This document shows, one piece after another, positions 1 through 64,000 of a stretch of DNA of 64,000 nucleotides. The position numbers and the translations under genes were made by a program. The notes under the pieces are model-generated. The model did no database searches, was not told where the DNA came from, and was given only the letters and a program-made list of their open reading frames with translations. How positions within the stretch are numbered: position 1 is the first letter of the stretch; each line of letters begins with the position of its first letter. Source of the stretch: Limosilactobacillus fermentum (lineage in GTDB: Bacteria > Bacillota > Bacilli > Lactobacillales > Lactobacillaceae); assembly GCF_013394085.1 (NCBI RefSeq), contig NZ_CP040910.1:648387-712386 (forward strand), in the 5' to 3' direction.

Positions 1-1
1 G

Positions 2-205
2 GCGACTAGTATCCTACTGGCGCTCCTGGCAATGGGATGTGTGACGGGGATTTTAGTTACCGTCAGCAATTACATGACCAATCAGGAACGGATAACGAGG
101 CAGTTAATTCGCGAGCAACAAGAGGCGGCGCGACAAAATTTACGGCAGGCAAATTCACAAGCGACAAGCAAGGGAAAAGCAAGTGAAGGAGGCACGGTAA
201 ATTAG
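2..205 (+). CDS. C-terminal end of a probable competence pseudopilin-like protein (ComGG/ComGE type), partial
   Basis: An open frame enters from the left edge and stops with TAG at 203-205, giving 67 residues. The visible part starts with a hydrophobic stretch (about residues 3-22), followed by a polar Gln/Arg/Ala-rich helix, the usual shape of a short type IV pilin-like protein with an N-terminal membrane helix. In many lactobacilli the late comG genes lie directly upstream of a YtxK-like methyltransferase and ackA, which is the order seen here. The ComG assignment therefore rests mainly on context. The start codon and most of any N-terminal leader lie outside the window. Confidence 0.5.
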   Translation, partial: ATSILLALLAMGCVTGILVTVSNYMTNQERITRQLIREQQEAARQNLRQANSQATSKGKASEGGTVN

Positions 206-221
206 GAAAGCAAGGGCTTCC

Positions 222-250
222 TTGAATTTGTGAACGAAACTAGGTAAAAT
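222..250 (+). promoter_or_regulatory. Promoter for the methyltransferase/ackA unit
   Basis: TTGAAT (222-227) and TAAAAT (245-250) are separated by 17 bases, a good sigma-A-type match. It lies between the end of the upstream gene and the AGGGAG ribosome-binding site at 271-276. Confidence 0.6.
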
Positions 251-285
251 TGGTTTATCTAGGATTTTGAAGGGAGTGACCACGA

Positions 286-1305
286 CTGGAACGTTTAAGT
301 CCAGAAACGTTATTCACGCCGTTTGATCAAGCAACGCAACTGCTTCAAACGGCCTTAGCAAGCTCTTACCTCGATGCCTTCCTCGAAAACGCCGAGAACC
401 TAGCGGATGGGGGAACAGTACGGGTTGAAGACGGGGTGCCGGACGCTGAAACGACTGAAAAGTTAACGAAGCTCTACCAGTCAATTGACCTGAGCCAGGC
501 CGATCGGGAAACCAAGCGACGGCTATTGCAACTAGGGATGTTGAAGGTGACCCAAAAGGACGCCATTCAAGCGACCCACCAGATGACCCCCGACTCAATC
601 GGGATGCTGATGGCCTCGTTGATCGAGCAGGTGACCAAAATTGACCACCCGTACCGCATCCTGGATCCGGTGGTGGGGACGGCTAACTTGCTGACCACGG
701 TGATGAATCATCTCCAATCGGTTACCGACCAACCAATCGAGGGTTACGGAGTTGATAACGATGAATCAATGCTCAGCGTGGCGGCCGTTTCGACCCAACT
801 CCAGGACCTTCCCGTTCAGTTGTACCACCAGGATGCAATTCGGGACCTCGATGTTCCCCAAGTGGACCTCGTGGTGGCAGATTTACCGGTGGGCTACTAC
901 CCGCTGGATGACAACACTAAGCGGTACCGCACCCGGGCCAAGGAAGGTCATTCCTATGTTCACCACCTCTTGATTGAGCAGGCGATGAATTACTTGTTGC
1001 CGGGTGGCTTTGGGGTCTTCTTGGTTCCCAAGGCACTGTTTCAAAGCAAGGAAACGACTGGGTTGGTGGAGTGGATCCAATCAGTTGCGTACATGCAAGG
1101 GTTGATTAACCTGCCAGAGGAACTGTTTGCTAACTCAACGGTAGCCAAGTCGCTCCTCTTGTTGCAACGTCAGGGGGGGACTAGTCACCAAGCGGGCAAG
1201 GTCTTATTAGGCTCATTCCCGTCGGTCAAGAATCGTCCTGAATTTATTGCCTTTATCCGTGAAATTGATAACTGGGTGGCCCAATACTTAGCCCCCGCCA
1301 AATAA
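286..1305 (+). CDS. Class I SAM-dependent DNA/RNA methyltransferase, YtxK-like
   Basis: This is a 339-residue protein related to adenine-specific methyltransferases of the YtxK type that sit between comG and ackA in Firmicutes. A SAM-binding motif DPVVGTANLL lies at about residues 127-136. A DLPVGYY sequence at about 199-205 occupies the place of the NPPY catalytic motif, so the target may differ from classical N6-adenine enzymes. The frame is open upstream of the first GTG (436) back to a stop at 277-279, and that extra stretch encodes family-like sequence (LERLSPETLFTPFDQA). No ATG, GTG or TTG occurs in it. The CTG at 286, 9 bases after AGGGAG, is the best start. The substrate is unknown. 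Confidence 0.8.
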   Translation: MERLSPETLFTPFDQATQLLQTALASSYLDAFLENAENLADGGTVRVEDGVPDAETTEKLTKLYQSIDLSQADRETKRRLLQLGMLKVTQKDAIQATHQMTPDSIGMLMASLIEQVTKIDHPYRILDPVVGTANLLTTVMNHLQSVTDQPIEGYGVDNDESMLSVAAVSTQLQDLPVQLYHQDAIRDLDVPQVDLVVADLPVGYYPLDDNTKRYRTRAKEGHSYVHHLLIEQAMNYLLPGGFGVFLVPKALFQSKETTGLVEWIQSVAYMQGLINLPEELFANSTVAKSLLLLQRQGGTSHQAGKVLLGSFPSVKNRPEFIAFIREIDNWVAQYLAPAK

Positions 1306-1318
1306 AGGAGAATTTGTA

Positions 1319-2515
1319 ATGTCAAAAACGATTGCTGTTAACGCCGGTAGCTCAACTGTTAAGTTCAAGTTGTTCGACATGCCAAGTGAAGAAGTTGTTG
1401 CAGAAGGAAACATCGAACGGATCGGGATGGACATGGGTCACGCCAAGATTAAGTACGGCGATGGCCAAGTCAGCGAAGAAGAAAAGCCGTTCCCAAACCA
1501 CGGGACGGCGGTTTCCTATCTGTTGGACCAACTGATCAACTTGGGGATTGTTAAGGAATACCACGAAATTACTGCCGTTGGGCACCGGATCGTTGCCGGG
1601 GGAGAATTCTTCAAGGATTCCGTGGTCATTGATGATGACGTAATGCAAAAGATTGATGAACTGGCTGAATACGCACCGCTGCACAACCCGGCCGAACTTC
1701 AAGGGATCAAGGCCTTCAAGCGGGTGCTGCCGGACGCCTTTGCAGTGGCGGTCTTTGACACTTCCTTCCACTCTAACATGCCTGAAATGAACGCACTCTA
1801 CTCCGTTCCTTACGAATGGTACGAAAAATACGGTGCTCGTAAGTACGGAGCCCACGGAACGAGCCACCGTTACGTCGCTTCCCGGGCTGCCGAAATGCTT
1901 GGTAAGCCACTGGAAGACTTGAAGCTGATCACTTTCCACATTGGTGCCGGTGCTTCGATTACGGCCATCAAGAACGGTAAGTCCTTTGACACTTCAATGG
2001 GATTCTCCCCGCTAGCGGGGGTAACGATGGCTACCCGTTCAGGGGACGTGGACCCGTCCTTAGTTGCCTTTGTTCAATCTAAGTTGGGGATTTCCAGCGA
2101 AGAAATGATCGAGCTTTTGAACCACAAGTCTGGTTTGCTGGGTCTTTCTGAACTGTCCGCCGACATGCGTGACGTGCAAGCGGCCGCTGAACACGGTAAC
2201 AAGCAATGTGAACTGGCGCTTGAAATTTACGAAAACCGGGTTCTCAAGTACATTGGTTCCTACTTAGCTGAGCTTGGCGGTGCTGACGCAATCGTCTTTA
2301 CGGCCGGGGTCGGTGAAAACGACAAGGAATTCCGCCAAGCAATTGGGGACAAGTTAGCTTACTTTGGGGTCAAGGTTGACCCAGAAAAGAACGACGTCCG
2401 CGGTGAAGAACGCGATGTTTCTGCCGACGACGCTAAGATCAAGGTTCTCTTGATCCCAACCAACGAAGAATTGATGATCGTTCACGATATCGAACGACTT
2501 CGCAAGCAAGCCTAA
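1319..2515 (+). CDS. ackA: Acetate kinase
   Basis: Acetate kinase (398 residues) converts acetyl phosphate and ADP to acetate and ATP in the cytoplasm. In a heterofermentative lactobacillus this is the ATP-yielding end of the phosphoketolase route. The N-terminal family signature VNAGSSTVKFKLF is at about residues 7-19, and the GAHGTSH segment near residue 180 is the central signature. The length is normal for the family. AAAGGAG lies 8 bases before the ATG. It follows the methyltransferase by 13 bases and is probably co-transcribed with it; a strong hairpin terminator follows. Confidence 0.97.
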   Translation: MSKTIAVNAGSSTVKFKLFDMPSEEVVAEGNIERIGMDMGHAKIKYGDGQVSEEEKPFPNHGTAVSYLLDQLINLGIVKEYHEITAVGHRIVAGGEFFKDSVVIDDDVMQKIDELAEYAPLHNPAELQGIKAFKRVLPDAFAVAVFDTSFHSNMPEMNALYSVPYEWYEKYGARKYGAHGTSHRYVASRAAEMLGKPLEDLKLITFHIGAGASITAIKNGKSFDTSMGFSPLAGVTMATRSGDVDPSLVAFVQSKLGISSEEMIELLNHKSGLLGLSELSADMRDVQAAAEHGNKQCELALEIYENRVLKYIGSYLAELGGADAIVFTAGVGENDKEFRQAIGDKLAYFGVKVDPEKNDVRGEERDVSADDAKIKVLLIPTNEELMIVHDIERLRKQA

Positions 2516-2525
2516 GGGTTTGAAG

Positions 2526-2557
2526 AAGCGGGGAGCCTGCGGGTTTCCCGCTTTTTG
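2526..2557 (+). terminator. Rho-independent terminator after ackA
   Basis: AAGCGGG (2526-2532) pairs with CCCGCTT (2547-2553), followed by a run of T. It ends the ackA transcript just before the ribosome-binding site of the next gene. Confidence 0.85.
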
Positions 2558-2571
2558 TTTAGGAGGAAATA

Positions 2572-3195
2572 ATGGAGTATGTAATCTCAGACACCCACTT
2601 TTTTCACGAGCAACTATTGGGAGTCGATCAGTTTGCGCCTCGTCCTTACCAGACCGTTGAAGAAATGGATCAAGTGATGGTGGAGGCTTGGAACGCCCGG
2701 GTAAAGGAAAATGATACGGTTTACCACCTTGGAGATATCGCGGTTAACTACCAAAACCACCAACCAGAACGGGTTGCCAATGAGCAAATTGCGACCCTCC
2801 TTGGTCAATTAAACGGTCACCTAGTGTTAATTAAGGGGAATCATGATCGGCGTAGCCTGTTTAAATACTTAGCGGCTCACAACCCAAGGGTTGGCAAGCG
2901 GGTTAAGTATGAGTTTCATGACGTTGGTAAGTTAATTAAGTACGACCACCACCAGCTCTACTTGACCCACTACCCAATGATGATGGGAATTGCGCCCAAG
3001 ATCATTAACTTACACGGCCACATTCACCATTACATGGTCCCAACGACAACTAATTTAAACGTCGGCGTTGACGCCCCAGAGCTCGACTACTTAACGCCCC
3101 GTCCCCCCTTTGGGACTCCCTTGTCGTTGCCAGAGGTAATGGAGATGATGGCCAAAAAGGTTGCCGTGGTCAATCAATCTAATGGCGTGGTATGA
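2572..3195 (+). CDS. Metallophosphoesterase family protein
   Basis: A 207-residue calcineurin-like phosphoesterase. Metal-ligand motifs appear in family order: D7-x-H9 (SDTHFFHE), GD at 54-55, GNHD at 89-92, H133 in LTHYP and HGHIHH at 148-153. Such small cytoplasmic enzymes hydrolyse phosphomono- or diesters; the substrate cannot be told from sequence. AGGAGG precedes the ATG. The gene opens a probable operon with yutD, the HAD phosphatase and the TIGR01906 gene. Confidence 0.85.
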   Translation: MEYVISDTHFFHEQLLGVDQFAPRPYQTVEEMDQVMVEAWNARVKENDTVYHLGDIAVNYQNHQPERVANEQIATLLGQLNGHLVLIKGNHDRRSLFKYLAAHNPRVGKRVKYEFHDVGKLIKYDHHQLYLTHYPMMMGIAPKIINLHGHIHHYMVPTTTNLNVGVDAPELDYLTPRPPFGTPLSLPEVMEMMAKKVAVVNQSNGVV

Positions 3196-3221
3196 TAACA
3201 AAATGAAAGGATGTGACCTAG

Positions 3222-3758
3222 GTGAACCGGGCACGGATTCAAGAATTAATTGAGCAACGGATGAGCCAACGAAAGGGGCTTTACCAGGTGACGTTACAAG
3301 ACGCCACCCATTTCACCCTCAATGGCCACCCCTACCTACTGAAGAAAAACTACCGGGAGGCCTTCAACGGCGATAGCTTAGCCGACCGTTTTAGCCCCCT
3401 GTTGACGAAGTACGATTACATTGTTGGTGACTGGGGGTATGACCAGTTGCGCTTGCGGGGCTTTTACGCGAAACCCGGGCAAGGGGAGGAAGAGCAGGGC
3501 GTAGGATGCATTAATGATTACCTGATGGAAGAGTGTAACTTTGGGTGTCCTTACTTTATCATCCAAAACCTGGAGGTTGCTCACCCCAAGCGACCACGGA
3601 AACCCCGGACGCGGCGGCGTGGCCGAGCGGAGATCAGTGAAGAGAAAAAGCCCCTTAAAGAACCGGCGCTAAGCAAGCGACGGCACCAAGAGGTACGGCG
3701 TGTGAAGGGAAAGGGTAACCGAACGAAGCTAGTGGTACGGACGCGAAAGGATGACTAA
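3222..3758 (+). CDS. YutD family protein (DUF1027)
   Basis: A 178-residue protein with the conserved YutD core in the first ~115 residues: a DYIVGDWGYDQLRLRGFY segment and CINDYLMEECNFGCPYFI, with conserved cysteines. The C-terminal ~60 residues are a basic, low-complexity tail rich in Lys/Arg, probably disordered and possibly nucleic-acid-binding. The function of the family is not established. The start is GTG. Its stop codon shares a base with the ATG of the HAD gene, so the two are translationally coupled. Confidence 0.85.
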   Translation: MNRARIQELIEQRMSQRKGLYQVTLQDATHFTLNGHPYLLKKNYREAFNGDSLADRFSPLLTKYDYIVGDWGYDQLRLRGFYAKPGQGEEEQGVGCINDYLMEECNFGCPYFIIQNLEVAHPKRPRKPRTRRRGRAEISEEKKPLKEPALSKRRHQEVRRVKGKGNRTKLVVRTRKDD

Positions 3759-4540
3759 TGAGCAAGCAGGAGAGTTACGAAGGCTACTTGATTGATTTGG
3801 ATGGGACCATGTACCGGGGCAAGGAGAAGATCCCGGCGGCCCCTAGTTTTATAAGGCGCCTGCACGCGGCTAACAAACGGGTGCTCTTTGTCACCAATAA
3901 TTCGACGCGGTCTCCTGAGCAGGTGGCGGCCAACCTAGTCACTAACCACCAAATTCCGGCCCAGCCGGCGGAGATCTACACAACGGCCTTGGCGACGGCC
4001 GATTATTTGGCTAAGCGGGCCGGAGACCGCCGCCGGGTTTATATGATCGGTGAACAAGGGCTAAAGGATGCGTTGGAAAGCAGGGGCTTTGAATTGACGG
4101 ACCAGCGCCCTGATTTTGTGGTGGTCGGCTTAGATACCGAGGTAACCTATCGCAAGCTGGAGGTTGCCGTTTTGGCAATTTTAGCGGGGGCTACCTTCAT
4201 TGGTACTAACGCCGACAGTAACCTTCCTAATGAGCGGGGGCTGACTCCCGGAGCGGGTTCGTTAGTCAAGTTGGTCGAGTACGCAACCCAAACGAAACCC
4301 ATCATGATTGGTAAACCAGAGGCCATCATCATGGAGATGGCCTTACAACGGGTCGGGTTAACTAAGGAACAAGTGGTGATGGTTGGTGATAATTACCACA
4401 CCGACATTGAAGCTGGGATCAACGTGGGCATGGATACGCTCCTGGTTTATACGGGAGTGTCGACTAAAGAGCAGGTGGCAAGAGAGGAGGTCCCACCAAC
4501 CCATGTGGTGGATTCATTAGATGACTGGATGGTGGAATAA
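3758..4540 (+). CDS. HAD-type phosphatase, NagD/YutF-like (TIGR01457 family)
   Basis: A 260-residue HAD hydrolase of the NagD-like class. The nucleophile motif DLDGT lies at 13-17, VTNNSTR (motif II) follows at about 46, and the C-terminal MVGDNYHTDIEAG block carries motif IV. Family members dephosphorylate small phosphorylated metabolites in the cytosol; the substrate is not readable here. It overlaps yutD by one base, and the next gene begins inside its last codons. Confidence 0.88.
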   Translation: MSKQESYEGYLIDLDGTMYRGKEKIPAAPSFIRRLHAANKRVLFVTNNSTRSPEQVAANLVTNHQIPAQPAEIYTTALATADYLAKRAGDRRRVYMIGEQGLKDALESRGFELTDQRPDFVVVGLDTEVTYRKLEVAVLAILAGATFIGTNADSNLPNERGLTPGAGSLVKLVEYATQTKPIMIGKPEAIIMEMALQRVGLTKEQVVMVGDNYHTDIEAGINVGMDTLLVYTGVSTKEQVAREEVPPTHVVDSLDDWMVE

Positions 4541-5201
4541 TTTAATTAACCAGGGGCGCACCCTTCTAATCGCGTTAGCAATTATGCTAGCGTGCTTGGG
4601 TGGCGCCCTTTTTTTGGTAACGAACGCTTCATATTTCTTAGTAGATGGGCGTTTGATGGGAGTTAGTCAGCGAATTGTCGAGCACGATTACTTACGAATT
4701 CTGGGGTATTTACAGCTTCCCTGGTCAGGGGAGACGATGCGGCTTGATTATTTGCCCACGGATGCAAAGGTGCTGCGTCACTTTAAAGATGTCCGCCACC
4801 TTTTCTTATTGGGTGAGTCTATAACGGTTGGCGCGAGTTTAGTGAGCTGGTGGGGGCTATGGTGGGCTAAGCAGCGCTATCAACTATGGCGGTTGCGTGG
4901 GTGGTTGCAATGGCTACTAATTGGTTTTTTAGTGGCGGTAATTTTAATTGGATTAAATTTTGAACCAGTCTTCTTGTGGTTTCATTACCACGCCTTTTCA
5001 AACCAGGATTGGCTTTTTGATCCAAAAAAAGAGCCCCTCATCAACCTGTGGCCAACCAGCTTTTTTATGACATTAGCCATTAGCTGGGGGCTTTTGGTCG
5101 AGGGACTCATTTACTTAATCTATCGGTGGGTGAAAAAAGAGTTACGCCGCTTCGTCTTTTTGGAAACGGGCCTTGAAGAAACCAACGATGGCCGGGATTA
5201 A
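4521..5201 (+). CDS. TIGR01906 family integral membrane protein
   Basis: A 226-residue protein with about four or five hydrophobic segments (near 14-36, 93-112, 130-150 and 178-202), matching the TIGR01906 family found after YutD and the HAD gene in lactobacilli and streptococci. The start ATG lies 20 bases inside the upstream gene. No function is established. Its last 60 bases overlap the end of the convergent DedA gene, and no terminator is visible between them. Confidence 0.8.
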   Translation: MTGWWNNLINQGRTLLIALAIMLACLGGALFLVTNASYFLVDGRLMGVSQRIVEHDYLRILGYLQLPWSGETMRLDYLPTDAKVLRHFKDVRHLFLLGESITVGASLVSWWGLWWAKQRYQLWRLRGWLQWLLIGFLVAVILIGLNFEPVFLWFHYHAFSNQDWLFDPKKEPLINLWPTSFFMTLAISWGLLVEGLIYLIYRWVKKELRRFVFLETGLEETNDGRD

Positions 5202-5792
5202 CGTGACAACGATGATTGCTAGGATAATTAATGAGAAATGGGCCTTAACGAAGGGGAGGTTACCGAAGAAGTAACCCGCACCACAACAAATTACGACCCA
5301 TGAAATACAACCGATGACGCTGTAACGAATAAAACTGTGGTAGGCAAAGCCAGAACCAGCGGCGGCGAAGGGAGCAAAGGTCCGGATGATTGGCATGTAA
5401 CGAGCCAAGATAATGGCTGGCGCACCATGCTTTTCGAAGAACTGTTCCGCTTTGGCGAGGCTATCTTTATCAATTAAACGTCCGAAAAGGGAGTGATTGG
5501 ATAGTTCCTTCCCAATTTTATGACCAATCATGAAGTTACATGAGTCACCCAGCAGGCAAGCTAAGAGGAAGATGGCGACAAAGATCCAAATGTTAAGGTT
5601 GTAGTTAGCATTAGCAGCTAAGGCCGCTGCGGCAAAGAGGAGGGAATCCCCAGGTAAGAAGGGGAGGATCACTGCGCCAGTTTCCACAAAGATGATGGCA
5701 AACAGGATTAGGTAGGTCCAGTCCCCAAAGTTGTTAACAATTTGGATCAGATGTACGTCAATGTGCAAAATGAAATCAATTAAGGTCGACAT
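5142..5792 (-). CDS. DedA family membrane protein
   Basis: A 216-residue polytopic inner-membrane protein. FVETGAVILPFLPGDSLLF near residues 34-52 is the DedA (SNARE-associated/VTT) signature, with further helices to the C-terminus. DedA proteins act in membrane lipid homeostasis, and several are lipid scramblases or undecaprenyl-phosphate flippases; which applies here is unknown. AGGAG lies 7 bases before the ATG. A promoter is visible at 5830-5858 on this strand. Confidence 0.9.
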   Translation of the reverse strand: MSTLIDFILHIDVHLIQIVNNFGDWTYLILFAIIFVETGAVILPFLPGDSLLFAAAALAANANYNLNIWIFVAIFLLACLLGDSCNFMIGHKIGKELSNHSLFGRLIDKDSLAKAEQFFEKHGAPAIILARYMPIIRTFAPFAAAGSGFAYHSFIRYSVIGCISWVVICCGAGYFFGNLPFVKAHFSLIILAIIVVTLIPAIVGFFKARFQKDEAA

Positions 5793-5829
5793 AAATGGCT
5801 CCTTTAAAAATATGGTTAATTACCGGTAA

Positions 5830-5858
5830 ATTGTATCAAGACGTCATGTAATTGTGAA
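5830..5858 (-). promoter_or_regulatory. Promoter of the DedA gene
   Basis: On the minus strand, TTCACA and TACAAT are spaced by 17 bases, about 40 bases upstream of the DedA start codon. Confidence 0.5.
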
Positions 5859-6007
5859 GGAAAGTCCCTATTTAGGATCTAAATGAACATTAAAAGGATG
5901 ATTACGTTGAACAAGCCATCATTGTTCGAATTATTTTTTTGATCTAGGATGGAACTTCGGTATAACGTTCGTGTTTTGTAAAAATCCAAAATATATACTA
6001 AATTCTA
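5859..6007. other. AT-rich intergenic stretch between dedA and the rrn promoters
   Basis: No credible gene is visible. There is a short GAACAA/TTGTTC inverted repeat near 5913-5931 followed by a T-run. The remainder is AT-rich sequence upstream of the rrn promoters, of the type often used as upstream promoter elements. Confidence 0.5.
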
Positions 6008-6036
6008 TTGACACTTTGCGGTATTGTCTGTATAGT
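6008..6036 (+). promoter_or_regulatory. rrn promoter P1
   Basis: TTGACA (6008-6013), a 17-base spacer and TATAGT (6031-6036) form the first of three tandem sigma-A promoters upstream of the rRNA operon. Confidence 0.75.
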
Positions 6037-6093
6037 TATATACCGTTGTCACGACAGATATCACTTCGGATGAAGATGAGTTGGAAAAAGTTG

Positions 6094-6122
6094 TTGACAG
6101 CGGATGGTAACTCTGTTATATT
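6094..6122 (+). promoter_or_regulatory. rrn promoter P2
   Basis: TTGACA (6094-6099), a 17-base spacer and TATATT (6117-6122) form the second tandem rRNA promoter. Confidence 0.8.
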
Positions 6123-6182
6123 ATAAGAGTTGCTAATCCAGCAACGAACGAAAAGTTGTCAAAAAGTTAAATAAAAAACTTC

Positions 6183-6211
6183 TTGACAACGAAAATCGTT
6201 CATGATATAAT
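6183..6211 (+). promoter_or_regulatory. rrn promoter P3 (consensus)
   Basis: TTGACA (6183-6188), a 17-base spacer and a perfect TATAAT (6206-6211). The A-rich tract at about 6164-6180 just upstream resembles an UP element. This is probably the strongest of the three promoters. Confidence 0.85.
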
Positions 6212-6265
6212 CAATAAGCCGGCTGGCTAAGTTGGTCGGCGGTAGACCTTTGAAAACTGAATAAT

Positions 6266-6290
6266 GTTTCGACGAATCAAATGTGTAGGG
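6266..6290 (+). other. 5' arm of the 16S rRNA processing stem
   Basis: GTTTCGAC followed by AATGTGTAGG pairs with CCTACACATT and GTCGAAAC at 7970-7987, downstream of 16S. The long stem encloses the whole 16S gene and is the expected RNase III substrate for pre-rRNA processing. Confidence 0.75.
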
Positions 6291-6374
6291 TCCTTGATCT
6301 TAATGATCGAGGCAAAAACATTTGCGAAGTCAATTCGCTTAATTTATTAAAAAGAGCTATTCAAGCTTCTTGTT

Positions 6375-11067
<4,693 letters not shown>

Positions 11068-11133
11068 AGTCAGGTGTGAGGATTCTTGATAAGAAAAGAT
11101 ATTGTTTAGTTTTGAAAGCACAAGCTTTCAAAG

Positions 11134-11250
11134 TGTGGTGATGATGGCCTGAAGGATACACCTGTTCCCATGCCGAACACAGAAGTTAAGCTTCAGCACG
11201 CCAAAAGTAGTTGGGGGATCGCCCCCTGCGAGGATAGGACGTTGCCACGC
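11134..11250 (+). rRNA. rrf: 5S ribosomal RNA
   Basis: A 117-base 5S gene, from TGTGGTGATGATGGCCTGAA to GTTGCCACGC, with the conserved CCCATGCCGAACAC loop. It is 66 bases downstream of 23S and 6 bases upstream of the first tRNA, so the tRNA block is part of the rRNA transcript. Confidence 0.96.
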
Positions 11251-11256
11251 TGTTAT

Positions 11257-11329
11257 GGAGGATTAGCTCAGTTGGGAGAGCGTCTGCCTTACAAGCAGAG
11301 GGTCACAGGTTCGAGCCCTGTATCCTCCA
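11257..11329 (+). tRNA. tRNA-Val(TAC)
   Basis: 73 bases with a GGAGGAT/ATCCTCC acceptor stem and anticodon loop CTTACAA (anticodon TAC). First tRNA after 5S; CCA is not encoded. Confidence 0.95.
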
Positions 11330-11332
11330 TTT

Positions 11333-11405
11333 GAGCCGTTAGCTCAGTTGGTAGAGCATCTGACTTTTAATCAGAGGGTCGACGGTTCGAGCCCGTCACG
11401 GCTCA
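11333..11405 (+). tRNA. tRNA-Lys(TTT)
   Basis: 73 bases with a GAGCCGT/ACGGCTC acceptor stem and anticodon loop CTTTTAA (anticodon TTT). Confidence 0.95.
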
Positions 11406-11427
11406 TTGCCACTTGTGGGTTTTATAC

Positions 11428-11500
11428 GCCGACTTAGCTCAGTTGGCAGAGCACCTGTCTTGTAAACAGGGGGTCGGAGGTTCGAGCCCTCTAGTCGGCA
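11428..11500 (+). tRNA. tRNA-Thr(TGT)
   Basis: 73 bases with a GCCGACT/AGTCGGC acceptor stem and anticodon loop CTTGTAA (anticodon TGT). Confidence 0.95.
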
Positions 11501-11516
11501 TCAAACTTAATATTAT

Positions 11517-11588
11517 GCGGAAGTAGTTCAGTGGTAGAACATCACCTTGCCATGGTGGGGGTCGCGGGTTCGAATCCCGTCTTCCGCT
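11517..11588 (+). tRNA. tRNA-Gly(GCC)
   Basis: 72 bases with a GCGGAAG/CTTCCGC acceptor stem, anticodon loop TTGCCAT (anticodon GCC) and discriminator T, as usual for bacterial tRNA-Gly. Confidence 0.95.
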
Positions 11589-11606
11589 TTGCCAATTCTA
11601 TATAAT

Positions 11607-11695
11607 GCCGGGGTGGCGGAATTGGCAGACGCACAGGACTTAAAATCCTGCGGTCAGTGATGACCGTACCGGTTCGATCCCGGTCCTCGGCACCA
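11607..11695 (+). tRNA. tRNA-Leu(TAA), CCA encoded
   Basis: A class II tRNA with a long variable arm and anticodon loop CTTAAAA (anticodon TAA). The 3' CCA is genomically encoded at 11693-11695, unlike the other tRNAs of this cluster. Confidence 0.95.
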
Positions 11696-11698
11696 TAC

Positions 11699-11772
11699 GC
11701 ACCCATAGCGCAATTGGATAGAGTGTCTGACTACGAATCAGAAGGTTGAAGGTTCGACTCCTTCTGGGTGCA
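11699..11772 (+). tRNA. tRNA-Arg(ACG)
   Basis: 74 bases with a GCACCCA/TGGGTGC acceptor stem and anticodon loop CTACGAA (anticodon ACG). A34 is expected to be deaminated to inosine by TadA. Confidence 0.95.
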
Positions 11773-11777
11773 TTTAA

Positions 11778-11851
11778 CGGGAAATAGCTCAGCTTGGTAG
11801 AGCACCTGGTTTGGGACCAGGGGGTCGCAGGTTCGAATCCTGTTTTCCCGA
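11778..11851 (+). tRNA. tRNA-Pro(TGG)
   Basis: 74 bases with a CGGGAAA/TTTCCCG acceptor stem and anticodon loop TTTGGGA (anticodon TGG). Confidence 0.95.
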
Positions 11852-11884
11852 TTTACAATTTAATAGTAATTGTAGTATCTTTTT

Positions 11885-11958
11885 CGCGGTGTAGCTCAGC
11901 TGGCTAGAGCGTCCGGTTCATACCCGGGAGGTCGAGGGTTCGATCCCCCCCGCCGCGA
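11885..11958 (+). tRNA. tRNA-Met(CAT), elongator
   Basis: 74 bases, anticodon loop TTCATAC (anticodon CAT). Of the CAT tRNAs here this one resembles the Firmicute elongator Met. It has a fully paired acceptor stem and lacks the three-GC-pair anticodon stem of the initiator. Confidence 0.85.
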
Positions 11959-11974
11959 TTTGGGTGGTTGTATT

Positions 11975-12048
11975 GGACCTTTAGCTCAGTTGGTTAGAGC
12001 AAGCGGCTCATAACCGCCCGGTCGTAGGTTCGAGTCCTACAAGGTCCA
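11975..12048 (+). tRNA. tRNA-Ile2(CAT), lysidine type
   Basis: 74 bases with a GGACCTT/AAGGTCC acceptor stem and anticodon CAT. The body closely resembles the Bacillus tRNA-Ile2 that TilS converts to read AUA. Automated tools often label it Met; the Ile2 call is from remembered sequence similarity. Confidence 0.75.
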
Positions 12049-12093
12049 TCAGGCCCATCGCTTGATGGTGCTGTTGTACACTTTCAGCTTTAT

Positions 12094-12181
12094 GGAGGAT
12101 TACCCAAGTGGCTGAAGGGGGCGGTCTTGAAAACCGCTAGGTCGTTAGCGCGGCGCAAGAGTTCGAATCTCTTATCCTCCT
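12094..12181 (+). tRNA. tRNA-Ser(TGA)
   Basis: A class II tRNA of 88 bases with a GGAGGAT/ATCCTCC acceptor stem, long variable arm and anticodon loop CTTGAAA (anticodon TGA). The discriminator base appears to be T (12181), not the usual G. Confidence 0.92.
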
Positions 12182-12189
12182 TATATTAT

Positions 12190-12263
<74 letters not shown>

Positions 12264-12270
12264 TTTCTTT

Positions 12271-12344
12271 GGTCCGTTGGTCTAGCTGGTTAGGACGCAT
12301 CCCTGTCACGGATGAGATCACGAGTTCGAGTCTCGTACGGACCG
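12271..12344 (+). tRNA. tRNA-Asp(GTC), copy 1
   Basis: 74 bases with a GGTCCGT/ACGGACC acceptor stem, discriminator G and anticodon loop CTGTCAC (anticodon GTC). Identical to the copy at 12979. Confidence 0.95.
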
Positions 12345-12358
12345 TTTTAATATATACT

Positions 12359-12431
12359 GGCTCAGTAGCTCAGTTGGTAGAGCAATGGATTGAAGCTCCA
12401 TGTGTCGGCGGTTCGATTCCGTCCTGCGCCA
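12359..12431 (+). tRNA. tRNA-Phe(GAA) with an acceptor-stem mismatch
   Basis: 73 bases, anticodon loop TTGAAGC (anticodon GAA). The acceptor arms read GGCTCAG and CTGCGCC, so position 4 (T) faces position 69 (C) and does not pair; the other six pairs are normal. The T arm and D arm look intact. Confidence 0.9.
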
Positions 12432-12435
12432 TGTT

Positions 12436-12506
12436 GCGGGTATAGTTTAGTGGTAAAACCACAGCCTTCCAAGCTGTTGTCGCGAGTTCGATTCTCGTTA
12501 CCCGCT
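12436..12506 (+). tRNA. tRNA-Gly(TCC)
   Basis: 71 bases with a GCGGGTA/TACCCGC acceptor stem and anticodon loop CTTCCAA (anticodon TCC). Confidence 0.95.
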
Positions 12507-12513
12507 TTTAGAT

Positions 12514-12587
<74 letters not shown>

Positions 12588-12590
12588 TTT

Positions 12591-12678
12591 GGAGAATTAC
12601 TCAAGTGGCTGAAGAGGCGCCCCTGCTAAGGGCGTAGGTCGGGAAACCGGCGCGAGAGTTCGAATCTCTCATTCTCCG
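12591..12678 (+). tRNA. tRNA-Ser(GCT)
   Basis: A class II tRNA of 88 bases with a GGAGAAT/ATTCTCC acceptor stem, discriminator G and anticodon loop CTGCTAA (anticodon GCT). It is the last tRNA before the rrn terminator. Confidence 0.95.
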
Positions 12679-12683
12679 TATTG

Positions 12684-12714
12684 ACACCATGGGTGTTGCC
12701 CGTGGTGTTTTTTT
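12684..12714 (+). terminator. Rho-independent terminator of the rrn-tRNA operon
   Basis: ACACCATGGG pairs with CCCGTGGTGT across a five-base loop and is followed by a run of eight T. It closes the 16S-to-tRNA-Ser transcript. Confidence 0.92.
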
Positions 12715-12764
12715 ACGGCCACAGCTTCTCTTTAAAAGTGGCCGGTAAGTTAGCAAATTAGTCC

Positions 12765-12793
12765 TTGCAATTATGATAATAACTTGCTATACT
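12765..12793 (+). promoter_or_regulatory. Promoter of the second tRNA unit
   Basis: TTGCAA (12765-12770), a 17-base spacer and TATACT (12788-12793) lie just after the rrn terminator. They give the tRNA-Glu/fMet/Asp unit independent transcription. Confidence 0.75.
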
Positions 12794-12815
12794 ATATACT
12801 GTTGTCAGTTATGAT

Positions 12816-12887
12816 GACCCGTTGGTCAAGTGGTTAAGACACCACCCTTTCACGGTGGTATCATGGGTTCGAATCCCGTACGGGTCA
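12816..12887 (+). tRNA. tRNA-Glu(TTC)
   Basis: 72 bases with a GACCCGT/ACGGGTC acceptor stem and anticodon loop CTTTCAC (anticodon TTC). First gene of the second tRNA unit. Confidence 0.95.
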
Positions 12888-12897
12888 CTTTTATTAT

Positions 12898-12971
<74 letters not shown>

Positions 12972-12978
12972 TTTCTTT

Positions 12979-13052
12979 GGTCCGTTGGTCTAGCTGGTTA
13001 GGACGCATCCCTGTCACGGATGAGATCACGAGTTCGAGTCTCGTACGGACCG
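12979..13052 (+). tRNA. tRNA-Asp(GTC), copy 2
   Basis: Identical to the tRNA-Asp at 12271-12344. It ends the second tRNA unit. Confidence 0.95.
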
Positions 13053-13068
13053 TCTATAGAAGAAAAAG

Positions 13069-13093
13069 GATCGGTGTTTAACCGATCTTTTTT
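13069..13093. terminator. Bidirectional terminator between the tRNA unit and the ABM gene
   Basis: GATCGGT, loop GTTTA, ACCGATC and a T-run, with a matching A-run on the 5' side. It can end the tRNA transcript rightward and the convergent ABM gene leftward. Confidence 0.9.
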
Positions 13094-13098
13094 GTAGT

Positions 13099-13593
13099 TT
13101 AAAAAACGAAATAATCTTGGTGGTAGAAGGTGTTTTGCAGACCCGGGGCTTGGAATTCCTTTAGGACCCTTGCTGGTACACTTTCAGTCCAATTGCTAAG
13201 GGCGCCAGCATTATCCCACGTGGTTAACATCACAATGGCTCCCGTTCGATCTTTATTACGTAACAACATTCCTCCGTTAAAACCGGGCTGATCCGTCAGG
13301 TCAACCAGAAGTTGACGGGCATGCTTTAAAAGTACTTTTTCGGGATCAGCATCTAAGTGATAAGATTCCAGGTGAATGAAGGGACCAAAGTTGGTTAGGA
13401 GACCGTTTTGTTGAAGGGTTGTAAAACTAATCGGGTTAGAGAAGATGGGCTTCTCACCGGAAAGATCAAAGAGGGTGCACCGAGTTTGGTCAGCGGCGTC
13501 CATCGTCATAACAAGGTGACGGCTGGGGTACTTAGCTAAGAATGGTTCCAACACCCCTTTGGAACCAGATGTATATGAGATTTGATTTAGCAT
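13099..13593 (-). CDS. ABM-domain protein (HmoB/TRAP-like)
   Basis: A 164-residue protein of the antibiotic-biosynthesis-monooxygenase fold. The C-terminal ~90 residues carry a segment (AIVMLTTWDNAGALSNW) typical of dimeric ferredoxin-like ABM domains. Lactobacillus homologues are annotated as TRAP-like or heme-degrading HmoB-like; heme activity is not shown by the sequence. The ATG at 13593 sits 8 bases from AAGGAG, while the in-frame TTG six bases upstream is too close to it. An ISL3 element lies about 70 bases upstream of the start and may affect the gene's promoter. Confidence 0.75.
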   Translation of the reverse strand: MLNQISYTSGSKGVLEPFLAKYPSRHLVMTMDAADQTRCTLFDLSGEKPIFSNPISFTTLQQNGLLTNFGPFIHLESYHLDADPEKVLLKHARQLLVDLTDQPGFNGGMLLRNKDRTGAIVMLTTWDNAGALSNWTESVPARVLKEFQAPGLQNTFYHQDYFVF

Positions 13594-13657
13594 GGGCAAT
13601 TCTCCTTTCGAGGTCTATTCTACTCGGTTTTCTTAACATGGAACGAAGATGAGCCTA

Positions 13658-13665
13658 TTTTCTTT
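13658..13665. repeat. 8-bp target-site duplication of ISL3 copy 1, left
   Basis: TTTTCTTT abuts the left terminal repeat and is repeated exactly at 16234-16241. Eight bases is the expected duplication for ISL3-family transposition. Confidence 0.93.
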
Positions 13666-13738
13666 GGCTCTACACTAAATCTTGTTGATGGATTACCATA
13701 GTGGTGATTCGTTGACAGGATTTTTTGGTTTTGAGGGC

Positions 13739-14832
13739 GGCGAATTGTCAAACTAAGTGCAACGGTTTGTCAAAAAATACTTCATATGGGGTTTCATAGT
13801 TTAACACTTGCGAGGACGTTGATTTAACTGCTTTTGGCAGTGTTCAACGTCCTGTTCTGTATAATTATCAATATCTGTTCGCTTGGGAAAATATTCCCGG
13901 ATTAATCCATTTGTATTCTCATTTGTTCCACGCTGTTCAGGCGAATATGGATCGGGCCAATAGACAGTAACACCTAACCTTTCACTGATTTCATCAAGAT
14001 GAAGAAATTCGGTCCCATGATCTGGTGTAATAGAATGAACAAATTCTTTAGGAATGGCCCCTAACAGTTCAACTAGGCCTTTATTTATCTCCTGCGAGTC
14101 CTTTTGCACAACCTTTTTGATAAGCGTAAGCCGACTAAGCCGATCGACAACCGTTAAAAGGATGGAGTGACCCGTTCGACCAATCACAGTATCAATTTCC
14201 CAGTCACCTATACGTTGACGCTGGTTGATAAAACCAGGGCGCTCATGGATCGAGATATAGTCGGTCTGTACTTCTCGATGTCGTCTAGTATTCTTTGAAT
14301 GCCGGGTCCGATGTTTATGTCTGAGATGGCGCTGAATACCGGTATCACCACGTGAGGAGTACTTCTCACCTAAATTGTGTTGATAGATATGACGGTAAAT
14401 TGTGTTGTAGCTAACACACCATTGATGTTCCTTATTAAAGCGAGCGGTAATCTGCTCTGGTGACCAGTGCAGATCTAAGATGTAATGAACAATTTGACGG
14501 CGTAATTGTGGATGGCTGTCTAATAGCCGCTTCTTGTGACAATTCTGCCGCTTTTGATGATAGTCATTATCTGCTTTGCTTGGGGAATAATTACCTGCAC
14601 AACGTTTTAACTCCCGTGAAATAGTGCTTGGATTTCGCCCCAGCCGTAACGCGACAGCCCGGATAGATAACCCCTTAGCTCGTAAAAACATAAGTATTTC
14701 ACGTTCTTTTATAGTAAGATGTTTATAGCTCATACCGGATACCTCGAATTGTTTGATTTGGTCGTTAAACATATTCTACCCGGTATGGGTTTATTTTTTT
14801 ACTTTGTGTTGCATTTCAATTGTAAATTCGCC
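13739..14832 (-). mobile_element. IS30-family insertion sequence nested in ISL3
   Basis: A 1094-bp element with imperfect terminal repeats: left GGCGAATTGTCAAACTAAG, right reverse-complement GGCGAATTTACAATTGAAA, then TGCAAC in both. It is flanked by GC at 13737-13738 and 14833-14834. ISL3 copy 2 has a single GC at the same place (56473-56474), which proves the insertion point and a 2-bp duplication. One transposase gene runs leftward. Confidence 0.95.
13801..14733 (-). CDS. IS30-family transposase, C-terminal frameshift
   Basis: A 310-residue DDE transposase. The N-terminal helix-turn-helix (LSIRAVALRLGRNPSTISREL) is followed by an integrase core starting at GDWEIDTVIG, with TPDHGTEF and NENTNGLIREYFPK carrying the second Asp and the Glu. 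The ATG at 14733 follows a GAGGT site; an upstream ATG at 14772 is less likely. The frame stops after RPRKC. The next frame continues with LNYETPYEVFFDKPLHLV to a TGA at 13748-13750, the usual family C-terminus, so one T seems lost at about 13803. Confidence 0.85.
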   Translation of the reverse strand: MSYKHLTIKEREILMFLRAKGLSIRAVALRLGRNPSTISRELKRCAGNYSPSKADNDYHQKRQNCHKKRLLDSHPQLRRQIVHYILDLHWSPEQITARFNKEHQWCVSYNTIYRHIYQHNLGEKYSSRGDTGIQRHLRHKHRTRHSKNTRRHREVQTDYISIHERPGFINQRQRIGDWEIDTVIGRTGHSILLTVVDRLSRLTLIKKVVQKDSQEINKGLVELLGAIPKEFVHSITPDHGTEFLHLDEISERLGVTVYWPDPYSPEQRGTNENTNGLIREYFPKRTDIDNYTEQDVEHCQKQLNQRPRKC

Positions 14833-14913
14833 GCACAAAAAAAGGCCCCACCAGCCTTAAAATTCTGATCATTAACTACCACGCAAATTCCAGAAAGTAA
14901 GAGGTGTGACCTT

Positions 14914-16206
14914 ATGACTGATTATATTAAAAATATCCTTCAAATTAAAGACCCCAATCTTCATTTCACAGACGTTGTCTTTGAAAATAATGACGGATGG
15001 GAGACGCAGGTCTTCATTGGGACGGTCTCGCTTAAATTGGATCGGTGCCCACATTGCGGCTTTGCGGATACCTTCATTAAGAATGGCCATTCTTACCAAA
15101 CCATTAAGTACCTCTCAATTAACGAAAGTTGTCCCACTATGTTGCGGATCGGTAAGCAACGCCTGAGATGTAAGAATTGCCAAGATTCGTTCATGGCGAA
15201 GACCAACGTCGTTGATAAATACTGTTCCATTGCCAAAGCAGTTAAACACAAGGCACTTACGATGCTTGAAAGTAATGTCTCTCAAAAGGACGTGTCTAAG
15301 TTTACCGGTGTGTCACCTAGTACCATTGGCCGACTCCTAGACAGTGATCAAGCGCTCCTTCGCTTTAATAGTCGCACTTTACCCACTAATATTGCCATTG
15401 ATGAGTTCCGTGGTCCGCAGGGGAAGTATTGCTTCATTATCGTTGATAATGATACCTCACAAATCTACCAAATTCTCCCTGATCGGCTTAAGAGTAGTAT
15501 CACGCATTACTTTGATCGATTCTCGCTAAAAGAGCGCAAACGAGTCAAATCAGTCTCGACAGACTTAAACAGTTACTATCAAGGCCTTGTACGCCGCTAC
15601 TTCCCAAACGCAAAGCTGGTTGTGGATCGATTCCACATCGTTTCAATGCTTACGCGGGCGTTTAACCAAGTCCGGGTCGCAGTAATGAAGCAATTCGACC
15701 CTAATACGCGTGAGTATCGGGCATTGAAGAATTCGTGGCGACTGTACTTACTTAAAAGCACATCGCTTAACTACACTAAGGAGTACTATGATCGCCACTT
15801 ACGACAAAAGGTAACGATGGCCGAACGGGTGGGAATTGGCCTGGACCTTGATCCCCAGTTAGCGGCCGGTTATGAACTCTTACAGGGCGCCATGACCGCT
15901 CTTGAAGAGCACGATGTTGACCAATTAATGGACCTCTTGTTCACCAAATGGGACGTGCCAGCGCCGTTCCAAACGGTTCTTAAGACCCTCCGCAAGAACA
16001 GCGAAGGAGTGTACAACGCAACCGTATTACCGTACTCCAACGGTCGGGTTGAGGGGATCAACCGCATGATCAAGTTAATTCAACGGACGGCATATGGCTT
16101 TACTAACTTTGGTCATTTCATCGCCCGGATCCGATTGCATCAAATGGGAACGGAAGCTTTAAAAAAGGCGGCGCCAGGTGCAAGCACCGGCCGCCGCCTA
16201 AAATGA
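14914..16206 (+). CDS. ISL3-family transposase (copy 1)
   Basis: A 430-residue ISL3 transposase. Its N-terminal zinc-finger region has CPHCG and CKNC pairs (about residues 48-51 and 87-90). A helix-turn-helix (VSQKDVSKFTGVSPSTIGRLL) follows, then a DDE domain with IAIDEF, STDLNSYY and the Glu of NGRVEGINR. AGAGGTG precedes the ATG. It is identical in protein sequence to the copy at 56554 until the last ~14 residues, where a TT-to-G difference changes the frame. The IS30 insertion separates it from the left 73 bases of its own element. Confidence 0.93.
   Translation: MTDYIKNILQIKDPNLHFTDVVFENNDGWETQVFIGTVSLKLDRCPHCGFADTFIKNGHSYQTIKYLSINESCPTMLRIGKQRLRCKNCQDSFMAKTNVVDKYCSIAKAVKHKALTMLESNVSQKDVSKFTGVSPSTIGRLLDSDQALLRFNSRTLPTNIAIDEFRGPQGKYCFIIVDNDTSQIYQILPDRLKSSITHYFDRFSLKERKRVKSVSTDLNSYYQGLVRRYFPNAKLVVDRFHIVSMLTRAFNQVRVAVMKQFDPNTREYRALKNSWRLYLLKSTSLNYTKEYYDRHLRQKVTMAERVGIGLDLDPQLAAGYELLQGAMTALEEHDVDQLMDLLFTKWDVPAPFQTVLKTLRKNSEGVYNATVLPYSNGRVEGINRMIKLIQRTAYGFTNFGHFIARIRLHQMGTEALKKAAPGASTGRRLK
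16163..16206 (-). terminator. GC-rich hairpin at the ISL3 right end
   Basis: GGCGGC (16167-16172) pairs with GCCGCC near 16193-16198, with an inner GGTG/CACC pairing. On the minus strand a T-run follows, so it would stop transcription entering the element from the right. It overlaps the 3' end of the transposase gene. The same structure is in copy 2. Confidence 0.6.
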
Positions 16207-16233
16207 CCCATCAACAGGATTTGACAAAGAGCC

Positions 16234-16241
16234 TTTTCTTT
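16234..16241. repeat. 8-bp target-site duplication of ISL3 copy 1, right
   Basis: TTTTCTTT, matching 13658-13665. Confidence 0.93.
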
Positions 16242-16438
16242 TACCAGGGTTGGTAGTTAGTAATTGGGATGATCGGTTGATAATAAGCGGGTACCATGTT
16301 CTAAAGGAAGGGGTTACCAGAGTTAGAAAACGGAATGGTTGACATAGCGTTATTTGACTATGAATGGGAAGGCGGTAAATTACCTAATTCACTTACAAAA
16401 AATTATGAAAACGTCTTTCATTATTTGCTAGTGGAGGT

Positions 16439-16444
16439 TATAAT
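16439..16444 (+). promoter_or_regulatory. Probable -10 element of spx
   Basis: A perfect TATAAT about 50 bases upstream of the spx start. No good -35 is seen at 16-18 bases (TTTCAT is the nearest), so an activator may help. Confidence 0.4.
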
Positions 16445-16495
16445 AGTTACAAAACGATAAGAGCAGGAAAGTAGAAATGAATGGAGGCATCTCAG

Positions 16496-16900
16496 ATGGT
16501 TACACTTTACACGTCTCCGAGTTGCACCTCTTGCCGTAAGGCCCGGGGGTGGCTACGGGATCACCAGATTCCCTTTACTGAACGGAACATTTTTGCCGAT
16601 CCGTTGACAATGGCTGAAATTAAAAATATTCTCCGGATGACCGAAAACGGGACTGAAGATATCATTTCGAAACGGTCAAAGGCCTACCAGAGCCTCAAGA
16701 TCGACGTTGACGACCTACCAATGACGGAACTTTACGAATTGATTCGCAAGACCCCTGGTTTGTTACGGCGTCCGATCATCATTGATGACAAGCGGCTTCA
16801 AATTGGGTATAACGAGGATGAAATTCGTCGTTTCCTACCACGGGAAGTCCGGGCCCTTGAGTTAGCGGAAGCGCAACGGCGGGCAGATTTGGTTGAATAA
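16496..16900 (+). CDS. spx: Transcriptional regulator Spx
   Basis: A 134-residue ArsC-family protein with the redox switch C10-T-S-C13 ([13 protein letters not shown]) and the conserved LRRPIIID segment near residue 90. Spx binds the RNA polymerase alpha C-terminal domain and reprograms transcription under thiol and disulfide stress; ClpXP degrades it with the YjbH adaptor. The ATG at 16496 lies 8 bases after GGAGG, and a farther ATG at 16481 lacks a site. A terminator and mecA follow, and yjbH is also nearby. Confidence 0.95.
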
Positions 16901-16907
16901 TGAACGG

Positions 16908-16937
16908 GGATGGCAATTGGTTGGCCATCCTCTTTTG
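16908..16937 (+). terminator. Terminator after spx
   Basis: GGATGGC (16908-16914) pairs with GCCATCC (16924-16930), followed by TCTTTTG. Confidence 0.8.
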
Positions 16938-16951
16938 TTATGGGCTCTCCC

Positions 16952-16979
16952 TTTACTTTTCGTCAGGATCCGTTAAAAT
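16952..16979 (+). promoter_or_regulatory. Promoter of mecA
   Basis: TTTACT (16952-16957) and TAAAAT (16974-16979) with a 16-base spacer, 57 bases before the mecA start. Confidence 0.55.
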
Positions 16980-17036
16980 TACTAAGTAATGAATAAGCAA
17001 AACCAATCTGTGAAATTGGGAGTGAGGGGGCGCAAA

Positions 17037-17750
17037 ATGAAAGTTAAAAGAATCAATGATTACACGCTCCAAGTGATGCTCCAAAAGGATGAGTTGACCG
17101 AGCGGGGCATTGGTATGATGGATTTGATGGGGAACCAACAGCAAATGGAAGACTTTTTCCAGACCGTGTTAGACGAGGTAGACCCTCAGCATCAATTTTC
17201 GATGGATCAAACGGTGCTGTTTCAGGTGATGCCAACTAACGACGGAATCCAGTTAACGATTACTAAGCACGATGGCGACGTTACCGACAAAGACGTCCAA
17301 GAACAAGCCGCTGAAAATATCTCCCGGTTCTTACAAAATGAACTACGGGGGCACGATTTCGATAAGAATGACCAGCGAAGCCACGGGGCTGATACGAGTG
17401 AACAAACTCACGATGATGCCGATGAGATTGCCGCGGCCTTAAATGACCCTGACGTTAAAAAATATACCCGGGTGGTGAAGTTTGATTCCTTTGAAGACTT
17501 CGTCGCCCTTGCCAAGGTGATTGATACCAGTAACATGGCGGCGGACTTATACCAAGAAGGCCACCATTACATTTTGGTGGTGACCTTCTTTGAAAACGGC
17601 GAACTTTCGCCGGAAAGTGTAAAGGATCGCTTAGCCGTCATTTACGAATACGCTTCGCCAAGTAAATTGGAAGCCATGGTAGTTGCTGAACACGGCCACC
17701 GGGTGATGGAGCACGCCGCCTTTGAATTGGCACGCCACTACTTCAGTTAA
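17037..17750 (+). CDS. mecA: Adaptor protein MecA
   Basis: A 237-residue ClpC adaptor that delivers substrates (ComK/ComX-type competence regulators and others) to ClpCP. The N-terminal substrate-binding domain begins MKVKRINDYTLQV. An acidic, His/Asp-rich linker covers about residues 105-140, and the C-terminal ClpC-binding domain begins near YTRVVKFDSFEDF. The ATG at 17037 is preceded by GAGGGGGC; the longer frame from 16989 has no such site. The order spx-mecA-coiA is typical of Lactobacillales. Confidence 0.95.
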   Translation: MKVKRINDYTLQVMLQKDELTERGIGMMDLMGNQQQMEDFFQTVLDEVDPQHQFSMDQTVLFQVMPTNDGIQLTITKHDGDVTDKDVQEQAAENISRFLQNELRGHDFDKNDQRSHGADTSEQTHDDADEIAAALNDPDVKKYTRVVKFDSFEDFVALAKVIDTSNMAADLYQEGHHYILVVTFFENGELSPESVKDRLAVIYEYASPSKLEAMVVAEHGHRVMEHAAFELARHYFS

Positions 17751-17763
17751 TTTCGTGACAAGC

Positions 17764-17802
17764 AAAAATCCCTCCGTACTTACTGAGTAAGGAGGGATTT
17801 TT
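17764..17802. terminator. Bidirectional terminator whose 3' arm is the coiA ribosome-binding site
   Basis: AAAAATCCCTCC (17764-17775) pairs perfectly with GGAGGGATTTTT (17791-17802), and an inner TTACT/AGTAA closes the loop. The GGAGGG of the 3' arm is the only Shine-Dalgarno sequence for the coiA ATG at 17803. The hairpin can therefore end the mecA transcript and also hide the coiA start in readthrough RNA. Confidence 0.9.
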
Positions 17803-18825
17803 ATGTTAGTGGCTAAAAACGAACGGGGACAACTGGTGCGGGCTAGCGATGCCCAACGGACGCGAGGGTACCGTTGCCCAGAATGTGACGCCCCACTCGT
17901 CTTACGACAGGGTAGCCGGGTGCCGCATTTTGCTCACCGGCCTAAACAGGGTTGTCAGTTGGCACAAGGGGAGAGTGAGCTGCACTTGCTAGGGAAAGAG
18001 ACCTTGTGGTGGTGGGCCAAGCAACGGGGATGGAATCCCCAACTAGAGGTTCCGTTTGACCAGATCGAGCAACGAGCGGACGTTTTAGTGACCATCCAAA
18101 ATCACCCGGTTGCCTTGGAATTTCAGTGTAGCCCCCTGAGCGCACGTCGGCTAGCTGAACGGACCCAAGGTTATCAGCAAGTAGGAGTGGCGGTTCGTTG
18201 GCTACTGGGTCCAACTTACCAAAAGCGGCTCCTCCACCGTGAAATCCAAGCGCGTTTTACCCAACTAGTTAATAACCGGCCCAGTTTAACCTTCTGGGAG
18301 CCCCACCGAGCACAGTTAGACTACCTACAGCCAATTTATCAGGGCCAGGTTGGGAATGGTCGTTGGTGGGCGCAGGTGGGTGTTGAGACGGTCGATCTAC
18401 ACCGCCACGCCTCGCTAAGGGATGGGTTAGTTCGTCAAGCCTACCAAGCGGGGCACCAAGTAGCTGCTTGTCCCTTAGTTGCTCACGGGCGTCGAGAATG
18501 GTGGCCCTTAACCTTTGAACGCCCGGTACGGTGGCGCCTCATGATTTTGCTGGCCTTAGAGCAGTTACCGCTAGGAAAAAGTTGGCCCCCACTGGGGTGG
18601 CAGGCTTGGTTAGCGACACAGACGAAGTGGTTGCCCTTGCCGGCCCTTACCCCAGTCCAACGTCAGGCACTGCGAATGCACCACCTAAACGAGTTAACCG
18701 CGGATCTTCTTCAAGCGGGGATCATTACCATCCGCGGAGAAGAGTACCGTTACGTTAGGCTCCCCCAATGGTTTGACGACTTTGATCAAAAGCTGGCCTT
18801 CGTTCGCCAACAAGAGGGAATCTAG
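17803..18825 (+). CDS. coiA: Competence protein CoiA
   Basis: A 340-residue CoiA-family protein linked to DNA processing during transformation. The N-terminal CPEC (25-28) and HFAH (42-45) form a likely zinc-binding module. RADVLV (91-96) and ALEFQCS (104-110) are the PD-(D/E)XK-like nuclease core. The C-terminal half is less conserved. The ATG follows directly on a perfect terminator hairpin that contains its ribosome-binding site. No ComX/sigma-H-type promoter was identified. The frame is intact, so loss of competence cannot be inferred from this gene. Confidence 0.9.
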   Translation: MLVAKNERGQLVRASDAQRTRGYRCPECDAPLVLRQGSRVPHFAHRPKQGCQLAQGESELHLLGKETLWWWAKQRGWNPQLEVPFDQIEQRADVLVTIQNHPVALEFQCSPLSARRLAERTQGYQQVGVAVRWLLGPTYQKRLLHREIQARFTQLVNNRPSLTFWEPHRAQLDYLQPIYQGQVGNGRWWAQVGVETVDLHRHASLRDGLVRQAYQAGHQVAACPLVAHGRREWWPLTFERPVRWRLMILLALEQLPLGKSWPPLGWQAWLATQTKWLPLPALTPVQRQALRMHHLNELTADLLQAGIITIRGEEYRYVRLPQWFDDFDQKLAFVRQQEGI

Positions 18826-19155
18826 AAAAAGGAGTGGCCAATAAACCACTTAGTCATACGACATGTAGTTAGTGACCACGTTTGCTGTCTAACATTCGGA
18901 TATGAGGCAAAACAAAAACGACCTTATCCAAAAATGAATAGGGTCGCGATGGTGGTTTGCATGAATAAAACCCTCAAATATCTATTAAGTCCCATACTGA
19001 GTACCATTACCGGTACGCGGACTCGAGGTCCCTTGTGGAGGTCTAATTTCTTCACTCTTTTAACATACCACGATTACCCGATCTTTAAATCGTTTTTAAG
19101 TAGGACGGGTTAGGTTAGGCTTATTTTTGACAAATGCCTCTCGATCGCCATTAAC
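18826..19155. other. Convergent intergenic region between coiA and yjbH
   Basis: 330 bases without a credible gene. It holds a 14-base sequence CTTAGTCATACGAC (18850-18863), also found inverted near 59646. It also holds the motif CTGTCTAACATTCG (about 18887-18900), shared with 27419 and 59731. A hairpin follows at about 18918-18946. The rest looks like plain AT-rich spacer. Confidence 0.6.
18918..18946 (-). terminator. Probable terminator downstream of yjbH
   Basis: CGACCTTAT pairs with ATAGGGTCG (one G-T pair). Read on the minus strand the hairpin is followed by GTTTTTGTTTTG, as expected for a terminator of the leftward yjbH transcript, though it is about 210 bases beyond the stop. Confidence 0.55.
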
Positions 19156-19782
19156 TTAATAAGTTCTAAAGTTAGGGCGCCCCTGCCGAGTGCGGCGAAA
19201 GAAGCGTTGGTGGGAATGATTGAATTTGGTGGGCGAGACCGCCTCGAGGAAGGTTGCGTAGTCAAAATCGTGAACTAAGGTGTCGTAATCGGGATGGTTA
19301 CTGTCGTAAATGACGGCGGTGGTTGATTCGGCGACCCCCAGTTCATTAGCAATCCGCTGGTCGTCTTTAAAGGCTTGTTGACTGAGTTCACCCTGTCGGT
19401 CTTCCATAAACATGGCTAGGTCGAGTCCGTTGTCTTTAGCGATCTGGTAGGCGAGGTCAGCGCTGTAGTTTTGTCCCTCGTCAATTAATGCCTTTTGGAG
19501 CCCCAATAAGAATTGGCGTCCCCGCTTGCGTCCCTGAAACAAAGCGGCCTTATAGTCGAGGGTAACCTGGTAGAGGGTGGCAGAAACCCGTTGGCGGTTG
19601 GCCAAGGTGGGGGCAACGTTATATAGACGTAGGGTCTGTTCGATGGTGTGCATATTGACGAGCGGAATGAAGTTAAAGGTTAAATCGAGGTCGGGTAGTT
19701 GGTGGTCAGCTCGCAACAGGTCTTGTTCGCAGTTAAAGCACCGGGTCCCTAGCGGGTTGACAAATAAAGATACTTCAAGCAC
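19156..19782 (-). CDS. spxH: ClpXP adaptor protein SpxH/YjbH (DsbA-like)
   Basis: A 208-residue thioredoxin/DsbA-fold protein with C15-F-N-C18 near the N-terminus (LGTRCFNCEQDLL). YjbH binds Spx and speeds its degradation by ClpXP, so the regulator (spx, 16496) and its adaptor are in the same cluster. The GTG at 19782 lies 9 bases from a GGAGG site. The longer frame to 19986 overlaps relQ and lacks a site. It is divergent from relQ. Confidence 0.88.
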   Translation of the reverse strand: MLEVSLFVNPLGTRCFNCEQDLLRADHQLPDLDLTFNFIPLVNMHTIEQTLRLYNVAPTLANRQRVSATLYQVTLDYKAALFQGRKRGRQFLLGLQKALIDEGQNYSADLAYQIAKDNGLDLAMFMEDRQGELSQQAFKDDQRIANELGVAESTTAVIYDSNHPDYDTLVHDFDYATFLEAVSPTKFNHSHQRFFRRTRQGRPNFRTY

Positions 19783-19889
19783 CGGTAGGTACCTCCAATC
19801 ATTAGGTTTCGGGGAAAGCCCCTTTAATATTGTTATTTTGGCAAATTTAGCAAAACTTGTAAAGTAATCAGGTTTGGCTAGCATCATTT

Positions 19890-19919
19890 TTGGGACTAAC
19901 GGAGCCGTTATGATAGAAT
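19890..19919 (+). promoter_or_regulatory. Promoter of relQ
   Basis: TTGGGA (19890-19895) and TAGAAT (19914-19919) with an 18-base spacer, 25 bases before the relQ start. Confidence 0.5.
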
Positions 19920-19944
19920 AGTTGATAGCTACGGAGGGGATCAA

Positions 19945-20625
19945 ATGATTGAAGACTGGCATGCGTTCTTGTTGCCCTATCAACAAGCAGTTAACGAGTT
20001 AAAGGTCAAACTACGGGGAATGCGCAAGCAATACCAAGAGAGCGCCCAACATTCACCCATTGAGTTTGTCACTGGACGGGTAAAACCCGTAGATAGCATT
20101 AAAGAAAAGATGGTTCGTCGTCACGTTTCAGAAGACCGGCTAGAACAAGATATGCAAGACATTGCGGGTTTACGTATCATGTGCCAGTTCGTTGAAGATA
20201 TTTACGCGGTGGTGGACCTACTGCGTGAACGCGGTGATATTGCGATTTTAGAGGAGCGCGATTACGTAACTAACGTTAAACCAAGCGGGTACCGCTCTTA
20301 CCACATTGTAATTGAGTATCCGGTTCAGTTGATCACCGGTGAAAAGAAGATCTTAGCCGAAATTCAGGTGCGGACGCTGGCAATGAACTTTTGGGCCACC
20401 GTGGAACACTCCCTGAACTATAAGTACCAGGGTGACTTTCCGACGAAACTGGCTGATCGCTTGCAACGGGCGGCCGCGGCGGCGTTTAAACTGGACCAAG
20501 AAATGTCTGAAATCAGAGAAGAGATCCAAGAGGCGCAAAACCTCTTTTCTTACGGGAAGTCTTCCGGTTGGGAACGGGCCAGTGGCCGTGACCAGGAAGA
20601 ACAAAATGATAATCACCAAGCTTAA
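19945..20625 (+). CDS. relQ: Small alarmone synthetase, GTP pyrophosphokinase RelQ/YjbM
   Basis: A 226-residue synthetase-only member of the RelA/SpoT family. It transfers pyrophosphate from ATP to GDP or GTP to make (p)ppGpp. The catalytic core includes DIAGLRIMC, the G-loop segment KPSGYRSYH and [22 protein letters not shown]. No HD hydrolase or TGS domain is present, as expected for RelQ, which acts as a tetramer. GGAGGGG precedes the ATG. The nadK gene follows after 14 bases, in the order seen in B. subtilis (yjbM-nadK-yjbO). Confidence 0.93.
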
Positions 20626-20639
20626 GGGGCATAAAAGAG

Positions 20640-21449
20640 ATGAAGATTGCAGTCTACACATACCGATCAACCGAATCAATGCGGGTTCGCCAAGCCATTT
20701 TGGATGGCATTCAAGGGACCCCACTCGAGTATGACGAGGATCACCCAGACATCGTCATTACCATCGGGGGCGACGGAACGCTTTTGTCGGCCTTTCACCG
20801 TTACCAACACCTACTTGATCAAGTACGTTTTGTGGGGATCCACACCGGCCACCTGGGCTTTTACACCGATTGGCGCAATTATGAGGTTCAAGAACTCTTA
20901 AAGAGCCTGCAAAACGATAGCGGCCAGTCGGTGGCCTACCCACTATTAGACATGGAAGCAACGATGAGCGATGGACGGGTCAAACACATTGTGGCCCTAA
21001 ACGAGTCTACTTTGCGTAACATTGTTAAAACAATGGTGTGCGACGTTTACGTTAACGATCAGCTGTTTGAGCGTTTCCGGGGTGATGGACTGTGTATCTC
21101 CACCCCAACCGGTTCAACGGCCTACAACAAATCAGCGGGCGGCGCAATCATGGATCCCAACATCATTGGCTTCCAGTTAGCCGAAATGGCCTCCTTAAAT
21201 AATCGCGTCTTCCGAACGTTAGGGTCGCCGGTCATCTTTGGCACCGATGCTAAACTGACCTTCCGCTTGCGTGATGATTCCTCGGCCGTTTTAACCTGCG
21301 ACCGAGAACAGATGATGTTAGGGCAAGATGATTGGCACCTCCAAGAAATTACCTACCGGGTGGCCAAAGAAAAAATTCACTTTGCCAAGTACCGCCACAA
21401 TAACTTCTTCATGCGGGTGAAGAATTCCTTTATCGGGGAGACCTACTAA
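20640..21449 (+). CDS. nadK: NAD kinase
   Basis: A 269-residue NAD(+)/ATP kinase that makes NADP(+). The GGDGT motif lies at 43-47, and the conserved [15 protein letters not shown] segment is near 155-170. Length matches the family. It overlaps the downstream pseudouridine synthase start (TAATG), so the three genes relQ-nadK-rluD form a compact operon. Confidence 0.95.
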
Positions 21450-22339
21450 TGGAATTTAAGTGGCACTACTTGGGCGAGCAACCACGTCGGTTACGGTCGG
21501 TCTTTCGCTCCTTTGGGGTGACTAATTCGCTACTTAAGGTGGCCATCTTCCATGGCGGTCAGATGAGGATCAATGATCGGGTGGCGTGGGCCATTGACCA
21601 AGTTGAGCCCGGCGACGTGGTTTATTTAGTGGTTCCTAATGAGCCGGCTAATCCCACCATCACGGTCAGTGACCAAACCTTTGAAATCGCTTATGAGGAT
21701 GAAGACTTTTTGGTGATTAACAAGGAGGCCGGCGTGGCCACCGTTCCTGCCCATCACGTCGCCGTCCAAGACAGCCTGGTCAACCGGGTCAAGGGGTATT
21801 ACCAACGGCAAAATTACCCCAATCAAGTGACCCACGTGGCAACCCGCTTGGATAAGGATACGTCGGGGCTAGTGGTTTTTCCAAAGCACCGCTTCGCCCA
21901 CGCAGTCTTAGACCGCCAACTGAAGGCCCGCCAAGTCAAAAAAGAGTACTTGGCAATGGTGCAGGGGAGGTTAACCGTAAGTCATGGTTACATCGACGCC
22001 CCGATCCGCCGGGATCCGGACTCCTTTGTGAAACGGTTGGTGGCTCCGGATGGCAAGGCATCGGCAACCGAATACTGGTGTGAACGGGTGACAGATACGA
22101 CTAGTTTGGTACGAGTCCGCTTACACACGGGCCGGACCCACCAGATTCGGGTCCACTTTTCCTTTTTGGGCCATCCCCTATTGGGAGACGATATGTACGG
22201 GACTGGCTTTGGGATGCCCCGTCAAGCCTTGCATTGTCAACGGGTTAGTTTTTACTCTCCCTTTAAGCAGAAGGTAATTTCCGTCGCCGCCCCACTGCCC
22301 ACGGACTTTCAGCGGGCTGAGGATGAGTGGTTAAACTAA
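21449..22339 (+). CDS. RluA-family pseudouridine synthase (RluD/YjbO-like)
   Basis: A 296-residue pseudouridine synthase with an N-terminal S4-like region and the catalytic block ATRLDKDTSGLVVFPK, whose Asp is the nucleophile. The later RVRLHTGRTHQIRVHF is a further family signature. Members modify 23S rRNA or tRNA uridines; the exact target is not readable. It overlaps nadK by one base and is followed by a strong terminator. Confidence 0.92.
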   Translation: MEFKWHYLGEQPRRLRSVFRSFGVTNSLLKVAIFHGGQMRINDRVAWAIDQVEPGDVVYLVVPNEPANPTITVSDQTFEIAYEDEDFLVINKEAGVATVPAHHVAVQDSLVNRVKGYYQRQNYPNQVTHVATRLDKDTSGLVVFPKHRFAHAVLDRQLKARQVKKEYLAMVQGRLTVSHGYIDAPIRRDPDSFVKRLVAPDGKASATEYWCERVTDTTSLVRVRLHTGRTHQIRVHFSFLGHPLLGDDMYGTGFGMPRQALHCQRVSFYSPFKQKVISVAAPLPTDFQRAEDEWLN

Positions 22340-22377
22340 AAGCCCCCACCTAGTTCGAAGGGAACCGGTGGGGGTTT
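22340..22377. terminator. Terminator after the pseudouridine synthase gene
   Basis: CCCCCACC pairs with GGTGGGGG, followed by TTTGG and preceded by AAAAG. It probably serves both this operon and the convergent lactonase gene. Confidence 0.8.
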
Positions 22378-22395
22378 GGCATGTCTTAGGTGGAC

Positions 22396-23424
22396 TTATT
22401 TAACCCACTGCTTAACGCAGACGGGTTCTGGGCAGGCAACATCTTGTTGAAGTAAGGTTAACTGACCGGTCGTGGTGTCACGAGCGTAGAGGGTTAAGTT
22501 ATCGCCATTTTGGTTGGAGGCAACCAGGAAGGTTTCGTCTTGGCTCAGTTCAAAGTCACGTGGGAAGTCACCAGCCGTGGTGATTGATTGAATGTGACTC
22601 AGGGTTAGGTCATCATTGACGGCAAAAACGGCCAGGGTGTTTTCTCCCCGGTTAGAGGAGTACACGAACTTTCCGTCCGAAGAGATGTGAATGGCGGCGG
22701 CCCCGTTGTGGGCGGTCCAATCGGTCGGAATCGTAGCAACGGTTTGGACGTGACTGAAGCTGCCAGTTTCAGCGTCGTACTTAAGGACTTCCAGCTTGGA
22801 ACTCAGTTCACCCAAAACGTAGGCAACTTGACCGTTGGGGTGGAAGACGAGGTGCCGGGTCCCAAAGCCAGCCTCTGACTGGTAGCGGGATGCTTGGGTG
22901 AGCTTACCGTCGTCGCTAACGTCATAAACGACCACTAGGTCCATTCCTAGGTCACAGACGGCCAGGCGCTTGTCAGGCGTCAAGTCGGCATAGTGAGCGT
23001 GGGGAGCGTCTTGTTCCGGCTTCGGCCCACATTCGCCTTGGTGAGTCACCTCATCGGTTTGGGTCAGGGTGCCGTCAGAAGCAACCTTAAAGACCGTTAC
23101 CGTTCCCTTGTGGTAATTGGCGCTGTATAGCAACTTCCGGTCTTGGTCGTAACCCACGTAGGCCGGTGGCGCCCCCGCCCCCAGCTTTTGGTCGATTAAT
23201 TCGGCTTGACCATCCTTTAATTGGTAAGAGGCCACGCCCCCCAGGTCACCGTCTTGCTTGATGGCGAAAACCCGGTCGCCGACTTGTTGTAAGTAGGCCG
23301 GTTTTTGGGAGGTAGCCACGAGGCGGACATTTTCCAGTTGCTGGTGGTCGTGATTCAAGGTGACGGCGTACATCCCCTTGCTAGTCTTGCTAGTGTAAGT
23401 TCCAATCAAAAAGTCTTCGTTCAC
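22396..23424 (-). CDS. Lactonase family protein (6-phosphogluconolactonase-like, seven-bladed propeller)
   Basis: A 342-residue protein of the YkgB/Pgl lactonase family, with repeated blades such as HISSDGKFVYSSNRGENTLAVF and the conserved DAPHAHYADLTPDKRLAVCDLG segment. Characterised relatives hydrolyse 6-phosphogluconolactone in the oxidative pentose phosphate route, which feeds the phosphoketolase pathway of heterofermenters. The GTG at 23424 sits 8 bases after AAGGAG; the frame continues to 23469 but without a site. The role is inferred from family. Confidence 0.82.
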   Translation of the reverse strand: MNEDFLIGTYTSKTSKGMYAVTLNHDHQQLENVRLVATSQKPAYLQQVGDRVFAIKQDGDLGGVASYQLKDGQAELIDQKLGAGAPPAYVGYDQDRKLLYSANYHKGTVTVFKVASDGTLTQTDEVTHQGECGPKPEQDAPHAHYADLTPDKRLAVCDLGMDLVVVYDVSDDGKLTQASRYQSEAGFGTRHLVFHPNGQVAYVLGELSSKLEVLKYDAETGSFSHVQTVATIPTDWTAHNGAAAIHISSDGKFVYSSNRGENTLAVFAVNDDLTLSHIQSITTAGDFPRDFELSQDETFLVASNQNGDNLTLYARDTTTGQLTLLQQDVACPEPVCVKQWVK

Positions 23425-23535
23425 GATAGTCACTCCTTTGTTAGTTTCATCACTAATAATAGCAGTCACCGCCTCAATACGCTAGGGGAAACCAGTTGCC
23501 AACCTAACTAGTTAGTAGAAAGGATCGATAGTAAA

Positions 23536-24390
23536 GTGAAAAAAATTGCGCGGGCCATTCAGTGGGTGCAAAACCACCCGGGTCTCTTTATCTGCCCCGT
23601 TTGCGGCGATCAGGACTTGCGGGTGGAAGCAAGTTCGTTAGTTTGCGCTGCCGGGCACCGAACCGATTTTAACAAGCACGGGTTCTTGTACTTTTTGCAG
23701 GGAAAGAGCAATGATGAGTACGACCGGTCGATGCTGACTGAGCGGCGCCGGTTGCTAGAGGCGGGGTTATTCATGCCGATGGTTGAGGCGGTAGCTAATC
23801 AATTGCCGGTGGGGTCGCAAACCATCTTAGACGTGGGAACTGGCGAAGGGACCCCGCTCCTACAGTTGGCAAAGCTTCGCAAGGAAGACGACACCTTGGT
23901 GGGTTTTGATATTTCCAAGGCGGGTATCCAGTTGGCGACCCAGCTAGACTTTGGGGGCTTCTTTTGTGTGGCCGACCTGCGTCACCTCCCGTTTAATGCG
24001 GGGGCGTTTAGCGCCGTGATTGAATTCTTTTCGCCGTCTGACTATCGGGAGTTTGACCGGGTCTTAGCCCCTAACGCGACCCTAATCAAGGTGATCCCCA
24101 ACTCCGGCTACCTGGCAGAGTTGCGCCACCTCTTGTACGGAAAAACGGGTCGGCACGCCGAATACGATAACCAACCGGTGGTGGACCTGTTCATGCACCA
24201 CTATCCGGGGGCTAAGCAGGTCCCGGTTCGTTACCAATTCCCGTTGCCAAGCGAACTTCGGTGGGCAATGGTTGAAATGTCACCGCTGCATTGGGGAAAG
24301 GAGGCCCGTCCCATTGCTGAACTGGACCTTGGCCAACTGACTCACGTCACGGTGGACGTGACCGTTTTGGTCGGCGAAAAAAGATCGTAA
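23536..24390 (+). CDS. RlmA-type 23S rRNA guanine-N1 methyltransferase (putative RNA methyltransferase)
   Basis: A 284-residue protein with an N-terminal zinc ribbon (CPVCGDQDLR ... LVCAAGH), then a Rossmann methyltransferase with ILDVGTGEGTPL as the SAM motif and EFFSP in the active-site position. This arrangement matches RlmA(I/II), which methylates G745 or G748 of 23S rRNA. Which base is modified cannot be told. The start is GTG, after AAAGGA. Confidence 0.85.
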   Translation: MKKIARAIQWVQNHPGLFICPVCGDQDLRVEASSLVCAAGHRTDFNKHGFLYFLQGKSNDEYDRSMLTERRRLLEAGLFMPMVEAVANQLPVGSQTILDVGTGEGTPLLQLAKLRKEDDTLVGFDISKAGIQLATQLDFGGFFCVADLRHLPFNAGAFSAVIEFFSPSDYREFDRVLAPNATLIKVIPNSGYLAELRHLLYGKTGRHAEYDNQPVVDLFMHHYPGAKQVPVRYQFPLPSELRWAMVEMSPLHWGKEARPIAELDLGQLTHVTVDVTVLVGEKRS

Positions 24391-24475
24391 TTTACTAGCA
24401 ATCCCCAACGAGTGTGTTAAAATAACCTTTAGAAATCATTTAGTAGATGACATCGAGCAATCGTTGGTATTTATT

Positions 24476-24537
24476 AAAGAGCACTTCATTAAAGCAGCGT
24501 TTCGCCGTGGCTACACCGAGACCCTGCTTTTTTTGTA
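24476..24537 (+). terminator. Long-stem terminator or attenuator between rlmA and trmL
   Basis: AAAGCAG pairs with CTGCTTT, and an inner GTTTCG/CGAGAC and GTG/CAC extend the stem; a T-run follows. It ends 20-25 bases before the trmL start. An extended -10-like TGTTAAAAT at about 24415-24423 lies upstream. It may therefore sit in the trmL leader rather than only end rlmA. Confidence 0.65.
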
Positions 24538-24561
24538 TTTTAAACGCTGAAAGGATTCACG

Positions 24562-25068
24562 ATGACAAATCACATTGTATTATTTGAGCCCCTTTTTCCA
24601 GCTAACACCGGTAATATTGCTAGAACCTGTGCGGGGACTGATACCGTCTTACACCTCATTAAGCCGCTGGGCTTTTCGACCGATGATAAACATATGAAGC
24701 GGGCCGGCCTGGATTACTGGGACAAGGTGAAGGTGGTTTACCACGATGACCTAGTGGCCTTTTTGGATTCAATTGACCTAGACCACCTCTACATCGCCTC
24801 TAAGTTTGCCGAACGCGATTATAGTGAGGTGGACTACACCATCGCCGGGGACCACTACTTCTTGTTCGGTAAGGAAACGACCGGGTTGCCAGAGGGTTTC
24901 ATGCGCCGTTATCCTGAAAAAGCAATCCGAATTCCTCAAGATGACAACAACATCCGGGCGCTCAACCTGTCCAATACCGCGGCAATTGTGATTTATGAGG
25001 CCCTGCGCCAACAAGGCTTCCCGAACCTCGCCCGGGTGCACAAGTACCCATTTGATAAGTTAAAGTAG
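24562..25068 (+). CDS. trmL: tRNA (cytidine(34)-2'-O)-methyltransferase TrmL
   Basis: A 168-residue SPOUT-fold enzyme that methylates the wobble ribose of tRNA-Leu isoacceptors using SAM. Family blocks are visible: FEPLFPANTGNIARTC at the N-terminus, LFGKETTGLP (knot region) and IRALNLSNTAAIVIYEALRQ at the C-terminus. GAAAGGA precedes the ATG. The tRNA-Leu(TAA) gene at 11607 encodes a likely substrate. Confidence 0.93.
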   Translation: MTNHIVLFEPLFPANTGNIARTCAGTDTVLHLIKPLGFSTDDKHMKRAGLDYWDKVKVVYHDDLVAFLDSIDLDHLYIASKFAERDYSEVDYTIAGDHYFLFGKETTGLPEGFMRRYPEKAIRIPQDDNNIRALNLSNTAAIVIYEALRQQGFPNLARVHKYPFDKLK

Positions 25069-25077
25069 GGGGAAATT

Positions 25078-27387
25078 ATGGCACGCAAAGCACGGACAAC
25101 GACCCGACCGCGGGCAAAGGCCAAGCCCAAGGTGCAAAACCGGTTGGTCAAGAGCCTGAGTGGGATTTTGGCGATCCTGATTTTGCTAGTCGGCCTCTTT
25201 AAACTAGGCATCATTGGTACCCTAGTGATGGGGTTATTTGAACTGATCGGCGGGGAAACGGCCCCGGAACTGATGGTAGTGGCCATTATTTATTGCCTGG
25301 GCTTGACTTTATACGGACGCTTCCCCCGTGTGAAGGTCCGCTGGTTAAGCGGGGCGGTGCTCTTTTACGCCGGCCTCTTATTGGCCCTGCACGTGGCGAT
25401 GTTTGACAGTTTAAACGCCCATAGTCATTACTTATTAACCACTTGGAATAGCCTGAATCGAGCGATTATTAATGGCGACACCACCGTGGCGATTGGTGGG
25501 GGACTATTAGGGGGGCTTTTGTATAGCGGTACCGTTTATTTGGTGGCTGATTTGGGCGCCCAAGTGTTGGCCTGGCTGTTGATGTTGGTCGGGGTCGTCG
25601 TTTTCTTCGACCTCCCGTGGCACCGTGTGATTGACGGGTTGGCAACCCTCGTGAGCGCCGCCATTGCTAAGTACCGGGCCAAGCAAAAGGAGGCCCGGCA
25701 AGCACCAATTAAGTCCCGGGTTCAACAGCGCCACCAATCGGGGCTGCTAGCACGCTTTAAGGACCACCGCCCCTCGCCAAGGACCGAGGACAAGGACCTG
25801 CCGGAACCAATCGCCGATCAACCACCACAAGGCAACGAATCGGCAGCGGCCGTTGCTCCGAGCCCGAGCCCGGCCCCTGCGCCTAAGATCATGGTAGCGG
25901 GGCAACCGAAGCCTAGCGAACCAGCGAGCGACGCGGGGGCGGAACCGGAATTAGCCGGGGCCAACGGTCAAGGCGATGACGAAGACTACCAATTGCCGCC
26001 AACCACGCTTTTAACCGAGGTGGCCCCTACCGACCAAACCAAGGATTTGGAGGCAATCAAGGAAAACACCAGCACCCTGCAAGACACCTTGCAATCCTTT
26101 GGGGTCGAGGCCACGGTGGAAAATGTTAGCTTAGGACCGTCCGTGACGAAGTACGAGCTTCGCCCAGCCGTCGGGGTGAAGGTAGCGAAAATTACCCACC
26201 TGGCCGATGACTTGGCCTTAGCCCTGGCGGCTAAAGACATCCGGATCGAAGCGCCGATCCCGGGTAAGTCGTTGGTCGGAATTGAAGTCCCGAACCAAAA
26301 GATCGCCACGGTGGGCTTCCGCTCCTTAGAAGAGGCCACCCCCAACGATGGCCGACCGCTAGCGGTGCCACTCGGGCGGACCGTTTCGGGTGACGTAATG
26401 GTCGCCGATCTGACCAAGATGCCCCACCTCTTGATCGCCGGGGCGACCGGGAGCGGGAAATCAGTGGCAATTAACGTCATTTTGACTAGTATTTTATTTA
26501 AGGCCAAGCCTAGCCAGGTGAAGATGCTCTTGATTGACCCTAAGAAGGTGGAACTCTCTGTCTACAATGGGATCCCTCACCTGCTATCGCCCGTAGTTTC
26601 CGACCCCAAAAAGGCGGCCCGGGCCCTGGCTAAAGTAGTGGCGGAAATGGAACGCCGCTACGAGCTGTTTGCCGCCTTTGGGATCCGCAACCTAGCTGGC
26701 TATAACCAACGGGTGACTAAGGAAGAAGACGATGAACACCACCCGCTACCGTTGATTCTCGTCGTCGTGGATGAATTAGCCGACCTGATGATGACGGTTT
26801 CCCATGACGTTGAAGACGCGATCGTACGGATTGCCCAAATGGGTCGGGCGGCCGGTATCCACATGATTATCGCCACCCAACGCCCCTCCGTGGACGTAAT
26901 TACCGGGCTAATCAAGGCCAACGTCCCGTCCCGGATTGCCTTTGCGGTCTCGTCCGGGGTGGATTCGCGGACAATCTTAGACGCTAACGGGGCGGAGCGA
27001 CTGTTAGGGCGCGGGGACATGCTCTTCCAGCCGATCGACAAGAACAAGCCGATTCGGGTTCAGGGGGCCTTTATTTCCGACCAAGACGTTGAGGCGGTCG
27101 TCAACTTCATTAAAGAGGAGCGCCCAGCTGAATACGACGAAGCGATGGTGGTGTCCGATGCCGAAATGGAAGCGGCCCAGGAAGCGGAAGATACGGATCC
27201 GCTGTTTGATGAGGCGCTGGACTTTGTTACCGACCAGCAGCGGGCCTCGACGTCAATGATTCAACGTCGGTTCCGGATTGGCTATAACCGGGCGGCCCGA
27301 ATCCTAGATGAAATGGAGCAGCGGGGTTACGTTTCACCAGCCAACGGTGCCAAACCCCGTGAGGTCTACCGGCAACCAGAAGAATAA
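25078..27387 (+). CDS. ftsK: DNA translocase FtsK/SpoIIIE
   Basis: A 769-residue septal DNA pump that moves chromosome ends out of the closing septum. There are about four N-terminal membrane helices (about residues 24-190), a Pro/Ala-rich charged linker to about 300, then the motor. Walker A is GATGSGKS at 455-462 and Walker B LILVVVDELADL is near 560. A C-terminal winged-helix gamma domain (RASTSMIQRRFRIGYNRAARILD) reads KOPS/SRS-type sequences. It lies 9 bases after trmL and ends in a strong bidirectional terminator. Confidence 0.95.
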   Translation: MARKARTTTRPRAKAKPKVQNRLVKSLSGILAILILLVGLFKLGIIGTLVMGLFELIGGETAPELMVVAIIYCLGLTLYGRFPRVKVRWLSGAVLFYAGLLLALHVAMFDSLNAHSHYLLTTWNSLNRAIINGDTTVAIGGGLLGGLLYSGTVYLVADLGAQVLAWLLMLVGVVVFFDLPWHRVIDGLATLVSAAIAKYRAKQKEARQAPIKSRVQQRHQSGLLARFKDHRPSPRTEDKDLPEPIADQPPQGNESAAAVAPSPSPAPAPKIMVAGQPKPSEPASDAGAEPELAGANGQGDDEDYQLPPTTLLTEVAPTDQTKDLEAIKENTSTLQDTLQSFGVEATVENVSLGPSVTKYELRPAVGVKVAKITHLADDLALALAAKDIRIEAPIPGKSLVGIEVPNQKIATVGFRSLEEATPNDGRPLAVPLGRTVSGDVMVADLTKMPHLLIAGATGSGKSVAINVILTSILFKAKPSQVKMLLIDPKKVELSVYNGIPHLLSPVVSDPKKAARALAKVVAEMERRYELFAAFGIRNLAGYNQRVTKEEDDEHHPLPLILVVVDELADLMMTVSHDVEDAIVRIAQMGRAAGIHMIIATQRPSVDVITGLIKANVPSRIAFAVSSGVDSRTILDANGAERLLGRGDMLFQPIDKNKPIRVQGAFISDQDVEAVVNFIKEERPAEYDEAMVVSDAEMEAAQEAEDTDPLFDEALDFVTDQQRASTSMIQRRFRIGYNRAARILDEMEQRGYVSPANGAKPREVYRQPEE

Positions 27388-27430
27388 AAAACAACCTCAG
27401 CTTATTGGCCGCGTTTTCTGTCTAACATTC

Positions 27431-27487
27431 GTAAATACAATAAGGGGCTAGGAGAAAGTACGGTTTCTCCTAGCCCCTTATTGTATT
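27431..27487. terminator. Long perfect-stem bidirectional terminator
   Basis: AATACAATAAGGGGCTAGG... pairs with its exact complement up to ATTGTATT: a 24-bp stem with loop GTACGG. It separates ftsK from the convergent DUF4044 gene. The motif CTGTCTAACATTCG lies just to its left (27419-27432). Confidence 0.85.
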
Positions 27488-27521
27488 CTAGTTTATTTCC
27501 CACTTGCTTCGTTGACTAGGC

Positions 27522-27638
27522 CTAGAGCAAGCCTAACGAAACGATTGCCCCGAAGATCAAAGAACCGAGCATGGCGATTAACATCAGCCAAACGGCGACC
27601 ATGGTGATCTTTTGGAAGCGGGTTTTCTTTTTTGGCAT
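27522..27638 (-). CDS. DUF4044 family membrane microprotein
   Basis: A 38-residue protein: a basic start (MPKKKTRFQKIT) followed by one hydrophobic helix (about residues 13-38). It matches DUF4044, a small family of unknown function often located beside mraZ or ftsK in lactobacilli. GGAG lies about 10 bases before the ATG at 27638. The stop is TAG at 27522-27524. Confidence 0.78.
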   Translation of the reverse strand: MPKKKTRFQKITMVAVWLMLIAMLGSLIFGAIVSLGLL

Positions 27639-27753
27639 TACAAGTTCACTCCATCTTCATTTGCTTTTCGTTAAGTGTACCGCAACCTAGTCGTTAAGAT
27701 CAAATTAGAGCCCATTGTGTGGTAGAATTAACGGGATTGTAAGAGAGGATGCG

Positions 27754-28101
27754 GTGCGCGTGAAAAACATTATTACTGAATTGGTGATGCTAGTGGGCTA
27801 TGGCCTGGTTGAATGGTTGGTCAATCGTTTAATTCGTCGGCAAAAGAAGCCGGTTCACCTGTTGTGGGTTTGGACAACATTATTAATAATTAGTTGCCTA
27901 ATCAACCTGACTTTTTACTGGTTTGCCTATCCAGTGATTATTTGGATGTTGATCGGAATTGGACTGGTGATCCACCAGTTGTGGACCAGTCACCAGTTCT
28001 TGTACCAACGGTTTTGGCCGCGCTTTTGGCAACTGACGGTGTTTTTTTGGCTCGTTGCCTTCGTGCTATCGCTGTTGGGTAACCGACTACCAGTGGTTTA
28101 A
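27754..28101 (+). CDS. DUF3397 family membrane protein
   Basis: A protein of about 115 residues with four predicted membrane helices, matching DUF3397, which precedes mraZ in many lactobacilli; the function is unknown. Two in-frame GTG codons are possible starts: 27754 (5 bases after GAGAGG) and 27760. The frame also extends to 27715 without a convincing site. A strong terminator follows, so it is not co-transcribed with mraZ. Confidence 0.75.
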   Translation: MRVKNIITELVMLVGYGLVEWLVNRLIRRQKKPVHLLWVWTTLLIISCLINLTFYWFAYPVIIWMLIGIGLVIHQLWTSHQFLYQRFWPRFWQLTVFFWLVAFVLSLLGNRLPVV

Positions 28102-28104
28102 GTA

Positions 28105-28153
28105 GGAGTGGAAAATGACCCGGGGGACCGGTGGTTGTTGTCCACTCCTTTTT
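28105..28153 (+). terminator. Terminator between DUF3397 and mraZ
   Basis: GGAGTGGA (28105-28112) pairs with TCCACTCC (28141-28148), followed by TTTTTC. Confidence 0.85.
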
Positions 28154-28178
28154 CTTAAGGAATTAATTATTGGTACCC

Positions 28179-28213
28179 GTGGTGAGAAGTGGGGGAATGT
28201 GGTAGACTGTTGG
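28179..28213 (+). promoter_or_regulatory. mraZ promoter with MraZ-binding direct repeats
   Basis: GTGGT, GTGGG, GTGGT and GTTGG start at 28179, 28189, 28199 and 28209, exactly 10 bases apart. MraZ is known to bind short TGGG-type repeats spaced by 5 bases upstream of its own gene. The third repeat overlaps an extended -10 (TGG then TAGACT at 28203-28208), so binding should block transcription of the division cluster. Confidence 0.75.
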
Positions 28214-28242
28214 TGTAGTTTTTAATTTGGGGGTGAGACGCC

Positions 28243-28674
28243 GTGTTCATGGGTGAATACACGCATACAATCGACGACAAGGGCCGGCTGATCATCCCTG
28301 CCAAGTTCCGCTCCCAGTTGGGTGATGATTTCATTATCACCCGGGGGTTGGATCATTGTTTATATGGCTACCCATTAATCGAGTGGCAAGCCGTTCAACA
28401 ACGGCTGGCTAGCTTACCATCGACCAACGCGAACGCCCGTAAGTTAGTGCGGTATTTTTATTCCGCGGCCTGCGAGTGTCAGTTTGATAAACAAGGGCGG
28501 GTCAACTTACCGGCCAACTTAATGCAACACGCCTACTTAGAGCGGGATTGTGTTGTAATTGGGGTCGCCTCCCACTTTGAAATTTGGGACGCCGAGCGGT
28601 GGGCAAGTTACCAGGATGCTGCAGCAAGCGATTTTGACCAGTTAGCAGCTGGTTTTGATGGGCTTAGCTTTTAG
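28243..28674 (+). CDS. mraZ: Division/cell wall cluster transcriptional repressor MraZ
   Basis: A 143-residue protein with two AbrB-like SpoVT domains, each with the DxxGR signature: [19 protein letters not shown] near the N-terminus and [15 protein letters not shown] near residue 85. It starts MFMGEY, the common family start, with GTG at 28243 after GGGGGTGAG. It is the first gene of the dcw cluster and probably represses it through the repeats just upstream. Confidence 0.95.
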
Positions 28675-28688
28675 AAAGGAGGAACGAG

Positions 28689-29633
28689 ATGGCAGAATTT
28701 AACCACGTAACCGTGCTACTTCACGAAGCGGTGGCGGGGCTTGCCATTCAGCCAGCGGGTGTCTACGTTGACGCCACGTTAGGTGGTGGTGGTCACAGTG
28801 GCGAGATCTTAAAACAACTCACCAGTGGTCACCTGTACTCCTTTGACCAGGATGAAACGGCGATCCACTATAACCAAGCTAACTTAGGCCCGGCGATTGA
28901 AGAGGGAAAACTAACCTTAATGCAGACCAATTTCCGGAACTTAAAGCAGGCCCTAGCTGATCAGGGAGTCACAGCAATTGACGGGATCGTTTACGACCTT
29001 GGGGTATCATCACCCCAATTCGATGATGCCAAGCGGGGCTTTTCCTATCAACACGATGCCCCATTGGATATGCGGATGAACCAAGACCAGCCCTTATCGG
29101 CTTACCAGGTCGTTAACGAATGGTCATACCAAGAACTAGTCCGGATCCTCTACCGCTACGGGGAAGAGAAGTTTGCCAAGCAAATTGCCCGGGCCATTGA
29201 ACGGGCGCGCCAAAAGCAACCGATCCAAACGACGATGGAGCTAGCCAACATCGTTAAGGAGGCGATCCCCGCCGCGGCTCGTCGCCACGGGGGGCATCCG
29301 GCTAAGAAGAGTTTTCAGGCAATTCGGATCGCCGTCAACGACGAGCTAGGGGCGCTGGAGGATTCTTTAGAACAGGCCCTGGCGCTCTTAAAAGTTGGTG
29401 GTCGGATTTCCGTGATCACCTTCCAGTCCTTAGAGGACCGCTTGGTGAAAACAATGTTTAAAGAGGCAACTAGTTTACCGGACTTACCGCCGGGCCTGCC
29501 GGTTATTCCAGCGGACGCCCAGCCCGACTTTAAATTGATCAACAAAAAACCAGTGCTCCCAACCGAAGACGAATTGAAGGTTAACCACCGGGCGCACAGT
29601 GCTAAACTTCGCGTGATTGAAAGACTTAAATAA
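28689..29633 (+). CDS. rsmH: 16S rRNA (cytosine(1402)-N(4))-methyltransferase RsmH
   Basis: A 314-residue enzyme (MraW) that methylates C1402 in the ribosomal P site. The SAM motif [15 protein letters not shown] is at about 27-41, [22 protein letters not shown] is the family block, and [17 protein letters not shown] lies near the C-terminus. AGGAGG precedes the ATG by 7 bases. It is tightly linked to mraZ and ftsL. Confidence 0.96.
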
Positions 29634-29651
29634 AGATAGGTAGTGGAAAAC

Positions 29652-30020
29652 ATGGCATCGAACGCAGCACGACAACTAACCTCCCCAACCCCGAGTAAAA
29701 TTCCGGCCCCGCAGCCGACGCCTAGCCCGGCCGCTAAACCGGGACGGGTCCCCTTTTCAAATTTTGAAAAGTTAACCATCGTCCTGGCGGTGGCGATGGT
29801 GATCGGGATGACAATCGCTTTAGTCACCACCAAGATTCAAACCACCAGTCGGCAACAGGTTTTACAGACGATCCAGCAAAAGATCACGACCCAAACCAGT
29901 CAAAACACTAGTCAGCAACAAGAAATTGGGGAGTTAACGAGTCAGTCGCACCTAAAGAAAATGGCGGCTAAGTACGGGTTAACGGATACGAGCGCTAGTG
30001 TAAGGAACGTTAATAAGTAA
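29652..30020 (+). CDS. ftsL: Cell division protein FtsL
   Basis: A bitopic protein of about 122 residues. A Pro-rich cytoplasmic N-terminus is followed by one membrane helix (LTIVLAVAMVIGMTIALV) and a Gln/Thr-rich extracellular coiled coil. It partners with DivIC and DivIB in the divisome. Sequence conservation of FtsL is low, so position between rsmH and the PBP2 gene is the main evidence. The ATG at 29652 is preferred; a GTG at 29643 is also possible. Confidence 0.85.
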   Translation: MASNAARQLTSPTPSKIPAPQPTPSPAAKPGRVPFSNFEKLTIVLAVAMVIGMTIALVTTKIQTTSRQQVLQTIQQKITTQTSQNTSQQQEIGELTSQSHLKKMAAKYGLTDTSASVRNVNK

Positions 30021-32176
30021 TGGATAAGCGCCAGCAAAAGAAACGAACGATAAATGGGGAGAACAGGCGAAACCGAAAGACCTTTGGGATGTGGTTCTTT
30101 TTGGTAGCGGCCATAATTTTCATTCTGTTTACCGTTCGTTTTAGTTATATTGCCATCTTTAAGGATGTTCAAAACCATAACTTAAAATCGCAGGCGGCCA
30201 AGCTCTACACTAGCTCGCAAGTGATTCAAGCCAAGCGGGGGACGGTCTACGATGCCGACGGGAACCCGATCGCCACGGACACTAGCAAGTACACCGTTTA
30301 TGCCATCATTGATTCCAGCTACCGCTCGGCAAGCGGCAAGGCCCTGTACGTCACTAACAAGAAGAAGACGGCTAAAGTGTTAGCTAAGTACTTAGACCTA
30401 AGTGAAGCCCAGATTCTCAAGATCCTCTCGCCAAGTAGTAAGGGAATCTTTCAGGTTCAGTTTGGGACGGCCGGCTCTAACCTGTCAGTCGCCACGATGG
30501 AAAAGATTAAAAAGGCAAACCTACCAGGGATTAACTTCACGCAAATCCCGGCCCGGGAATATCCCGAGGGCAACTTTGCTAGCCAGCTGCTCGGGATGAC
30601 CACGTTAAAAACCAACACCAAAACCGGGACCACCCAGTTAGTGGGGGACATGGGGTTAGAAGGGTACTTTAACAAACAGCTGACCGGGACGAATGGTTAC
30701 CGAACCGTAAAACAAGACGTTTATGGTTACCAACTGGCTGATTCGTCAACGAAGGGGCGTAAGGTTGAAAACGGGGATAACATCACCACGACTTTAAACA
30801 ATAAGGTCCAACACCAGATGGAAACCTTAGTGTCCAAGGTGGAAAAGGAAACCCAAGCAGAAGGGATTACCGCCATCGTGATGGAAGCCAAGACCGGGAA
30901 AATCGTGGCGGCCACCCAACGGCCAAACATGAAGTCCGAAACCCCTTCTTGGACCAACGCATTAACGCAGCAAACCTTTGAACCTGGTTCGACGATGAAG
31001 GTGCTAGCCTTAGCAGCCGCCATTAACAGCGGAAACTTTGACCCTAACGCCACTTACACCTCAGGAACGTGGAGCCTTGGTGGGGGGAAGATCACCGACT
31101 GGGTGACCAGTGGGTGGGGAACCATCACCTATAAAGAGGGGTTTTACCGCTCCTCTAACGTTGGGTTTGCCCACGTTGAACAAAACATGGGCGCCAAGAC
31201 CTGGATGAAATACATCCGCCGCTTCGGCCTCCTAAAGAAGGTCAACGTATACGGCATGGGGAACGAAACGGCGGGTTACACCACCTTTAAGGGAAAGCTA
31301 GAACAGGCCAACACCGCCTATGGTCAGGGGATTACCGTTAACGTGATGGAACTGATGCAAGCCTATACTGCCATTGCCAACAACGGAAAAATGGTTAAGC
31401 CCTACTGGATCGAAAAGGTGACCGACCCCAACACCGGTAAGACGGTGAAGAAACTGTCAACCACCGTGGTGGGGCACCCAATTTCCGCTTCGACGGCTAA
31501 ACAGGTCCGTAAGTACATGGAAGGGGTCATTTACAACAAGGTCGGAACTGGGCAGTCCTATAAGGTCAGTGGGTACCGGATTGCCGGGAAGACCGGGACG
31601 GCCCAAATTGCCGGGACAAACGGTTACGAGACCGGGACGAATGATTACATCTACTCTTTTGCCGGCTTTGCCCCGGCTAAAAACCCCAAGTACATCATCT
31701 ACCTATCGATGAAAAAGCCGAAGAATTTAACTAAGGCGGCGGAAACCCACCTGTCGTCAATTTCAACGCCGATCATCAAGTACCTTTTGGACCAAGAAAA
31801 GCTCAAGTCCGAGGGGCAACAAGGGGTAGTCAAGGTTGGTAACTACGTCGGCAAGAATGCCCAAACGGTGCAAACAAGCCTGGCGAAAAAGAAGTTGCAA
31901 GTCACCGTGATTGGTGGCAATAAAAAGATCACCGCCCAGTCGTTGACGGCTGGTAAAGAGGCGATCATCAACAGCCGTTTGATCTTAAAGACCAGCGGCG
32001 AAATGACGATGCCAGACGTTTCTGGCTGGTCACAAGCAGACGTGGCCCAGTTGGCACAAATGATGGGGCTAAAACTATCATTAACCGGGAGCGGCTACGC
32101 AAGTAACCAATCAATCAGCGTGGGCACCCCCGTTAAGGCGGGCGACAGCTTGAAGGTTGCTTATACGGGAAAGTAA
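30020..32176 (+). CDS. Penicillin-binding protein 2X-type transpeptidase (FtsI/PbpB) with PASTA domains
   Basis: A 718-residue class B PBP that cross-links septal peptidoglycan. One N-terminal membrane helix (about 27-47) and a dimerisation region precede the transpeptidase, with S324-T-M-K327, S378-S-N380 and K524-T-G-T527. Two C-terminal PASTA domains (about 595-718) follow, as in PBP2x. Its start overlaps the ftsL stop by one base. The active-site motifs are complete. Confidence 0.95.
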   Translation: MDKRQQKKRTINGENRRNRKTFGMWFFLVAAIIFILFTVRFSYIAIFKDVQNHNLKSQAAKLYTSSQVIQAKRGTVYDADGNPIATDTSKYTVYAIIDSSYRSASGKALYVTNKKKTAKVLAKYLDLSEAQILKILSPSSKGIFQVQFGTAGSNLSVATMEKIKKANLPGINFTQIPAREYPEGNFASQLLGMTTLKTNTKTGTTQLVGDMGLEGYFNKQLTGTNGYRTVKQDVYGYQLADSSTKGRKVENGDNITTTLNNKVQHQMETLVSKVEKETQAEGITAIVMEAKTGKIVAATQRPNMKSETPSWTNALTQQTFEPGSTMKVLALAAAINSGNFDPNATYTSGTWSLGGGKITDWVTSGWGTITYKEGFYRSSNVGFAHVEQNMGAKTWMKYIRRFGLLKKVNVYGMGNETAGYTTFKGKLEQANTAYGQGITVNVMELMQAYTAIANNGKMVKPYWIEKVTDPNTGKTVKKLSTTVVGHPISASTAKQVRKYMEGVIYNKVGTGQSYKVSGYRIAGKTGTAQIAGTNGYETGTNDYIYSFAGFAPAKNPKYIIYLSMKKPKNLTKAAETHLSSISTPIIKYLLDQEKLKSEGQQGVVKVGNYVGKNAQTVQTSLAKKKLQVTVIGGNKKITAQSLTAGKEAIINSRLILKTSGEMTMPDVSGWSQADVAQLAQMMGLKLSLTGSGYASNQSISVGTPVKAGDSLKVAYTGK

Positions 32177-32212
32177 GAAAGAGAAGAAAAACGTTTAATT
32201 GGAGGCAAATTA

Positions 32213-33172
32213 ATGAGTATCTTGGTAGCGGGCTTAACCCTGGTGAGTGCATTTTTGATCACCTTTTTGTTAATGCCGAGTTTGATCCGCTATTTCCGGG
32301 CGAAAAAAGAGGGCCAACAGATTCGAGAAGAGGGCCCAACCTGGCACGAGAAAAAGGCCGGCACCCCGACGATGGGGGGCTTACTCTTCATCTTGTCAGC
32401 AGCACTAACCTGCGGCTGGGTGGGGGCTTGGCAAGGCCAACTGAATGGTACCTTAGGCGCCCTGTTGTTCACCCTGATCGCTTACGGCTTAATCGGGATG
32501 TGGGACGACTCCATTAAGATCTTTAACCACCAAAACGAAGGGTTTAAGCCGTGGCAAAAGTTCTTAGCTCAGGTAGTGGGGGCAATGGTTTTTGCCGTCA
32601 TTTACCAACACGAGGGCTTTCAAATGGGCTTTGGGCTCACCGACTGGGGCTGGTTTTACGCCCTGTTTATTATCTTTTGGATGGTCGGGTTCTCCAACGC
32701 CGTTAACTTAACGGATGGACTAGACGGACTGGTGACCGGGTTAGCAACGATTTCCTTTGCTGCTTACCTTGTCTTAGCCTTAGTACAGGGGCAAACTGAA
32801 GTCGCCCTCTTCTGTTTGGCCATGATCGGGACCTTGTTAGGTTTCTTCCCCTTCAACCACAAGCCCGCCAAGATTTTTATGGGGGATATGGGATCACTAG
32901 CGTTAGGGGCAAGCCTGGCGGCGGTCGCCCTGGTTTTACATCACGAATGGTCGCTTCTGATCATCGGGATCGTGTACGTCTTGGAGACCCTGTCGGTGAT
33001 TTTGCAGGTCGCATACTTCCGGCGGACGGGCAAGCGGCTCTTTAAGATGACGCCGATTCACCACACCTTTGAAATGATGGGGTGGAGCGAATGGAAAATT
33101 GACAGGGTCTTTTGGCTCGTTGGTTTAATTGCCGGCGCCCTTACGGTGGCGACGATCTTGTTTTTAGGATAA
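32213..33172 (+). CDS. mraY: Phospho-N-acetylmuramoyl-pentapeptide-transferase MraY
   Basis: A 319-residue polytopic membrane enzyme that transfers phospho-MurNAc-pentapeptide to undecaprenyl phosphate, giving lipid I. The signatures GTPTMGG, NAVNLTDGLDGL and FMGDMGSLALG are all present, with about ten hydrophobic helices. GGAGG precedes the ATG. Confidence 0.97.
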   Translation: MSILVAGLTLVSAFLITFLLMPSLIRYFRAKKEGQQIREEGPTWHEKKAGTPTMGGLLFILSAALTCGWVGAWQGQLNGTLGALLFTLIAYGLIGMWDDSIKIFNHQNEGFKPWQKFLAQVVGAMVFAVIYQHEGFQMGFGLTDWGWFYALFIIFWMVGFSNAVNLTDGLDGLVTGLATISFAAYLVLALVQGQTEVALFCLAMIGTLLGFFPFNHKPAKIFMGDMGSLALGASLAAVALVLHHEWSLLIIGIVYVLETLSVILQVAYFRRTGKRLFKMTPIHHTFEMMGWSEWKIDRVFWLVGLIAGALTVATILFLG

Positions 33173-33199
33173 TACTTGGATGAGTTTGAGGTACGGATT

Positions 33200-34576
33200 G
33201 TGAAGCAAATTAATGATTACAAAGGCAAAAGGGTACTGGTATTAGGGTTTGGAATTAGTGGTCTGAACGCCGCTTACCTCCTCCAAAAACTGGGGGCAAC
33301 GGTGGTGGCTAACGATCAACAGGTTCCAAAGGACCCGCGCGTGGTCGCCGACTTGGAAGGGGCGGGGATTACGGCCGTGACCGGCTCTAACCCGCTGAGC
33401 CTGGCCGAAGAAGGCTTTGACCTGGTGGTAAAAAACCCGGGGATCCCGTATGATACGCCGTTAGTGGCGGCCTTTGTTAAGAAGGGAACGCCCATTATCA
33501 CCGAGCTAGAGTTAGGTTACCAAGTCTTTGCGGGGCACTTGATTTCGGTGACCGGCTCCAACGGGAAGACGACCACCACGACCTTGATTGAACAGATGGT
33601 GGCCATGGGTAACCCGCACCGGGTGGAGTACGCCGGTAACATCGGGGTGTCCTTTTCCAAGGTGGCCGAAGAGCTAGGTCCTGACGATACGATCGTCACC
33701 GAAGCCTCCAGTTTCCAACTACTGGGCGCCCCAACCTACCGCCCCCACATCGCCGTGATCACCAATATCTTCGCTAACCACTTGGACTACCACAAGACGC
33801 GGCAAAACTATATTGACGCTAAGCTGGGGATCACCCGCAACCAGACCAAAGACGATTACCTGGTCATCAACTGGGATAAAGAAGAATGGCAAAAGCTAGC
33901 TAAGCGGACCAACGCCACGGTGGTCCCGTTCTCCCGTCTCGCTAAGTCTCAGGAGGGGGCCTACCAAAAAGGCGGCGACCTATACTGGCGACAAGAACGG
34001 ATCATGGCCGCTAAAGACGTGGTCTTAATTGGGCCCCAAAACGTTGAAAACGCCCTGGCAGCCATTGCGGCGGCCAAGTTATCCGGGGTCGCAAACGAAG
34101 CGATCGTCCGGGTTTTGACCACCTTCACCGGGGTTCGCCACCGCCTTCAGTACGTGTTGGACTACGAGGGGCGCCGTTTTTACAATGATTCCAAGTCGAC
34201 CGACATCGAGGCAACAGAGGTGGCCTTGCAAGGGTTCGAGCAACCGGTCATCTTACTTGCCGGGGGGCTTGACCGGGGCTACACCTTCGAGCGACTGGTT
34301 CCTTACTTCAGGGAGCACGTCAAGGCCTTAATTGTCTTCGGTGAGTCCAAGGATAAGATGAAGGCGGCTGGTGAGCAGGCTGGCGTGAAGACGATTGTCG
34401 AAAGCACGGACGCGGTGACGGCGGTGCCAGAGGCCTGGCGGCTTAGTGAACCGGGCGATGTCATCTTACTCTCCCCGGCTAACGCCAGCTGGGACCAGTT
34501 CCCCAACTTTGAGGTGCGCGGGGACCGGTTCATTGAGGCCGTTGAACAACTGACCGGCAAAAAGGAGGAAAACTAA
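33200..34576 (+). CDS. murD: UDP-N-acetylmuramoyl-L-alanine--D-glutamate ligase MurD
   Basis: A 458-residue ATP-dependent ligase that adds D-Glu to UDP-MurNAc-L-Ala. An N-terminal Rossmann segment ([14 protein letters not shown]), the ATP loop GSNGKTTTT from residue 119 and [19 protein letters not shown] in the central domain identify it. The GTG at 33200 gives the usual [16 protein letters not shown] start with TTTGAGG upstream. A TTG at 33176 would add eight residues and cannot be excluded. Confidence 0.95.
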
Positions 34577-35682
34577 TGCGCTTAATGGTATCGGGGGGCG
34601 GAACCGGGGGTCACATTTACCCGGCCTTAGCCCTAATTGAGCGGTTGAAGCAGGTGGAACCAGACACCGAGGTCCTTTACGTGGGGGCCAAACGGGGCCT
34701 GGAAACGAAGATTGTCCCCCAGGCGGGCTACCGGCTGGAAACCATGGAAGTTCAGGGGTTCCGGCGGAGCCTTTCGCTCGAAAATGTTAAGACTGTCTAC
34801 CTCTTTTTAAAGGCCGTTGCCCAGGCTAAAAAACTAATTAAAGACTTTCGCCCAGACGTCGTTTTGGGGACCGGGGGCTATGTTTCCGGGGCCGTCTTAT
34901 ATGCGGCGGCCAAGCTGGGGGTGCCAACCGTCATCCACGAACAAAACTCCGTGGTGGGGGTGACCAATAAGTTCTTAGCGCGTTACGTGAATGAAGTGGC
35001 GATCGCCTTTGAAGCGGCCCGGAGCCAGTTTGCCAAGTCGTCAGTGACGATGACGGGGAACCCACGGGCCCAACAGGTCGCCCAGCGCACTAATTCGGCC
35101 TATTCCTGGACCGAAGACGGGCTTAAAGACGGGGTACCCACCATCATGATTTTTGGTGGTTCCCAAGGGGCGCCCCGAATCAATAAGGCCGTGGTTGAGG
35201 CCTTACCAAGTTTTAACGAGCAGCCCTACCAAGTGATCTTCGCTACCGGCCGGAAGCGCTACGATGACGTTATGGGGGCGCTAGCGGGGCAACCAATTGG
35301 TGATAACGTTAAGGTGGTACCATACATTGAAGACATGCCAGACAAGTTGCCACACGTCGACGCCCTGGTTTCGCGGGCGGGGGCCACGACGATCGCCGAA
35401 GTAACGGCGCTGGGAATCCCGACGATCCTGATCCCGTCGCCATACGTGACGGCAAACCACCAGGTGAAAAACGCGGAGGCCCTCGTCAAAAAGGGGGCGG
35501 CCCTGATGATCTTAGAGGATCAATTAGACGGGCGTTCCTTAATTACCCAAGCCAATCACCTGATGAATGACGCCGCCGTCCGGCAAAAGATGGCGGCTAA
35601 TTCAAAGGCGGTTGGTCATCCAGACGCTAGTGACCAACTAATCGCCGTCTTGAAAAAGGCGATCGCAGACCACCAGAAGTAG
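34576..35682 (+). CDS. murG: UDP-N-acetylglucosamine transferase MurG
   Basis: A 368-residue GT-B glycosyltransferase that converts lipid I to lipid II at the inner membrane face. The N-terminal loop [13 protein letters not shown] is at 7-19, and [17 protein letters not shown] in the C-terminal domain binds UDP-GlcNAc. Its ATG overlaps the murD stop (TAATG). Confidence 0.97.
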
Positions 35683-35698
35683 AAAGGAGGAGGGGAAC

Positions 35699-36544
35699 AT
35701 GGCCAATCACCGTGATAACCGGGAGCACCGCCGCTACGCTGATCGCTTGGCGACGCTAGAAGCTCAGAGCGTGATTGATGGGCGTGACCGGTTTAAAAAG
35801 CGCCACCAGGGGCTTAAAAAGGGGCTCCCTAAGCTACGGGCCTATCAAATCAAGAGTAACTTGGGCCGGGCCTTGACCGTGTTAATCCCCTTCTTCATCG
35901 TTTTACTGGCGATGATCTACGTGGTTTCACCCTTTTCTAAGGTCAACCAGGTTAAAGTGGTTGGCAATGAGGACCTGACCGCAAAGCAAGTGGAAGCCGC
36001 CAGTGGTGCTAAAGCTGGTGCCTTCATCTGGCGCCTGGTTTTTGACCAAGCCGCGGTTTCCAAGCAGGCGCAGCAAAATAATTTACAGGTCAAAAGCATC
36101 CGGGTGAGCCTCGTTGGCCCCCGGTCGGTGAAGGTACACGTGGTGGAAAACCCGGTGATTGGAATCGTAACCCATAACGGCCACCAAGAACTCTTGCTTT
36201 CGACCGGAAAGTACCAAAAGATTAGTAACAACCTGACGAACTTCATTACTTACGCCGGGTTTGCCAAGCACGAGGAAATGCTGACCGAAACGGCCAAACA
36301 AGTTGGTCAGTTGTCGGCGACAATTCGTCAGGGAATTTCCCAAGTTGCTTATAGCCCGACAAGTACGGATGACGAACGGTTAAAGATTTACATGAACGAT
36401 GGTAATACCGTGTTAGCCAATGCCTCGACCTTAGCGCAGAAAATGAATTACTACCCGTCGATCGTCACCAATATGAATACGGCGGGGGTGATCGACTTAC
36501 AAGTCGGTGCCTACTCGTATGCTTATGGCGATCAAAGTAAGTAA
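35699..36544 (+). CDS. divIB: Cell division protein DivIB/FtsQ
   Basis: A 281-residue bitopic protein with a basic cytoplasmic region, one membrane helix (about 60-80, VLIPFFIVLLAMIYVV) and an extracellular POTRA domain beginning VNQVKVVGNEDLTAKQV. The beta domain follows. It links FtsL/DivIC to septal synthesis. AGGAGG is upstream. A promoter for ftsA lies in the gap after it. Confidence 0.92.
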   Translation: MANHRDNREHRRYADRLATLEAQSVIDGRDRFKKRHQGLKKGLPKLRAYQIKSNLGRALTVLIPFFIVLLAMIYVVSPFSKVNQVKVVGNEDLTAKQVEAASGAKAGAFIWRLVFDQAAVSKQAQQNNLQVKSIRVSLVGPRSVKVHVVENPVIGIVTHNGHQELLLSTGKYQKISNNLTNFITYAGFAKHEEMLTETAKQVGQLSATIRQGISQVAYSPTSTDDERLKIYMNDGNTVLANASTLAQKMNYYPSIVTNMNTAGVIDLQVGAYSYAYGDQSK

Positions 36545-36582
36545 GTCCGGAACCGGATTCATTTTTGACAATCTAGGGGTTT

Positions 36583-36609
36583 TTGGACAAGGACTTTCTG
36601 TGGTAAAAT
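36583..36609 (+). promoter_or_regulatory. Probable ftsA-ftsZ promoter with extended -10
   Basis: TGG followed by TAAAAT (36604-36609) is an extended -10. TTGGAC (36583-36588) lies 15 bases upstream. It sits in the only gap over 100 bases within the division cluster. Confidence 0.5.
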
Positions 36610-36687
36610 TTAGACTAACTAAAAGTGTAAACTAAAGGGGATTTCCCTTACTTTTAATTAAAATATTTTTAGGAGGTTCCGGGAGAA

Positions 36688-38070
36688 ATGAACGACTCAC
36701 ACATCTACGTAGGATTAGATATTGGAACCACCTCGATTAAGGCCCTCGTTTGCGAGGACGTTAAGGGCGAACTAAGGGTTGTAGGCGTTGGCACGCAACC
36801 GGCTGGTGGGCTTAGTCGGGGCGTGATTGTCGATATCGAAAAGACGGCCCACGCCATTCAAGCGGCGGTTCGTCAGGCAACCGAGAAATCCGGCATTAAG
36901 ATTGATAAGGTGATTGTTGGTTTACCGGCGAATTACCTGCAAATGACCGAGGTCCACGGGATGATTACAGTGGCCAACCAGGGTCAACCACGCGAAATCA
37001 TTAATCAGGACGTCATTGACGTTGCCTCGGCCGCAATGACCCAAAACCTACCCCCAGAGCGGGAAGTGATTGACCTTGTCTTGCGTGACTTTGCGGTTGA
37101 TGATTTTAACAAGATTGAAGACCCCCGGGGAATGGTGGCGGTCCGCTTAGAGTTGCGGGCCACCATGTACTCGGGCCCTAAGACGATTGTCCACAACACC
37201 AAAAAGGCGGTCGCCTTGGCGGGCTTACAGATCCAAGACTTGGTGGTAGCCCCGATTGCAACCGGCTTTGAATTATTGAGTGATGGGGAACAAGACTTCG
37301 GGACGGTCTTGGTTGATCTCGGCGGTGGTCAAACCACGACCAGCATCATCCACGACCACCAACTCAAGTTTGCCTACGTGGACCCAGAAGGGGGAAACTT
37401 GATTACTCACGACATCTCAACGGTCTTAAATACCTCCCAGCGAAACGCCGAGCAACTAAAGCGTGATCACGGCTACGCTGATTCACGCCAGGCTAGCGAT
37501 GAGGTGCAACTGGCCGTTGACGTGGTCGGGAAAAATCAGCCGGTCAATTACAGCGAAAAGTACTTAGCCGAAGTGATTGAGGCCCGGGTCCGCCAGATCT
37601 TTGAACGGTCCCAAAAGAAGCTTCAGTCCATTAACGCCCCGCAACTACCAGGGGGCGTGGTTCTCCTGGGTGGGGTCGCCATTTTACCTGGTATTAAAGA
37701 AATCGCTAGTGAGTACTACGATGGCAACGTCAAGGTGTACATTCCCGACCAAATGGGGGTTCGGCACCCAAGTTTTGCCCTGGCCATTGCCCTGTGCAAA
37801 TACGAAGATGACCTGCGTGACGTCGACCAACTCCTAAAGGAAACGGTACACCAAGAGGGCAACTTTGCCAGTGTGGTTCACCAGGTAGTGCAACAAGCTG
37901 CCCAAACCAGTGCAGCACCGCAACCAACCCGGCGTCCGGCCCCGAGTCGGCCCGCTCCACAGCCAAGTCAACCGGAAGCTCAGGCACAAGAACAACCGGT
38001 AGACAACCAACCAACTAAGAAGAAAAAGAAGAATCCGTTTTCGAACTTCTTTAACAACTTCTTTGATTAA
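36688..38070 (+). CDS. ftsA: Cell division protein FtsA
   Basis: A 460-residue actin-like protein that tethers FtsZ to the membrane. Nucleotide-binding motifs are visible: [14 protein letters not shown] (phosphate 1), [15 protein letters not shown] (phosphate 2) and [17 protein letters not shown] (adenosine). A Pro/Gln-rich linker (about 405-440) leads to a basic amphipathic C-terminal tail ([17 protein letters not shown]), the membrane anchor. AGGAGG lies upstream of the ATG. Confidence 0.96.
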
Positions 38071-38096
38071 CACTGATAACGACGGAGGAAACAGTC

Positions 38097-39386
38097 ATGG
38101 ATAACGCAACCAACGAATTCGATCAATTACACCCAACCCAGGCCCAGATTAAGGTAATCGGGGTTGGTGGTGGTGGTGGGAACGCCGTCAACCAAATGAT
38201 CAACGAAAATGTTGAAGGGGTTGACTTCATCGTTGCCAACACCGACCTGCAGGCCTTAGAGGGTTCCCACGCCAAGACTAAGTTACACCTGGGGCCGAAG
38301 CTGACCAGGGGCCTGGGGGCCGGGTCAAACCCAGAGGTTGGGGCCAAGGCCGCTCAAGAAAGTGAATCAGACATCACCAAGGCCTTAGAAGGGGCCGACA
38401 TGGTCTTTGTTACCGCCGGAATGGGCGGGGGTACCGGGACCGGGGCCGCACCAGTAATTGCCAAGATTGCCAAGGACTCCGGTGCCTTAACCGTCGGGGT
38501 AGTAACGCGGCCGTTCTCCTTTGAAGGGACGCGGCGGGCCAAGTTAGCTGCCGAAGGGTTAGAGAACCTGGAGAAAAACGTCGACACCCTGATCGTGGTT
38601 TCCAACGACCGCCTGTTAGAAATCATCGACAAGAAGACGCCGATGATGGAAGCCTTTAAGGAAGCCGATGACGTTCTCCGCCAAGGGGTGGAAGGGATCT
38701 CTGATTTGATCACTAACCCTGGTTACATTAACTTGGACTTCGCTGACATTCGTCACACGATGACCAACCAAGGGGCCGCTTTGATGGGGATTGGGGCCGC
38801 CGGCGGTGACGAACGGGCCAAGGAAGCCACCAAGCGGGCGATTTCTTCACCGCTGCTGGAAGTTTCTATCGATGGGGCTGAACACGTGCTGGTTAACGTG
38901 ACGGGGGGCAAGGACTTGTCCATGACCGAAGCCGAAGACGCCTCTAGCGTAATTCGTCAAGCCGCTAACACCAACGTCGACATTACCTTTGGGATGGCCA
39001 TTGACGAAACCTTAAACGATGAAATCCGCGTTACGGTAATTGCAACGGGGATCGACAAGACCAAGCAGGGCGACGAAAAGCCAGTTGAAGAAGTAAGTCA
39101 GCCGGCCGCACAGCCGGTCAGTCAAGCCCCGGTTCAACCACAGGTTCAGGTACAACCACAGGCTAGTGCCGCCCCGGCCCCAACGTCGGAATTCGCAACC
39201 ACCGATGACCCGTTCCAAAACTGGAACGAAGACCTCGGCAACGAACTAGAAGGTGGCGCCCGGCCGAATAGCTTTAACCACGTCAAGAAGCCAACCTTTA
39301 GCGTCCAAGATGACAACCTGTCTAACGTTGATGACGGGGGGGAAGACCTCTCTACCCCGGCTTTCTTTAAGAACCGCCGCAAGTAA
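38097..39386 (+). CDS. ftsZ: Cell division protein FtsZ
   Basis: A 429-residue tubulin-like GTPase forming the Z ring. The GTP signature GGGTGTG is at 110-116 and [13 protein letters not shown] is near 22-34. A Gln/Pro-rich linker (about 325-365) precedes the conserved C-terminal peptide ([18 protein letters not shown]) that binds FtsA and SepF. GGAGG precedes the ATG. Confidence 0.98.
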
Positions 39387-39424
39387 CACGAACCGAAAAT
39401 AGAGAATGACTGGAGGAATGGCCC

Positions 39425-39895
39425 ATGGCAAGTAAATTTTTTAGCAACCTTTTTGGGGTGGTCGACGATGAACCAGAGACGGCCGACTACTACGAAGATC
39501 AGCAGCCGGCTCAACAAGCCCCGGCCCCGGTGCCGACTCCGGCCCCAACGCGTTCAAATAAAGTCGTTTCGATCAATAACGCCCGGGTGGCTCCGCAACC
39601 AAATTCGTCTAGCAAGATTGAGCTAGTTGAACCACGGGTGTACGGGGACGGGAAGGAAATCGTCAACCACCTGTTAAATGGCAACGCCGTCATTGTTAAC
39701 TTTGATCAGATGGACGCAAAGGTTGCCTTCCGGATTGTCGAGTACATGAAGGGCGCCACCTACGCCATTAGCGGAAAGATCGAACGGATTGACGCAGAAA
39801 TTTTCTTGTGCACCCCCCAAAACTTCGAAATCTCGGGGAAATTAGCCCCGACCCTTTCTAGTGATGGGTTGGATGATAGGAGAGACCGGTATTGA
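39425..39895 (+). CDS. sepF: Cell division protein SepF
   Basis: A 156-residue FtsZ-binding, ring-forming protein. A short amphipathic N-terminus (ASKFFSNLFGVV) anchors the membrane. A Pro/Ala linker is followed by the core domain beginning VEPRVYGDGKEIVNHLLNGNAVIVNF. GGAGG lies upstream. Its stop overlaps the start of the YggT gene by four bases (TTGA). Confidence 0.94.
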   Translation: MASKFFSNLFGVVDDEPETADYYEDQQPAQQAPAPVPTPAPTRSNKVVSINNARVAPQPNSSSKIELVEPRVYGDGKEIVNHLLNGNAVIVNFDQMDAKVAFRIVEYMKGATYAISGKIERIDAEIFLCTPQNFEISGKLAPTLSSDGLDDRRDRY

Positions 39896-40170
39896 TTATT
39901 ACCTTTATTGTTTGGGCGCTTAGCCGCCTGTTGAGTTTGTATAGCCTACTGATTGTGATCTGGTGCCTGTTAACCTGGTTTCCGGGGGCCATGGATAGCT
40001 CACTAGGCCGCTTTTTAAGCCAGCTAGTGGCACCGTACCTAAACTTTTTTGAACGAGTTATTCCTCCACTGGGCGGGATCTCCTTTGCCCCGATGGTGGC
40101 CTTGATTGTGATTTATTTTGCCCAGTATGGGGTTCAAATGGTTGGGCAAATCTTAATCAACTTAATGTAG
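39892..40170 (+). CDS. YggT family membrane protein
   Basis: A 92-residue protein with two hydrophobic hairpin segments, matching the YggT/YlmG family that sits beside sepF in Gram-positive bacteria. Suggested roles concern division-site membrane organisation, but no biochemical function is set. The start is TTG, overlapping the sepF stop, with AGGAGAG about 8 bases upstream. Confidence 0.85.
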   Translation: MIITFIVWALSRLLSLYSLLIVIWCLLTWFPGAMDSSLGRFLSQLVAPYLNFFERVIPPLGGISFAPMVALIVIYFAQYGVQMVGQILINLM

Positions 40171-40177
40171 GGGGAGC

Positions 40178-40966
40178 ATGATGGAGCAGGTGAACGTCAA
40201 GCAGCACTTCCGGGCGGATGAAGCCCCGTTTATTGACCAGGTTAATGATTGGCTGACCACGGCCGGCGACCAATACCGTCCGGTCCTGACCGCCTTTTTA
40301 AACCCCCGGCAACGTTATATCATGCGGGTAATTGCCAATCGTCAAGACGAGGTCAAGGTGGCCTTTAAAGGCGCTTATCCGGGCGCCGAAATGCAGCGTG
40401 GTTTAGCTTACCCAGCTTATTACCAGCCGACGGAAGACGATTTCGAATTACAGCTGTTAGAAATTAACTACCCCCAAAAGTTCGCGGAGCTTCATCATCG
40501 ACAGGTAATGGGAGCGGTTTTGTCAACCGGAGTTGAGCGGGGGGCCTTTGGTGACATTATCGCAAGTGATGAGCATTGGCAGATTATCGTACAAAGACAA
40601 TTAAGTGACTACCTGATTGAACAGGTAACGTCAATCGGTAAAGCAAAGGTGCGCTTAGAAAAACGGGAATTGCAAGGGGCCCGGGTACCGCAAGAAGATT
40701 GGCAAGAACTCGTCACCACGGTCGCTTCCTTACGTTTGGATGCCGTGGTGGCGGCCAGTTTTAATTATTCAAGAAACCGGGCTAAGCAACTGATTGAACG
40801 CGGTCAGGTCCGGGTTAATTGGGAAGAAATTGACCGTCCGGATTATGAGTTAGCTAGCCGGGACTTGATTTCGGTTCGGCACGGCGGCCGGATTAAGGTG
40901 CAAGAGGAGCTTGGGCAAAACCGTCACGAGCGCACTAGAATTCGGTTAGCCGTCATCCATGCATAG
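40178..40966 (+). CDS. S4-domain RNA-binding protein YlmH
   Basis: A 262-residue YlmH protein. It has an N-terminal conserved domain, and an S4 RNA-binding domain near residues 185-245 (RLDAVVAASFNYSRNRAKQLIERGQVRVNW). Relatives act in ribosome quality control, helping to elongate C-terminal tails on stalled 50S. Two adjacent ATG codons (40178 and 40181) follow GGGGGAG; the second has better spacing. Confidence 0.9.
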   Translation: MMEQVNVKQHFRADEAPFIDQVNDWLTTAGDQYRPVLTAFLNPRQRYIMRVIANRQDEVKVAFKGAYPGAEMQRGLAYPAYYQPTEDDFELQLLEINYPQKFAELHHRQVMGAVLSTGVERGAFGDIIASDEHWQIIVQRQLSDYLIEQVTSIGKAKVRLEKRELQGARVPQEDWQELVTTVASLRLDAVVAASFNYSRNRAKQLIERGQVRVNWEEIDRPDYELASRDLISVRHGGRIKVQEELGQNRHERTRIRLAVIHA

Positions 40967-40990
40967 TGGACAGCGATTGGAGGAACTAGA

Positions 40991-41677
40991 ATGGCATTAA
41001 CAGCGGAAAACATTACAAGCAAGAAATTTGATACGAAAATGCGCGGTTACAACCAAGCTGAGGTCGGGGCCTTTTTAAATGAGGTAGCGGCAACGGTGGC
41101 GGAACTAACTAGCCAAAACCGGGAATTGCAAGAAGAAGTTCGGGCCAACGAAGAGAAGCTCAAATACTTTGCCGACTTAAAGGACTCCTTGAACAAATCC
41201 ATTTTGGTGGCTCAAGAGGCGGCCGATAAGGTTAAAAACAACGCTAAAAAGGAAGCCGAGATTACGGTTCGCGAGGCCCAAAAGCAGGCGACTGACATTG
41301 TGGCGGCCGCTAACGAAAAGGCTAACTTGGTGATCGAAAGGGCTGCTGCTTCCACCCGGAAGTTGACCACGGAAACCAATGACTTGAAGAAGCAAACCCG
41401 GATCTTCCGTCAGCGCCTGCAGGTAATGTTGGAATCCCAACTGGAAGTCGTTAAGTCAAGCGAATGGGACGAGCTGTTGGCCAACGATGATATTTCCCAA
41501 TACGATGAAATCGAAAAGATTTTAGGATCCAATCTTGACAAAAATTCTGAGGGCAGTGTAGAATCTACTCCAATAGCCGAAGAACAACCGAGTAGTCAAG
41601 CACCGGCACCGTCAAACGCAGCGGAACCGGCTGCGGCTAAGACGGTCGTCATCTTCCCGGACGGGGAAAGCAAGTAG
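40991..41677 (+). CDS. divIVA: Cell division initiation protein DivIVA
   Basis: A 228-residue curvature-sensing coiled-coil protein. The N-terminal membrane-binding domain (LTAENITSKKFDTKMRGYNQAEVGAFLNEV) leads into long heptad regions (about 30-70 and 75-155). A low-complexity acidic and Pro/Ala tail follows. The region encoding the tail contains a promoter-like sequence (41535-41564) that probably drives the downstream T-box and ileS. Confidence 0.94.
   Translation: MALTAENITSKKFDTKMRGYNQAEVGAFLNEVAATVAELTSQNRELQEEVRANEEKLKYFADLKDSLNKSILVAQEAADKVKNNAKKEAEITVREAQKQATDIVAAANEKANLVIERAAASTRKLTTETNDLKKQTRIFRQRLQVMLESQLEVVKSSEWDELLANDDISQYDEIEKILGSNLDKNSEGSVESTPIAEEQPSSQAPAPSNAAEPAAAKTVVIFPDGESK
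41535..41564 (+). promoter_or_regulatory. Internal promoter in divIVA for the ileS T-box
   Basis: TTGACA (41535-41540), an 18-base spacer and TAGAAT (41559-41564) within the divIVA coding region. It gives a leader of about 400 bases before ileS. Confidence 0.6.
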
Positions 41678-41689
41678 GCGAACATTAAA

Positions 41690-41936
41690 ACGACGATTAA
41701 AAGCATTGATGGGAACCCGTACGAAACGTCGACGATTAAGCGAGCCGGTGGTTGGTGCAAGACCGGTATCAAGACCTTCAAGCAAATCATCCCAGAGCGT
41801 GGTACTGAAGCGAGTAAGGACCACCGGTTCATGACCGTTACCAAATGACAAAGCAAAAGGAGCAGTCCTTTTGAAATTTGGGTGGTACCACGAGTGCGTC
41901 TCGTCCCTTTGCGGACGAGACGCTTTTTGTTTTTAA
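41690..41936 (+). promoter_or_regulatory. T-box leader controlling ileS
   Basis: The T-box sequence GGGTGGTACCACG (41880-41892) lies just before a terminator formed by GCGTCTCGTCC (41896-41906) and GGACGAGACGC (41913-41923) plus T-run. Uncharged tRNA-Ile would stabilise the competing antiterminator. Stem I covers about 41690-41800. Two adjacent ATC codons at 41786-41791 are candidates for the isoleucine specifier, which fits the downstream gene. Confidence 0.9.
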
Positions 41937-41970
41937 GCGTTGGATTTTAACCAGAGAAGGGGGATTTAAG

Positions 41971-44763
41971 ATGCGCGTTAAAGACACCTTAAACCTTGGT
42001 AAGACCAAGTTCCCAATGCGGGGACGGCTCCCGGAAACGGAAGCGCAGCGAGAAGCGCTGTGGGAAGAAAACAAGGTTTATGAACAACGACAAAAGTTAA
42101 ACGAGGGCAAGCCAAGCTTTGTGCTTCACGATGGCCCTCCATACGCCAACGGGCCAATTCACATTGGTCATGCTATGAACAAGATTTCCAAGGACTTCAT
42201 CGTTCGCTACAAGTCGATGACCGGCTACCGGGCTCCGTACGTTCCCGGTTGGGACACCCACGGGTTGCCGATTGAACACCAACTGACTAAGGCTGGCTAC
42301 GACCGCAAGAAGATGAGCTTAACTGAGTTCCGGGACCTGTGTCAAAAGTACGCCTTGGAGCAAGTCGAAATTCAAAAGAAGGGCTTTAAGCGCCTCGGGG
42401 TTGCCGGGGAGTGGGATCACCCATACCTGACCCTGGCCAAGGAATTTGAAGCGGCCCAGATCAAGGTCTTTGGTGCCTTTGCTAAGCGGGGACTCTTGTA
42501 CCAAGCTAAGAAGCCGGTTTACTGGTCTTGGTCTTCCGAATCCGCCCTGGCCGAGGCCGAAGTTGAATATCACGATGTCGTTGCGAAGACCGCCTTTTTC
42601 ACCGAACAGGTTCAGGATGGCAAGGGACTGCTCGATTCCGATACTTACCTGGTGGGCTGGACAACGACGCCATGGACGATCCCGGCCTCTGAAGCGGTTG
42701 CCGTCAGCGCTGACTTCGAATACGCCCTGGTTCAACCGAGCGGCAGTGACCGTAAGTACGTGGTCGCAGCTAGCCTGCTGGGCGATTTAGCCCAGAAGTT
42801 TAACTGGACCGACTACCAGGTGGTCAAGACCTTTAAGGGTGCCGAAATGGAAGGGATGACCACCAAGCACCCATACATTGACCGTGAGTTGTTAGTTGGC
42901 CTGGCTGATTACGTCACTGATGACGCCGGGACTGGGTTGGTCCACACCGCACCTGGTTACGGGGATGATGACTACAACTTCGGGAAGAAGTACAACCTGC
43001 CGATCTTTGCCCCAATGAATGACCAAGGGGTACTAACCGCCGAAAACGGGCCGGAATTTGACGGGGTCTTCTACCAAGACGCCGATGATATTTCCCTGCG
43101 CCTGTTAGAGGAACACGACGCCCTGCTTTTAGAAGAAGACTTAGAGCACTCCTACCCGTTTGACTGGCGGACCAAAAAGCCGATCGTCTTCCGGGCGACC
43201 GATCAGTGGTTTGTCTCCATCGACAAGATGCGCGACGAAATCTTAAAGGCCGTTGACGAAGTGACCTACTACCCGACTTGGGGGAAGGTCCGCTTGCGGA
43301 ACATGTTAAAGGACCGTGGTGACTGGGTGATCTCCCGTCAACGGGTCTGGGGGGTTCCGTTGCCGATCTTCTACGCCGAAGATGGCACGCCAATCATGAC
43401 CGAAGAAACGATCAACCACGTTTCCGACCTCTTTCGGGAATACGGCTCCAACGTCTGGTTCGATCGGGAAGCCAAGGACCTCTTGCCAGCGGGCTTCACC
43501 TCTGAACACTCCCCGAACGGCAAGTTCACCAAGGAAACCGACATCATGGACGTCTGGTTTGACTCCGGCTCGTCGCACCAAGGGGTGTTAGCCGAACGCG
43601 ATTACCTGACTTACCCGGCGGACATGTACTTGGAAGGTTCCGACCAGTACCGGGGTTGGTTTAACTCTAGTTTGATCACCTCGGTGGTCGTTTCTGGGCA
43701 CGCCCCGTACAAGTCCGTCCTCTCCCAAGGGTTTACCTTGGACCAGAGCGGTAAGAAGATGTCCAAGTCCTTAGGGAACGTGATTGACCCGAACAAGGTG
43801 GTTAAGCAAATGGGGGCCGAAATCATCCGCCTTTGGGTAATGTCGGCCGACACCTCCGCCGACGTGCGGGTGTCAATGGAAACCCTGCAACAAATCGCCG
43901 AATCCTACCGGAAGTTGCGGAACACCTTCCGCTTCCTTTTGGCGAACACCAGCGACTTTGGACCGGAGAACTTTGTTGCCTACGAAAAGCGCGAAGCCGT
44001 TGATCAGTATATGACGGTTAACTTCAATCGCTTCCTGGCCGGGATGCGTGATGAGTTCGATCGTTACGACTTCTTAAACGCCTACAAGCACTTGATTAAC
44101 TTTGTCAACAACGACCTGTCATCCTTCTACATGAACGTGGCCAAGGACGTCTTGTACATCGAACCGGAAGACTCCCACGTTCGCCGCTCGATGCAAGCGA
44201 CCTTCTACGAAATTCTTAGCGGCCTGACCAAGCTGTTGACGCCGATCTTGCCGCACACAACTGAAGAAGTGTGGTCCTACATGGATGAACCGGAAGACTT
44301 CGTTCAGTTAACGGAAATTCCGGAAGCCCGGACGTTTGAAAATGGCAATGCCCTGCTTGAAAAGTGGGAAGGCTTCATGGAATTACGTTCCCACGTCCTT
44401 AAGTGCTTGGAAGAAGCCCGTAACGCTAAGTTGATTGGTCGGTCACTTGAAGCGAGCGCCGACCTGTACCTGACGGCTTCCCAACAAGAATTACTAGCTG
44501 ACCTCGGGACCGATGCGGGACTCTTGTGTGGGGTTTCAGCGCTGAGCGTTCACGACGCTAGCGAGGCACCAGCAGAAGCCGAAAGCTTCAGTGATAATGC
44601 GGCCGTCTTAGTTCAAGCGGCCAAGGGTGAAGTGTGTGATCGTTGCCGGATGACCAAGGAAGACGTTGGCTCCGATCCGGCCTACCAGCAACTCTGTGCC
44701 CGCTGTGCTAAGTTAGTACGGGAAAACTTCCCCCAAACGGTTGAAGAAGGCTTAGAAAAGTAG
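41971..44763 (+). CDS. ileS: Isoleucine--tRNA ligase
   Basis: A 930-residue class I aminoacyl-tRNA synthetase. HIGH lies at 64-67 and KMSKS at 596-600, with the editing (CP1) domain between. A C-terminal zinc finger ([12 protein letters not shown] ... CARC) is present. The ATG at 41971 gives the family start [18 protein letters not shown] with AAGGGGG upstream; the frame opens earlier but that part overlaps the T-box. Expression is set by charged tRNA-Ile through the leader. Confidence 0.97.
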
Positions 44764-44836
44764 TCGCTACCTGGTGACTGGTGTAAAATAGGAACGAAAG
44801 ACGTTGGGCAAACCAGCGTTGAGCGCTCCGTACAAC

Positions 44837-44875
44837 AAACCGCTTGCGCTCGGATGACGGGTGTGGGCGGTTTTT
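44837..44875 (+). terminator. Terminator after ileS
   Basis: AAACCGC (44837-44843) pairs with GCGGTTT (44867-44873) and T residues follow. It ends 30 bases before the cold-shock gene. Confidence 0.65.
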
Positions 44876-44903
44876 GCGTTGGCGGGGGAAAGTAGGTGAA
44901 AAG

Positions 44904-45116
44904 ATGATTCAAGCAACGATCAAGAGTTACGACCCCACCAAGGGTTGGGGCTACATTACCACCCCACAAGATGGGGATGTTTACTTTCACCGGCGGGCCA
45001 TTGAAGGTCGCAGCCGGGTCCCAATTCAAAAGGGACAAGCAGTCGAGATGGTGATTGTTCAAGGCCAACGGGGACCCCAAGCGGCCCACGTAACGATTAT
45101 ACAACGGGAGGATTAA
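44904..45116 (+). CDS. Cold-shock-domain protein
   Basis: A 70-residue single OB-fold protein. KGWGYITTP and DVYFHRRAI correspond to the RNP1 and RNP2 motifs of CspA-type RNA chaperones, though less canonical than the major Csp proteins (GWGYI in place of GFGFI). AGGTG precedes the ATG at 44904. It ends one base before the NUDIX gene ATG, so the two are co-expressed. Confidence 0.85.
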   Translation: MIQATIKSYDPTKGWGYITTPQDGDVYFHRRAIEGRSRVPIQKGQAVEMVIVQGQRGPQAAHVTIIQRED

Positions 45117-45117
45117 G

Positions 45118-45666
45118 ATGGACTTTGAAGAAAAGGTTACTGGACACCAACCGGTTTTTAGCGGCCATTTGATTGACGTTGAGGTCCAAGACGTGCTGAC
45201 CCCGGCGGGGAACCACGCCACTCGGGAGGTGGTTCACCACGCCCCGGCCGTTGCCATTTTGGCCCTGACCGATGACGACCAAATGATTTTAGAACAGCAG
45301 TGGCGGGCCCCGGTAAAGCAGGTTACCCTGGAAATTCCGGCCGGCAAAGTTGACGATCGTGACCAAGGGGACTTGCGGGCCTGTGCCGTGCGGGAACTCA
45401 ATGAAGAAACCGGGCTGGCGGCTGAACACCTTGATCAGGTTAACGCGACGGCTAGTTCGGTCGGCTTTTCTGATGAGGTAATCACCCTCTTTGTGGCTAG
45501 GGGATTACGCCCGGTTGACCATGCCCTGCCAAAGGACCAAGATGAAGAATTGAGTCTGTTGAAGGTGAGCTTGAAGGAAGCCTTAGAGATGGTGGCCACG
45601 GGGCAAATCATCGATATGAAAACGGTGATGGCCATTTATTACTGGGCCAGCCAACGGGTGAACTAG
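45118..45666 (+). CDS. NUDIX hydrolase, ADP-ribose pyrophosphatase-like
   Basis: A 182-residue hydrolase. The NUDIX box is near residues 76-99: GKVDDRDQGDLRACAVRELNEETG, with the REx2EExG core as RELNEETG. The flanking sequence (QQWRAPV, EIPAGKVD) is typical of ADP-ribose pyrophosphatases. It would turn ADP-ribose into AMP and ribose 5-phosphate. Substrate is inferred from the subfamily. Confidence 0.9.
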   Translation: MDFEEKVTGHQPVFSGHLIDVEVQDVLTPAGNHATREVVHHAPAVAILALTDDDQMILEQQWRAPVKQVTLEIPAGKVDDRDQGDLRACAVRELNEETGLAAEHLDQVNATASSVGFSDEVITLFVARGLRPVDHALPKDQDEELSLLKVSLKEALEMVATGQIIDMKTVMAIYYWASQRVN

Positions 45667-45903
45667 ATGCAAGAGCCAAATGAAGAACTGAGTCGGCGCC
45701 ACTTACGCAGGCAAGCTGGTGATCAAGCGGCACCGGACGCTAGTGGCGACGTGACGATGACCCGCCAGGAAAGCTTGGAGCTCGCCAAAAAGGAGCGCCA
45801 GGAGATGGCCACTAGGCAGCTCAAGCGGCGGCTCAACTGGGTGATCTTGGGTTTAGTGGTAGCGATCGTAATTGTTTATTTGATTCTCTTTTTCGTTGGT
45901 TAG
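45667..45903 (+). CDS. Small single-pass membrane protein, unknown function
   Basis: A 78-residue protein starting right after the NUDIX stop codon. Residues 1-56 are polar and charged with a likely helical Glu/Lys/Arg segment (LELAKKERQEMATRQLKRR). Residues 57-77 form a membrane helix, and no signal peptidase site is apparent. I do not recognise the family. Its place between the NUDIX gene and mtnN suggests the same transcript. Confidence 0.7.
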   Translation: MQEPNEELSRRHLRRQAGDQAAPDASGDVTMTRQESLELAKKERQEMATRQLKRRLNWVILGLVVAIVIVYLILFFVG

Positions 45904-45915
45904 AAAGGAAGTACC

Positions 45916-46623
45916 ATGACATTTGGAATTATTTGCGCCATGCCAGAAGAGTTGCATGCCCTGAGTGAGCGGTTAACTGACCGCACCGAAACCGTGTTGG
46001 GGGGAAAAACCTACCTAGCGGGAACGATTGAAAACCAGGCGGTGGTCCTGGTGGAATCCGGAATTGGGAAGGTGGAGGCCGGGATTACGGCCGAACACCT
46101 CATTACCGACTTTAAGGTCGACGTGGTCATTAACTCCGGGTCGGCCGGGGGAATTGGCGAGGGGCTGCACGTTGGCGACGTGGTGATCGCGACGGAAACG
46201 GCTTACCACGATGTTGACGTAACCGCCTTTGGCTACGAATACGGCCAACTGCCAGCCCAGCCGGCCCGGTTTAGCGCTGACCCAACCTGGGTTGAGCGCA
46301 TTAGTGAGGCCGGCAAGGAGACCGGCTTAAACATCAAGCAGGGCCTGATCGTGACGGGCGACCAGTTTGTGTCCTCTAAGGCAATGATTCAACAGATTAA
46401 GGCCCGCTTTAATGACGCCCTCTCCTCTGAAATGGAAGGGGCGGCCGTGGGACAAGTAGCCACTGACCACCAAGTACCGTACGTGGTGGTCCGGGCAATG
46501 TCTGATACCGGTGACGAGAACGCCGGGGTGTCCTTTGATGAATTCATCGTCGAGGCCGGCAAGCGCTCGGCGGCCATGCTCTTGCAACTCTTTGCTGATT
46601 TGAACAAGGGAGGGGTGGCGTAA
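45916..46623 (+). CDS. mtnN: 5'-methylthioadenosine/S-adenosylhomocysteine nucleosidase
   Basis: A 235-residue Pfs enzyme that cleaves adenine from methylthioadenosine and S-adenosylhomocysteine, clearing by-products of SAM-dependent methylation. Family blocks: GIICAMPEE at the N-terminus, VVINSGSAGGIGEGLHVGDVVIA, and SEMEGAAVGQVA with the catalytic Glu region, then RAMSDTGDENA. AAAGGAAG precedes the ATG. It overlaps the DUF1831 gene by one base. Confidence 0.95.
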   Translation: MTFGIICAMPEELHALSERLTDRTETVLGGKTYLAGTIENQAVVLVESGIGKVEAGITAEHLITDFKVDVVINSGSAGGIGEGLHVGDVVIATETAYHDVDVTAFGYEYGQLPAQPARFSADPTWVERISEAGKETGLNIKQGLIVTGDQFVSSKAMIQQIKARFNDALSSEMEGAAVGQVATDHQVPYVVVRAMSDTGDENAGVSFDEFIVEAGKRSAAMLLQLFADLNKGGVA

Positions 46624-46967
46624 TGGCGTACCAAGCATCCGTTCAAGTGCCCGGGGACCAAACGACCTACGCAATTAGCCCTAACATTAAGAAGTACTCC
46701 CTGATTGACCTAGGTTTTGAACAAACCCGCCAGGGCAACTACAAGTACACCGGCTCCCTAGACCGGACCAACCCCTTTAAGCCGGCCGCCAAGCTACAAA
46801 TCACCGTTAACGCCGAATTAACGGGGTTTAAGATGGATACGGTTAGTGCCAATGGCTTGCGTAAGATCAATATCTTCACCGGGCCGCGTAGCGAGGAATT
46901 TGTGACCCAGTACCACTTCATCCTTGATGAAATGGTGGCCAGGGAGATTCTGACCAAGGTAAGTTAG
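46623..46967 (+). CDS. DUF1831 domain-containing protein
   Basis: A 114-residue protein matching DUF1831, a Lactobacillales family of unknown function usually encoded between mtnN and genes of sulfur transfer (a cysteine desulfurase and mnmA). Here mnmA follows without a desulfurase between. It overlaps mtnN (TAATG). Confidence 0.8.
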   Translation: MAYQASVQVPGDQTTYAISPNIKKYSLIDLGFEQTRQGNYKYTGSLDRTNPFKPAAKLQITVNAELTGFKMDTVSANGLRKINIFTGPRSEEFVTQYHFILDEMVAREILTKVS

Positions 46968-46992
46968 TTTGATAGTATCCCGGGCGTGTCTT

Positions 46993-47001
46993 TGGTACAA
47001 T
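46993..47001 (+). promoter_or_regulatory. Extended -10 promoter for mnmA
   Basis: TGG directly followed by TACAAT (46996-47001), 72 bases before the mnmA ATG. No good -35 is visible at normal spacing. Confidence 0.4.
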
Positions 47002-47067
47002 GGTAAATACTGGACATGCGACCTTCAATCGTAGATGGATCCAGAATCTATTATGAAATGATGGTGA

Positions 47068-48207
<1,140 letters not shown>

Positions 48208-48214
48208 ACTTTAA

Positions 48215-48248
48215 GCGAGGCTGGGGAAAGAATTCCCTGGCCTTTTTG
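48215..48248 (+). terminator. Terminator after mnmA
   Basis: AGGCTGGGGAA pairs with TTCCCTGGCCT (two G-T pairs), followed by TTTTTGC. Confidence 0.85.
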
Positions 48249-48300
48249 CATTCCATTTTCAAAGACCACCCTCGCCACTCTTACAATTTAGCCTGTATTG

Positions 48301-48420
48301 GAGGTTGGCTCGCACTTCCGATAACGTGCTCCCAACCACGGACCTAGTGGCTAAGTACGGCCGGAGAACGATGCGTACCGCATCAACCCCCGTCCTAGCT
48401 TAGCCTAACGGTCCGTCGAG
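48301..48420. repeat. Structured 120-bp tandem repeat, unit 1
   Basis: The unit is repeated at 48421-48540 with three base changes. It contains two nested inverted-repeat structures. Hairpin 1: GGTTGG (48303-48308)/CCAACC (48332-48337) with GCAC/GTGC inside. Hairpin 2: ACGGACC (48338-48344)/GGTCCGT (48410-48416), then GGCTAAG/CTTAGCC, ACGG/CCGT and GATGCG/CGCATC. No ribosome-binding site or credible frame is present. Function unknown. Confidence 0.92.
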
Positions 48421-48540
48421 AAGGTTGGCTCGCACTTCCAATAACGTGCTCCCAACCACGGACCTAGTGGCTAAGTACGGCCGGAGAACGATGCGTACCG
48501 CATCAACCCCCGTCCTAGCTTAGCCCAACGGTCCGTCGAG
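48421..48540. repeat. Structured 120-bp tandem repeat, unit 2
   Basis: 117 of 120 bases match unit 1. All three differences (48421, 48440, 48526) fall outside the predicted stems: before hairpin 1, in its loop, and in the internal loop of hairpin 2. Confidence 0.92.
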
Positions 48541-48558
48541 AAGGTTGGCTCACACTTC
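48541..48558. repeat. Truncated third unit of the 120-bp repeat
   Basis: AAGGTTGGCTCACACTTC matches the first 18 bases of unit 2 except for one G-to-A change. The array then breaks off just upstream of the amidohydrolase promoter region. Confidence 0.85.
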
Positions 48559-48564
48559 TTTTAG

Positions 48565-48593
48565 TGGACAGCGCTTTCTTTTACGACTATCCT
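48565..48593 (+). promoter_or_regulatory. Possible amidohydrolase promoter
   Basis: TGGACA (48565-48570) and TATCCT (48588-48593) with a 17-base spacer, directly after the repeat array. Confidence 0.4.
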
Positions 48594-48623
48594 ATAAGAA
48601 AATCAATGAAGGGAATGGTGGCC

Positions 48624-50219
48624 ATGACACTGTTGACGAACGGACGAATTTTTCTGGGAACCGGCGAGAATGACTTTGCTAAGGACCTGCGCTTTGCGGA
48701 TGGAAAGGTCGTGGAAACGGGGGATGATTTAAAACCGGCTGAAGGGGAAGAAGTGATCGATGCCAAGGGGCGCTTGGTGTTGCCGGGGCTAATTGATGCC
48801 CATACGCACCCCAAATACATCGCCGACGCCCTTCACGGGGTGGCTTGTACGCCGCCTGACGTAAATAGCATTGCGGAAATGCAAGCGGCGTTACGGCATT
48901 CCCCGGCCTTTGGTGCCGGTAAGGACGTCTGGATTGAGGGCTGGGGCTTTGACGAAACCAAGCTCAAGGAGCACCGGTCCCCGACCCGGGCCGATTTGGA
49001 CCAAGTCTCGACCGACCAGCCCATCTTTATCTACCGTTCTGATTGCCACTCCTCAGTGGGAAACTCCCGGGCGCTTGAGTTAGCCGGGATTGACCGGACC
49101 ACCCCTGATCCAGTGGGGGGCAAGATTGAACGCGACGATGCCGGGGAGCCGACCGGCTTTATGCGCGAGGTAGCCGCCACCCAACTGCTAATCCGGGCCA
49201 AGTCGGCGCAGAGTTACCAAGCCGACGTGGACAACCTGGTCCAAAGCTCTCACCACTACCTAGCCAATGGGATCGTGGCGATCGGTGAGATGATGGGACG
49301 AAAAAAGCCGTATGATTCCTGGCAACTCTATACGGATGCGGTTACCCGGGGCTTTTTACCCCGGACGACCATTTACTACGTGTTTGACGAATTAAAGGAC
49401 GGCGCCGCTCTGTCATTCAAAGCCACTGACCAGCTAAGGGTGGCCGGCATTAAGGTCTTCATGGACGGGAGCATTTCGGGGGAAACCGCGGATAACACCC
49501 GCCCCTACCCGGATGGGAAACGGGGGGTCTTGTTGACGGATCAAGACAAGTTGCTTGCGGCCGTCGAGATGGCCAAAGCGGCCAAGGTGCAACTAGCAGT
49601 TCACGCAATGGGGGACGCCGCGATCCAGCTGGTTTTAGACACGACTGCTAACCTAACCCCGTGGCTCAGCGAGACCCCCTCGGTGCGAATTGAGCACGCT
49701 TCGCTATTGACCGACGCCATGTTTGACCAGATTAACCGGGCCAAGATGAACTACGGCCTGGTTACCCAGCCAATCTTCTTTTTCGCTGAGGTGGCGTCCT
49801 ACCAAGCCTTCTTGACTAGCAGCCAGTACCAAGAAATCTACCGGGTTAAATCAATGGAACGCTCCAAAGCGCTGGTTGCACTAAGTTCCGATGCGCCCTG
49901 CACCCCGTGGGCGGAACCGGATAGTGTCTTTTACAGTCTCTACGCAGCGGTCACCAGGAGGGCGGCTAACGGGGAGGTAGTTGGCCCAGAAGAAGCCATC
50001 ACGGTGGGAACGGGGCTGTTAGCCTACACCAAAGACGCCGCGTTGATGGGCGGCTTTGAGGAAAACGGCACCCTGGTGGCGGGCAAGAACGCGGACTTTG
50101 TCATCGTGGATCAGGACCTGTTTACCATCGATCCTACCGAGATTAAGGACACCGGGGTCGCCGAAACCTGGGTGGCTGGCCAACGGGTTTATCAACGTGC
50201 GGTGGGGGAAGGTAACTAA
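48624..50219 (+). CDS. Amidohydrolase family protein (YtcJ-like)
   Basis: A 531-residue metal-dependent amidohydrolase of the YtcJ/exoenzyme-regulatory type. GLIDAHTHP supplies the first metal His pair. A central FMDGSISG, then VHAMGDAA and IEHA, and LSSDAPCTPW with the metal Asp follow in family order. Substrate unknown; relatives act on amide or ester bonds of small molecules. The ATG at 48624 is 9 bases from AAGGGA; upstream ATGs lack sites. Confidence 0.85.
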   Translation: MTLLTNGRIFLGTGENDFAKDLRFADGKVVETGDDLKPAEGEEVIDAKGRLVLPGLIDAHTHPKYIADALHGVACTPPDVNSIAEMQAALRHSPAFGAGKDVWIEGWGFDETKLKEHRSPTRADLDQVSTDQPIFIYRSDCHSSVGNSRALELAGIDRTTPDPVGGKIERDDAGEPTGFMREVAATQLLIRAKSAQSYQADVDNLVQSSHHYLANGIVAIGEMMGRKKPYDSWQLYTDAVTRGFLPRTTIYYVFDELKDGAALSFKATDQLRVAGIKVFMDGSISGETADNTRPYPDGKRGVLLTDQDKLLAAVEMAKAAKVQLAVHAMGDAAIQLVLDTTANLTPWLSETPSVRIEHASLLTDAMFDQINRAKMNYGLVTQPIFFFAEVASYQAFLTSSQYQEIYRVKSMERSKALVALSSDAPCTPWAEPDSVFYSLYAAVTRRAANGEVVGPEEAITVGTGLLAYTKDAALMGGFEENGTLVAGKNADFVIVDQDLFTIDPTEIKDTGVAETWVAGQRVYQRAVGEGN

Positions 50220-50243
50220 TTTAGCCAAAGTTGGTTTGCCCCC

Positions 50244-50272
50244 TTGTCAGCTCCCCATAAAAGGGGTATTAT
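50244..50272 (+). promoter_or_regulatory. Promoter of the hydroxyisocaproate dehydrogenase gene
   Basis: TTGTCA (50244-50249), a 17-base spacer and TATTAT (50267-50272). The spacer holds a small CCCC/GGGG inverted repeat. Confidence 0.6.
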
Positions 50273-50326
50273 CTAAGACATCCATGAGAATGTTAGAATT
50301 AGATTAGAACGATGGGGGTAAGGCTT

Positions 50327-51259
50327 ATGGCAAGAACAGTTGGGATCATCGGCTCCGGGCACGTGGGAGCTACCTTAGCAAACAATTTATTAGTCACTGG
50401 TAGCGTGGATAAACTTGTTTTGATTGATACAAATGAGCTAAAGGTCAATTCAGATGCGACGGACTTTGAAGACGCCCTTGCCAACTTGCCCACCCACACT
50501 AAGGTGGTTAAAAATAACTACCGGGAGTTAAAACACGCGGACGTGGTCGTAATCGCGGTTGGTTCAATTGGGGTTCAAAATGACGACGCCAAGCACGACC
50601 GGTTCGTGGAATTAAAAGTGACTAGCAAGGCGGCCAAGGAGGTGGGGACCAAACTAAGGGAGGTCGGCTTCGATGGGGTCTTGGTTTCGATTAGTAACCC
50701 CTGTGACGTGGTCGCCGCCCTCTTTCAACACTACACCGGCTTGCCAAGGGATCAGGTAATTGGCACCGGGACACTGTTAGACACCTCCCGCATGAAGAAG
50801 GTGGTTGGCCAACGCTTTGAATTGGATCCCCGTTCGGTTTCTGGTTACAACCTTGGGGAGCACGGAAATTCGCAATTTACGGCCTGGTCCCAAGTTCGGG
50901 TCTTGGATCAGCCGGTGACCGCAGCGCTAAGTGAAGCGGAGTTGGACGAACTGGCCGAAGCCGTTCGGGCGGGGGGCTACACGGTCTTTCACGGCAAGCA
51001 CTACACCAACTTCGGGATTGCGGCAGCGGCGCTTCGGTTGGTCACCGCCATCATAAATGATGCCCGTGCCGAGCTACCCGTCTCCAACTTCCGCGAGGAG
51101 CTAGGTACCTACGTGGGCTATCCGGCCGTGGTGGGAAGCGGTGGGGTCGTTCGCCAACCCCAACTGACACTCACCAGCGCGGAAAAAGAAAAGTTATTGG
51201 CGTCAGCAAATTACATCCAGACCCGCTATGAGGCGGTCCTGACTGAATTAGAGAAGTAG
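50327..51259 (+). CDS. L-2-hydroxyisocaproate dehydrogenase
   Basis: A 310-residue NAD-dependent 2-hydroxyacid dehydrogenase of the lactate/malate fold. VGIIGSGHVGATLA binds NAD, and GTGTLLDTSRMKKVVG holds the substrate-binding Arg. The block GYNLGEHGNSQF, with the catalytic His, closely resembles L-HicDH of Weissella confusa. It reduces branched 2-oxo acids from amino-acid transamination, regenerating NAD. The ATG at 50327 gives the family start MARTVGIIG. Plain L-lactate dehydrogenase is less likely from the substrate-loop sequence. Confidence 0.88.
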   Translation: MARTVGIIGSGHVGATLANNLLVTGSVDKLVLIDTNELKVNSDATDFEDALANLPTHTKVVKNNYRELKHADVVVIAVGSIGVQNDDAKHDRFVELKVTSKAAKEVGTKLREVGFDGVLVSISNPCDVVAALFQHYTGLPRDQVIGTGTLLDTSRMKKVVGQRFELDPRSVSGYNLGEHGNSQFTAWSQVRVLDQPVTAALSEAELDELAEAVRAGGYTVFHGKHYTNFGIAAAALRLVTAIINDARAELPVSNFREELGTYVGYPAVVGSGGVVRQPQLTLTSAEKEKLLASANYIQTRYEAVLTELEK

Positions 51260-51271
51260 AAAAGAACGCAG

Positions 51272-51302
51272 GGCTCTAGCGAACGGTGCTAGGGCCTTTT
51301 TT
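51272..51302 (+). terminator. Terminator after the dehydrogenase gene
   Basis: GGCTCTAGC (51272-51280) pairs with GCTAGGGCC (51288-51296, one G-T pair), followed by six T. Confidence 0.88.
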
Positions 51303-51406
51303 AGTAAGCCGGGACGTAGGTGGTTCATCCCGGACGGGAAAAGACGGCGGAATTCAAAAGGAAACCCAATTTTTTGGTTTGTGATTTTCACTCACCCGGC
51401 GATCTT

Positions 51407-51415
51407 TGGTATTAT
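51407..51415 (+). promoter_or_regulatory. Extended -10 promoter of the histidine phosphatase operon
   Basis: TGG followed by TATTAT (51410-51415), about 50 bases before the ATG. Confidence 0.45.
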
Positions 51416-51467
51416 AGATAACAGAGAATTGTTGTTAGCAAATTAAGAGAGCTTTTTTGAGGCAAAC

Positions 51468-52124
51468 ATGACAACCATTTATTTTATTCGACACGGGAAA
51501 ACGGAGTGGAACCTGGCGGCGCGCTACCAAGGGGCGCACGGGGATTCACCACTCTTAGAGGCGAGTCATCAAGACATCCGTTCTTTAGCGGCGTCACTCG
51601 CGGGGGTTAAGTTCATTCACGCCTACACCAGTCCCCTAAAGCGGGCCCGGCAAACGGCTGAGGAGTTGATCGCTCAGTTGCCAACACCAGTGGCCCTAAC
51701 CGTTGATGAACGCCTGATTGAATTTGACCTCGGGAAGATGGAGGGAATGACATTTTCAGCCGTTGAAAAAGAGTGGCCGACCACCGTCGATAACTTTCAC
51801 CACCATCCCGAGCGGTTTGACCCAACGGTGGTGGGCAGCGAGTCCTTTGAGGCGGTAATTGACCGGCTCAAAGCTGCCGTCCTCGACTACTGTCACCGCT
51901 ACCCGCGGGGGAATGTGTTAGTTGTCTCCCACGGGGCGGCGTTAAATGCCGGCATCAACGGAATTTTAGGCGCCTCCTTAGTCAACCTAAAGCAACGCGG
52001 CGGTTTATCAAACACTTCCACCACGGTAATTCAGACTACTGATCAAAAGCACTTTGAACTCGTCAAATGGAATGATACGGAGTACCTGCACCGGACGCAG
52101 GTGGACCCAACGGACACGGTATAA
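51468..52124 (+). CDS. Histidine phosphatase family protein (phosphoglycerate-mutase-like)
   Basis: A 218-residue member of the histidine phosphatase superfamily. The catalytic RHGKTEWN is at about 8-15, SPLKRARQTAE follows at about 45, and VVSHGAALNAGI carries the second His. Such proteins dephosphorylate sugar phosphates or nucleotides; the substrate is unknown. It heads a unit with the TPR protein and recD2. Confidence 0.88.
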   Translation: MTTIYFIRHGKTEWNLAARYQGAHGDSPLLEASHQDIRSLAASLAGVKFIHAYTSPLKRARQTAEELIAQLPTPVALTVDERLIEFDLGKMEGMTFSAVEKEWPTTVDNFHHHPERFDPTVVGSESFEAVIDRLKAAVLDYCHRYPRGNVLVVSHGAALNAGINGILGASLVNLKQRGGLSNTSTTVIQTTDQKHFELVKWNDTEYLHRTQVDPTDTV

Positions 52125-52138
52125 CGGGGTGAAACTAA

Positions 52139-52828
52139 ATGGAAAAAGAAACGAAGCAACAAGAAGCACAAAAGCGTCAATCGGAACAACTGGTGCACCA
52201 ATTGGTGGCCGCTATTGACGCCGAACCAAACAAGTTTAACAATTACTACGAGCTCGGCTCCCTTTTGACCCGCCTCCACGATTACACCCAAGCCGAAGAG
52301 CTGTTCTTAAAGGCGCTAGGCCTGTTTGAAACCCGCGGTGATGAACGGGCGGTAACCTTCTTAAAGTATGGGTTAGGGAACCTGTATTACGAAGTGGACC
52401 AAGTCGATAAGGCGATCAAGTACTACAACCAGGTTGAAGACGAAAAGATGAAGGCCGATGCTTACTTAATGCTGGCCCAGTCATACGTTAAAAAGGGCCA
52501 ATATAAACAGGCGGTTATGTACGGCTTGACGGCCCACGAGTTAGAAGAAAGCGACCCAGAAATCAGCCAGGTGCTGGGGGATGCCCTCTTGGCTCTGGGC
52601 GAATTTGAGCAGGCCAAAAAGTACTACGACCGGATCTTGGTTCGCCACCCGGGCCGGGCCGACACCCAATTTGACCGGGGGCTGGTGGCCATGGCGCTTG
52701 GTGAACCTTACCAACCGTACTTGGAACAGGCCCAGCAACTGAACCCGGATTACTACAAGAAGAGCGAAAAGCGGATTGCCGAAATAGAAAAGACCCTGCA
52801 GGAATTAGGTGACAAGGGGGGCCACTAA
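52139..52828 (+). CDS. Tetratricopeptide repeat protein
   Basis: A 229-residue soluble protein made largely of TPR helices (for example NYYELGSLLTRLHDYTQAEELF, KYYNQVEDEKMKADAYLMLAQ and VLGDALLALGEFEQAKKYYDRIL). The charged N-terminus is Gln/Glu-rich. TPRs mediate protein contacts; the partner is unknown. It abuts recD2 directly (TAA then ATG), an arrangement common in lactobacilli. Confidence 0.88.
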   Translation: MEKETKQQEAQKRQSEQLVHQLVAAIDAEPNKFNNYYELGSLLTRLHDYTQAEELFLKALGLFETRGDERAVTFLKYGLGNLYYEVDQVDKAIKYYNQVEDEKMKADAYLMLAQSYVKKGQYKQAVMYGLTAHELEESDPEISQVLGDALLALGEFEQAKKYYDRILVRHPGRADTQFDRGLVAMALGEPYQPYLEQAQQLNPDYYKKSEKRIAEIEKTLQELGDKGGH

Positions 52829-55375
52829 ATGGCGTACCGGGATTATACCCAGCCGGTAATTCATGACGAAAAGGTCCAAGAAACGGGACCAACGCATTTT
52901 TCGGGGCGGGTACGAAAAGTTATCTTTTCTAACCCGCCCTTTGCTATTTTAGCGGCGACGGTGTTAAAGGCTGACTTTGAGTGGGACACCGAAGAAATCA
53001 CCGTTAAGGGTGACGTTGGTCAAGTTAACGAGGGCGATGAGTTTGAATTTGAGGGTCAGGTTGTCAACAACCCGCGCTACGGCTTTGAGTTTGATTTTTC
53101 GGGCTTTGTCCACCAGCTGCCTCACGACGCCAAGGAGCTGGCCGCCTTTTTAAAGAAGAACAACGTGGCGGTCAGTGATGAGAAAAAGGTGGCCAAGGCC
53201 ATTGATGACGCCTTAGGCGAAAAGGCCATGAGCACCCTGATTGGCGACGCCGACGCAATCGAAGTGGTGTCCGGGTTGAGTCAAAAAGACATCGCGACCT
53301 TAAAGACCTTTTTCAACCGGTTGGTCAAAGATGACGAGGCCAGCAAGGCCAACCGCCAGTTGATGATGCTCGGTTTCTCGGCCTGGATGATCCGCCGCTT
53401 GCAGGAATTCTACCAACGGCGGTTGCTTAAAATCCTCGAAGAAGACATTTACCAAGTGGTAGCCGATTATGAGCAGTTGGGGATTAGTTTTCGCCCGGTG
53501 GATGAGGCGGCACGCCAGTATCAAGACGTGGCCTTCGATGATCCCCGCCGCATCGATGGGGCCCTCCTCTTTGCCGCCCAAATTCTGATTCGGGAAAATT
53601 CCGGCTCGTACGTCGCCCCGCAATTACTGTTGAACCGGGCTAGCCAACTCCTTAACCAGGGCGCCACCGTCAGCCAGGATACCCTGGCGGCGCGTTTGGG
53701 AATTTTACTGACCCAAAAGAAGCTTTACCACGTGCCCGAGCGGGGAATCTACCCGGCCCTGTTCTTTCACGCCGAAAATTTAATCGCCAGTCAGCTTCAC
53801 CAGATGATGGCGGCGGCCCAGCCGGTCAGCGCCAAGCGGCAAAAGCTGATTGAAAAGATAGTTGATCAGGTGGCCAAGGAACAAAAAATCACTTACGACG
53901 ACCAGCAAAAGGCGGCGATTAAACAGGCCTTAGAAGCACCGGTGCTGCTCTTGACCGGGGGACCGGGGACCGGGAAGACGACGATTCTAAACGGGATCGT
54001 GCGGGCATACCGGCGCCTGTTAAAAGAGGACGGCCAAAAGCTCCACGCTTGGAGCGATGGGGAACCAATTCAGTTAGTTGCCCCCACCGGGCGGGCGGCT
54101 AAGCAAGCCCGCCAGGCGATCACGGGTGAGGGCGTTGCCGCGTCAACCATCCACCACTTCTTGAGCATTGCAACCGATAACGATGCCGCCCGTTTGATTG
54201 AAAAACCGGCGCCCCTAGAAAATGCCGGTCAGATGCTGGTGGTTGACGAAATGTCGATGACCTCCACCCTCTTGATGGGGGGGCTAATGGCGGTGATCCC
54301 GACCAACATCCACTTAGTGTTAGTCGGTGACTTCGATCAGCTGCCGTCGGTGGGACCGGGGCAGGTGTTCCGGGACTTGCTCGAATCTAATTGCTTACCG
54401 CAAGTCCGCTTGGAACGGATTTACCGCCAGGACGCCGATTCCTCTTTGATCCCGTTAGCCCAGCGGATCAACAAGGGGGACGTTGACGAGGACTTCATTG
54501 CCCCCACCCCAAAGACTAAGTACCCCAAGCGAATCTTTGTGACCACCGCCGCTCGCGACGTTCCGGCCCGGATTGGTCAGCTAGTCGACGCCTACTTGGG
54601 TGGTCACGACTTGGATATTCAAGATATTCAGATCTTAACCCCGCTACGGCGCCACCGCGACCTGATTAATAGCTACTTGCAAGACCACCTGAATCCGGCC
54701 AGCTTAAACCAGGCCACTTACCGGTTACGAAGCCGGGAGATACGGGTGGGCGACAAGGTAATGCAGACAACGAACGACTCCGACGCCGAGGTTTATAACG
54801 GTGACATCGGGATCATCAAGTCGATTGCCGGGAAAGATAAGCACGTCGTTAACGGCGATCGGCTCGCCAAAAAGGAGAAGGTGCACCTGAAGGTCACGGT
54901 CGACTTTGCTGGCCACCTGGTTAAATACGATGACCCCACCGCCCTGGCTAACTTAGAACTGGCCTACGCGATGACGATTCACAAGGCCCAGGGGAGTCAG
55001 GCGCCGGTCGTGATTGTGACCTTGCTGTCGGAGTTTTTCCCGACTAACCCCCAGGCTGGTTCAATCATCCAACGTAACCTCTTGTACACGGCAGTGACCC
55101 GGTCGTCGCGGGCTCTGGTGATGGTGGGTGACGCCCCGGCCTTCGTGCGTTGCTCTAAGACGCCGGTGGTGGACCGCCCCACCTCGCTCAAGCAGCGACT
55201 GAAGTTGGTTTGGCAAGCAGCCCAGCAGGATCCAGACTCCCCGGCAGACGAGAAAGCCCAGACGCCGGTTCAAGAAGAACAACCAGCGGATCACTTGACA
55301 CCGGCAATGGTGGAAGACGAACGGGTGGACCCGCTGATCGGCATGGATGGATTAAGTCCGGCCGACTTTGCCTAA
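52829..55375 (+). CDS. recD2: ATP-dependent RecD2 family DNA helicase
   Basis: An 848-residue SF1B 5'-3' helicase. The N-terminal region includes an OB-like domain (about residues 15-95) and helix-hairpin-helix segments. Walker A GGPGTGKT is at 377-384. MLVVDEMSM (motif II), LVGDFDQLPSVGPG (motif III) and the C-terminal YAMTIHKAQGSQ and TAVTRSS (motifs V-VI) follow. RecD2 acts in replication restart and mismatch-related repair in organisms without RecBC. An acidic tail ends the protein. Confidence 0.94.
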   Translation: MAYRDYTQPVIHDEKVQETGPTHFSGRVRKVIFSNPPFAILAATVLKADFEWDTEEITVKGDVGQVNEGDEFEFEGQVVNNPRYGFEFDFSGFVHQLPHDAKELAAFLKKNNVAVSDEKKVAKAIDDALGEKAMSTLIGDADAIEVVSGLSQKDIATLKTFFNRLVKDDEASKANRQLMMLGFSAWMIRRLQEFYQRRLLKILEEDIYQVVADYEQLGISFRPVDEAARQYQDVAFDDPRRIDGALLFAAQILIRENSGSYVAPQLLLNRASQLLNQGATVSQDTLAARLGILLTQKKLYHVPERGIYPALFFHAENLIASQLHQMMAAAQPVSAKRQKLIEKIVDQVAKEQKITYDDQQKAAIKQALEAPVLLLTGGPGTGKTTILNGIVRAYRRLLKEDGQKLHAWSDGEPIQLVAPTGRAAKQARQAITGEGVAASTIHHFLSIATDNDAARLIEKPAPLENAGQMLVVDEMSMTSTLLMGGLMAVIPTNIHLVLVGDFDQLPSVGPGQVFRDLLESNCLPQVRLERIYRQDADSSLIPLAQRINKGDVDEDFIAPTPKTKYPKRIFVTTAARDVPARIGQLVDAYLGGHDLDIQDIQILTPLRRHRDLINSYLQDHLNPASLNQATYRLRSREIRVGDKVMQTTNDSDAEVYNGDIGIIKSIAGKDKHVVNGDRLAKKEKVHLKVTVDFAGHLVKYDDPTALANLELAYAMTIHKAQGSQAPVVIVTLLSEFFPTNPQAGSIIQRNLLYTAVTRSSRALVMVGDAPAFVRCSKTPVVDRPTSLKQRLKLVWQAAQQDPDSPADEKAQTPVQEEQPADHLTPAMVEDERVDPLIGMDGLSPADFA

Positions 55376-55445
55376 TCTGGTTGCAAGCCGGGCCCAAAAT
55401 TGTGATAATAGGAAAAACGTCACTAACAACGGAAGGACAAAGACG

Positions 55446-56414
55446 ATGAGTAAAATCGAAAATGCCGAAAACGTATCACTCTTTGCGCTAAACGCAAACC
55501 AACCGCTGGCCCAAGCGGTGGCCGATCAGGTGGGAATTCCCCTTTCAAAGTGCACGATTAGCCACTTTGCCGACGGGGAAATTTCCGTGACGATCGACGA
55601 AAGCGTGCGGGGGCGGGAAGTATACGTAATTCAATCGATTTCCGAGCCAGTTAACACCAACCTGATGGAACTGTTGATTATGGTCGACGCCCTGCGCCGG
55701 GCGAGCGCCAAGAAGATTAACGTGGTGGTTCCGTACTACGGTTACGCCCGCCAAGACCGCAAAGCCCGTTCGCGGGAACCAATCACCGCTAAGCTGGTGG
55801 CCAACCTGCTGACGATGGATCAAATCGACCGGATGATCGTCGTCGACCTTCACGCCCCGCAGGTACAAGGGTTCTTCGACATCCCGGTGGACCACTTGCT
55901 GGCCGCCCCAACCCTGGTTAAGTACTTCATGGAAGAGGGGATTACCGATAACTTGGTGATTGTGGCTCCTGACCACGCCGGGGTGAACCGGGTCCGCCGG
56001 TTTGCTGAATTAATTGGCGGCGCCCCGATCGCAATCGTTGATAAGCGGACGGAAAGTAACCGCGAAGCCCGTCACGAACAATTACCAACTACGGTGATTG
56101 GGGAAGTGGCCGGCAAGACGGCGATCATTGTTGACGACATTGTCGATACTGGTTCGCGGATTGCCAACTCCGCCACCCTCCTTAAGAAGTGTGGTGCCGA
56201 CCGGGTCTTTGGGGTTGCGACCCACGCGGTCTTATCCGGGGACGCTAGCCAGCGCCTGTTGGATTCCCCACTGGAGAAAATGGTGGTTACCGATACGATC
56301 GTGATCCCAGAAGAGAAGCAAACGGAAAACATCGAACAACTTTCCGTTGCCCCGCTACTCGCTGGTGCCATCAACCGGATTCACAACCACCTTTCAATTC
56401 AGGCTCTACACTAA
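55446..56414 (+). CDS. prs: Ribose-phosphate pyrophosphokinase, C-terminus altered by an IS
   Basis: A 322-residue PRPP synthase (ribose 5-phosphate + ATP to PRPP + AMP), which feeds nucleotide, His and Trp synthesis. The PRPP-binding motif DDIVDTGSRI, the flexible loop PYYGYARQDRKARSREP and VVDLHAPQVQGFFDIP are intact. The ISL3 element begins at 56402, so the last residues (ALH, and Q in place of H) come from the IS. The displaced end at 57873-57911 shows the original ...SIHDLFQLPEEG. The ATG at 55446 follows GGAAGG. Confidence 0.94.
   Translation: MSKIENAENVSLFALNANQPLAQAVADQVGIPLSKCTISHFADGEISVTIDESVRGREVYVIQSISEPVNTNLMELLIMVDALRRASAKKINVVVPYYGYARQDRKARSREPITAKLVANLLTMDQIDRMIVVDLHAPQVQGFFDIPVDHLLAAPTLVKYFMEEGITDNLVIVAPDHAGVNRVRRFAELIGGAPIAIVDKRTESNREARHEQLPTTVIGEVAGKTAIIVDDIVDTGSRIANSATLLKKCGADRVFGVATHAVLSGDASQRLLDSPLEKMVVTDTIVIPEEKQTENIEQLSVAPLLAGAINRIHNHLSIQALH
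56394..56401. repeat. 8-bp target-site duplication of ISL3 copy 2, left
   Basis: TCAATTCA, within prs codons, repeated exactly at 57873-57880. Confidence 0.95.
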
Positions 56415-57872
56415 ATCTTGTTGATGGATTACCATAGTGGTGATTCGTTGACAGGATTTTTTGGTTTTGAGGGCACAAAAAAAGGCCCCACCAGCCTTAA
56501 AATTCTGATCATTAACTACCACGCAAATTCCAGAAAGTAAGAGGTGTGACCTTATGACTGATTATATTAAAAATATCCTTCAAATTAAAGACCCCAATCT
56601 TCATTTCACAGACGTTGTCTTTGAAAATAATGACGGATGGGAGACGCAGGTCTTCATTGGGACGGTCTCGCTTAAATTGGATCGGTGCCCACATTGCGGC
56701 TTTGCGGATACCTTCATCAAGAATGGCCATTCTTACCAAACCATTAAGTACCTCTCAATTAACGAAAGTTGTCCCACCATGTTGCGGATCGGTAAGCAAC
56801 GCCTGAGATGTAAGAATTGCCAAGATTCGTTCATGGCGAAGACCAACGTCGTTGATAAATACTGTTCCATTGCCAAAGCAGTTAAACACAAGGCACTTAC
56901 GATGCTTGAAAGTAATGTCTCTCAAAAGGACGTGTCTAAGTTTACCGGTGTGTCACCTAGTACCATTGGCCGCCTCCTAGACAGTGATCAAGCGCTCCTT
57001 CGCTTTAATAGTCGCACTTTACCCACTAATATTGCCATTGATGAGTTCCGTGGTCCGCAGGGGAAGTATTGCTTCATTATCGTTGATAATGATACCTCAC
57101 AAATCTACCAAATTCTCCCTGATCGGCTTAAGAGTAGTATTACGCATTACTTTGATCGATTCTCGCTAAAAGAGCGCAAACGAGTCAAATCAGTCTCGAC
57201 AGACTTAAACAGTTACTATCAAGGCCTTGTACGCCGCTACTTCCCAAACGCAAAGCTGGTTGTGGATCGATTCCACATCGTTTCAATGCTTACGCGGGCG
57301 TTTAACCAAGTCCGGGTCGCAGTAATGAAGCAATTCGACCCTAATACGCGTGAGTATCGGGCATTGAAGAATTCGTGGCGACTGTACTTACTTAAAAGCA
57401 CATCGCTTAACTACACTAAGGAGTACTATGATCGCCACTTACGACAAAAGGTAACGATGGCTGAACGGGTGGGAATTGGTCTGGACCTTGATCCCCAGTT
57501 AGCGGCCGGTTATGAACTCTTACAGGGCGCCATGACCGCTCTTGAAGAGCACGATGTTGACCAATTAATGGACCTCTTGTTCACCAAATGGGACGTGCCA
57601 GCGCCGTTCCAAACGGTTCTTAAGACCCTCCGTAAGAACAGCGAAGGAGTGTACAACGCAACCGTATTACCGTACTCAAACGGTCGGGTTGAGGGGATCA
57701 ACCGCATGATCAAGTTAATTCAACGGACGGCATATGGCTTTACTAACTTTGGTCATTTCATCGCCCGGATCCGATTGCATCAAATGGGAACGGAAGCTGA
57801 AAAAAGGCGGCGCCAGGTGCAAGCACCGGCCGCCGCCTAAAATGACCCATCAACAGGATTTGACAAAGAGCC
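56402..57872 (+). mobile_element. ISL3-family insertion sequence, copy 2, uninterrupted
   Basis: A complete 1471-bp element with the same ends as copy 1 and an 8-bp target duplication (TCAATTCA). It sits in the 3' end of prs in the same orientation. At 56473-56474 it has the intact GC where IS30 entered copy 1. Confidence 0.96.
56554..57840 (+). CDS. ISL3-family transposase (copy 2)
   Basis: A 428-residue transposase with the zinc-finger, helix-turn-helix and DDE segments of copy 1 and the same ribosome-binding site. Eight nucleotide differences from copy 1 are all silent third-position changes. At the 3' end GAAGCTGAAAAAAGG replaces GAAGCTTTAAAAAAGG, which shifts the frame and gives a different 14-residue tail (EKRRRQVQAPAAA in place of LKKAAPGASTGRRLK). 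Confidence 0.94.
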   Translation: MTDYIKNILQIKDPNLHFTDVVFENNDGWETQVFIGTVSLKLDRCPHCGFADTFIKNGHSYQTIKYLSINESCPTMLRIGKQRLRCKNCQDSFMAKTNVVDKYCSIAKAVKHKALTMLESNVSQKDVSKFTGVSPSTIGRLLDSDQALLRFNSRTLPTNIAIDEFRGPQGKYCFIIVDNDTSQIYQILPDRLKSSITHYFDRFSLKERKRVKSVSTDLNSYYQGLVRRYFPNAKLVVDRFHIVSMLTRAFNQVRVAVMKQFDPNTREYRALKNSWRLYLLKSTSLNYTKEYYDRHLRQKVTMAERVGIGLDLDPQLAAGYELLQGAMTALEEHDVDQLMDLLFTKWDVPAPFQTVLKTLRKNSEGVYNATVLPYSNGRVEGINRMIKLIQRTAYGFTNFGHFIARIRLHQMGTEAEKRRRQVQAPAAA

Positions 57873-57911
57873 TCAATTCACGATCTCTTCCAACTGCCGG
57901 AAGAAGGCTAA
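57873..57911 (+). pseudogene. Displaced 3' end of prs
   Basis: The sequence starts with the right target duplication. Read in the prs frame it gives SIHDLFQLPEEG and a TAA at 57909-57911. It is the original end of PRPP synthase, cut off by the ISL3 insertion. It has no start signal of its own. Confidence 0.93.
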
Positions 57912-57947
57912 TAAAAAAACTCGCCCGCGGGCGAGTTTTTTTATTAG
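57912..57947. terminator. Bidirectional terminator, originally of prs
   Basis: CTCGCCCGCGGGCGAG is a perfect palindrome flanked by A7 on the left and T7 on the right. It served prs before the insertion and also serves the convergent Spx-like gene, whose stop overlaps its right edge. Confidence 0.92.
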
Positions 57948-58372
57948 ATTAATTCGGTTTGTACCTGTGGGGTACCCTTCTTTAAGTTGGCCAAGAGCCG
58001 GTTTAATTCAAGTCGGCGTTGGTGCTTAGAGATGAAAACCCCCATCTTCTCTTGGTCAAAGCCGGTCACCATCTTGTGGTCGTTAAAGATGATCGGGTTG
58101 CGCAAGATGTGCGGGCTCTTTTCAATTGCTTGGGCAAGTTGGTTAATGGTTAGATTACGGGCGTCCATTTGCAGGGCCTTGGTATCATGGGAGCGTTTAG
58201 AAATTAAATCGTCGGTCCCGTCCGTGGAAAGGGCGAGCAGGTCGAGGATTTCAGGGGTCGTCAACGGCTCCTTTTCGATGTTTCGTTGACTAACGGTGAT
58301 CCCGTGCTGAGTTAACCATTGAACGGCTTTGCGCTTGGATGGGTCGTTAGTGTGGAAAAATAAATTGACCAT
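57944..58372 (-). CDS. Spx/ArsC-family protein lacking the CXXC motif
   Basis: A 142-residue ArsC-like protein. The Spx-type core is present: KRSHDTKALQMDARNLTINQLAQAIEKSPHILRNPIIF (compare RRPIII of Spx). Where Spx has CxxC at 10-13 this protein has D10-P-S-K13 (MVNLFFHTNDPSK), so it cannot use the disulfide switch. It may bind RNA polymerase constitutively or have another role. The ATG at 58372 lies 7 bases after AGGAG; the longer frame to 58483 crosses a tandem repeat. Confidence 0.82.
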   Translation of the reverse strand: MVNLFFHTNDPSKRKAVQWLTQHGITVSQRNIEKEPLTTPEILDLLALSTDGTDDLISKRSHDTKALQMDARNLTINQLAQAIEKSPHILRNPIIFNDHKMVTGFDQEKMGVFISKHQRRLELNRLLANLKKGTPQVQTELI

Positions 58373-58386
58373 CGAATCACTCCTTT

Positions 58387-58418
58387 GTAAGCTTTTAGAC
58401 ATGTAAGCTTTTAGACAT
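58387..58418 (-). repeat. Tandem 16-bp duplication in the leader of the Spx-like gene
   Basis: GTAAGCTTTTAGACAT occurs twice head to tail (58387-58402 and 58403-58418), immediately upstream of the gene's ribosome-binding site. Each unit holds the palindrome AAGCTT. Confidence 0.9.
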
Positions 58419-58577
58419 TTTAGCAGTTTTCCTTGGTTAGAAACGCTAATTGACTGGTAATTAATGAATTCTTTAGCACTCATTAGTAATTAATTATAAA
58501 TTACTTTGTTCAATTAGGTGTTAGAACAGAAGGGCGGGTGCTAAGGAAGTGAATATGTATATTATACTGCGATAACT

Positions 58578-58605
58578 AAAAAAAGTCCTGTCGTTGGACA
58601 AGACT
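58578..58605 (-). terminator. Terminator of the lipid kinase gene
   Basis: On the minus strand AAAGTC-TTGTC pairs with GACAG-GACTTT and a T-run follows, just after the lipid kinase stop. Confidence 0.8.
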
Positions 58606-58611
58606 TTGACT

Positions 58612-59586
58612 TTATTTAACCTTTTTCTTTTTGCGTAAGTGGCGCACCTGGCGGAAGGGGTAAGAAGCGGTCCCCAGTTCCAGGTCAACGAAGCGGTTAC
58701 CCATTTCCTCACCGTCAACTTGACCAAACTCAAGCGAGGTGGTGGTGTAGTGAAGGTGGGTGCCGACGAAGCGGTGGGCAAAGCGGGACCGGGCCAAGTG
58801 TTCCCGTAAGAAGAGCCACATCGTCCAGAAGGTAATCAGCCAGTTGTGGCGCTCGACGACTAACAACTCCAGGTTGGGTTCGGCGAGGTCACGGTCGGGA
58901 GCGACCTTCCGCCCGCCACCGATAAAGGGGTGGTTAGAGGCAATAACGATAAAGGCGTTAGGGAAGAGCTGGCGGGTGCGCTCTTGTTGGACCATCAGGG
59001 TGAAGGGGGCTTGGTCATATAAGACCCCCAGGGCCTGGGAAACGTAGGAAAAGGCCCCTAAGTGGAGCCGGTTGAGGCGCCGCTTACTTTTCGAAGCGTT
59101 GGTCCGGCTGACCACGGCGGCGTCAAAGCCGATCCCCAAGTTATTTAAAAAGTAGCCGTCTTCGTTTTTAATGGCGTCGTGATAGTGGCCAATGGTGACC
59201 GGTTCGGTAGTTTCGGCATCCAAAATTTGGTGCAGGGCGGTTAACGGGTTGGTTGAGATTCCGTAACCACGGGCGAAATCGTTACCGGTTCCGCAGGGGA
59301 TGTAGCCAATTGGCAGTGGGTGTTGCCGACCGTTTTTGCTCTGCAAGACCCCGTTAACCACTTGGTGTAAGGTACCATCGCCACCGATGACGATCAGGGT
59401 TTCGTCGGGCCGGCCGGCATGCCGGTCGGCCAGGCGCATCGTGAGGTAGGTGGCTCCTTCCTCGTCCCTGGTAAATAACGGGGTGTAGTCGAGTTGGGCT
59501 GCGTCTAAGGCAGCCTTAACGGTTGACCATGTTGAATTCCCCCGGCCCCCGCCGGCCACGGGGTTAATAATGATCGAGTAATGCAT
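58612..59586 (-). CDS. Diacylglycerol/lipid kinase family protein (DagK/YegS-like)
   Basis: A 324-residue lipid kinase. INPVAGGGRG opens the catalytic domain, VIGGDGTLHQVVNGV is the nucleotide-binding motif near residue 70, and PIGYIPCGTGNDFARGYG follows. Family members phosphorylate diacylglycerol to recycle it for phospholipid and lipoteichoic acid synthesis. Substrate is inferred from family. A GGAGG site lies just before the ATG at 59586. Confidence 0.9.
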   Translation of the reverse strand: MHYSIIINPVAGGGRGNSTWSTVKAALDAAQLDYTPLFTRDEEGATYLTMRLADRHAGRPDETLIVIGGDGTLHQVVNGVLQSKNGRQHPLPIGYIPCGTGNDFARGYGISTNPLTALHQILDAETTEPVTIGHYHDAIKNEDGYFLNNLGIGFDAAVVSRTNASKSKRRLNRLHLGAFSYVSQALGVLYDQAPFTLMVQQERTRQLFPNAFIVIASNHPFIGGGRKVAPDRDLAEPNLELLVVERHNWLITFWTMWLFLREHLARSRFAHRFVGTHLHYTTTSLEFGQVDGEEMGNRFVDLELGTASYPFRQVRHLRKKKKVK

Positions 59587-59632
59587 AGTTTCCTCCGGAT
59601 CATCAAAAAAGTGGGTGGGAAATAACCTCCGC

Positions 59633-59715
59633 TGCAGGTCGTATGACTAAGCTAGGACGAACGGTTGGCACGGGACGCACCGTTCTTCGGCCTGCTTAGG
59701 CACTGGAACTACGGT
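59633..59715 (-). repeat. Diverged, inverted relative of the 120-bp structured repeat
   Basis: CTAAGCTAGGACG is identical to the reverse complement of the 120-bp unit. The following ~50 bases (GGTTGG..GACGCA.CGTTCTTCGGCC..CTTAG.CACT) align with it at roughly three bases in four. CTAAGC/GCTTAG and GAACGGT/ACCGTTC form a hairpin in the matching place. Confidence 0.7.
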
Positions 59716-59754
59716 CATTTACCACATTTCTGTCTAACATTCGTGAATACAACA

Positions 59755-59788
59755 AGAGGCCGGGAAAAACAGAGTTTTTTCCCGGCCT
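59755..59788 (-). terminator. Probable rpoY terminator
   Basis: GAGGCCGGGAAAAA pairs with TTTTTTCCCGGCCTC across a short loop. It lies downstream of rpoY on the minus strand. Confidence 0.7.
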
Positions 59789-59845
59789 CCGTTAAACGCG
59801 AACAGATCGGCGCCGCAGGGTTAATTACCGTGGGCCGTTTAACGC

Positions 59846-60061
59846 TTAAAATTCAGTTAACTGGAAGTCCGCGTTGTTTTCTTGTTCGTAGGCCAGTGCC
59901 TTTTCATCCAACAGTTCGATAAATTCAACGTTGTAGTTGGTGTTTTCTTCTACTAACACGCGGGCAGCGGCTTCGGAATCGGCTTCCAGGTATAGGGATT
60001 GGGTGTTTTCCCGACGCGGGGTCGTGTTTTTGCTTGGTTGGTAATAAACTTTGAAAGTCAT
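59846..60061 (-). CDS. rpoY: RNA polymerase epsilon subunit RpoY
   Basis: A 71-residue protein matching the Firmicute RNA polymerase epsilon subunit (DUF1447): [27 protein letters not shown], then [28 protein letters not shown]. It binds near the beta-prime jaw of RNA polymerase and may protect against phage proteins. AGGAG precedes the ATG. An extended -10 (TGC TATCAT) is readable on the minus strand at about 60102-60110. Confidence 0.93.
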
Positions 60062-60101
60062 GTCATGCTCCTATTCATTTGTTCGTAAATTTTACCTAAC
60101 T

Positions 60102-60110
60102 ATGATAGCA
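60102..60110 (-). promoter_or_regulatory. Extended -10 promoter of rpoY
   Basis: Minus-strand TGC followed by TATCAT, about 45 bases upstream of the rpoY start. Confidence 0.5.
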
Positions 60111-60187
60111 CACTTGCCCGGGACTGTCCTTAAATTTCCAACTGTGCTATCCTAAGCTAAGAAAAGGTTTAGAAAGTGGGGAGTGCG

Positions 60188-60634
60188 ATGACCCTAATTT
60201 GGAGTATCCTGATTGCCTTCGTAGTGGTGGTCGTAATTTATCAACTGGTGCACCGGACTTTGGTCAAGCGCGCCACGATCATCATGCAAAACCAAGCCCA
60301 AGCGGCCACCGATCAGGCCGTACAAGCCGCCCTAAAGGCCCACCTCCGCCCGGCCAATTTACCAACCGACTCGGTGATGGTGGCCGACGTTTGGGGAAAG
60401 GGCGTCATGGCCTTTGAGTACGTGGTCGACATGCCACAGCTAAACGTCGAAGAACAAGAGTGGCTGACCAAAGAAAATTTAACCACGGCCCTTGATCAGG
60501 TGGGGGCCCCAACCCCCTTGGTGATTACAGACTGGTGGGAGTATGAACACCAACTGCACGTTGACGTAGCCAACTTAATGAATGAAGCAACCAAGGAATA
60601 CGTGGCCGACCTAGAAAAATTAGATAAGGCTTAG
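60188..60634 (+). CDS. Membrane-anchored protein of unknown function
   Basis: A 148-residue protein with one N-terminal hydrophobic helix (about residues 3-24, LIWSILIAFVVVVVIYQLV). A Gln/Ala-rich helix and a mixed alpha/beta C-terminal region (VMVADVWGKGVMAFEYVVDMPQLN) follow. I do not recognise a named domain. The ATG at 60188 follows GGGGAG; a GTG at 60176 would add four residues. It is divergent from rpoY and followed by a strong terminator. Confidence 0.75.
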   Translation: MTLIWSILIAFVVVVVIYQLVHRTLVKRATIIMQNQAQAATDQAVQAALKAHLRPANLPTDSVMVADVWGKGVMAFEYVVDMPQLNVEEQEWLTKENLTTALDQVGAPTPLVITDWWEYEHQLHVDVANLMNEATKEYVADLEKLDKA

Positions 60635-60668
60635 CTGGCGGTAGGTTTTTACGGTAGCTTGGTCAAAT

Positions 60669-60715
60669 TAAAAAGCCCGTCCCGTGAAGCGAAATCGCGA
60701 GGGCGGGCTTTTTGA
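60669..60715. terminator. Bidirectional terminator between the anchored protein and def
   Basis: AAAAAGCCCG pairs with CGGGCTTTTT; the loop has further GC pairing. It serves the rightward gene and the convergent def gene. Confidence 0.85.
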
Positions 60716-60744
60716 TTTAAGGTCATAACGAATTACGCCCAATT

Positions 60745-61314
60745 TTAACCGAAGAAGACGGTTCCTTCGGGGGCCTCAAACGGGTTGTCCTTGTTAATGT
60801 GATCGTAGAACAGCACCCCGTGGAGGTGGTCAATTTCGTGTTGGCAAACGATGGCGGGGTAGTGCTTTAAGCGGACCTTGTGCGTTTCACCCTGGACGTC
60901 TTGGTACTTGAGGGTGATCCGGTCGTGACGTGGCACGTAGCCGGCGATGTCGCGATCAACGGAGAGGCAACCTTCGCCTTCCGTTAGCGCCCCCATTTGT
61001 ACGGATTCGGAAATGATGACCGGGTTGATGATCACATCCTTAAAAATCGGGGTGTCGTCTTCTTCGTCGTCGGATGGCACCAAGACGGCGGCCATTTGCT
61101 TGCTGATGTTGACCTGGGGAGCGGCAAGGCCAACCCCGGCCCGCAACCCGTACTTTTCGGCCAGTTCTTCATCTTGGCTGATTTCCAAGTATTCCATTAG
61201 GTCCTTAGCCAATTGTTGTTCTTCTTCGGTCAGTGGGAAGGACACCTTGGCGGCGTAATCGCGCAGGACCGTTCCCTCCTGGTCGTCTCTGACAATGTCT
61301 TTCATTAAAATCAT
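60745..61314 (-). CDS. def: Peptide deformylase
   Basis: A 189-residue metalloenzyme that removes the formyl group from nascent proteins. The three motifs are complete: GVGLAAPQ near 61-68, EGCLS near 113-117 with the metal Cys, and HEIDH near 157-161 with the two metal His. Its insertion region ([11 protein letters not shown]) marks the Gram-positive type 2 class. GGGGGAT precedes the ATG. It is divergent from yktA. Confidence 0.96.
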
Positions 61315-61349
61315 TGGTGGATCCCCCTTGTCTCTAATTACTATTTTCT

Positions 61350-61358
61350 AGTTTAGCA
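61350..61358 (-). promoter_or_regulatory. Extended -10 promoter of def
   Basis: Minus-strand TGC followed by TAAACT, about 40 bases upstream of the def start. Confidence 0.45.
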
Positions 61359-61383
61359 CAATCAAAAGGGGGGACGACAATAA

Positions 61384-61411
61384 TTACCTCCGGGGCAAAT
61401 CATGTTAAAAT
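61384..61411 (+). promoter_or_regulatory. Promoter of yktA
   Basis: TTACCT (61384-61389), a 16-base spacer and TAAAAT (61406-61411), 30 bases before the ATG. Confidence 0.5.
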
Positions 61412-61441
61412 GAGAGCAAATTGATTAAAAGGGTGATGTAA

Positions 61442-61729
61442 ATGGCAATAAACGGTGGAAACTATTCCTACCCATTAGACCCAACGTGGACGGCGGAAGA
61501 ACTGATCGCCGTGACTAACTTCTACCGGGTCGTTGAGGACGCCTACGAGACAGGGGTGCGGCGGCAACGGGTCCTAGATTGCTACCAAGCGTTTAAAAAG
61601 GTGGTCCCTACCAAGGCCCAAGAAAAGCAACTTGGCCGCGATTTTTACCGGGTCTCGGGCTACCAGTGCTACGACGTGGTCAAGGCGGCCAAAGAAACGA
61701 CCAAGGGGCAACTTAAGATCGGGGGGTAA
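61442..61729 (+). CDS. UPF0223 family protein YktA
   Basis: A 95-residue helical protein matching UPF0223: YPLDPTWTAEELIAVTNFYRVVEDAYE, then the C-terminal GYQCYDVVKAAKE. Function unknown. The gene pairs with the inositol-monophosphatase-family gene 3 bases downstream, as in B. subtilis (yktA-yktC region). Confidence 0.88.
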   Translation: MAINGGNYSYPLDPTWTAEELIAVTNFYRVVEDAYETGVRRQRVLDCYQAFKKVVPTKAQEKQLGRDFYRVSGYQCYDVVKAAKETTKGQLKIGG

Positions 61730-61732
61730 AGG

Positions 61733-62497
61733 ATGTTAGAAAAAATTGATCAAGCCGTTTTGGACTTGTTAGATGAGGTGCGTCACCGGACCCTCAACCG
61801 AATGCAGGCCTCTTATGACATCGATCTAAAGTCCTCGTACAAGGATTTAGTGACCACGGTCGACAAGGAAAACGACCAGTACATTTCGACCAGGTTACAC
61901 GAAATCGACCCGGGAAGCCAGGTGGTTTCGGAAGAGGGGTTTGGCGATGAAGTGGCCACCCTGACTGGCCACGTCTGGATTGTGGACCCGATTGACGGGA
62001 CGATGAACTTTGTTATGCAACACGCCAATTTCTACATCATGATTGCCCTCTACGTTGATGGTAAGCCCACTTTGGGTTACATCATGGACGTAATTAACGG
62101 GACCGTCTACCACGGCGGTAAGAAGCGGGGCGTCTTTGAAAATAACCGGCGCCTGACGAGCCCGGCCAATAACGGCTTAAAGGATAGCTTGGTGGCCCTC
62201 AATTCAGCGATGATTTTAAACAACGCCCATAACCTGCGTGAGGTGGCCCACCAATCCCGGGGCCTACGGATGTACGGGGCGGCTGGAATGGAATTAGTTT
62301 ACGTCCTCACTGGCCAGTTGGGCGCCTACCTTTCCTACTTGCACCCCTGGGACTTGGCTGCGGGCCGGGTTTTGGCGGAGGCAATGGGATTAGTGGTCAA
62401 AGCGATTGACGCGCCTTCCATTGATGTGTTATCATCTAACCTTGTATTAATAGCGACAAAACAAGCGGCCGATGATGTCTTAGCCCTTGTCAACTAG
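61733..62497 (+). CDS. Inositol monophosphatase family protein
   Basis: A 254-residue Mg-dependent phosphatase. The metal motifs are EEGFG (near 63-67), WIVDPIDGTMNF (near 82-93) and HPWDLAAG near the C-terminus. Substrates in the family include inositol phosphates, PAP and sugar bisphosphates; which one applies is unknown. Its last ~30 codons contain a likely typA promoter. Confidence 0.9.
   Translation: MLEKIDQAVLDLLDEVRHRTLNRMQASYDIDLKSSYKDLVTTVDKENDQYISTRLHEIDPGSQVVSEEGFGDEVATLTGHVWIVDPIDGTMNFVMQHANFYIMIALYVDGKPTLGYIMDVINGTVYHGGKKRGVFENNRRLTSPANNGLKDSLVALNSAMILNNAHNLREVAHQSRGLRMYGAAGMELVYVLTGQLGAYLSYLHPWDLAAGRVLAEAMGLVVKAIDAPSIDVLSSNLVLIATKQAADDVLALVN
62406..62435 (+). promoter_or_regulatory. 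Probable typA promoter inside the phosphatase gene
   Basis: TTGACG (62406-62411), an 18-base spacer and TATCAT (62430-62435). A terminator (62503-62529) lies between it and typA, so it may make an attenuated leader. Confidence 0.4.
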
Positions 62498-62502
62498 CCG
62501 AT

Positions 62503-62529
62503 AACTGTGACCTCGGTCGCAGTTTTTTT
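62503..62529 (+). terminator. Terminator before typA
   Basis: AACTGTGACC, loop TC, GGTCGCAGTT (one T-G pair), then a T-run. It is 46 bases before the typA start. Confidence 0.85.
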
Positions 62530-62574
62530 AAGAGAAAAAAGCGGTAACGCTTGGAAACGAAAGGAAGATAAATC

Positions 62575-64000
62575 TTGAAAACACGTGACGATATTCGCAA
62601 CATTGCGATCATTGCCCACGTCGACCACGGTAAGACGACCCTGGTTAACGAAATGTTGAAGCAATCGGATACCCTGCCGGAACACTTTGAAATCCAGGAC
62701 CGGGCAATGGACACCAACGCCATTGAACGGGAACGGGGGATCACGATCCTCTCCAAGAACACGGCCGTTAAGTACAATGGCTACCAAATCAACATCCTTG
62801 ATACCCCAGGGCACGCCGACTTCGGTGGTGAAGTGGAACGTGTTATGAAGATGGTAGACGGTGTCTTGTTAGTTGTCGATGCCTTTGAAGGGACGATGCC
62901 GCAAACCCGCTTCGTTTTAAAGAAGGCCCTGGAACAACACCTGACGCCGATCGTGGTGATTAACAAGGTTGACCGTGAAGGCGCTCGCCCGGAAGAAGTG
63001 GTTGACGAAGTGCTCGACCTCTTCATCGAATTAGGGGCCGACGAAGACCAACTGGACTTCCCAGTAGTTTACGCCTCCGCTATGAACGGGACGACGTCAT
63101 TAGACGCTGACGTTGCCACCCAAGAACACACGATGAAGCCGTTATTTGACACGATCATCGACACGATTCCGGCACCAATCGACAACTCCGACGAACCACT
63201 CCAATTCCAAGTGGCGATCCTCGATTACAACGACTTCGTTGGTCGGATTGGGATCGGCCGCGTAGTTCGTGGTCAAATCAAGGTTGGGGACCAAGTTACG
63301 GTTATGAAACTGGACGGCTCCAAGCAAAACTTCCGCGTTACCAAGCTCTTCGGGTTCGTTGGGCTTAAGCGGGTGGAAATTCAAGAAGCTAAGTCCGGTG
63401 ACCTGATCGCCGTTTCCGGGATGGATGAAATCAACGTTGGTGAAACGGTGGTTAACCCAGAACACCCGGACGCCTTAACGCCGCTGCGGATCGACCCGCC
63501 GACGTTGCAAATGACCTTCCGGACCAACGACTCCCCGTTTGCTGGTCGCGAAGGTGAATTCGTGACTTCCCGGCAACTGGAAAGCCGCCTGAAGTCTGAA
63601 TTACACACCGACGTTTCCCTGCGGGTTGACGACACTGATGACCCGGGTGCTTGGACCGTTTCCGGGCGTGGGGAATTGCACTTATCAATCCTGATTGAAA
63701 CGATGCGTCGGGAAGGTTACGAACTGGCCGTTTCCCGTCCGCAAGTTATCTACCGCGAAGTCGACGGGGTTGAATGCGAACCGTTTGAAGAAGTTCAAAT
63801 CGACACGCCGGATGAATACACTGGTTCAATCATTGACTCCCTTTCCCAACGTAAGGGGCAAATGAAGAACATGGAACCATCCAACAACGGCCAAACCCGG
63901 TTGATTTTTGAAGTTCCATCCCGGGGCTTGATCGGTTACTCCAACGAATTCATGAGCCAAACCAAGGGTTACGGGATTATGAGCCACGTCTTCAAGGAAT
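62575..64000 (+). CDS. typA: Translational GTPase TypA/BipA, N-terminal part
   Basis: The frame starts at TTG 62575 after AAAGGAAG and is still open at the right edge, giving 475 residues of a protein usually about 610 long. G-domain motifs: HVDHGKTT (G1), RGITI (G2), DTPGHADF (G3) and NKVD (G4), in EF-G-like order. Domain II follows, and the EF-G-like C-terminal regions begin before the edge. TypA acts in 50S subunit assembly and stress adaptation, including cold. Confidence 0.96.

What the first reader, a model, noticed from the sequence alone, without database searches (positions are those of the whole stretch)
48301..48558. Tandem 120-bp units predicted to fold into two hairpins, with changes only outside the stems
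Two full units and an 18-bp third fragment lie in a 416-bp gene-free gap. Each unit has hairpin 1 (GGTTGG/CCAACC plus GCAC/GTGC) and a longer hairpin 2 (ACGGACC/GGTCCGT, GGCTAAG/CTTAGCC, ACGG/CCGT, GATGCG/CGCATC). The three differences between units all fall outside paired positions, as expected if the fold is selected. It lacks a frame, so it may be a small structured RNA, a repeat used as a protein-binding DNA structure, or a non-autonomous mobile repeat. I know of no named element with this sequence.
Basis: partly seen in the sequence, partly recalled or inferred. Interest (0 to 1): 0.78.

Follow-up and report, generated by a model that had tools for sequence, protein, structure and literature searches.

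The report
Hairpin elements that invade transcription terminators
The repeat is two copies of a hairpin-forming DNA element present in roughly 150-200 places in this Limosilactobacillus fermentum genome and in about 30 related species, and in relatives where it could be checked it sits inside the stop signals (terminators) at gene ends, so it is probably a small passenger element that lands where it does no harm.

Summary
The repeat is real, but its units are drawn in the wrong register. It belongs to a large dispersed family. The natural unit (H1, ~119 nt) is one long hairpin; the window holds two, 48321-48439 and 48441-48559, plus a remnant. Pairing is under selection: 28 of 36 pairs show two-sided changes in other species. 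Complete copies are H1 + ~26-nt linker + terminator-like hairpin H2; one lies in this window at 59611-59789. In six filled-versus-empty comparisons among close relatives, every empty site is an intrinsic terminator after a stop codon; the filled site keeps the terminator's foot and U-tract and carries the element in place of the upper stem. Best reading: a non-autonomous miniature element that replaces terminator tops and supplies its own terminator. Mobilising enzyme unknown. Closest known kind, from memory and not verifiable here: EFAR of Enterococcus faecalis. No Rfam or literature match found.

The parts
48321..48439 (+). H1 unit 1 (A-type outer stem GTGCTCCCAACC/GGTTGGCTCGCAC); read as RNA the better-supported strand is the minus strand
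   Evidence: covariance model R2, 134.3 bits, E 5.8e-38; alignment A1
48441..48559 (+). H1 unit 2, near-identical tandem copy
   Evidence: R2, 130.6 bits, E 8e-37; differences listed
48288..48319 (+). remnant of a third, decayed unit (only its right end, TTAGCC..TGT..GGAGGTTGGCTCGCACTTC)
   Evidence: direct reading of the sequence against alignment A1
48217..48244 (+). intact intrinsic terminator of mnmA, upstream of the array
48565..48593 (+). promoter-like site for the amidohydrolase gene, just after the array (consensus match only)
59611..59730 (-). second family member in the window, B-type (genus-wide) outer stem GTGGGAAATAACC; RNA sense strand is +
   Evidence: R2, 91.9 bits, E 3.8e-25
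59730..59755 (+). linker of the complete element (CTGTCTAACATTCGTGAATACAACAA); closely similar linkers recur at other sites
59756..59789 (+). H2 terminator-like hairpin of the complete element (GAGGCCGGGAAAAACAGAGTTTTTTCCCGGCCTC)

Best explanation
The repeat is a local tandem array of the structured half (H1) of a non-autonomous miniature mobile element of Limosilactobacillus. The complete element is H1 (one ~119-nt hairpin with conserved internal loops), a ~26-nt linker, and H2, a terminator-like hairpin. SHOWN: H1 is a large family whose base pairs are kept by compensatory change across the genus. Copies lie at gene ends at mostly non-orthologous places. In six relatives' sites the empty version is an intrinsic terminator, and the filled version has the element in place of the terminator's upper stem, with the A-rich foot and the 3' foot plus U-tract kept. 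INFERRED: the element enters terminator hairpins by an unknown trans-acting machinery. Because it brings its own terminator hairpin, which reuses the old U-tract, gene ends still terminate, so insertions are nearly neutral and copies build up. In L. fermentum a sub-lineage with a rebuilt outer stem (A-type) expanded, and arrays such as this one arose by unequal recombination between adjacent copies. The window's array follows mnmA's intact terminator, lacks a linker and H2 next to it, and runs antisense to both neighbours. It is most likely an inert or weakly acting leftover rather than a dedicated regulator.
For: Dispersed family: 65 BLASTN matches; 150 CM matches, all E <= 2e-19, at the scoring cap; 41 units in 400 kb of strain DR9, i.e. 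~190 per genome by extrapolation. Conserved structure: 24 RNAalifold pairs, 18 with two-sided changes; 92.9% of cells paired, 232 two-sided cells against 69 in shuffles; in other species 28 of 36 pairs with two-sided changes, 323 cells against 109 (alignment fitted to the model). Genus-wide: 31 of 50 genomes against 2 of 50 by BLASTN. Linker + H2: strong hairpin within 105 nt on the sense 3' side in 36/69 and 34/61 sites, 5/69 and 2/61 on the 5' side, 0 in shuffles; sequences. Terminator replacement; site-specific complementarity of flanks, permutation p ~0.001-0.008 in close-offset tests. Insertion at the window's site: the mnmA-amidohydrolase gap of G016 lacks it. Non-orthologous placement.
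Against: No transposition seen and no mobilising gene found. In DR9, 8 of 9 comparable sites are occupied identically and the ninth is a deletion, so there is no sign of recent movement. Terminator replacement was shown in six sites of close relatives of each other elsewhere in the genus, not at the window's site, where the array lies beyond an intact terminator. A wider-offset test of flank complementarity was not significant (p 0.14). Strong pairing conservation could also reflect a host function after insertion.
Confidence: 0.68

Rival explanations
1. A host-serving mRNA 3'-end element: H1 (with H2 and the retained foot helix) forms a three-way junction at the 3' end of transcripts and protects or tunes them, like REP/BIME 3'-UTR hairpins.
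For: Upstream gene reads into the sense strand in 46/64 L. fermentum sites and 48/64 other-species units, often with its stop codon 0-25 nt away. Wobble asymmetry favours one RNA strand. The filled site of L185 folds as foot helix + H1 + H2 at -92.9 kcal/mol, z -10.3.
Against: Among sites where both neighbours point the same way, orientation is only 37 codirectional to 28 opposed. Placement is not conserved between distant species. Close species differ in presence at the same gene.
Confidence: 0.2
2. A small trans-acting RNA family: H1 is transcribed on its own and acts on other RNAs or binds a protein.
For: Deeply conserved RNA-like fold with wobble asymmetry and invariant internal loops.
Against: At least 150 divergent copies here but none in a near relative (G016: no match); copies abut stop codons of ordinary genes; no Rfam match. 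Promoters for the copies were not tested.
Confidence: 0.05
3. A REP-type palindrome mobilised by an IS200/IS605 or RAYT Y1 transposase.
For: 15 Y1_Tnp genes in this genome; hairpin ends are typical substrates of that family (general knowledge).
Against: None of the eight IS loci read carries the unit as its ends; one has a unit ~200 nt away. Y1_Tnp is absent from several element-bearing genomes (G001, G009, G013, G022, G027, G029, G030, G042, G048). Y1 elements insert without deleting the target (general knowledge), whereas here the terminator top is lost.
Confidence: 0.05
4. A remnant of a terminator-targeting retroelement (group IIC intron type).
For: Group IIC introns also target terminator hairpins (general knowledge).
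Against: No reverse transcriptase domain in this genome and none in many element-bearing ones; no intron match in Rfam; group IIC introns insert beside the terminator rather than replacing its top (general knowledge).
Confidence: 0.02

Closest known systems
EFAR repeats of Enterococcus faecalis (Venditti et al. 2007, FEMS Microbiol Lett; recalled from memory, paper not in the held library)
   Same: As recalled: ~170-bp intergenic elements made of two independent stem-loops, no ORF, which integrate into unrelated 24-37-bp stem-loop targets, deleting most of the target hairpin and keeping part of its stem at the element's ends. That matches.
   Different: Different genus and, as far as tested, no detectable relation: no R2 match outside Lactobacillaceae among 295 Lactobacillales genomes (species unnamed, so E. 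faecalis may not have been among them) and no Enterococcus plasmid hit. EFAR sequences could not be compared directly.
SPRITE, BOX and RUP of Streptococcus pneumoniae
   Same: Dispersed intergenic hairpin repeats; SPRITE is terminator-like (PMC10969869)
   Different: Replacement of an existing terminator top is not described for them in the passages read; unit architecture and genus differ.
REP/BIME of enterobacteria
   Same: Many palindromic copies close to stop codons, often in clusters (general knowledge)
   Different: REPs are 20-40 bp (abstract of PMC3733652) against ~120 nt H1 plus ~60 nt linker/H2; no Y1 transposase association here.
bcr1, ERIC, YPAL and Efa-1 stem-loop repeat families (PMC2267715)
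   Same: 100-170-bp intergenic structured repeats
   Different: That survey covered 40 genomes; its tables list only L. johnsonii from the lactobacilli, with one genic family (Lac-1). This family is not in it.

Membership tests
EFAR-like stem-loop-replacing miniature elements (defining features recalled from memory) | two independent stem-loops, no ORF, ~170-190 bp | tested here: met
   H1 + linker + H2
EFAR-like stem-loop-replacing miniature elements (defining features recalled from memory) | empty sites are unrelated hairpins whose upper part is lost and whose foot is kept | tested here: met
   six sites in other Limosilactobacillus species; not shown for the window's own site
EFAR proper | sequence relationship to E. 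faecalis EFAR | not testable with these tools
Classical MITE | target-site duplication at a plain insertion | tested here: not met
   filled/empty alignments show replacement of target sequence and no evident duplication
REP | 20-40-bp palindrome | tested here: not met
   unit 117-120 nt
REP | associated RAYT/Y1 transposase | tested here: not met
Any Rfam family | score above gathering threshold | tested here: not met
Group IIC intron or relic | intron RNA match or reverse transcriptase in the genome | tested here: not met

The most novel reading that the evidence does not exclude
A genus-wide family of structured RNA elements that spreads by swapping itself into intrinsic terminators, by a mechanism that acts on hairpins rather than on a sequence and deletes the old hairpin top. 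Once in place it rebuilds mRNA 3' ends into a three-way junction that changes transcript stability genome-wide.
Probability: 0.2. Interest if true: 0.82.

Novelty: new member of a known kind. Interest (0 to 1): 0.6.

Why it matters
It adds a large element family (no Rfam match and none found in the papers searched) in a genus of food and probiotic bacteria. It gives clean natural filled/empty pairs, in which one species' terminator has been replaced while its neighbours keep the native one, so the effect of swapping a terminator top on gene expression can be tested directly. Finding the machinery that recognises hairpins rather than sequence would be new mobile-element biology.

Tried and rejected
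IS200/IS605 ends as parent: nhmmer on eight Y1_Tnp loci gave one unit only, ~200 nt away. Reverse transcriptase as mobiliser: absent from this genome. Phage origin: no match. Plasmid origin: one A-type copy on L. sakei, L. plantarum, L. brevis and other plasmids; in the one record opened it sits next to asnB, which looks like passive carriage with a gene. Integron attC sites: considered because copies follow stop codons; rejected since the window's neighbours are ordinary core genes (mnmA, ldh) and no cassette array is seen (reasoning; integrase not searched). Strain-level empty site in DR9: the only candidate was a deletion through the element. Flank complementarity over wide offsets: not significant; only close offsets were. 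The E. faecalis genome was not reached. The EFAR paper is not in the library. R1 was replaced by R2, which adds the mid stem.

Full report
What is in the window. The 120-bp tandem repeat is real and lies in the 416-bp gap between mnmA and an amidohydrolase gene. The flanks of nine element sites match L. fermentum DR9 at 97.8-100%, so the genome is taken as L. fermentum (1.89 Mb). Both strands fold better than every shuffle, the minus strand with the lower energy (-62.8 against -53.6 kcal/mol). The '18-bp fragment' is the true end of unit 2, and the first 18 bp belong to a decayed third unit. Only two differences separate the full units.

It is a family. BLASTN gives 65 matches in this genome. 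From 72 full copies, RNAalifold finds 24 pairs, 18 with compensatory changes. With a 36-pair structure, 92.9% of cells pair; 232 cells show two-sided changes against a shuffled mean of 69, and sliding the partner by 1-3 columns destroys the signal. Two outer-stem versions, GTGCTCCCCAACC/GGTTGGGTCGCAC (A) and GTGGAAAATAAC/GTTATTTCCCAC (B), are themselves compensatory. Model R2 finds 150 units here, the scoring cap, all at E <= 2e-19. A 400-kb sample of strain DR9, not chosen for the element, holds 41 units, which suggests ~190 per genome.

It is genus-wide. Outside the genus it is rare: 6 genomes among the other Lactobacillaceae in a draw of 301, and in a draw of 295 across the order only 4 genomes, two of them Limosilactobacillus (this one included) and two other Lactobacillaceae. 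In other species 28 of 36 pairs show two-sided changes; that alignment was fitted to the structure and includes nine weak reverse-strand matches, so the figure leans upward, but the slid controls stay near 40% paired against 90.8%.

Which strand. A.C on one strand is G.U on the other, so the tolerated wobble pairs lie on the reverse complement, here called the sense strand. Related copies are not independent, so the counts indicate direction only.

Complete element. In the sense direction, H1 is followed by a ~26-nt linker (CTTTCTATTGTTCATAAAAGTAGTT in several species, CTGTCTAACATTCGTGAATACA... in L. fermentum) and H2, e.g. GAGGCTGAGAGAAAAC..GTTTTCTCTCAGCCTC. A strong hairpin lies within 105 nt on that side in 36/69 and 34/61 sites, against 5/69 and 2/61 on the other side and none in shuffles. 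The array at 48321-48559 is two H1 units without linker and H2 beside them.

Where it goes. In 46 of 64 L. fermentum sites and 48 of 64 other-species units the gene upstream in the sense direction reads into H1, commonly with its stop codon a few bases away. Gene calls were made by longest ORF and are approximate. Where both neighbours point the same way, the split is 37 to 28, so orientation is only weakly biased. Placement is shared between close species but rarely between distant ones. For six sites, close relatives with and without the element were aligned. Every empty site folds as an intrinsic-terminator-like hairpin after the stop codon (-14 to -32 kcal/mol). In the filled site the A-rich foot and the 3' foot with U-tract remain, and the upper stem is replaced, e.g. 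AAAGGCGAG[element]CTCGCCTTTTT in L185 against AAAGGCGAGGCCGGAAGAAGAATTCTTCCAACCTCGCCTTTTT in L230. Site-specific complementarity of the two flanks is above permutation at close offsets (p 0.0008-0.008) but not over wide ones (p 0.14). The filled L185 site is predicted to fold as foot helix, H1 and H2.

History at this site. Between mnmA and the amidohydrolase gene, G016 (MnmA 98% identical) has no element and a gap ~180 bp shorter. Here the array lies beyond mnmA's intact terminator (48217-48244) and before a promoter-like site (48565-48593), antisense to both genes. DR9 has the same occupancy at 8 of 9 comparable sites, and a deletion at the ninth, so movement is not recent in L. fermentum.

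Mobiliser. Y1 transposases (15 here) do not carry the unit at their ends in the eight loci read and are absent from several element-bearing species. Reverse transcriptases are absent from this genome. The machinery is unknown.

Comparison. No Rfam match, and no paper describing it was found. A survey of stem-loop families in 40 genomes lists from the lactobacilli only L. johnsonii, with one genic family. From memory, EFAR repeats of E. faecalis have the same two-stem-loop build and the same habit of replacing stem-loop targets while keeping their feet; that paper is not held, and EFAR sequences could not be compared. I therefore say 'works like EFAR' and leave membership open.

Noticed in passing
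window 59605-59789: A complete element (H1 B-type + linker + H2) lies in the same window, just upstream of the start of a minus-strand gene (58612-59586) and facing what looks like a gene ending near 59855 on the minus strand.
   Followed up: yes
L040 4001-4134 (plasmid pLSW74_1); 33 further plasmid records outside CP033372: One A-type copy, ~87% identical, is carried on plasmids of L. sakei, L. plantarum, L. brevis, S. paracollinoides and others, beside asnB in the record opened: apparent transfer out of an L. fermentum-like source.
   Followed up: partly
L065 ~3740-3940, L069 ~4210-4390, L063 ~7540-7740: A second inverted repeat, GACAGGACAAAT..ATTTGCGCAA, brackets some units on both sides, as if the element sat in the middle of another palindrome or terminator.
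   Followed up: no
G016 genome: A near relative by MnmA (98% aa) shows no family member, although L. fermentum has at least 150: loss there or expansion in L. fermentum.
   Followed up: partly
G030:C2 / L128: A small contig of another species carries an element whose neighbouring gene is 98.7% identical to the L. fermentum one: recent transfer or assembly mix-up.
   Followed up: no
window 58386-58418: Short 16-bp tandem repeat TGTAAGCTTTTAGACA, 2.1 copies.
   Followed up: no

Follow-up and report, generated by a model that had tools for sequence, protein, structure and literature searches.

In the 64,000-nucleotide stretch of the Limosilactobacillus fermentum chromosome analysed here (the window), a copy of a structured repeat element lies in the gap between rpoY and a lipid kinase gene, and two complete units and a partial one form a tandem array elsewhere. 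The features at the two sites, with bit scores from the covariance model R1 described below, are as follows:

47074–48207, plus strand: mnmA-type tRNA thiouridylase gene (PF03054), upstream of the tandem array
48291–48319, minus strand: partial third unit with the 5' arm only, ending the array (from sequence)
48323–48436, minus strand: tandem unit 2 (R1, 115.0 bits)
48443–48556, minus strand: tandem unit 1, the first in element orientation (R1, 113.3 bits; period 120)
58612–59586, minus strand: diacylglycerol-kinase-family lipid kinase gene (PF00781), its start codon 27 nt from the left end of the element
59614–59728, plus strand: element copy in the rpoY/lipid kinase gap (R1, 99.1 bits, E 3.9e-24, and alignment)
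59647–59659, plus strand: 13-mer CTAAGCTAGGACG, the 5' arm of helix P3 and the start of P4
59729–59755, plus strand: tail linker TCTGTCTAACATTCGTGAATACAACAA, common to other copies
59755–59790, minus strand: terminator-like hairpin GAGGCCGGGAAAAA..TTTTTCCCGGCCTC with a 15-pair stem, resembling hairpins behind other copies
59846–60061, minus strand: rpoY (PF07288), its 3' end toward the tail hairpin of the element copy

The rpoY-gap copy is antisense to both of its neighbours, rpoY and the lipid kinase gene. On the rpoY strand, a scan of 59500–60100 found no terminator-like stem other than the tail hairpin of this copy, which is probably the present rpoY terminator; the copy itself would lie outside the stretch that rpoY should transcribe. 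Separately, a perfect 16-bp direct repeat of 2.1 copies (TGTAAGCTTTTAGACA) is located at 58386–58418, in the start region of a minus-strand reading frame (57944–58483).

An earlier note on this DNA had described a 13-base identity between the gap and the reverse complement of the 120-bp tandem unit, a further alignment at about 75%, and a retained outer CTAAG/CTTAG stem, all of which we confirmed. CTAAGCTAGGACG is present exactly at three sites in the window (48391 and 48511 on the minus strand, 59647 on the plus strand; 0.05 expected), and local alignment of 59614–59728 with either tandem unit gave 47/59 identical positions, 34/46 (74%) outside the 13-mer. The score of this alignment was 54, compared with a maximum of 29 among 2000 dinucleotide shuffles. 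The part 3' of the 13-mer alone scored 39 against a shuffle maximum of 25, with none of the 2000 shuffles as good, while the pairwise match 5' of the 13-mer was equalled by 899 of 2000 shuffles and is not significant; homology on that side is visible only in the family alignment. Because similarity beyond the 13-mer exceeded the shuffled controls, if only on the 3' side, the observation stands. Its extent, given as 59633–59715, is too short, the element actually covering about 115 bp (59614–59728). The 120-bp tandem repeat spans 48302–48558. The last unit of a tandem array is often truncated to its 5' arm, as at 48291–48319 and at chromosome loci 1531995, 1404361, and 1695886, and a motif count placed such a partial unit behind 35 of 126 clusters.

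The units share a fold of approximately 115 bp, a nested hairpin consisting of four helices:

Helix P1: GTGGGAAATAACC/GGTTATTTACCAC, with the subfamily variant GTGCGACCCAACC/GGTTGGGAGCAC
Helix P2: GCAGGTC/GACCTGC
Helix P3: CTAAG/CTTAG
Helix P4: GGACGAA up to the apical GGTGCG/CGCACC

The sequences of P1 and P4 differ among subfamilies, with the pairing retained. The earlier note had suggested a covariance model of three copies; we built R1 (116 positions) from the 22 full 13-mer copies (alignment A1), and its searches of the chromosome and the genus found further copies. Compensatory changes, likewise proposed there for examination, were counted against shuffles and slid partners with a favourable result: 92.9% of the cells in A1 pair, compared with 35–41% with slid partners, 16 of 43 pairs are changed on both sides, and covariation is 0.242 versus 0.121 in shuffles, with the score reached by 0 of 500. 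The count of further pair types alone was not above shuffles in A1 (222/500). P3 is invariant in A1, partly because the copies were picked by the exact 13-mer, which leaves most of P3 unable to vary there; three truncated copies were left out. Alignment A4, comprising 41 copies from relatives (insertion-bearing, redundant, or very divergent relatives omitted) and two from L. fermentum, was folded without the model and yielded the same four nested helices, with 29 of 39 pairs doubly changed. A1 and A4 were not fitted to the model, whereas A2, A3, and A5 were. Typical copies fold much more stably than shuffled sequences (z −5.8 and −7.9).

Comparison with the family revealed that, of the 43 consensus pairs, the rpoY-gap copy retains 36, the lowest number among the 22 copies of A1. 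Its apical helix reads GGCACG/CGCACC with two A·C mismatches, the homologous helix being GATGCG/CGCATC in the tandem copies and GGTGCG/CGCACC elsewhere. The inner stem GAACGGT/ACCGTTC, which the earlier note had taken as the counterpart of GATGCG/CGCATC, is a local alternative pairing; family alignment and fold comparison ruled it out as the homologous helix. The plus strand of this copy folds no better than shuffles (z −0.86), while the minus strand does (z −4.12), and the copy has no G·U and four A·C pairs in its own sense, reversed on the strand transcribed by its neighbours. The rpoY-gap copy is a worn, decaying member of the family in antisense, and its value lies in revealing the family.

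Searching the 1,887,974-bp chromosome revealed CTAAGCTAGGACG at 25 exact places (reversed control, 0), all within one alignable element. R1 gave at least 147 chromosomal matches when the best 150 of 943 candidates were scored, so that the count is a lower bound. In the 94 loci examined there are 165 sense matches to R1, which together with the three truncated 13-mer copies and five further matches make at least 173 copies or relics, approximately 1% of the chromosome. The tandem unit is thus a member of a dispersed structured family and not a one-off duplication, as had been proposed. Within Limosilactobacillus, 31 of 50 genomes contain matches, and a deeper search of ten relatives gave 13 to 27 each, a few of them antisense shadows; across species, copy number ranges from 0 to at least 147. 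Family-wide, 8 of 251 genomes gave matches (best 14 candidates per genome scored), and order-wide 2 of 295 (best 12 scored), all of them Limosilactobacillus; R1 matched none of 292 genomes from 73 other genera of the order at the best 12 candidates each, a depth at which, as with 14, copies in other genera could escape if weak or rare. Named carriers include L. balticus, L. reuteri, and Lactobacillus sp. 0.1XD8-4. Copies are also located on one L. panis plasmid and on a plasmid of Lactobacillus sp. JM1, the latter lying between thiD and a thiamine phosphate synthase gene and starting about 3 nt past the stop codon of thiD; the phages searched gave no match to the element. An exact 15-base pattern is no evidence alone, because it has many chance matches outside the genus: among the 80 loci listed of 97 stretches in a contig scan, the model confirmed none outside Limosilactobacillus records and Lactobacillus sp. 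0.1XD8-4, and the matches in Levilactobacillus and Streptococcus were dropped. Rfam 15 gave no match above the gathering score over the element in the window, nor any in four loci at relaxed E-values, and no description of the repeat was found in the open-licence papers searched. The repeat is abundant and apparently undescribed. In four copies (L064, L071, L077, and L078), from genomes G028 and G031 of two species and with match positions near 1590–1630, the 3' internal loop has an extra stretch of about 24 nt (GCAAATAGCCTTGCTTCGCGGC), of which copy L061 carries a reverse-complement-like version; it may be a further small repeat lying within the first.

To describe placement, genes were called by codon usage in the L. 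fermentum chromosome and by ORF length in relatives. None of the 165 copies lies inside a predicted gene, the largest overlap being 12 nt. Among 119 clusters with both neighbours (antisense shadow matches and 7 edge clusters left out), 58 are convergent, 28 sense tandem, 28 antisense tandem, and 5 divergent. Sixty-six of the 119 begin within 12 nt of a same-strand stop codon, compared with 8.1 ± 2.7 expected under uniform placement and orientation. This anchoring is one-sided: where the left end faces a stop codon, the distance is at most 12 nt in 66 of 86 cases, compared with 1 of 86 for the right end. For relatives, a 12-nt limit from the stop codon takes in 36 of 66 sense copies and 1 of 63 antisense copies, and a 32-nt limit 59 and 2, respectively. 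The TGA or TAA overlaps AGTG of the left end in five copies, and in three the stop codon is a TAA within P1. Behind 42 of 126 clusters there is a tail motif, in many cases together with the linker and a terminator hairpin of the same type, which bring the element to about 185 bp.

Since sense and antisense clusters are equal in tandem gene pairs (28:28), transcription of the element is not required. That equality fits a purely selfish, MITE-like repeat which would move as DNA, with the fold as recognition of a folded single strand and gene 3' ends as the sites of least harm. The share of the genome, the plasmid copies, and the range of copy number across species also fit such a repeat, as does the frequency of convergent sites (58/119), which is like that of RUP, SPRITE, and IS elements in pneumococcus in the cited part of PMC3049150. 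The one-sided distance to the stop codon is, however, left unpredicted, as is the excess of G·U over A·C in sense copies, and we regard a purely selfish repeat as possible but doubtful.

With antisense shadow matches left out, pairs that are mostly Watson-Crick hold 186 G·U against 87 A·C in L. fermentum and 75 against 13 in A4. Counted by pairs, the ratios are 22:10 (p 0.05) and 19:6 (p 0.015), respectively. A1 shows no significant excess by cells (20:10), and its ratio by pairs is 7:8. By context, the G·U to A·C ratio in the best 150 L. fermentum copies was 54:15 for sense tandem, 82:43 for convergent, and 29:28 for antisense tandem clusters, with cluster permutation giving p 0.004 for sense versus antisense and p 0.05 for convergent versus antisense; the sense/antisense test was conceived after the rpoY-gap copy had been seen. 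In relatives, the ratios were 41:0 (sense), 113:8 (convergent), and 25:4 (antisense; permutation p 0.03, phylogeny uncorrected), with a G·U excess in the antisense copies as well. The strand difference in folding energy was independent of gene context (p 0.62). The excess of G·U in the helices, largest in sense copies, suggests that selection acts on the RNA, as it probably does, which fits the keeping of a transcribed hairpin. Template switching is known to produce paired changes, and the unit is a long quasi-palindrome within which compensatory changes might arise mechanically and not by selection. Such a process would not favour G·U over A·C by orientation (54:15 versus 29:28), and we consider it very unlikely as the source of the covariation.

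The nearest relative found (G016) has no R1 match. Both flanks were located in its stretches for 37 of 126 clusters, and in the pairs listed a stop codon is mostly followed by a terminator, with the element standing between the two in L. fermentum. At the rpoY locus, G016 has 30 nt (a 24-nt stem-loop beside an A-run), compared with 232 nt in L. fermentum. The native stem is gone at the rpoY and 1801172 loci, while at locus 1354521 the native terminator is retained beside the element; in three genes (98527, 1285969, and 1780168), the left end of the element replaces the last one to six codons. No target-site duplication was found, the flanks of the G016 empty sites being about 70–88% identical and empty sites occurring only in the relative, and neither the G016 nor the DR9 comparison gave a fresh single insertion matched by an exact empty site.

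Comparison with strain DR9 revealed both flanks for 34 clusters, 25 of which have unchanged intervals. Five differ by units (2 versus 3, 3 versus 2, 1 versus 2 twice, and 2 plus a partial versus a partial alone), three are longer in DR9 with transposase genes annotated there, and at one (locus 1052118) DR9 carries another element past the stop codon of the opposite convergent gene. Among 13 further DR9 matches, 6 agree, one extra unit is present in 2, another kind of difference in 2, and 3 are unplaced. Gain and loss of the 120-bp unit need only recombination between direct repeats, which explains the unit changes within arrays that make up most of the strain differences. Two DR9 "plasmids" in PLSDB, CP033372.1 (760 kb) and CP033373.1 (252 kb), carry genes for ribosomal proteins as well as rpoA and secY and are about 99% identical to the L. 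fermentum chromosome; they are apparently chromosomal segments that were deposited as plasmids. Covariation, stop-codon anchoring, and the 25 of 34 loci unchanged between strains would suit ancestral regulatory 3'-UTR RNAs, vertically inherited, duplicated with their genes, and immobile. Against this origin stand the syntenic G016 loci without the element, the occurrence of both orientations, the plasmid copies, and the two alleles at 1052118, which hold different copies behind opposite genes, making it most improbable.

Among Y1 transposases and reverse transcriptases, no mobilising partner was found. IS200/IS605 or RAYT (Y1) transposases were rejected as movers, eight genomes without Y1 holding 5–17 copies and G016 having five Y1 and no copies. 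Group II intron-type reverse transcriptases were rejected as well: the L. fermentum genome has none, and their presence does not track the copies. Four relatives (G030, G033, G036, and G037) have 11–31 reverse-transcriptase domain matches per genome, many in an open frame of 473–477 residues.

Several known repeats resemble the element in part. EFAR of Enterococcus is reportedly about 170 bp long with two stem-loops, its insertion replacing a 24–37-bp stem-loop, as Venditti et al. are said to have described in 2007. The rpoY locus, with its 24-nt stem-loop in G016, resembles such a replacement, and 1801172 fits it; 1354521 does not, so that at least one site here keeps its native terminator, unlike EFAR. 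Efa repeats of Enterococcus faecalis, also in the Lactobacillales, are larger than REPs and lie near gene 3' ends in the cited passage of PMC1590033, as does the repeat described here; EFAR/Efa belong to Enterococcus, whereas R1 had no match outside Limosilactobacillus in the 292 genomes searched at 12 candidates each. Bacterial MITE-like elements are outlined in the cited section of PMC2229807 as shorter than 200 bp, without protein, with terminal inverted repeats and target-site duplication, A+T-rich with TA ends, and moved by a transposase in trans. The present repeat fits in size (116-position model, at most 12 nt of overlap with any predicted gene) and has terminal inverted repeats, the 12–13-nt complementary, sequence-variable P1 arms, but lacks A+T richness and TA ends (A1 copies are 49–64% G+C, with ends GAAGTG/CACGTTAT). 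The same section makes YPAL an exception on these two points, targeting areas of dyad symmetry (PMC2229807). YPAL/RU-2 of Yersinia (168 bp) and ERIC/IRU/RU-1 of enterobacteria (127 bp) appear in the cited parts of PMC2229807 and PMC3049150 as small intergenic imperfect palindromes like the present one, and ERIC there can alter mRNA stability in an orientation-dependent manner. Both belong to another phylum, target-site duplications are reported for both and none was found here, and stop-codon anchoring and 120-bp tandem arrays are absent from those passages. RUP, BOX, and SPRITE of Streptococcus pneumoniae share an intergenic location, folding, and enrichment between convergent genes, and BOX also supplies stop codons in some genes (cited passages of PMC3049150); the TA target and IS630-like ends given for RUP in the cited part of PMC2229807 have no counterpart found here. 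REP/BIME likewise exceed 100 copies per genome and are extragenic and palindromic, but REPs are 20–40 bp with a RAYT transposase in the cited passages of PMC2817692 and PMC3733652, compared with a unit of about 115 bp and no link with Y1_Tnp here.

On balance, the element is probably a genus-specific, non-autonomous amplified repeat that is tolerated and perhaps used as a 3'-UTR hairpin. The unit, one long nested imperfect hairpin (P1–P4), would lodge at gene 3' ends, typically with its left end just past the stop codon, sometimes supplying that codon, and its right end toward the terminator hairpin, and once lodged would be gained and lost in 120-bp tandem steps. We infer that copies spread by insertion through a putative enzyme. 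Where the neighbouring gene reads the repeat in sense, it would become a 3'-UTR hairpin lying between the stop codon and the terminator, with the RNA fold of such sense copies probably kept by selection. By analogy with ERIC, NEMIS, and BOX, the transcribed hairpin might shield the mRNA 3' end or be cut there, an effect drawn from related repeats in the cited passages of PMC1590033, PMC3049150, and PMC2229807. A more specific, and unlikely, role is that of a translation-coupled 3'-UTR device at dozens of genes: P1 would begin within the footprint of the terminating ribosome, and the 115-nt hairpin would fold only after release, so that what becomes of the mRNA 3' end would depend on whether the upstream gene is translated, with the device spread by a mobile repeat and kept by selection on RNA.

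Rfam thus lacks an element that accounts for about 1% of the chromosome, has a covarying RNA-like fold, and lies behind the stop codons of many genes. L. fermentum is a common food and probiotic bacterium. Whether repeat families may become 3'-UTR RNA parts can be tested on this element, and the number of 120-bp units is a fast strain marker. Transcriptome or terminator analyses of Limosilactobacillus should mask or model the element.
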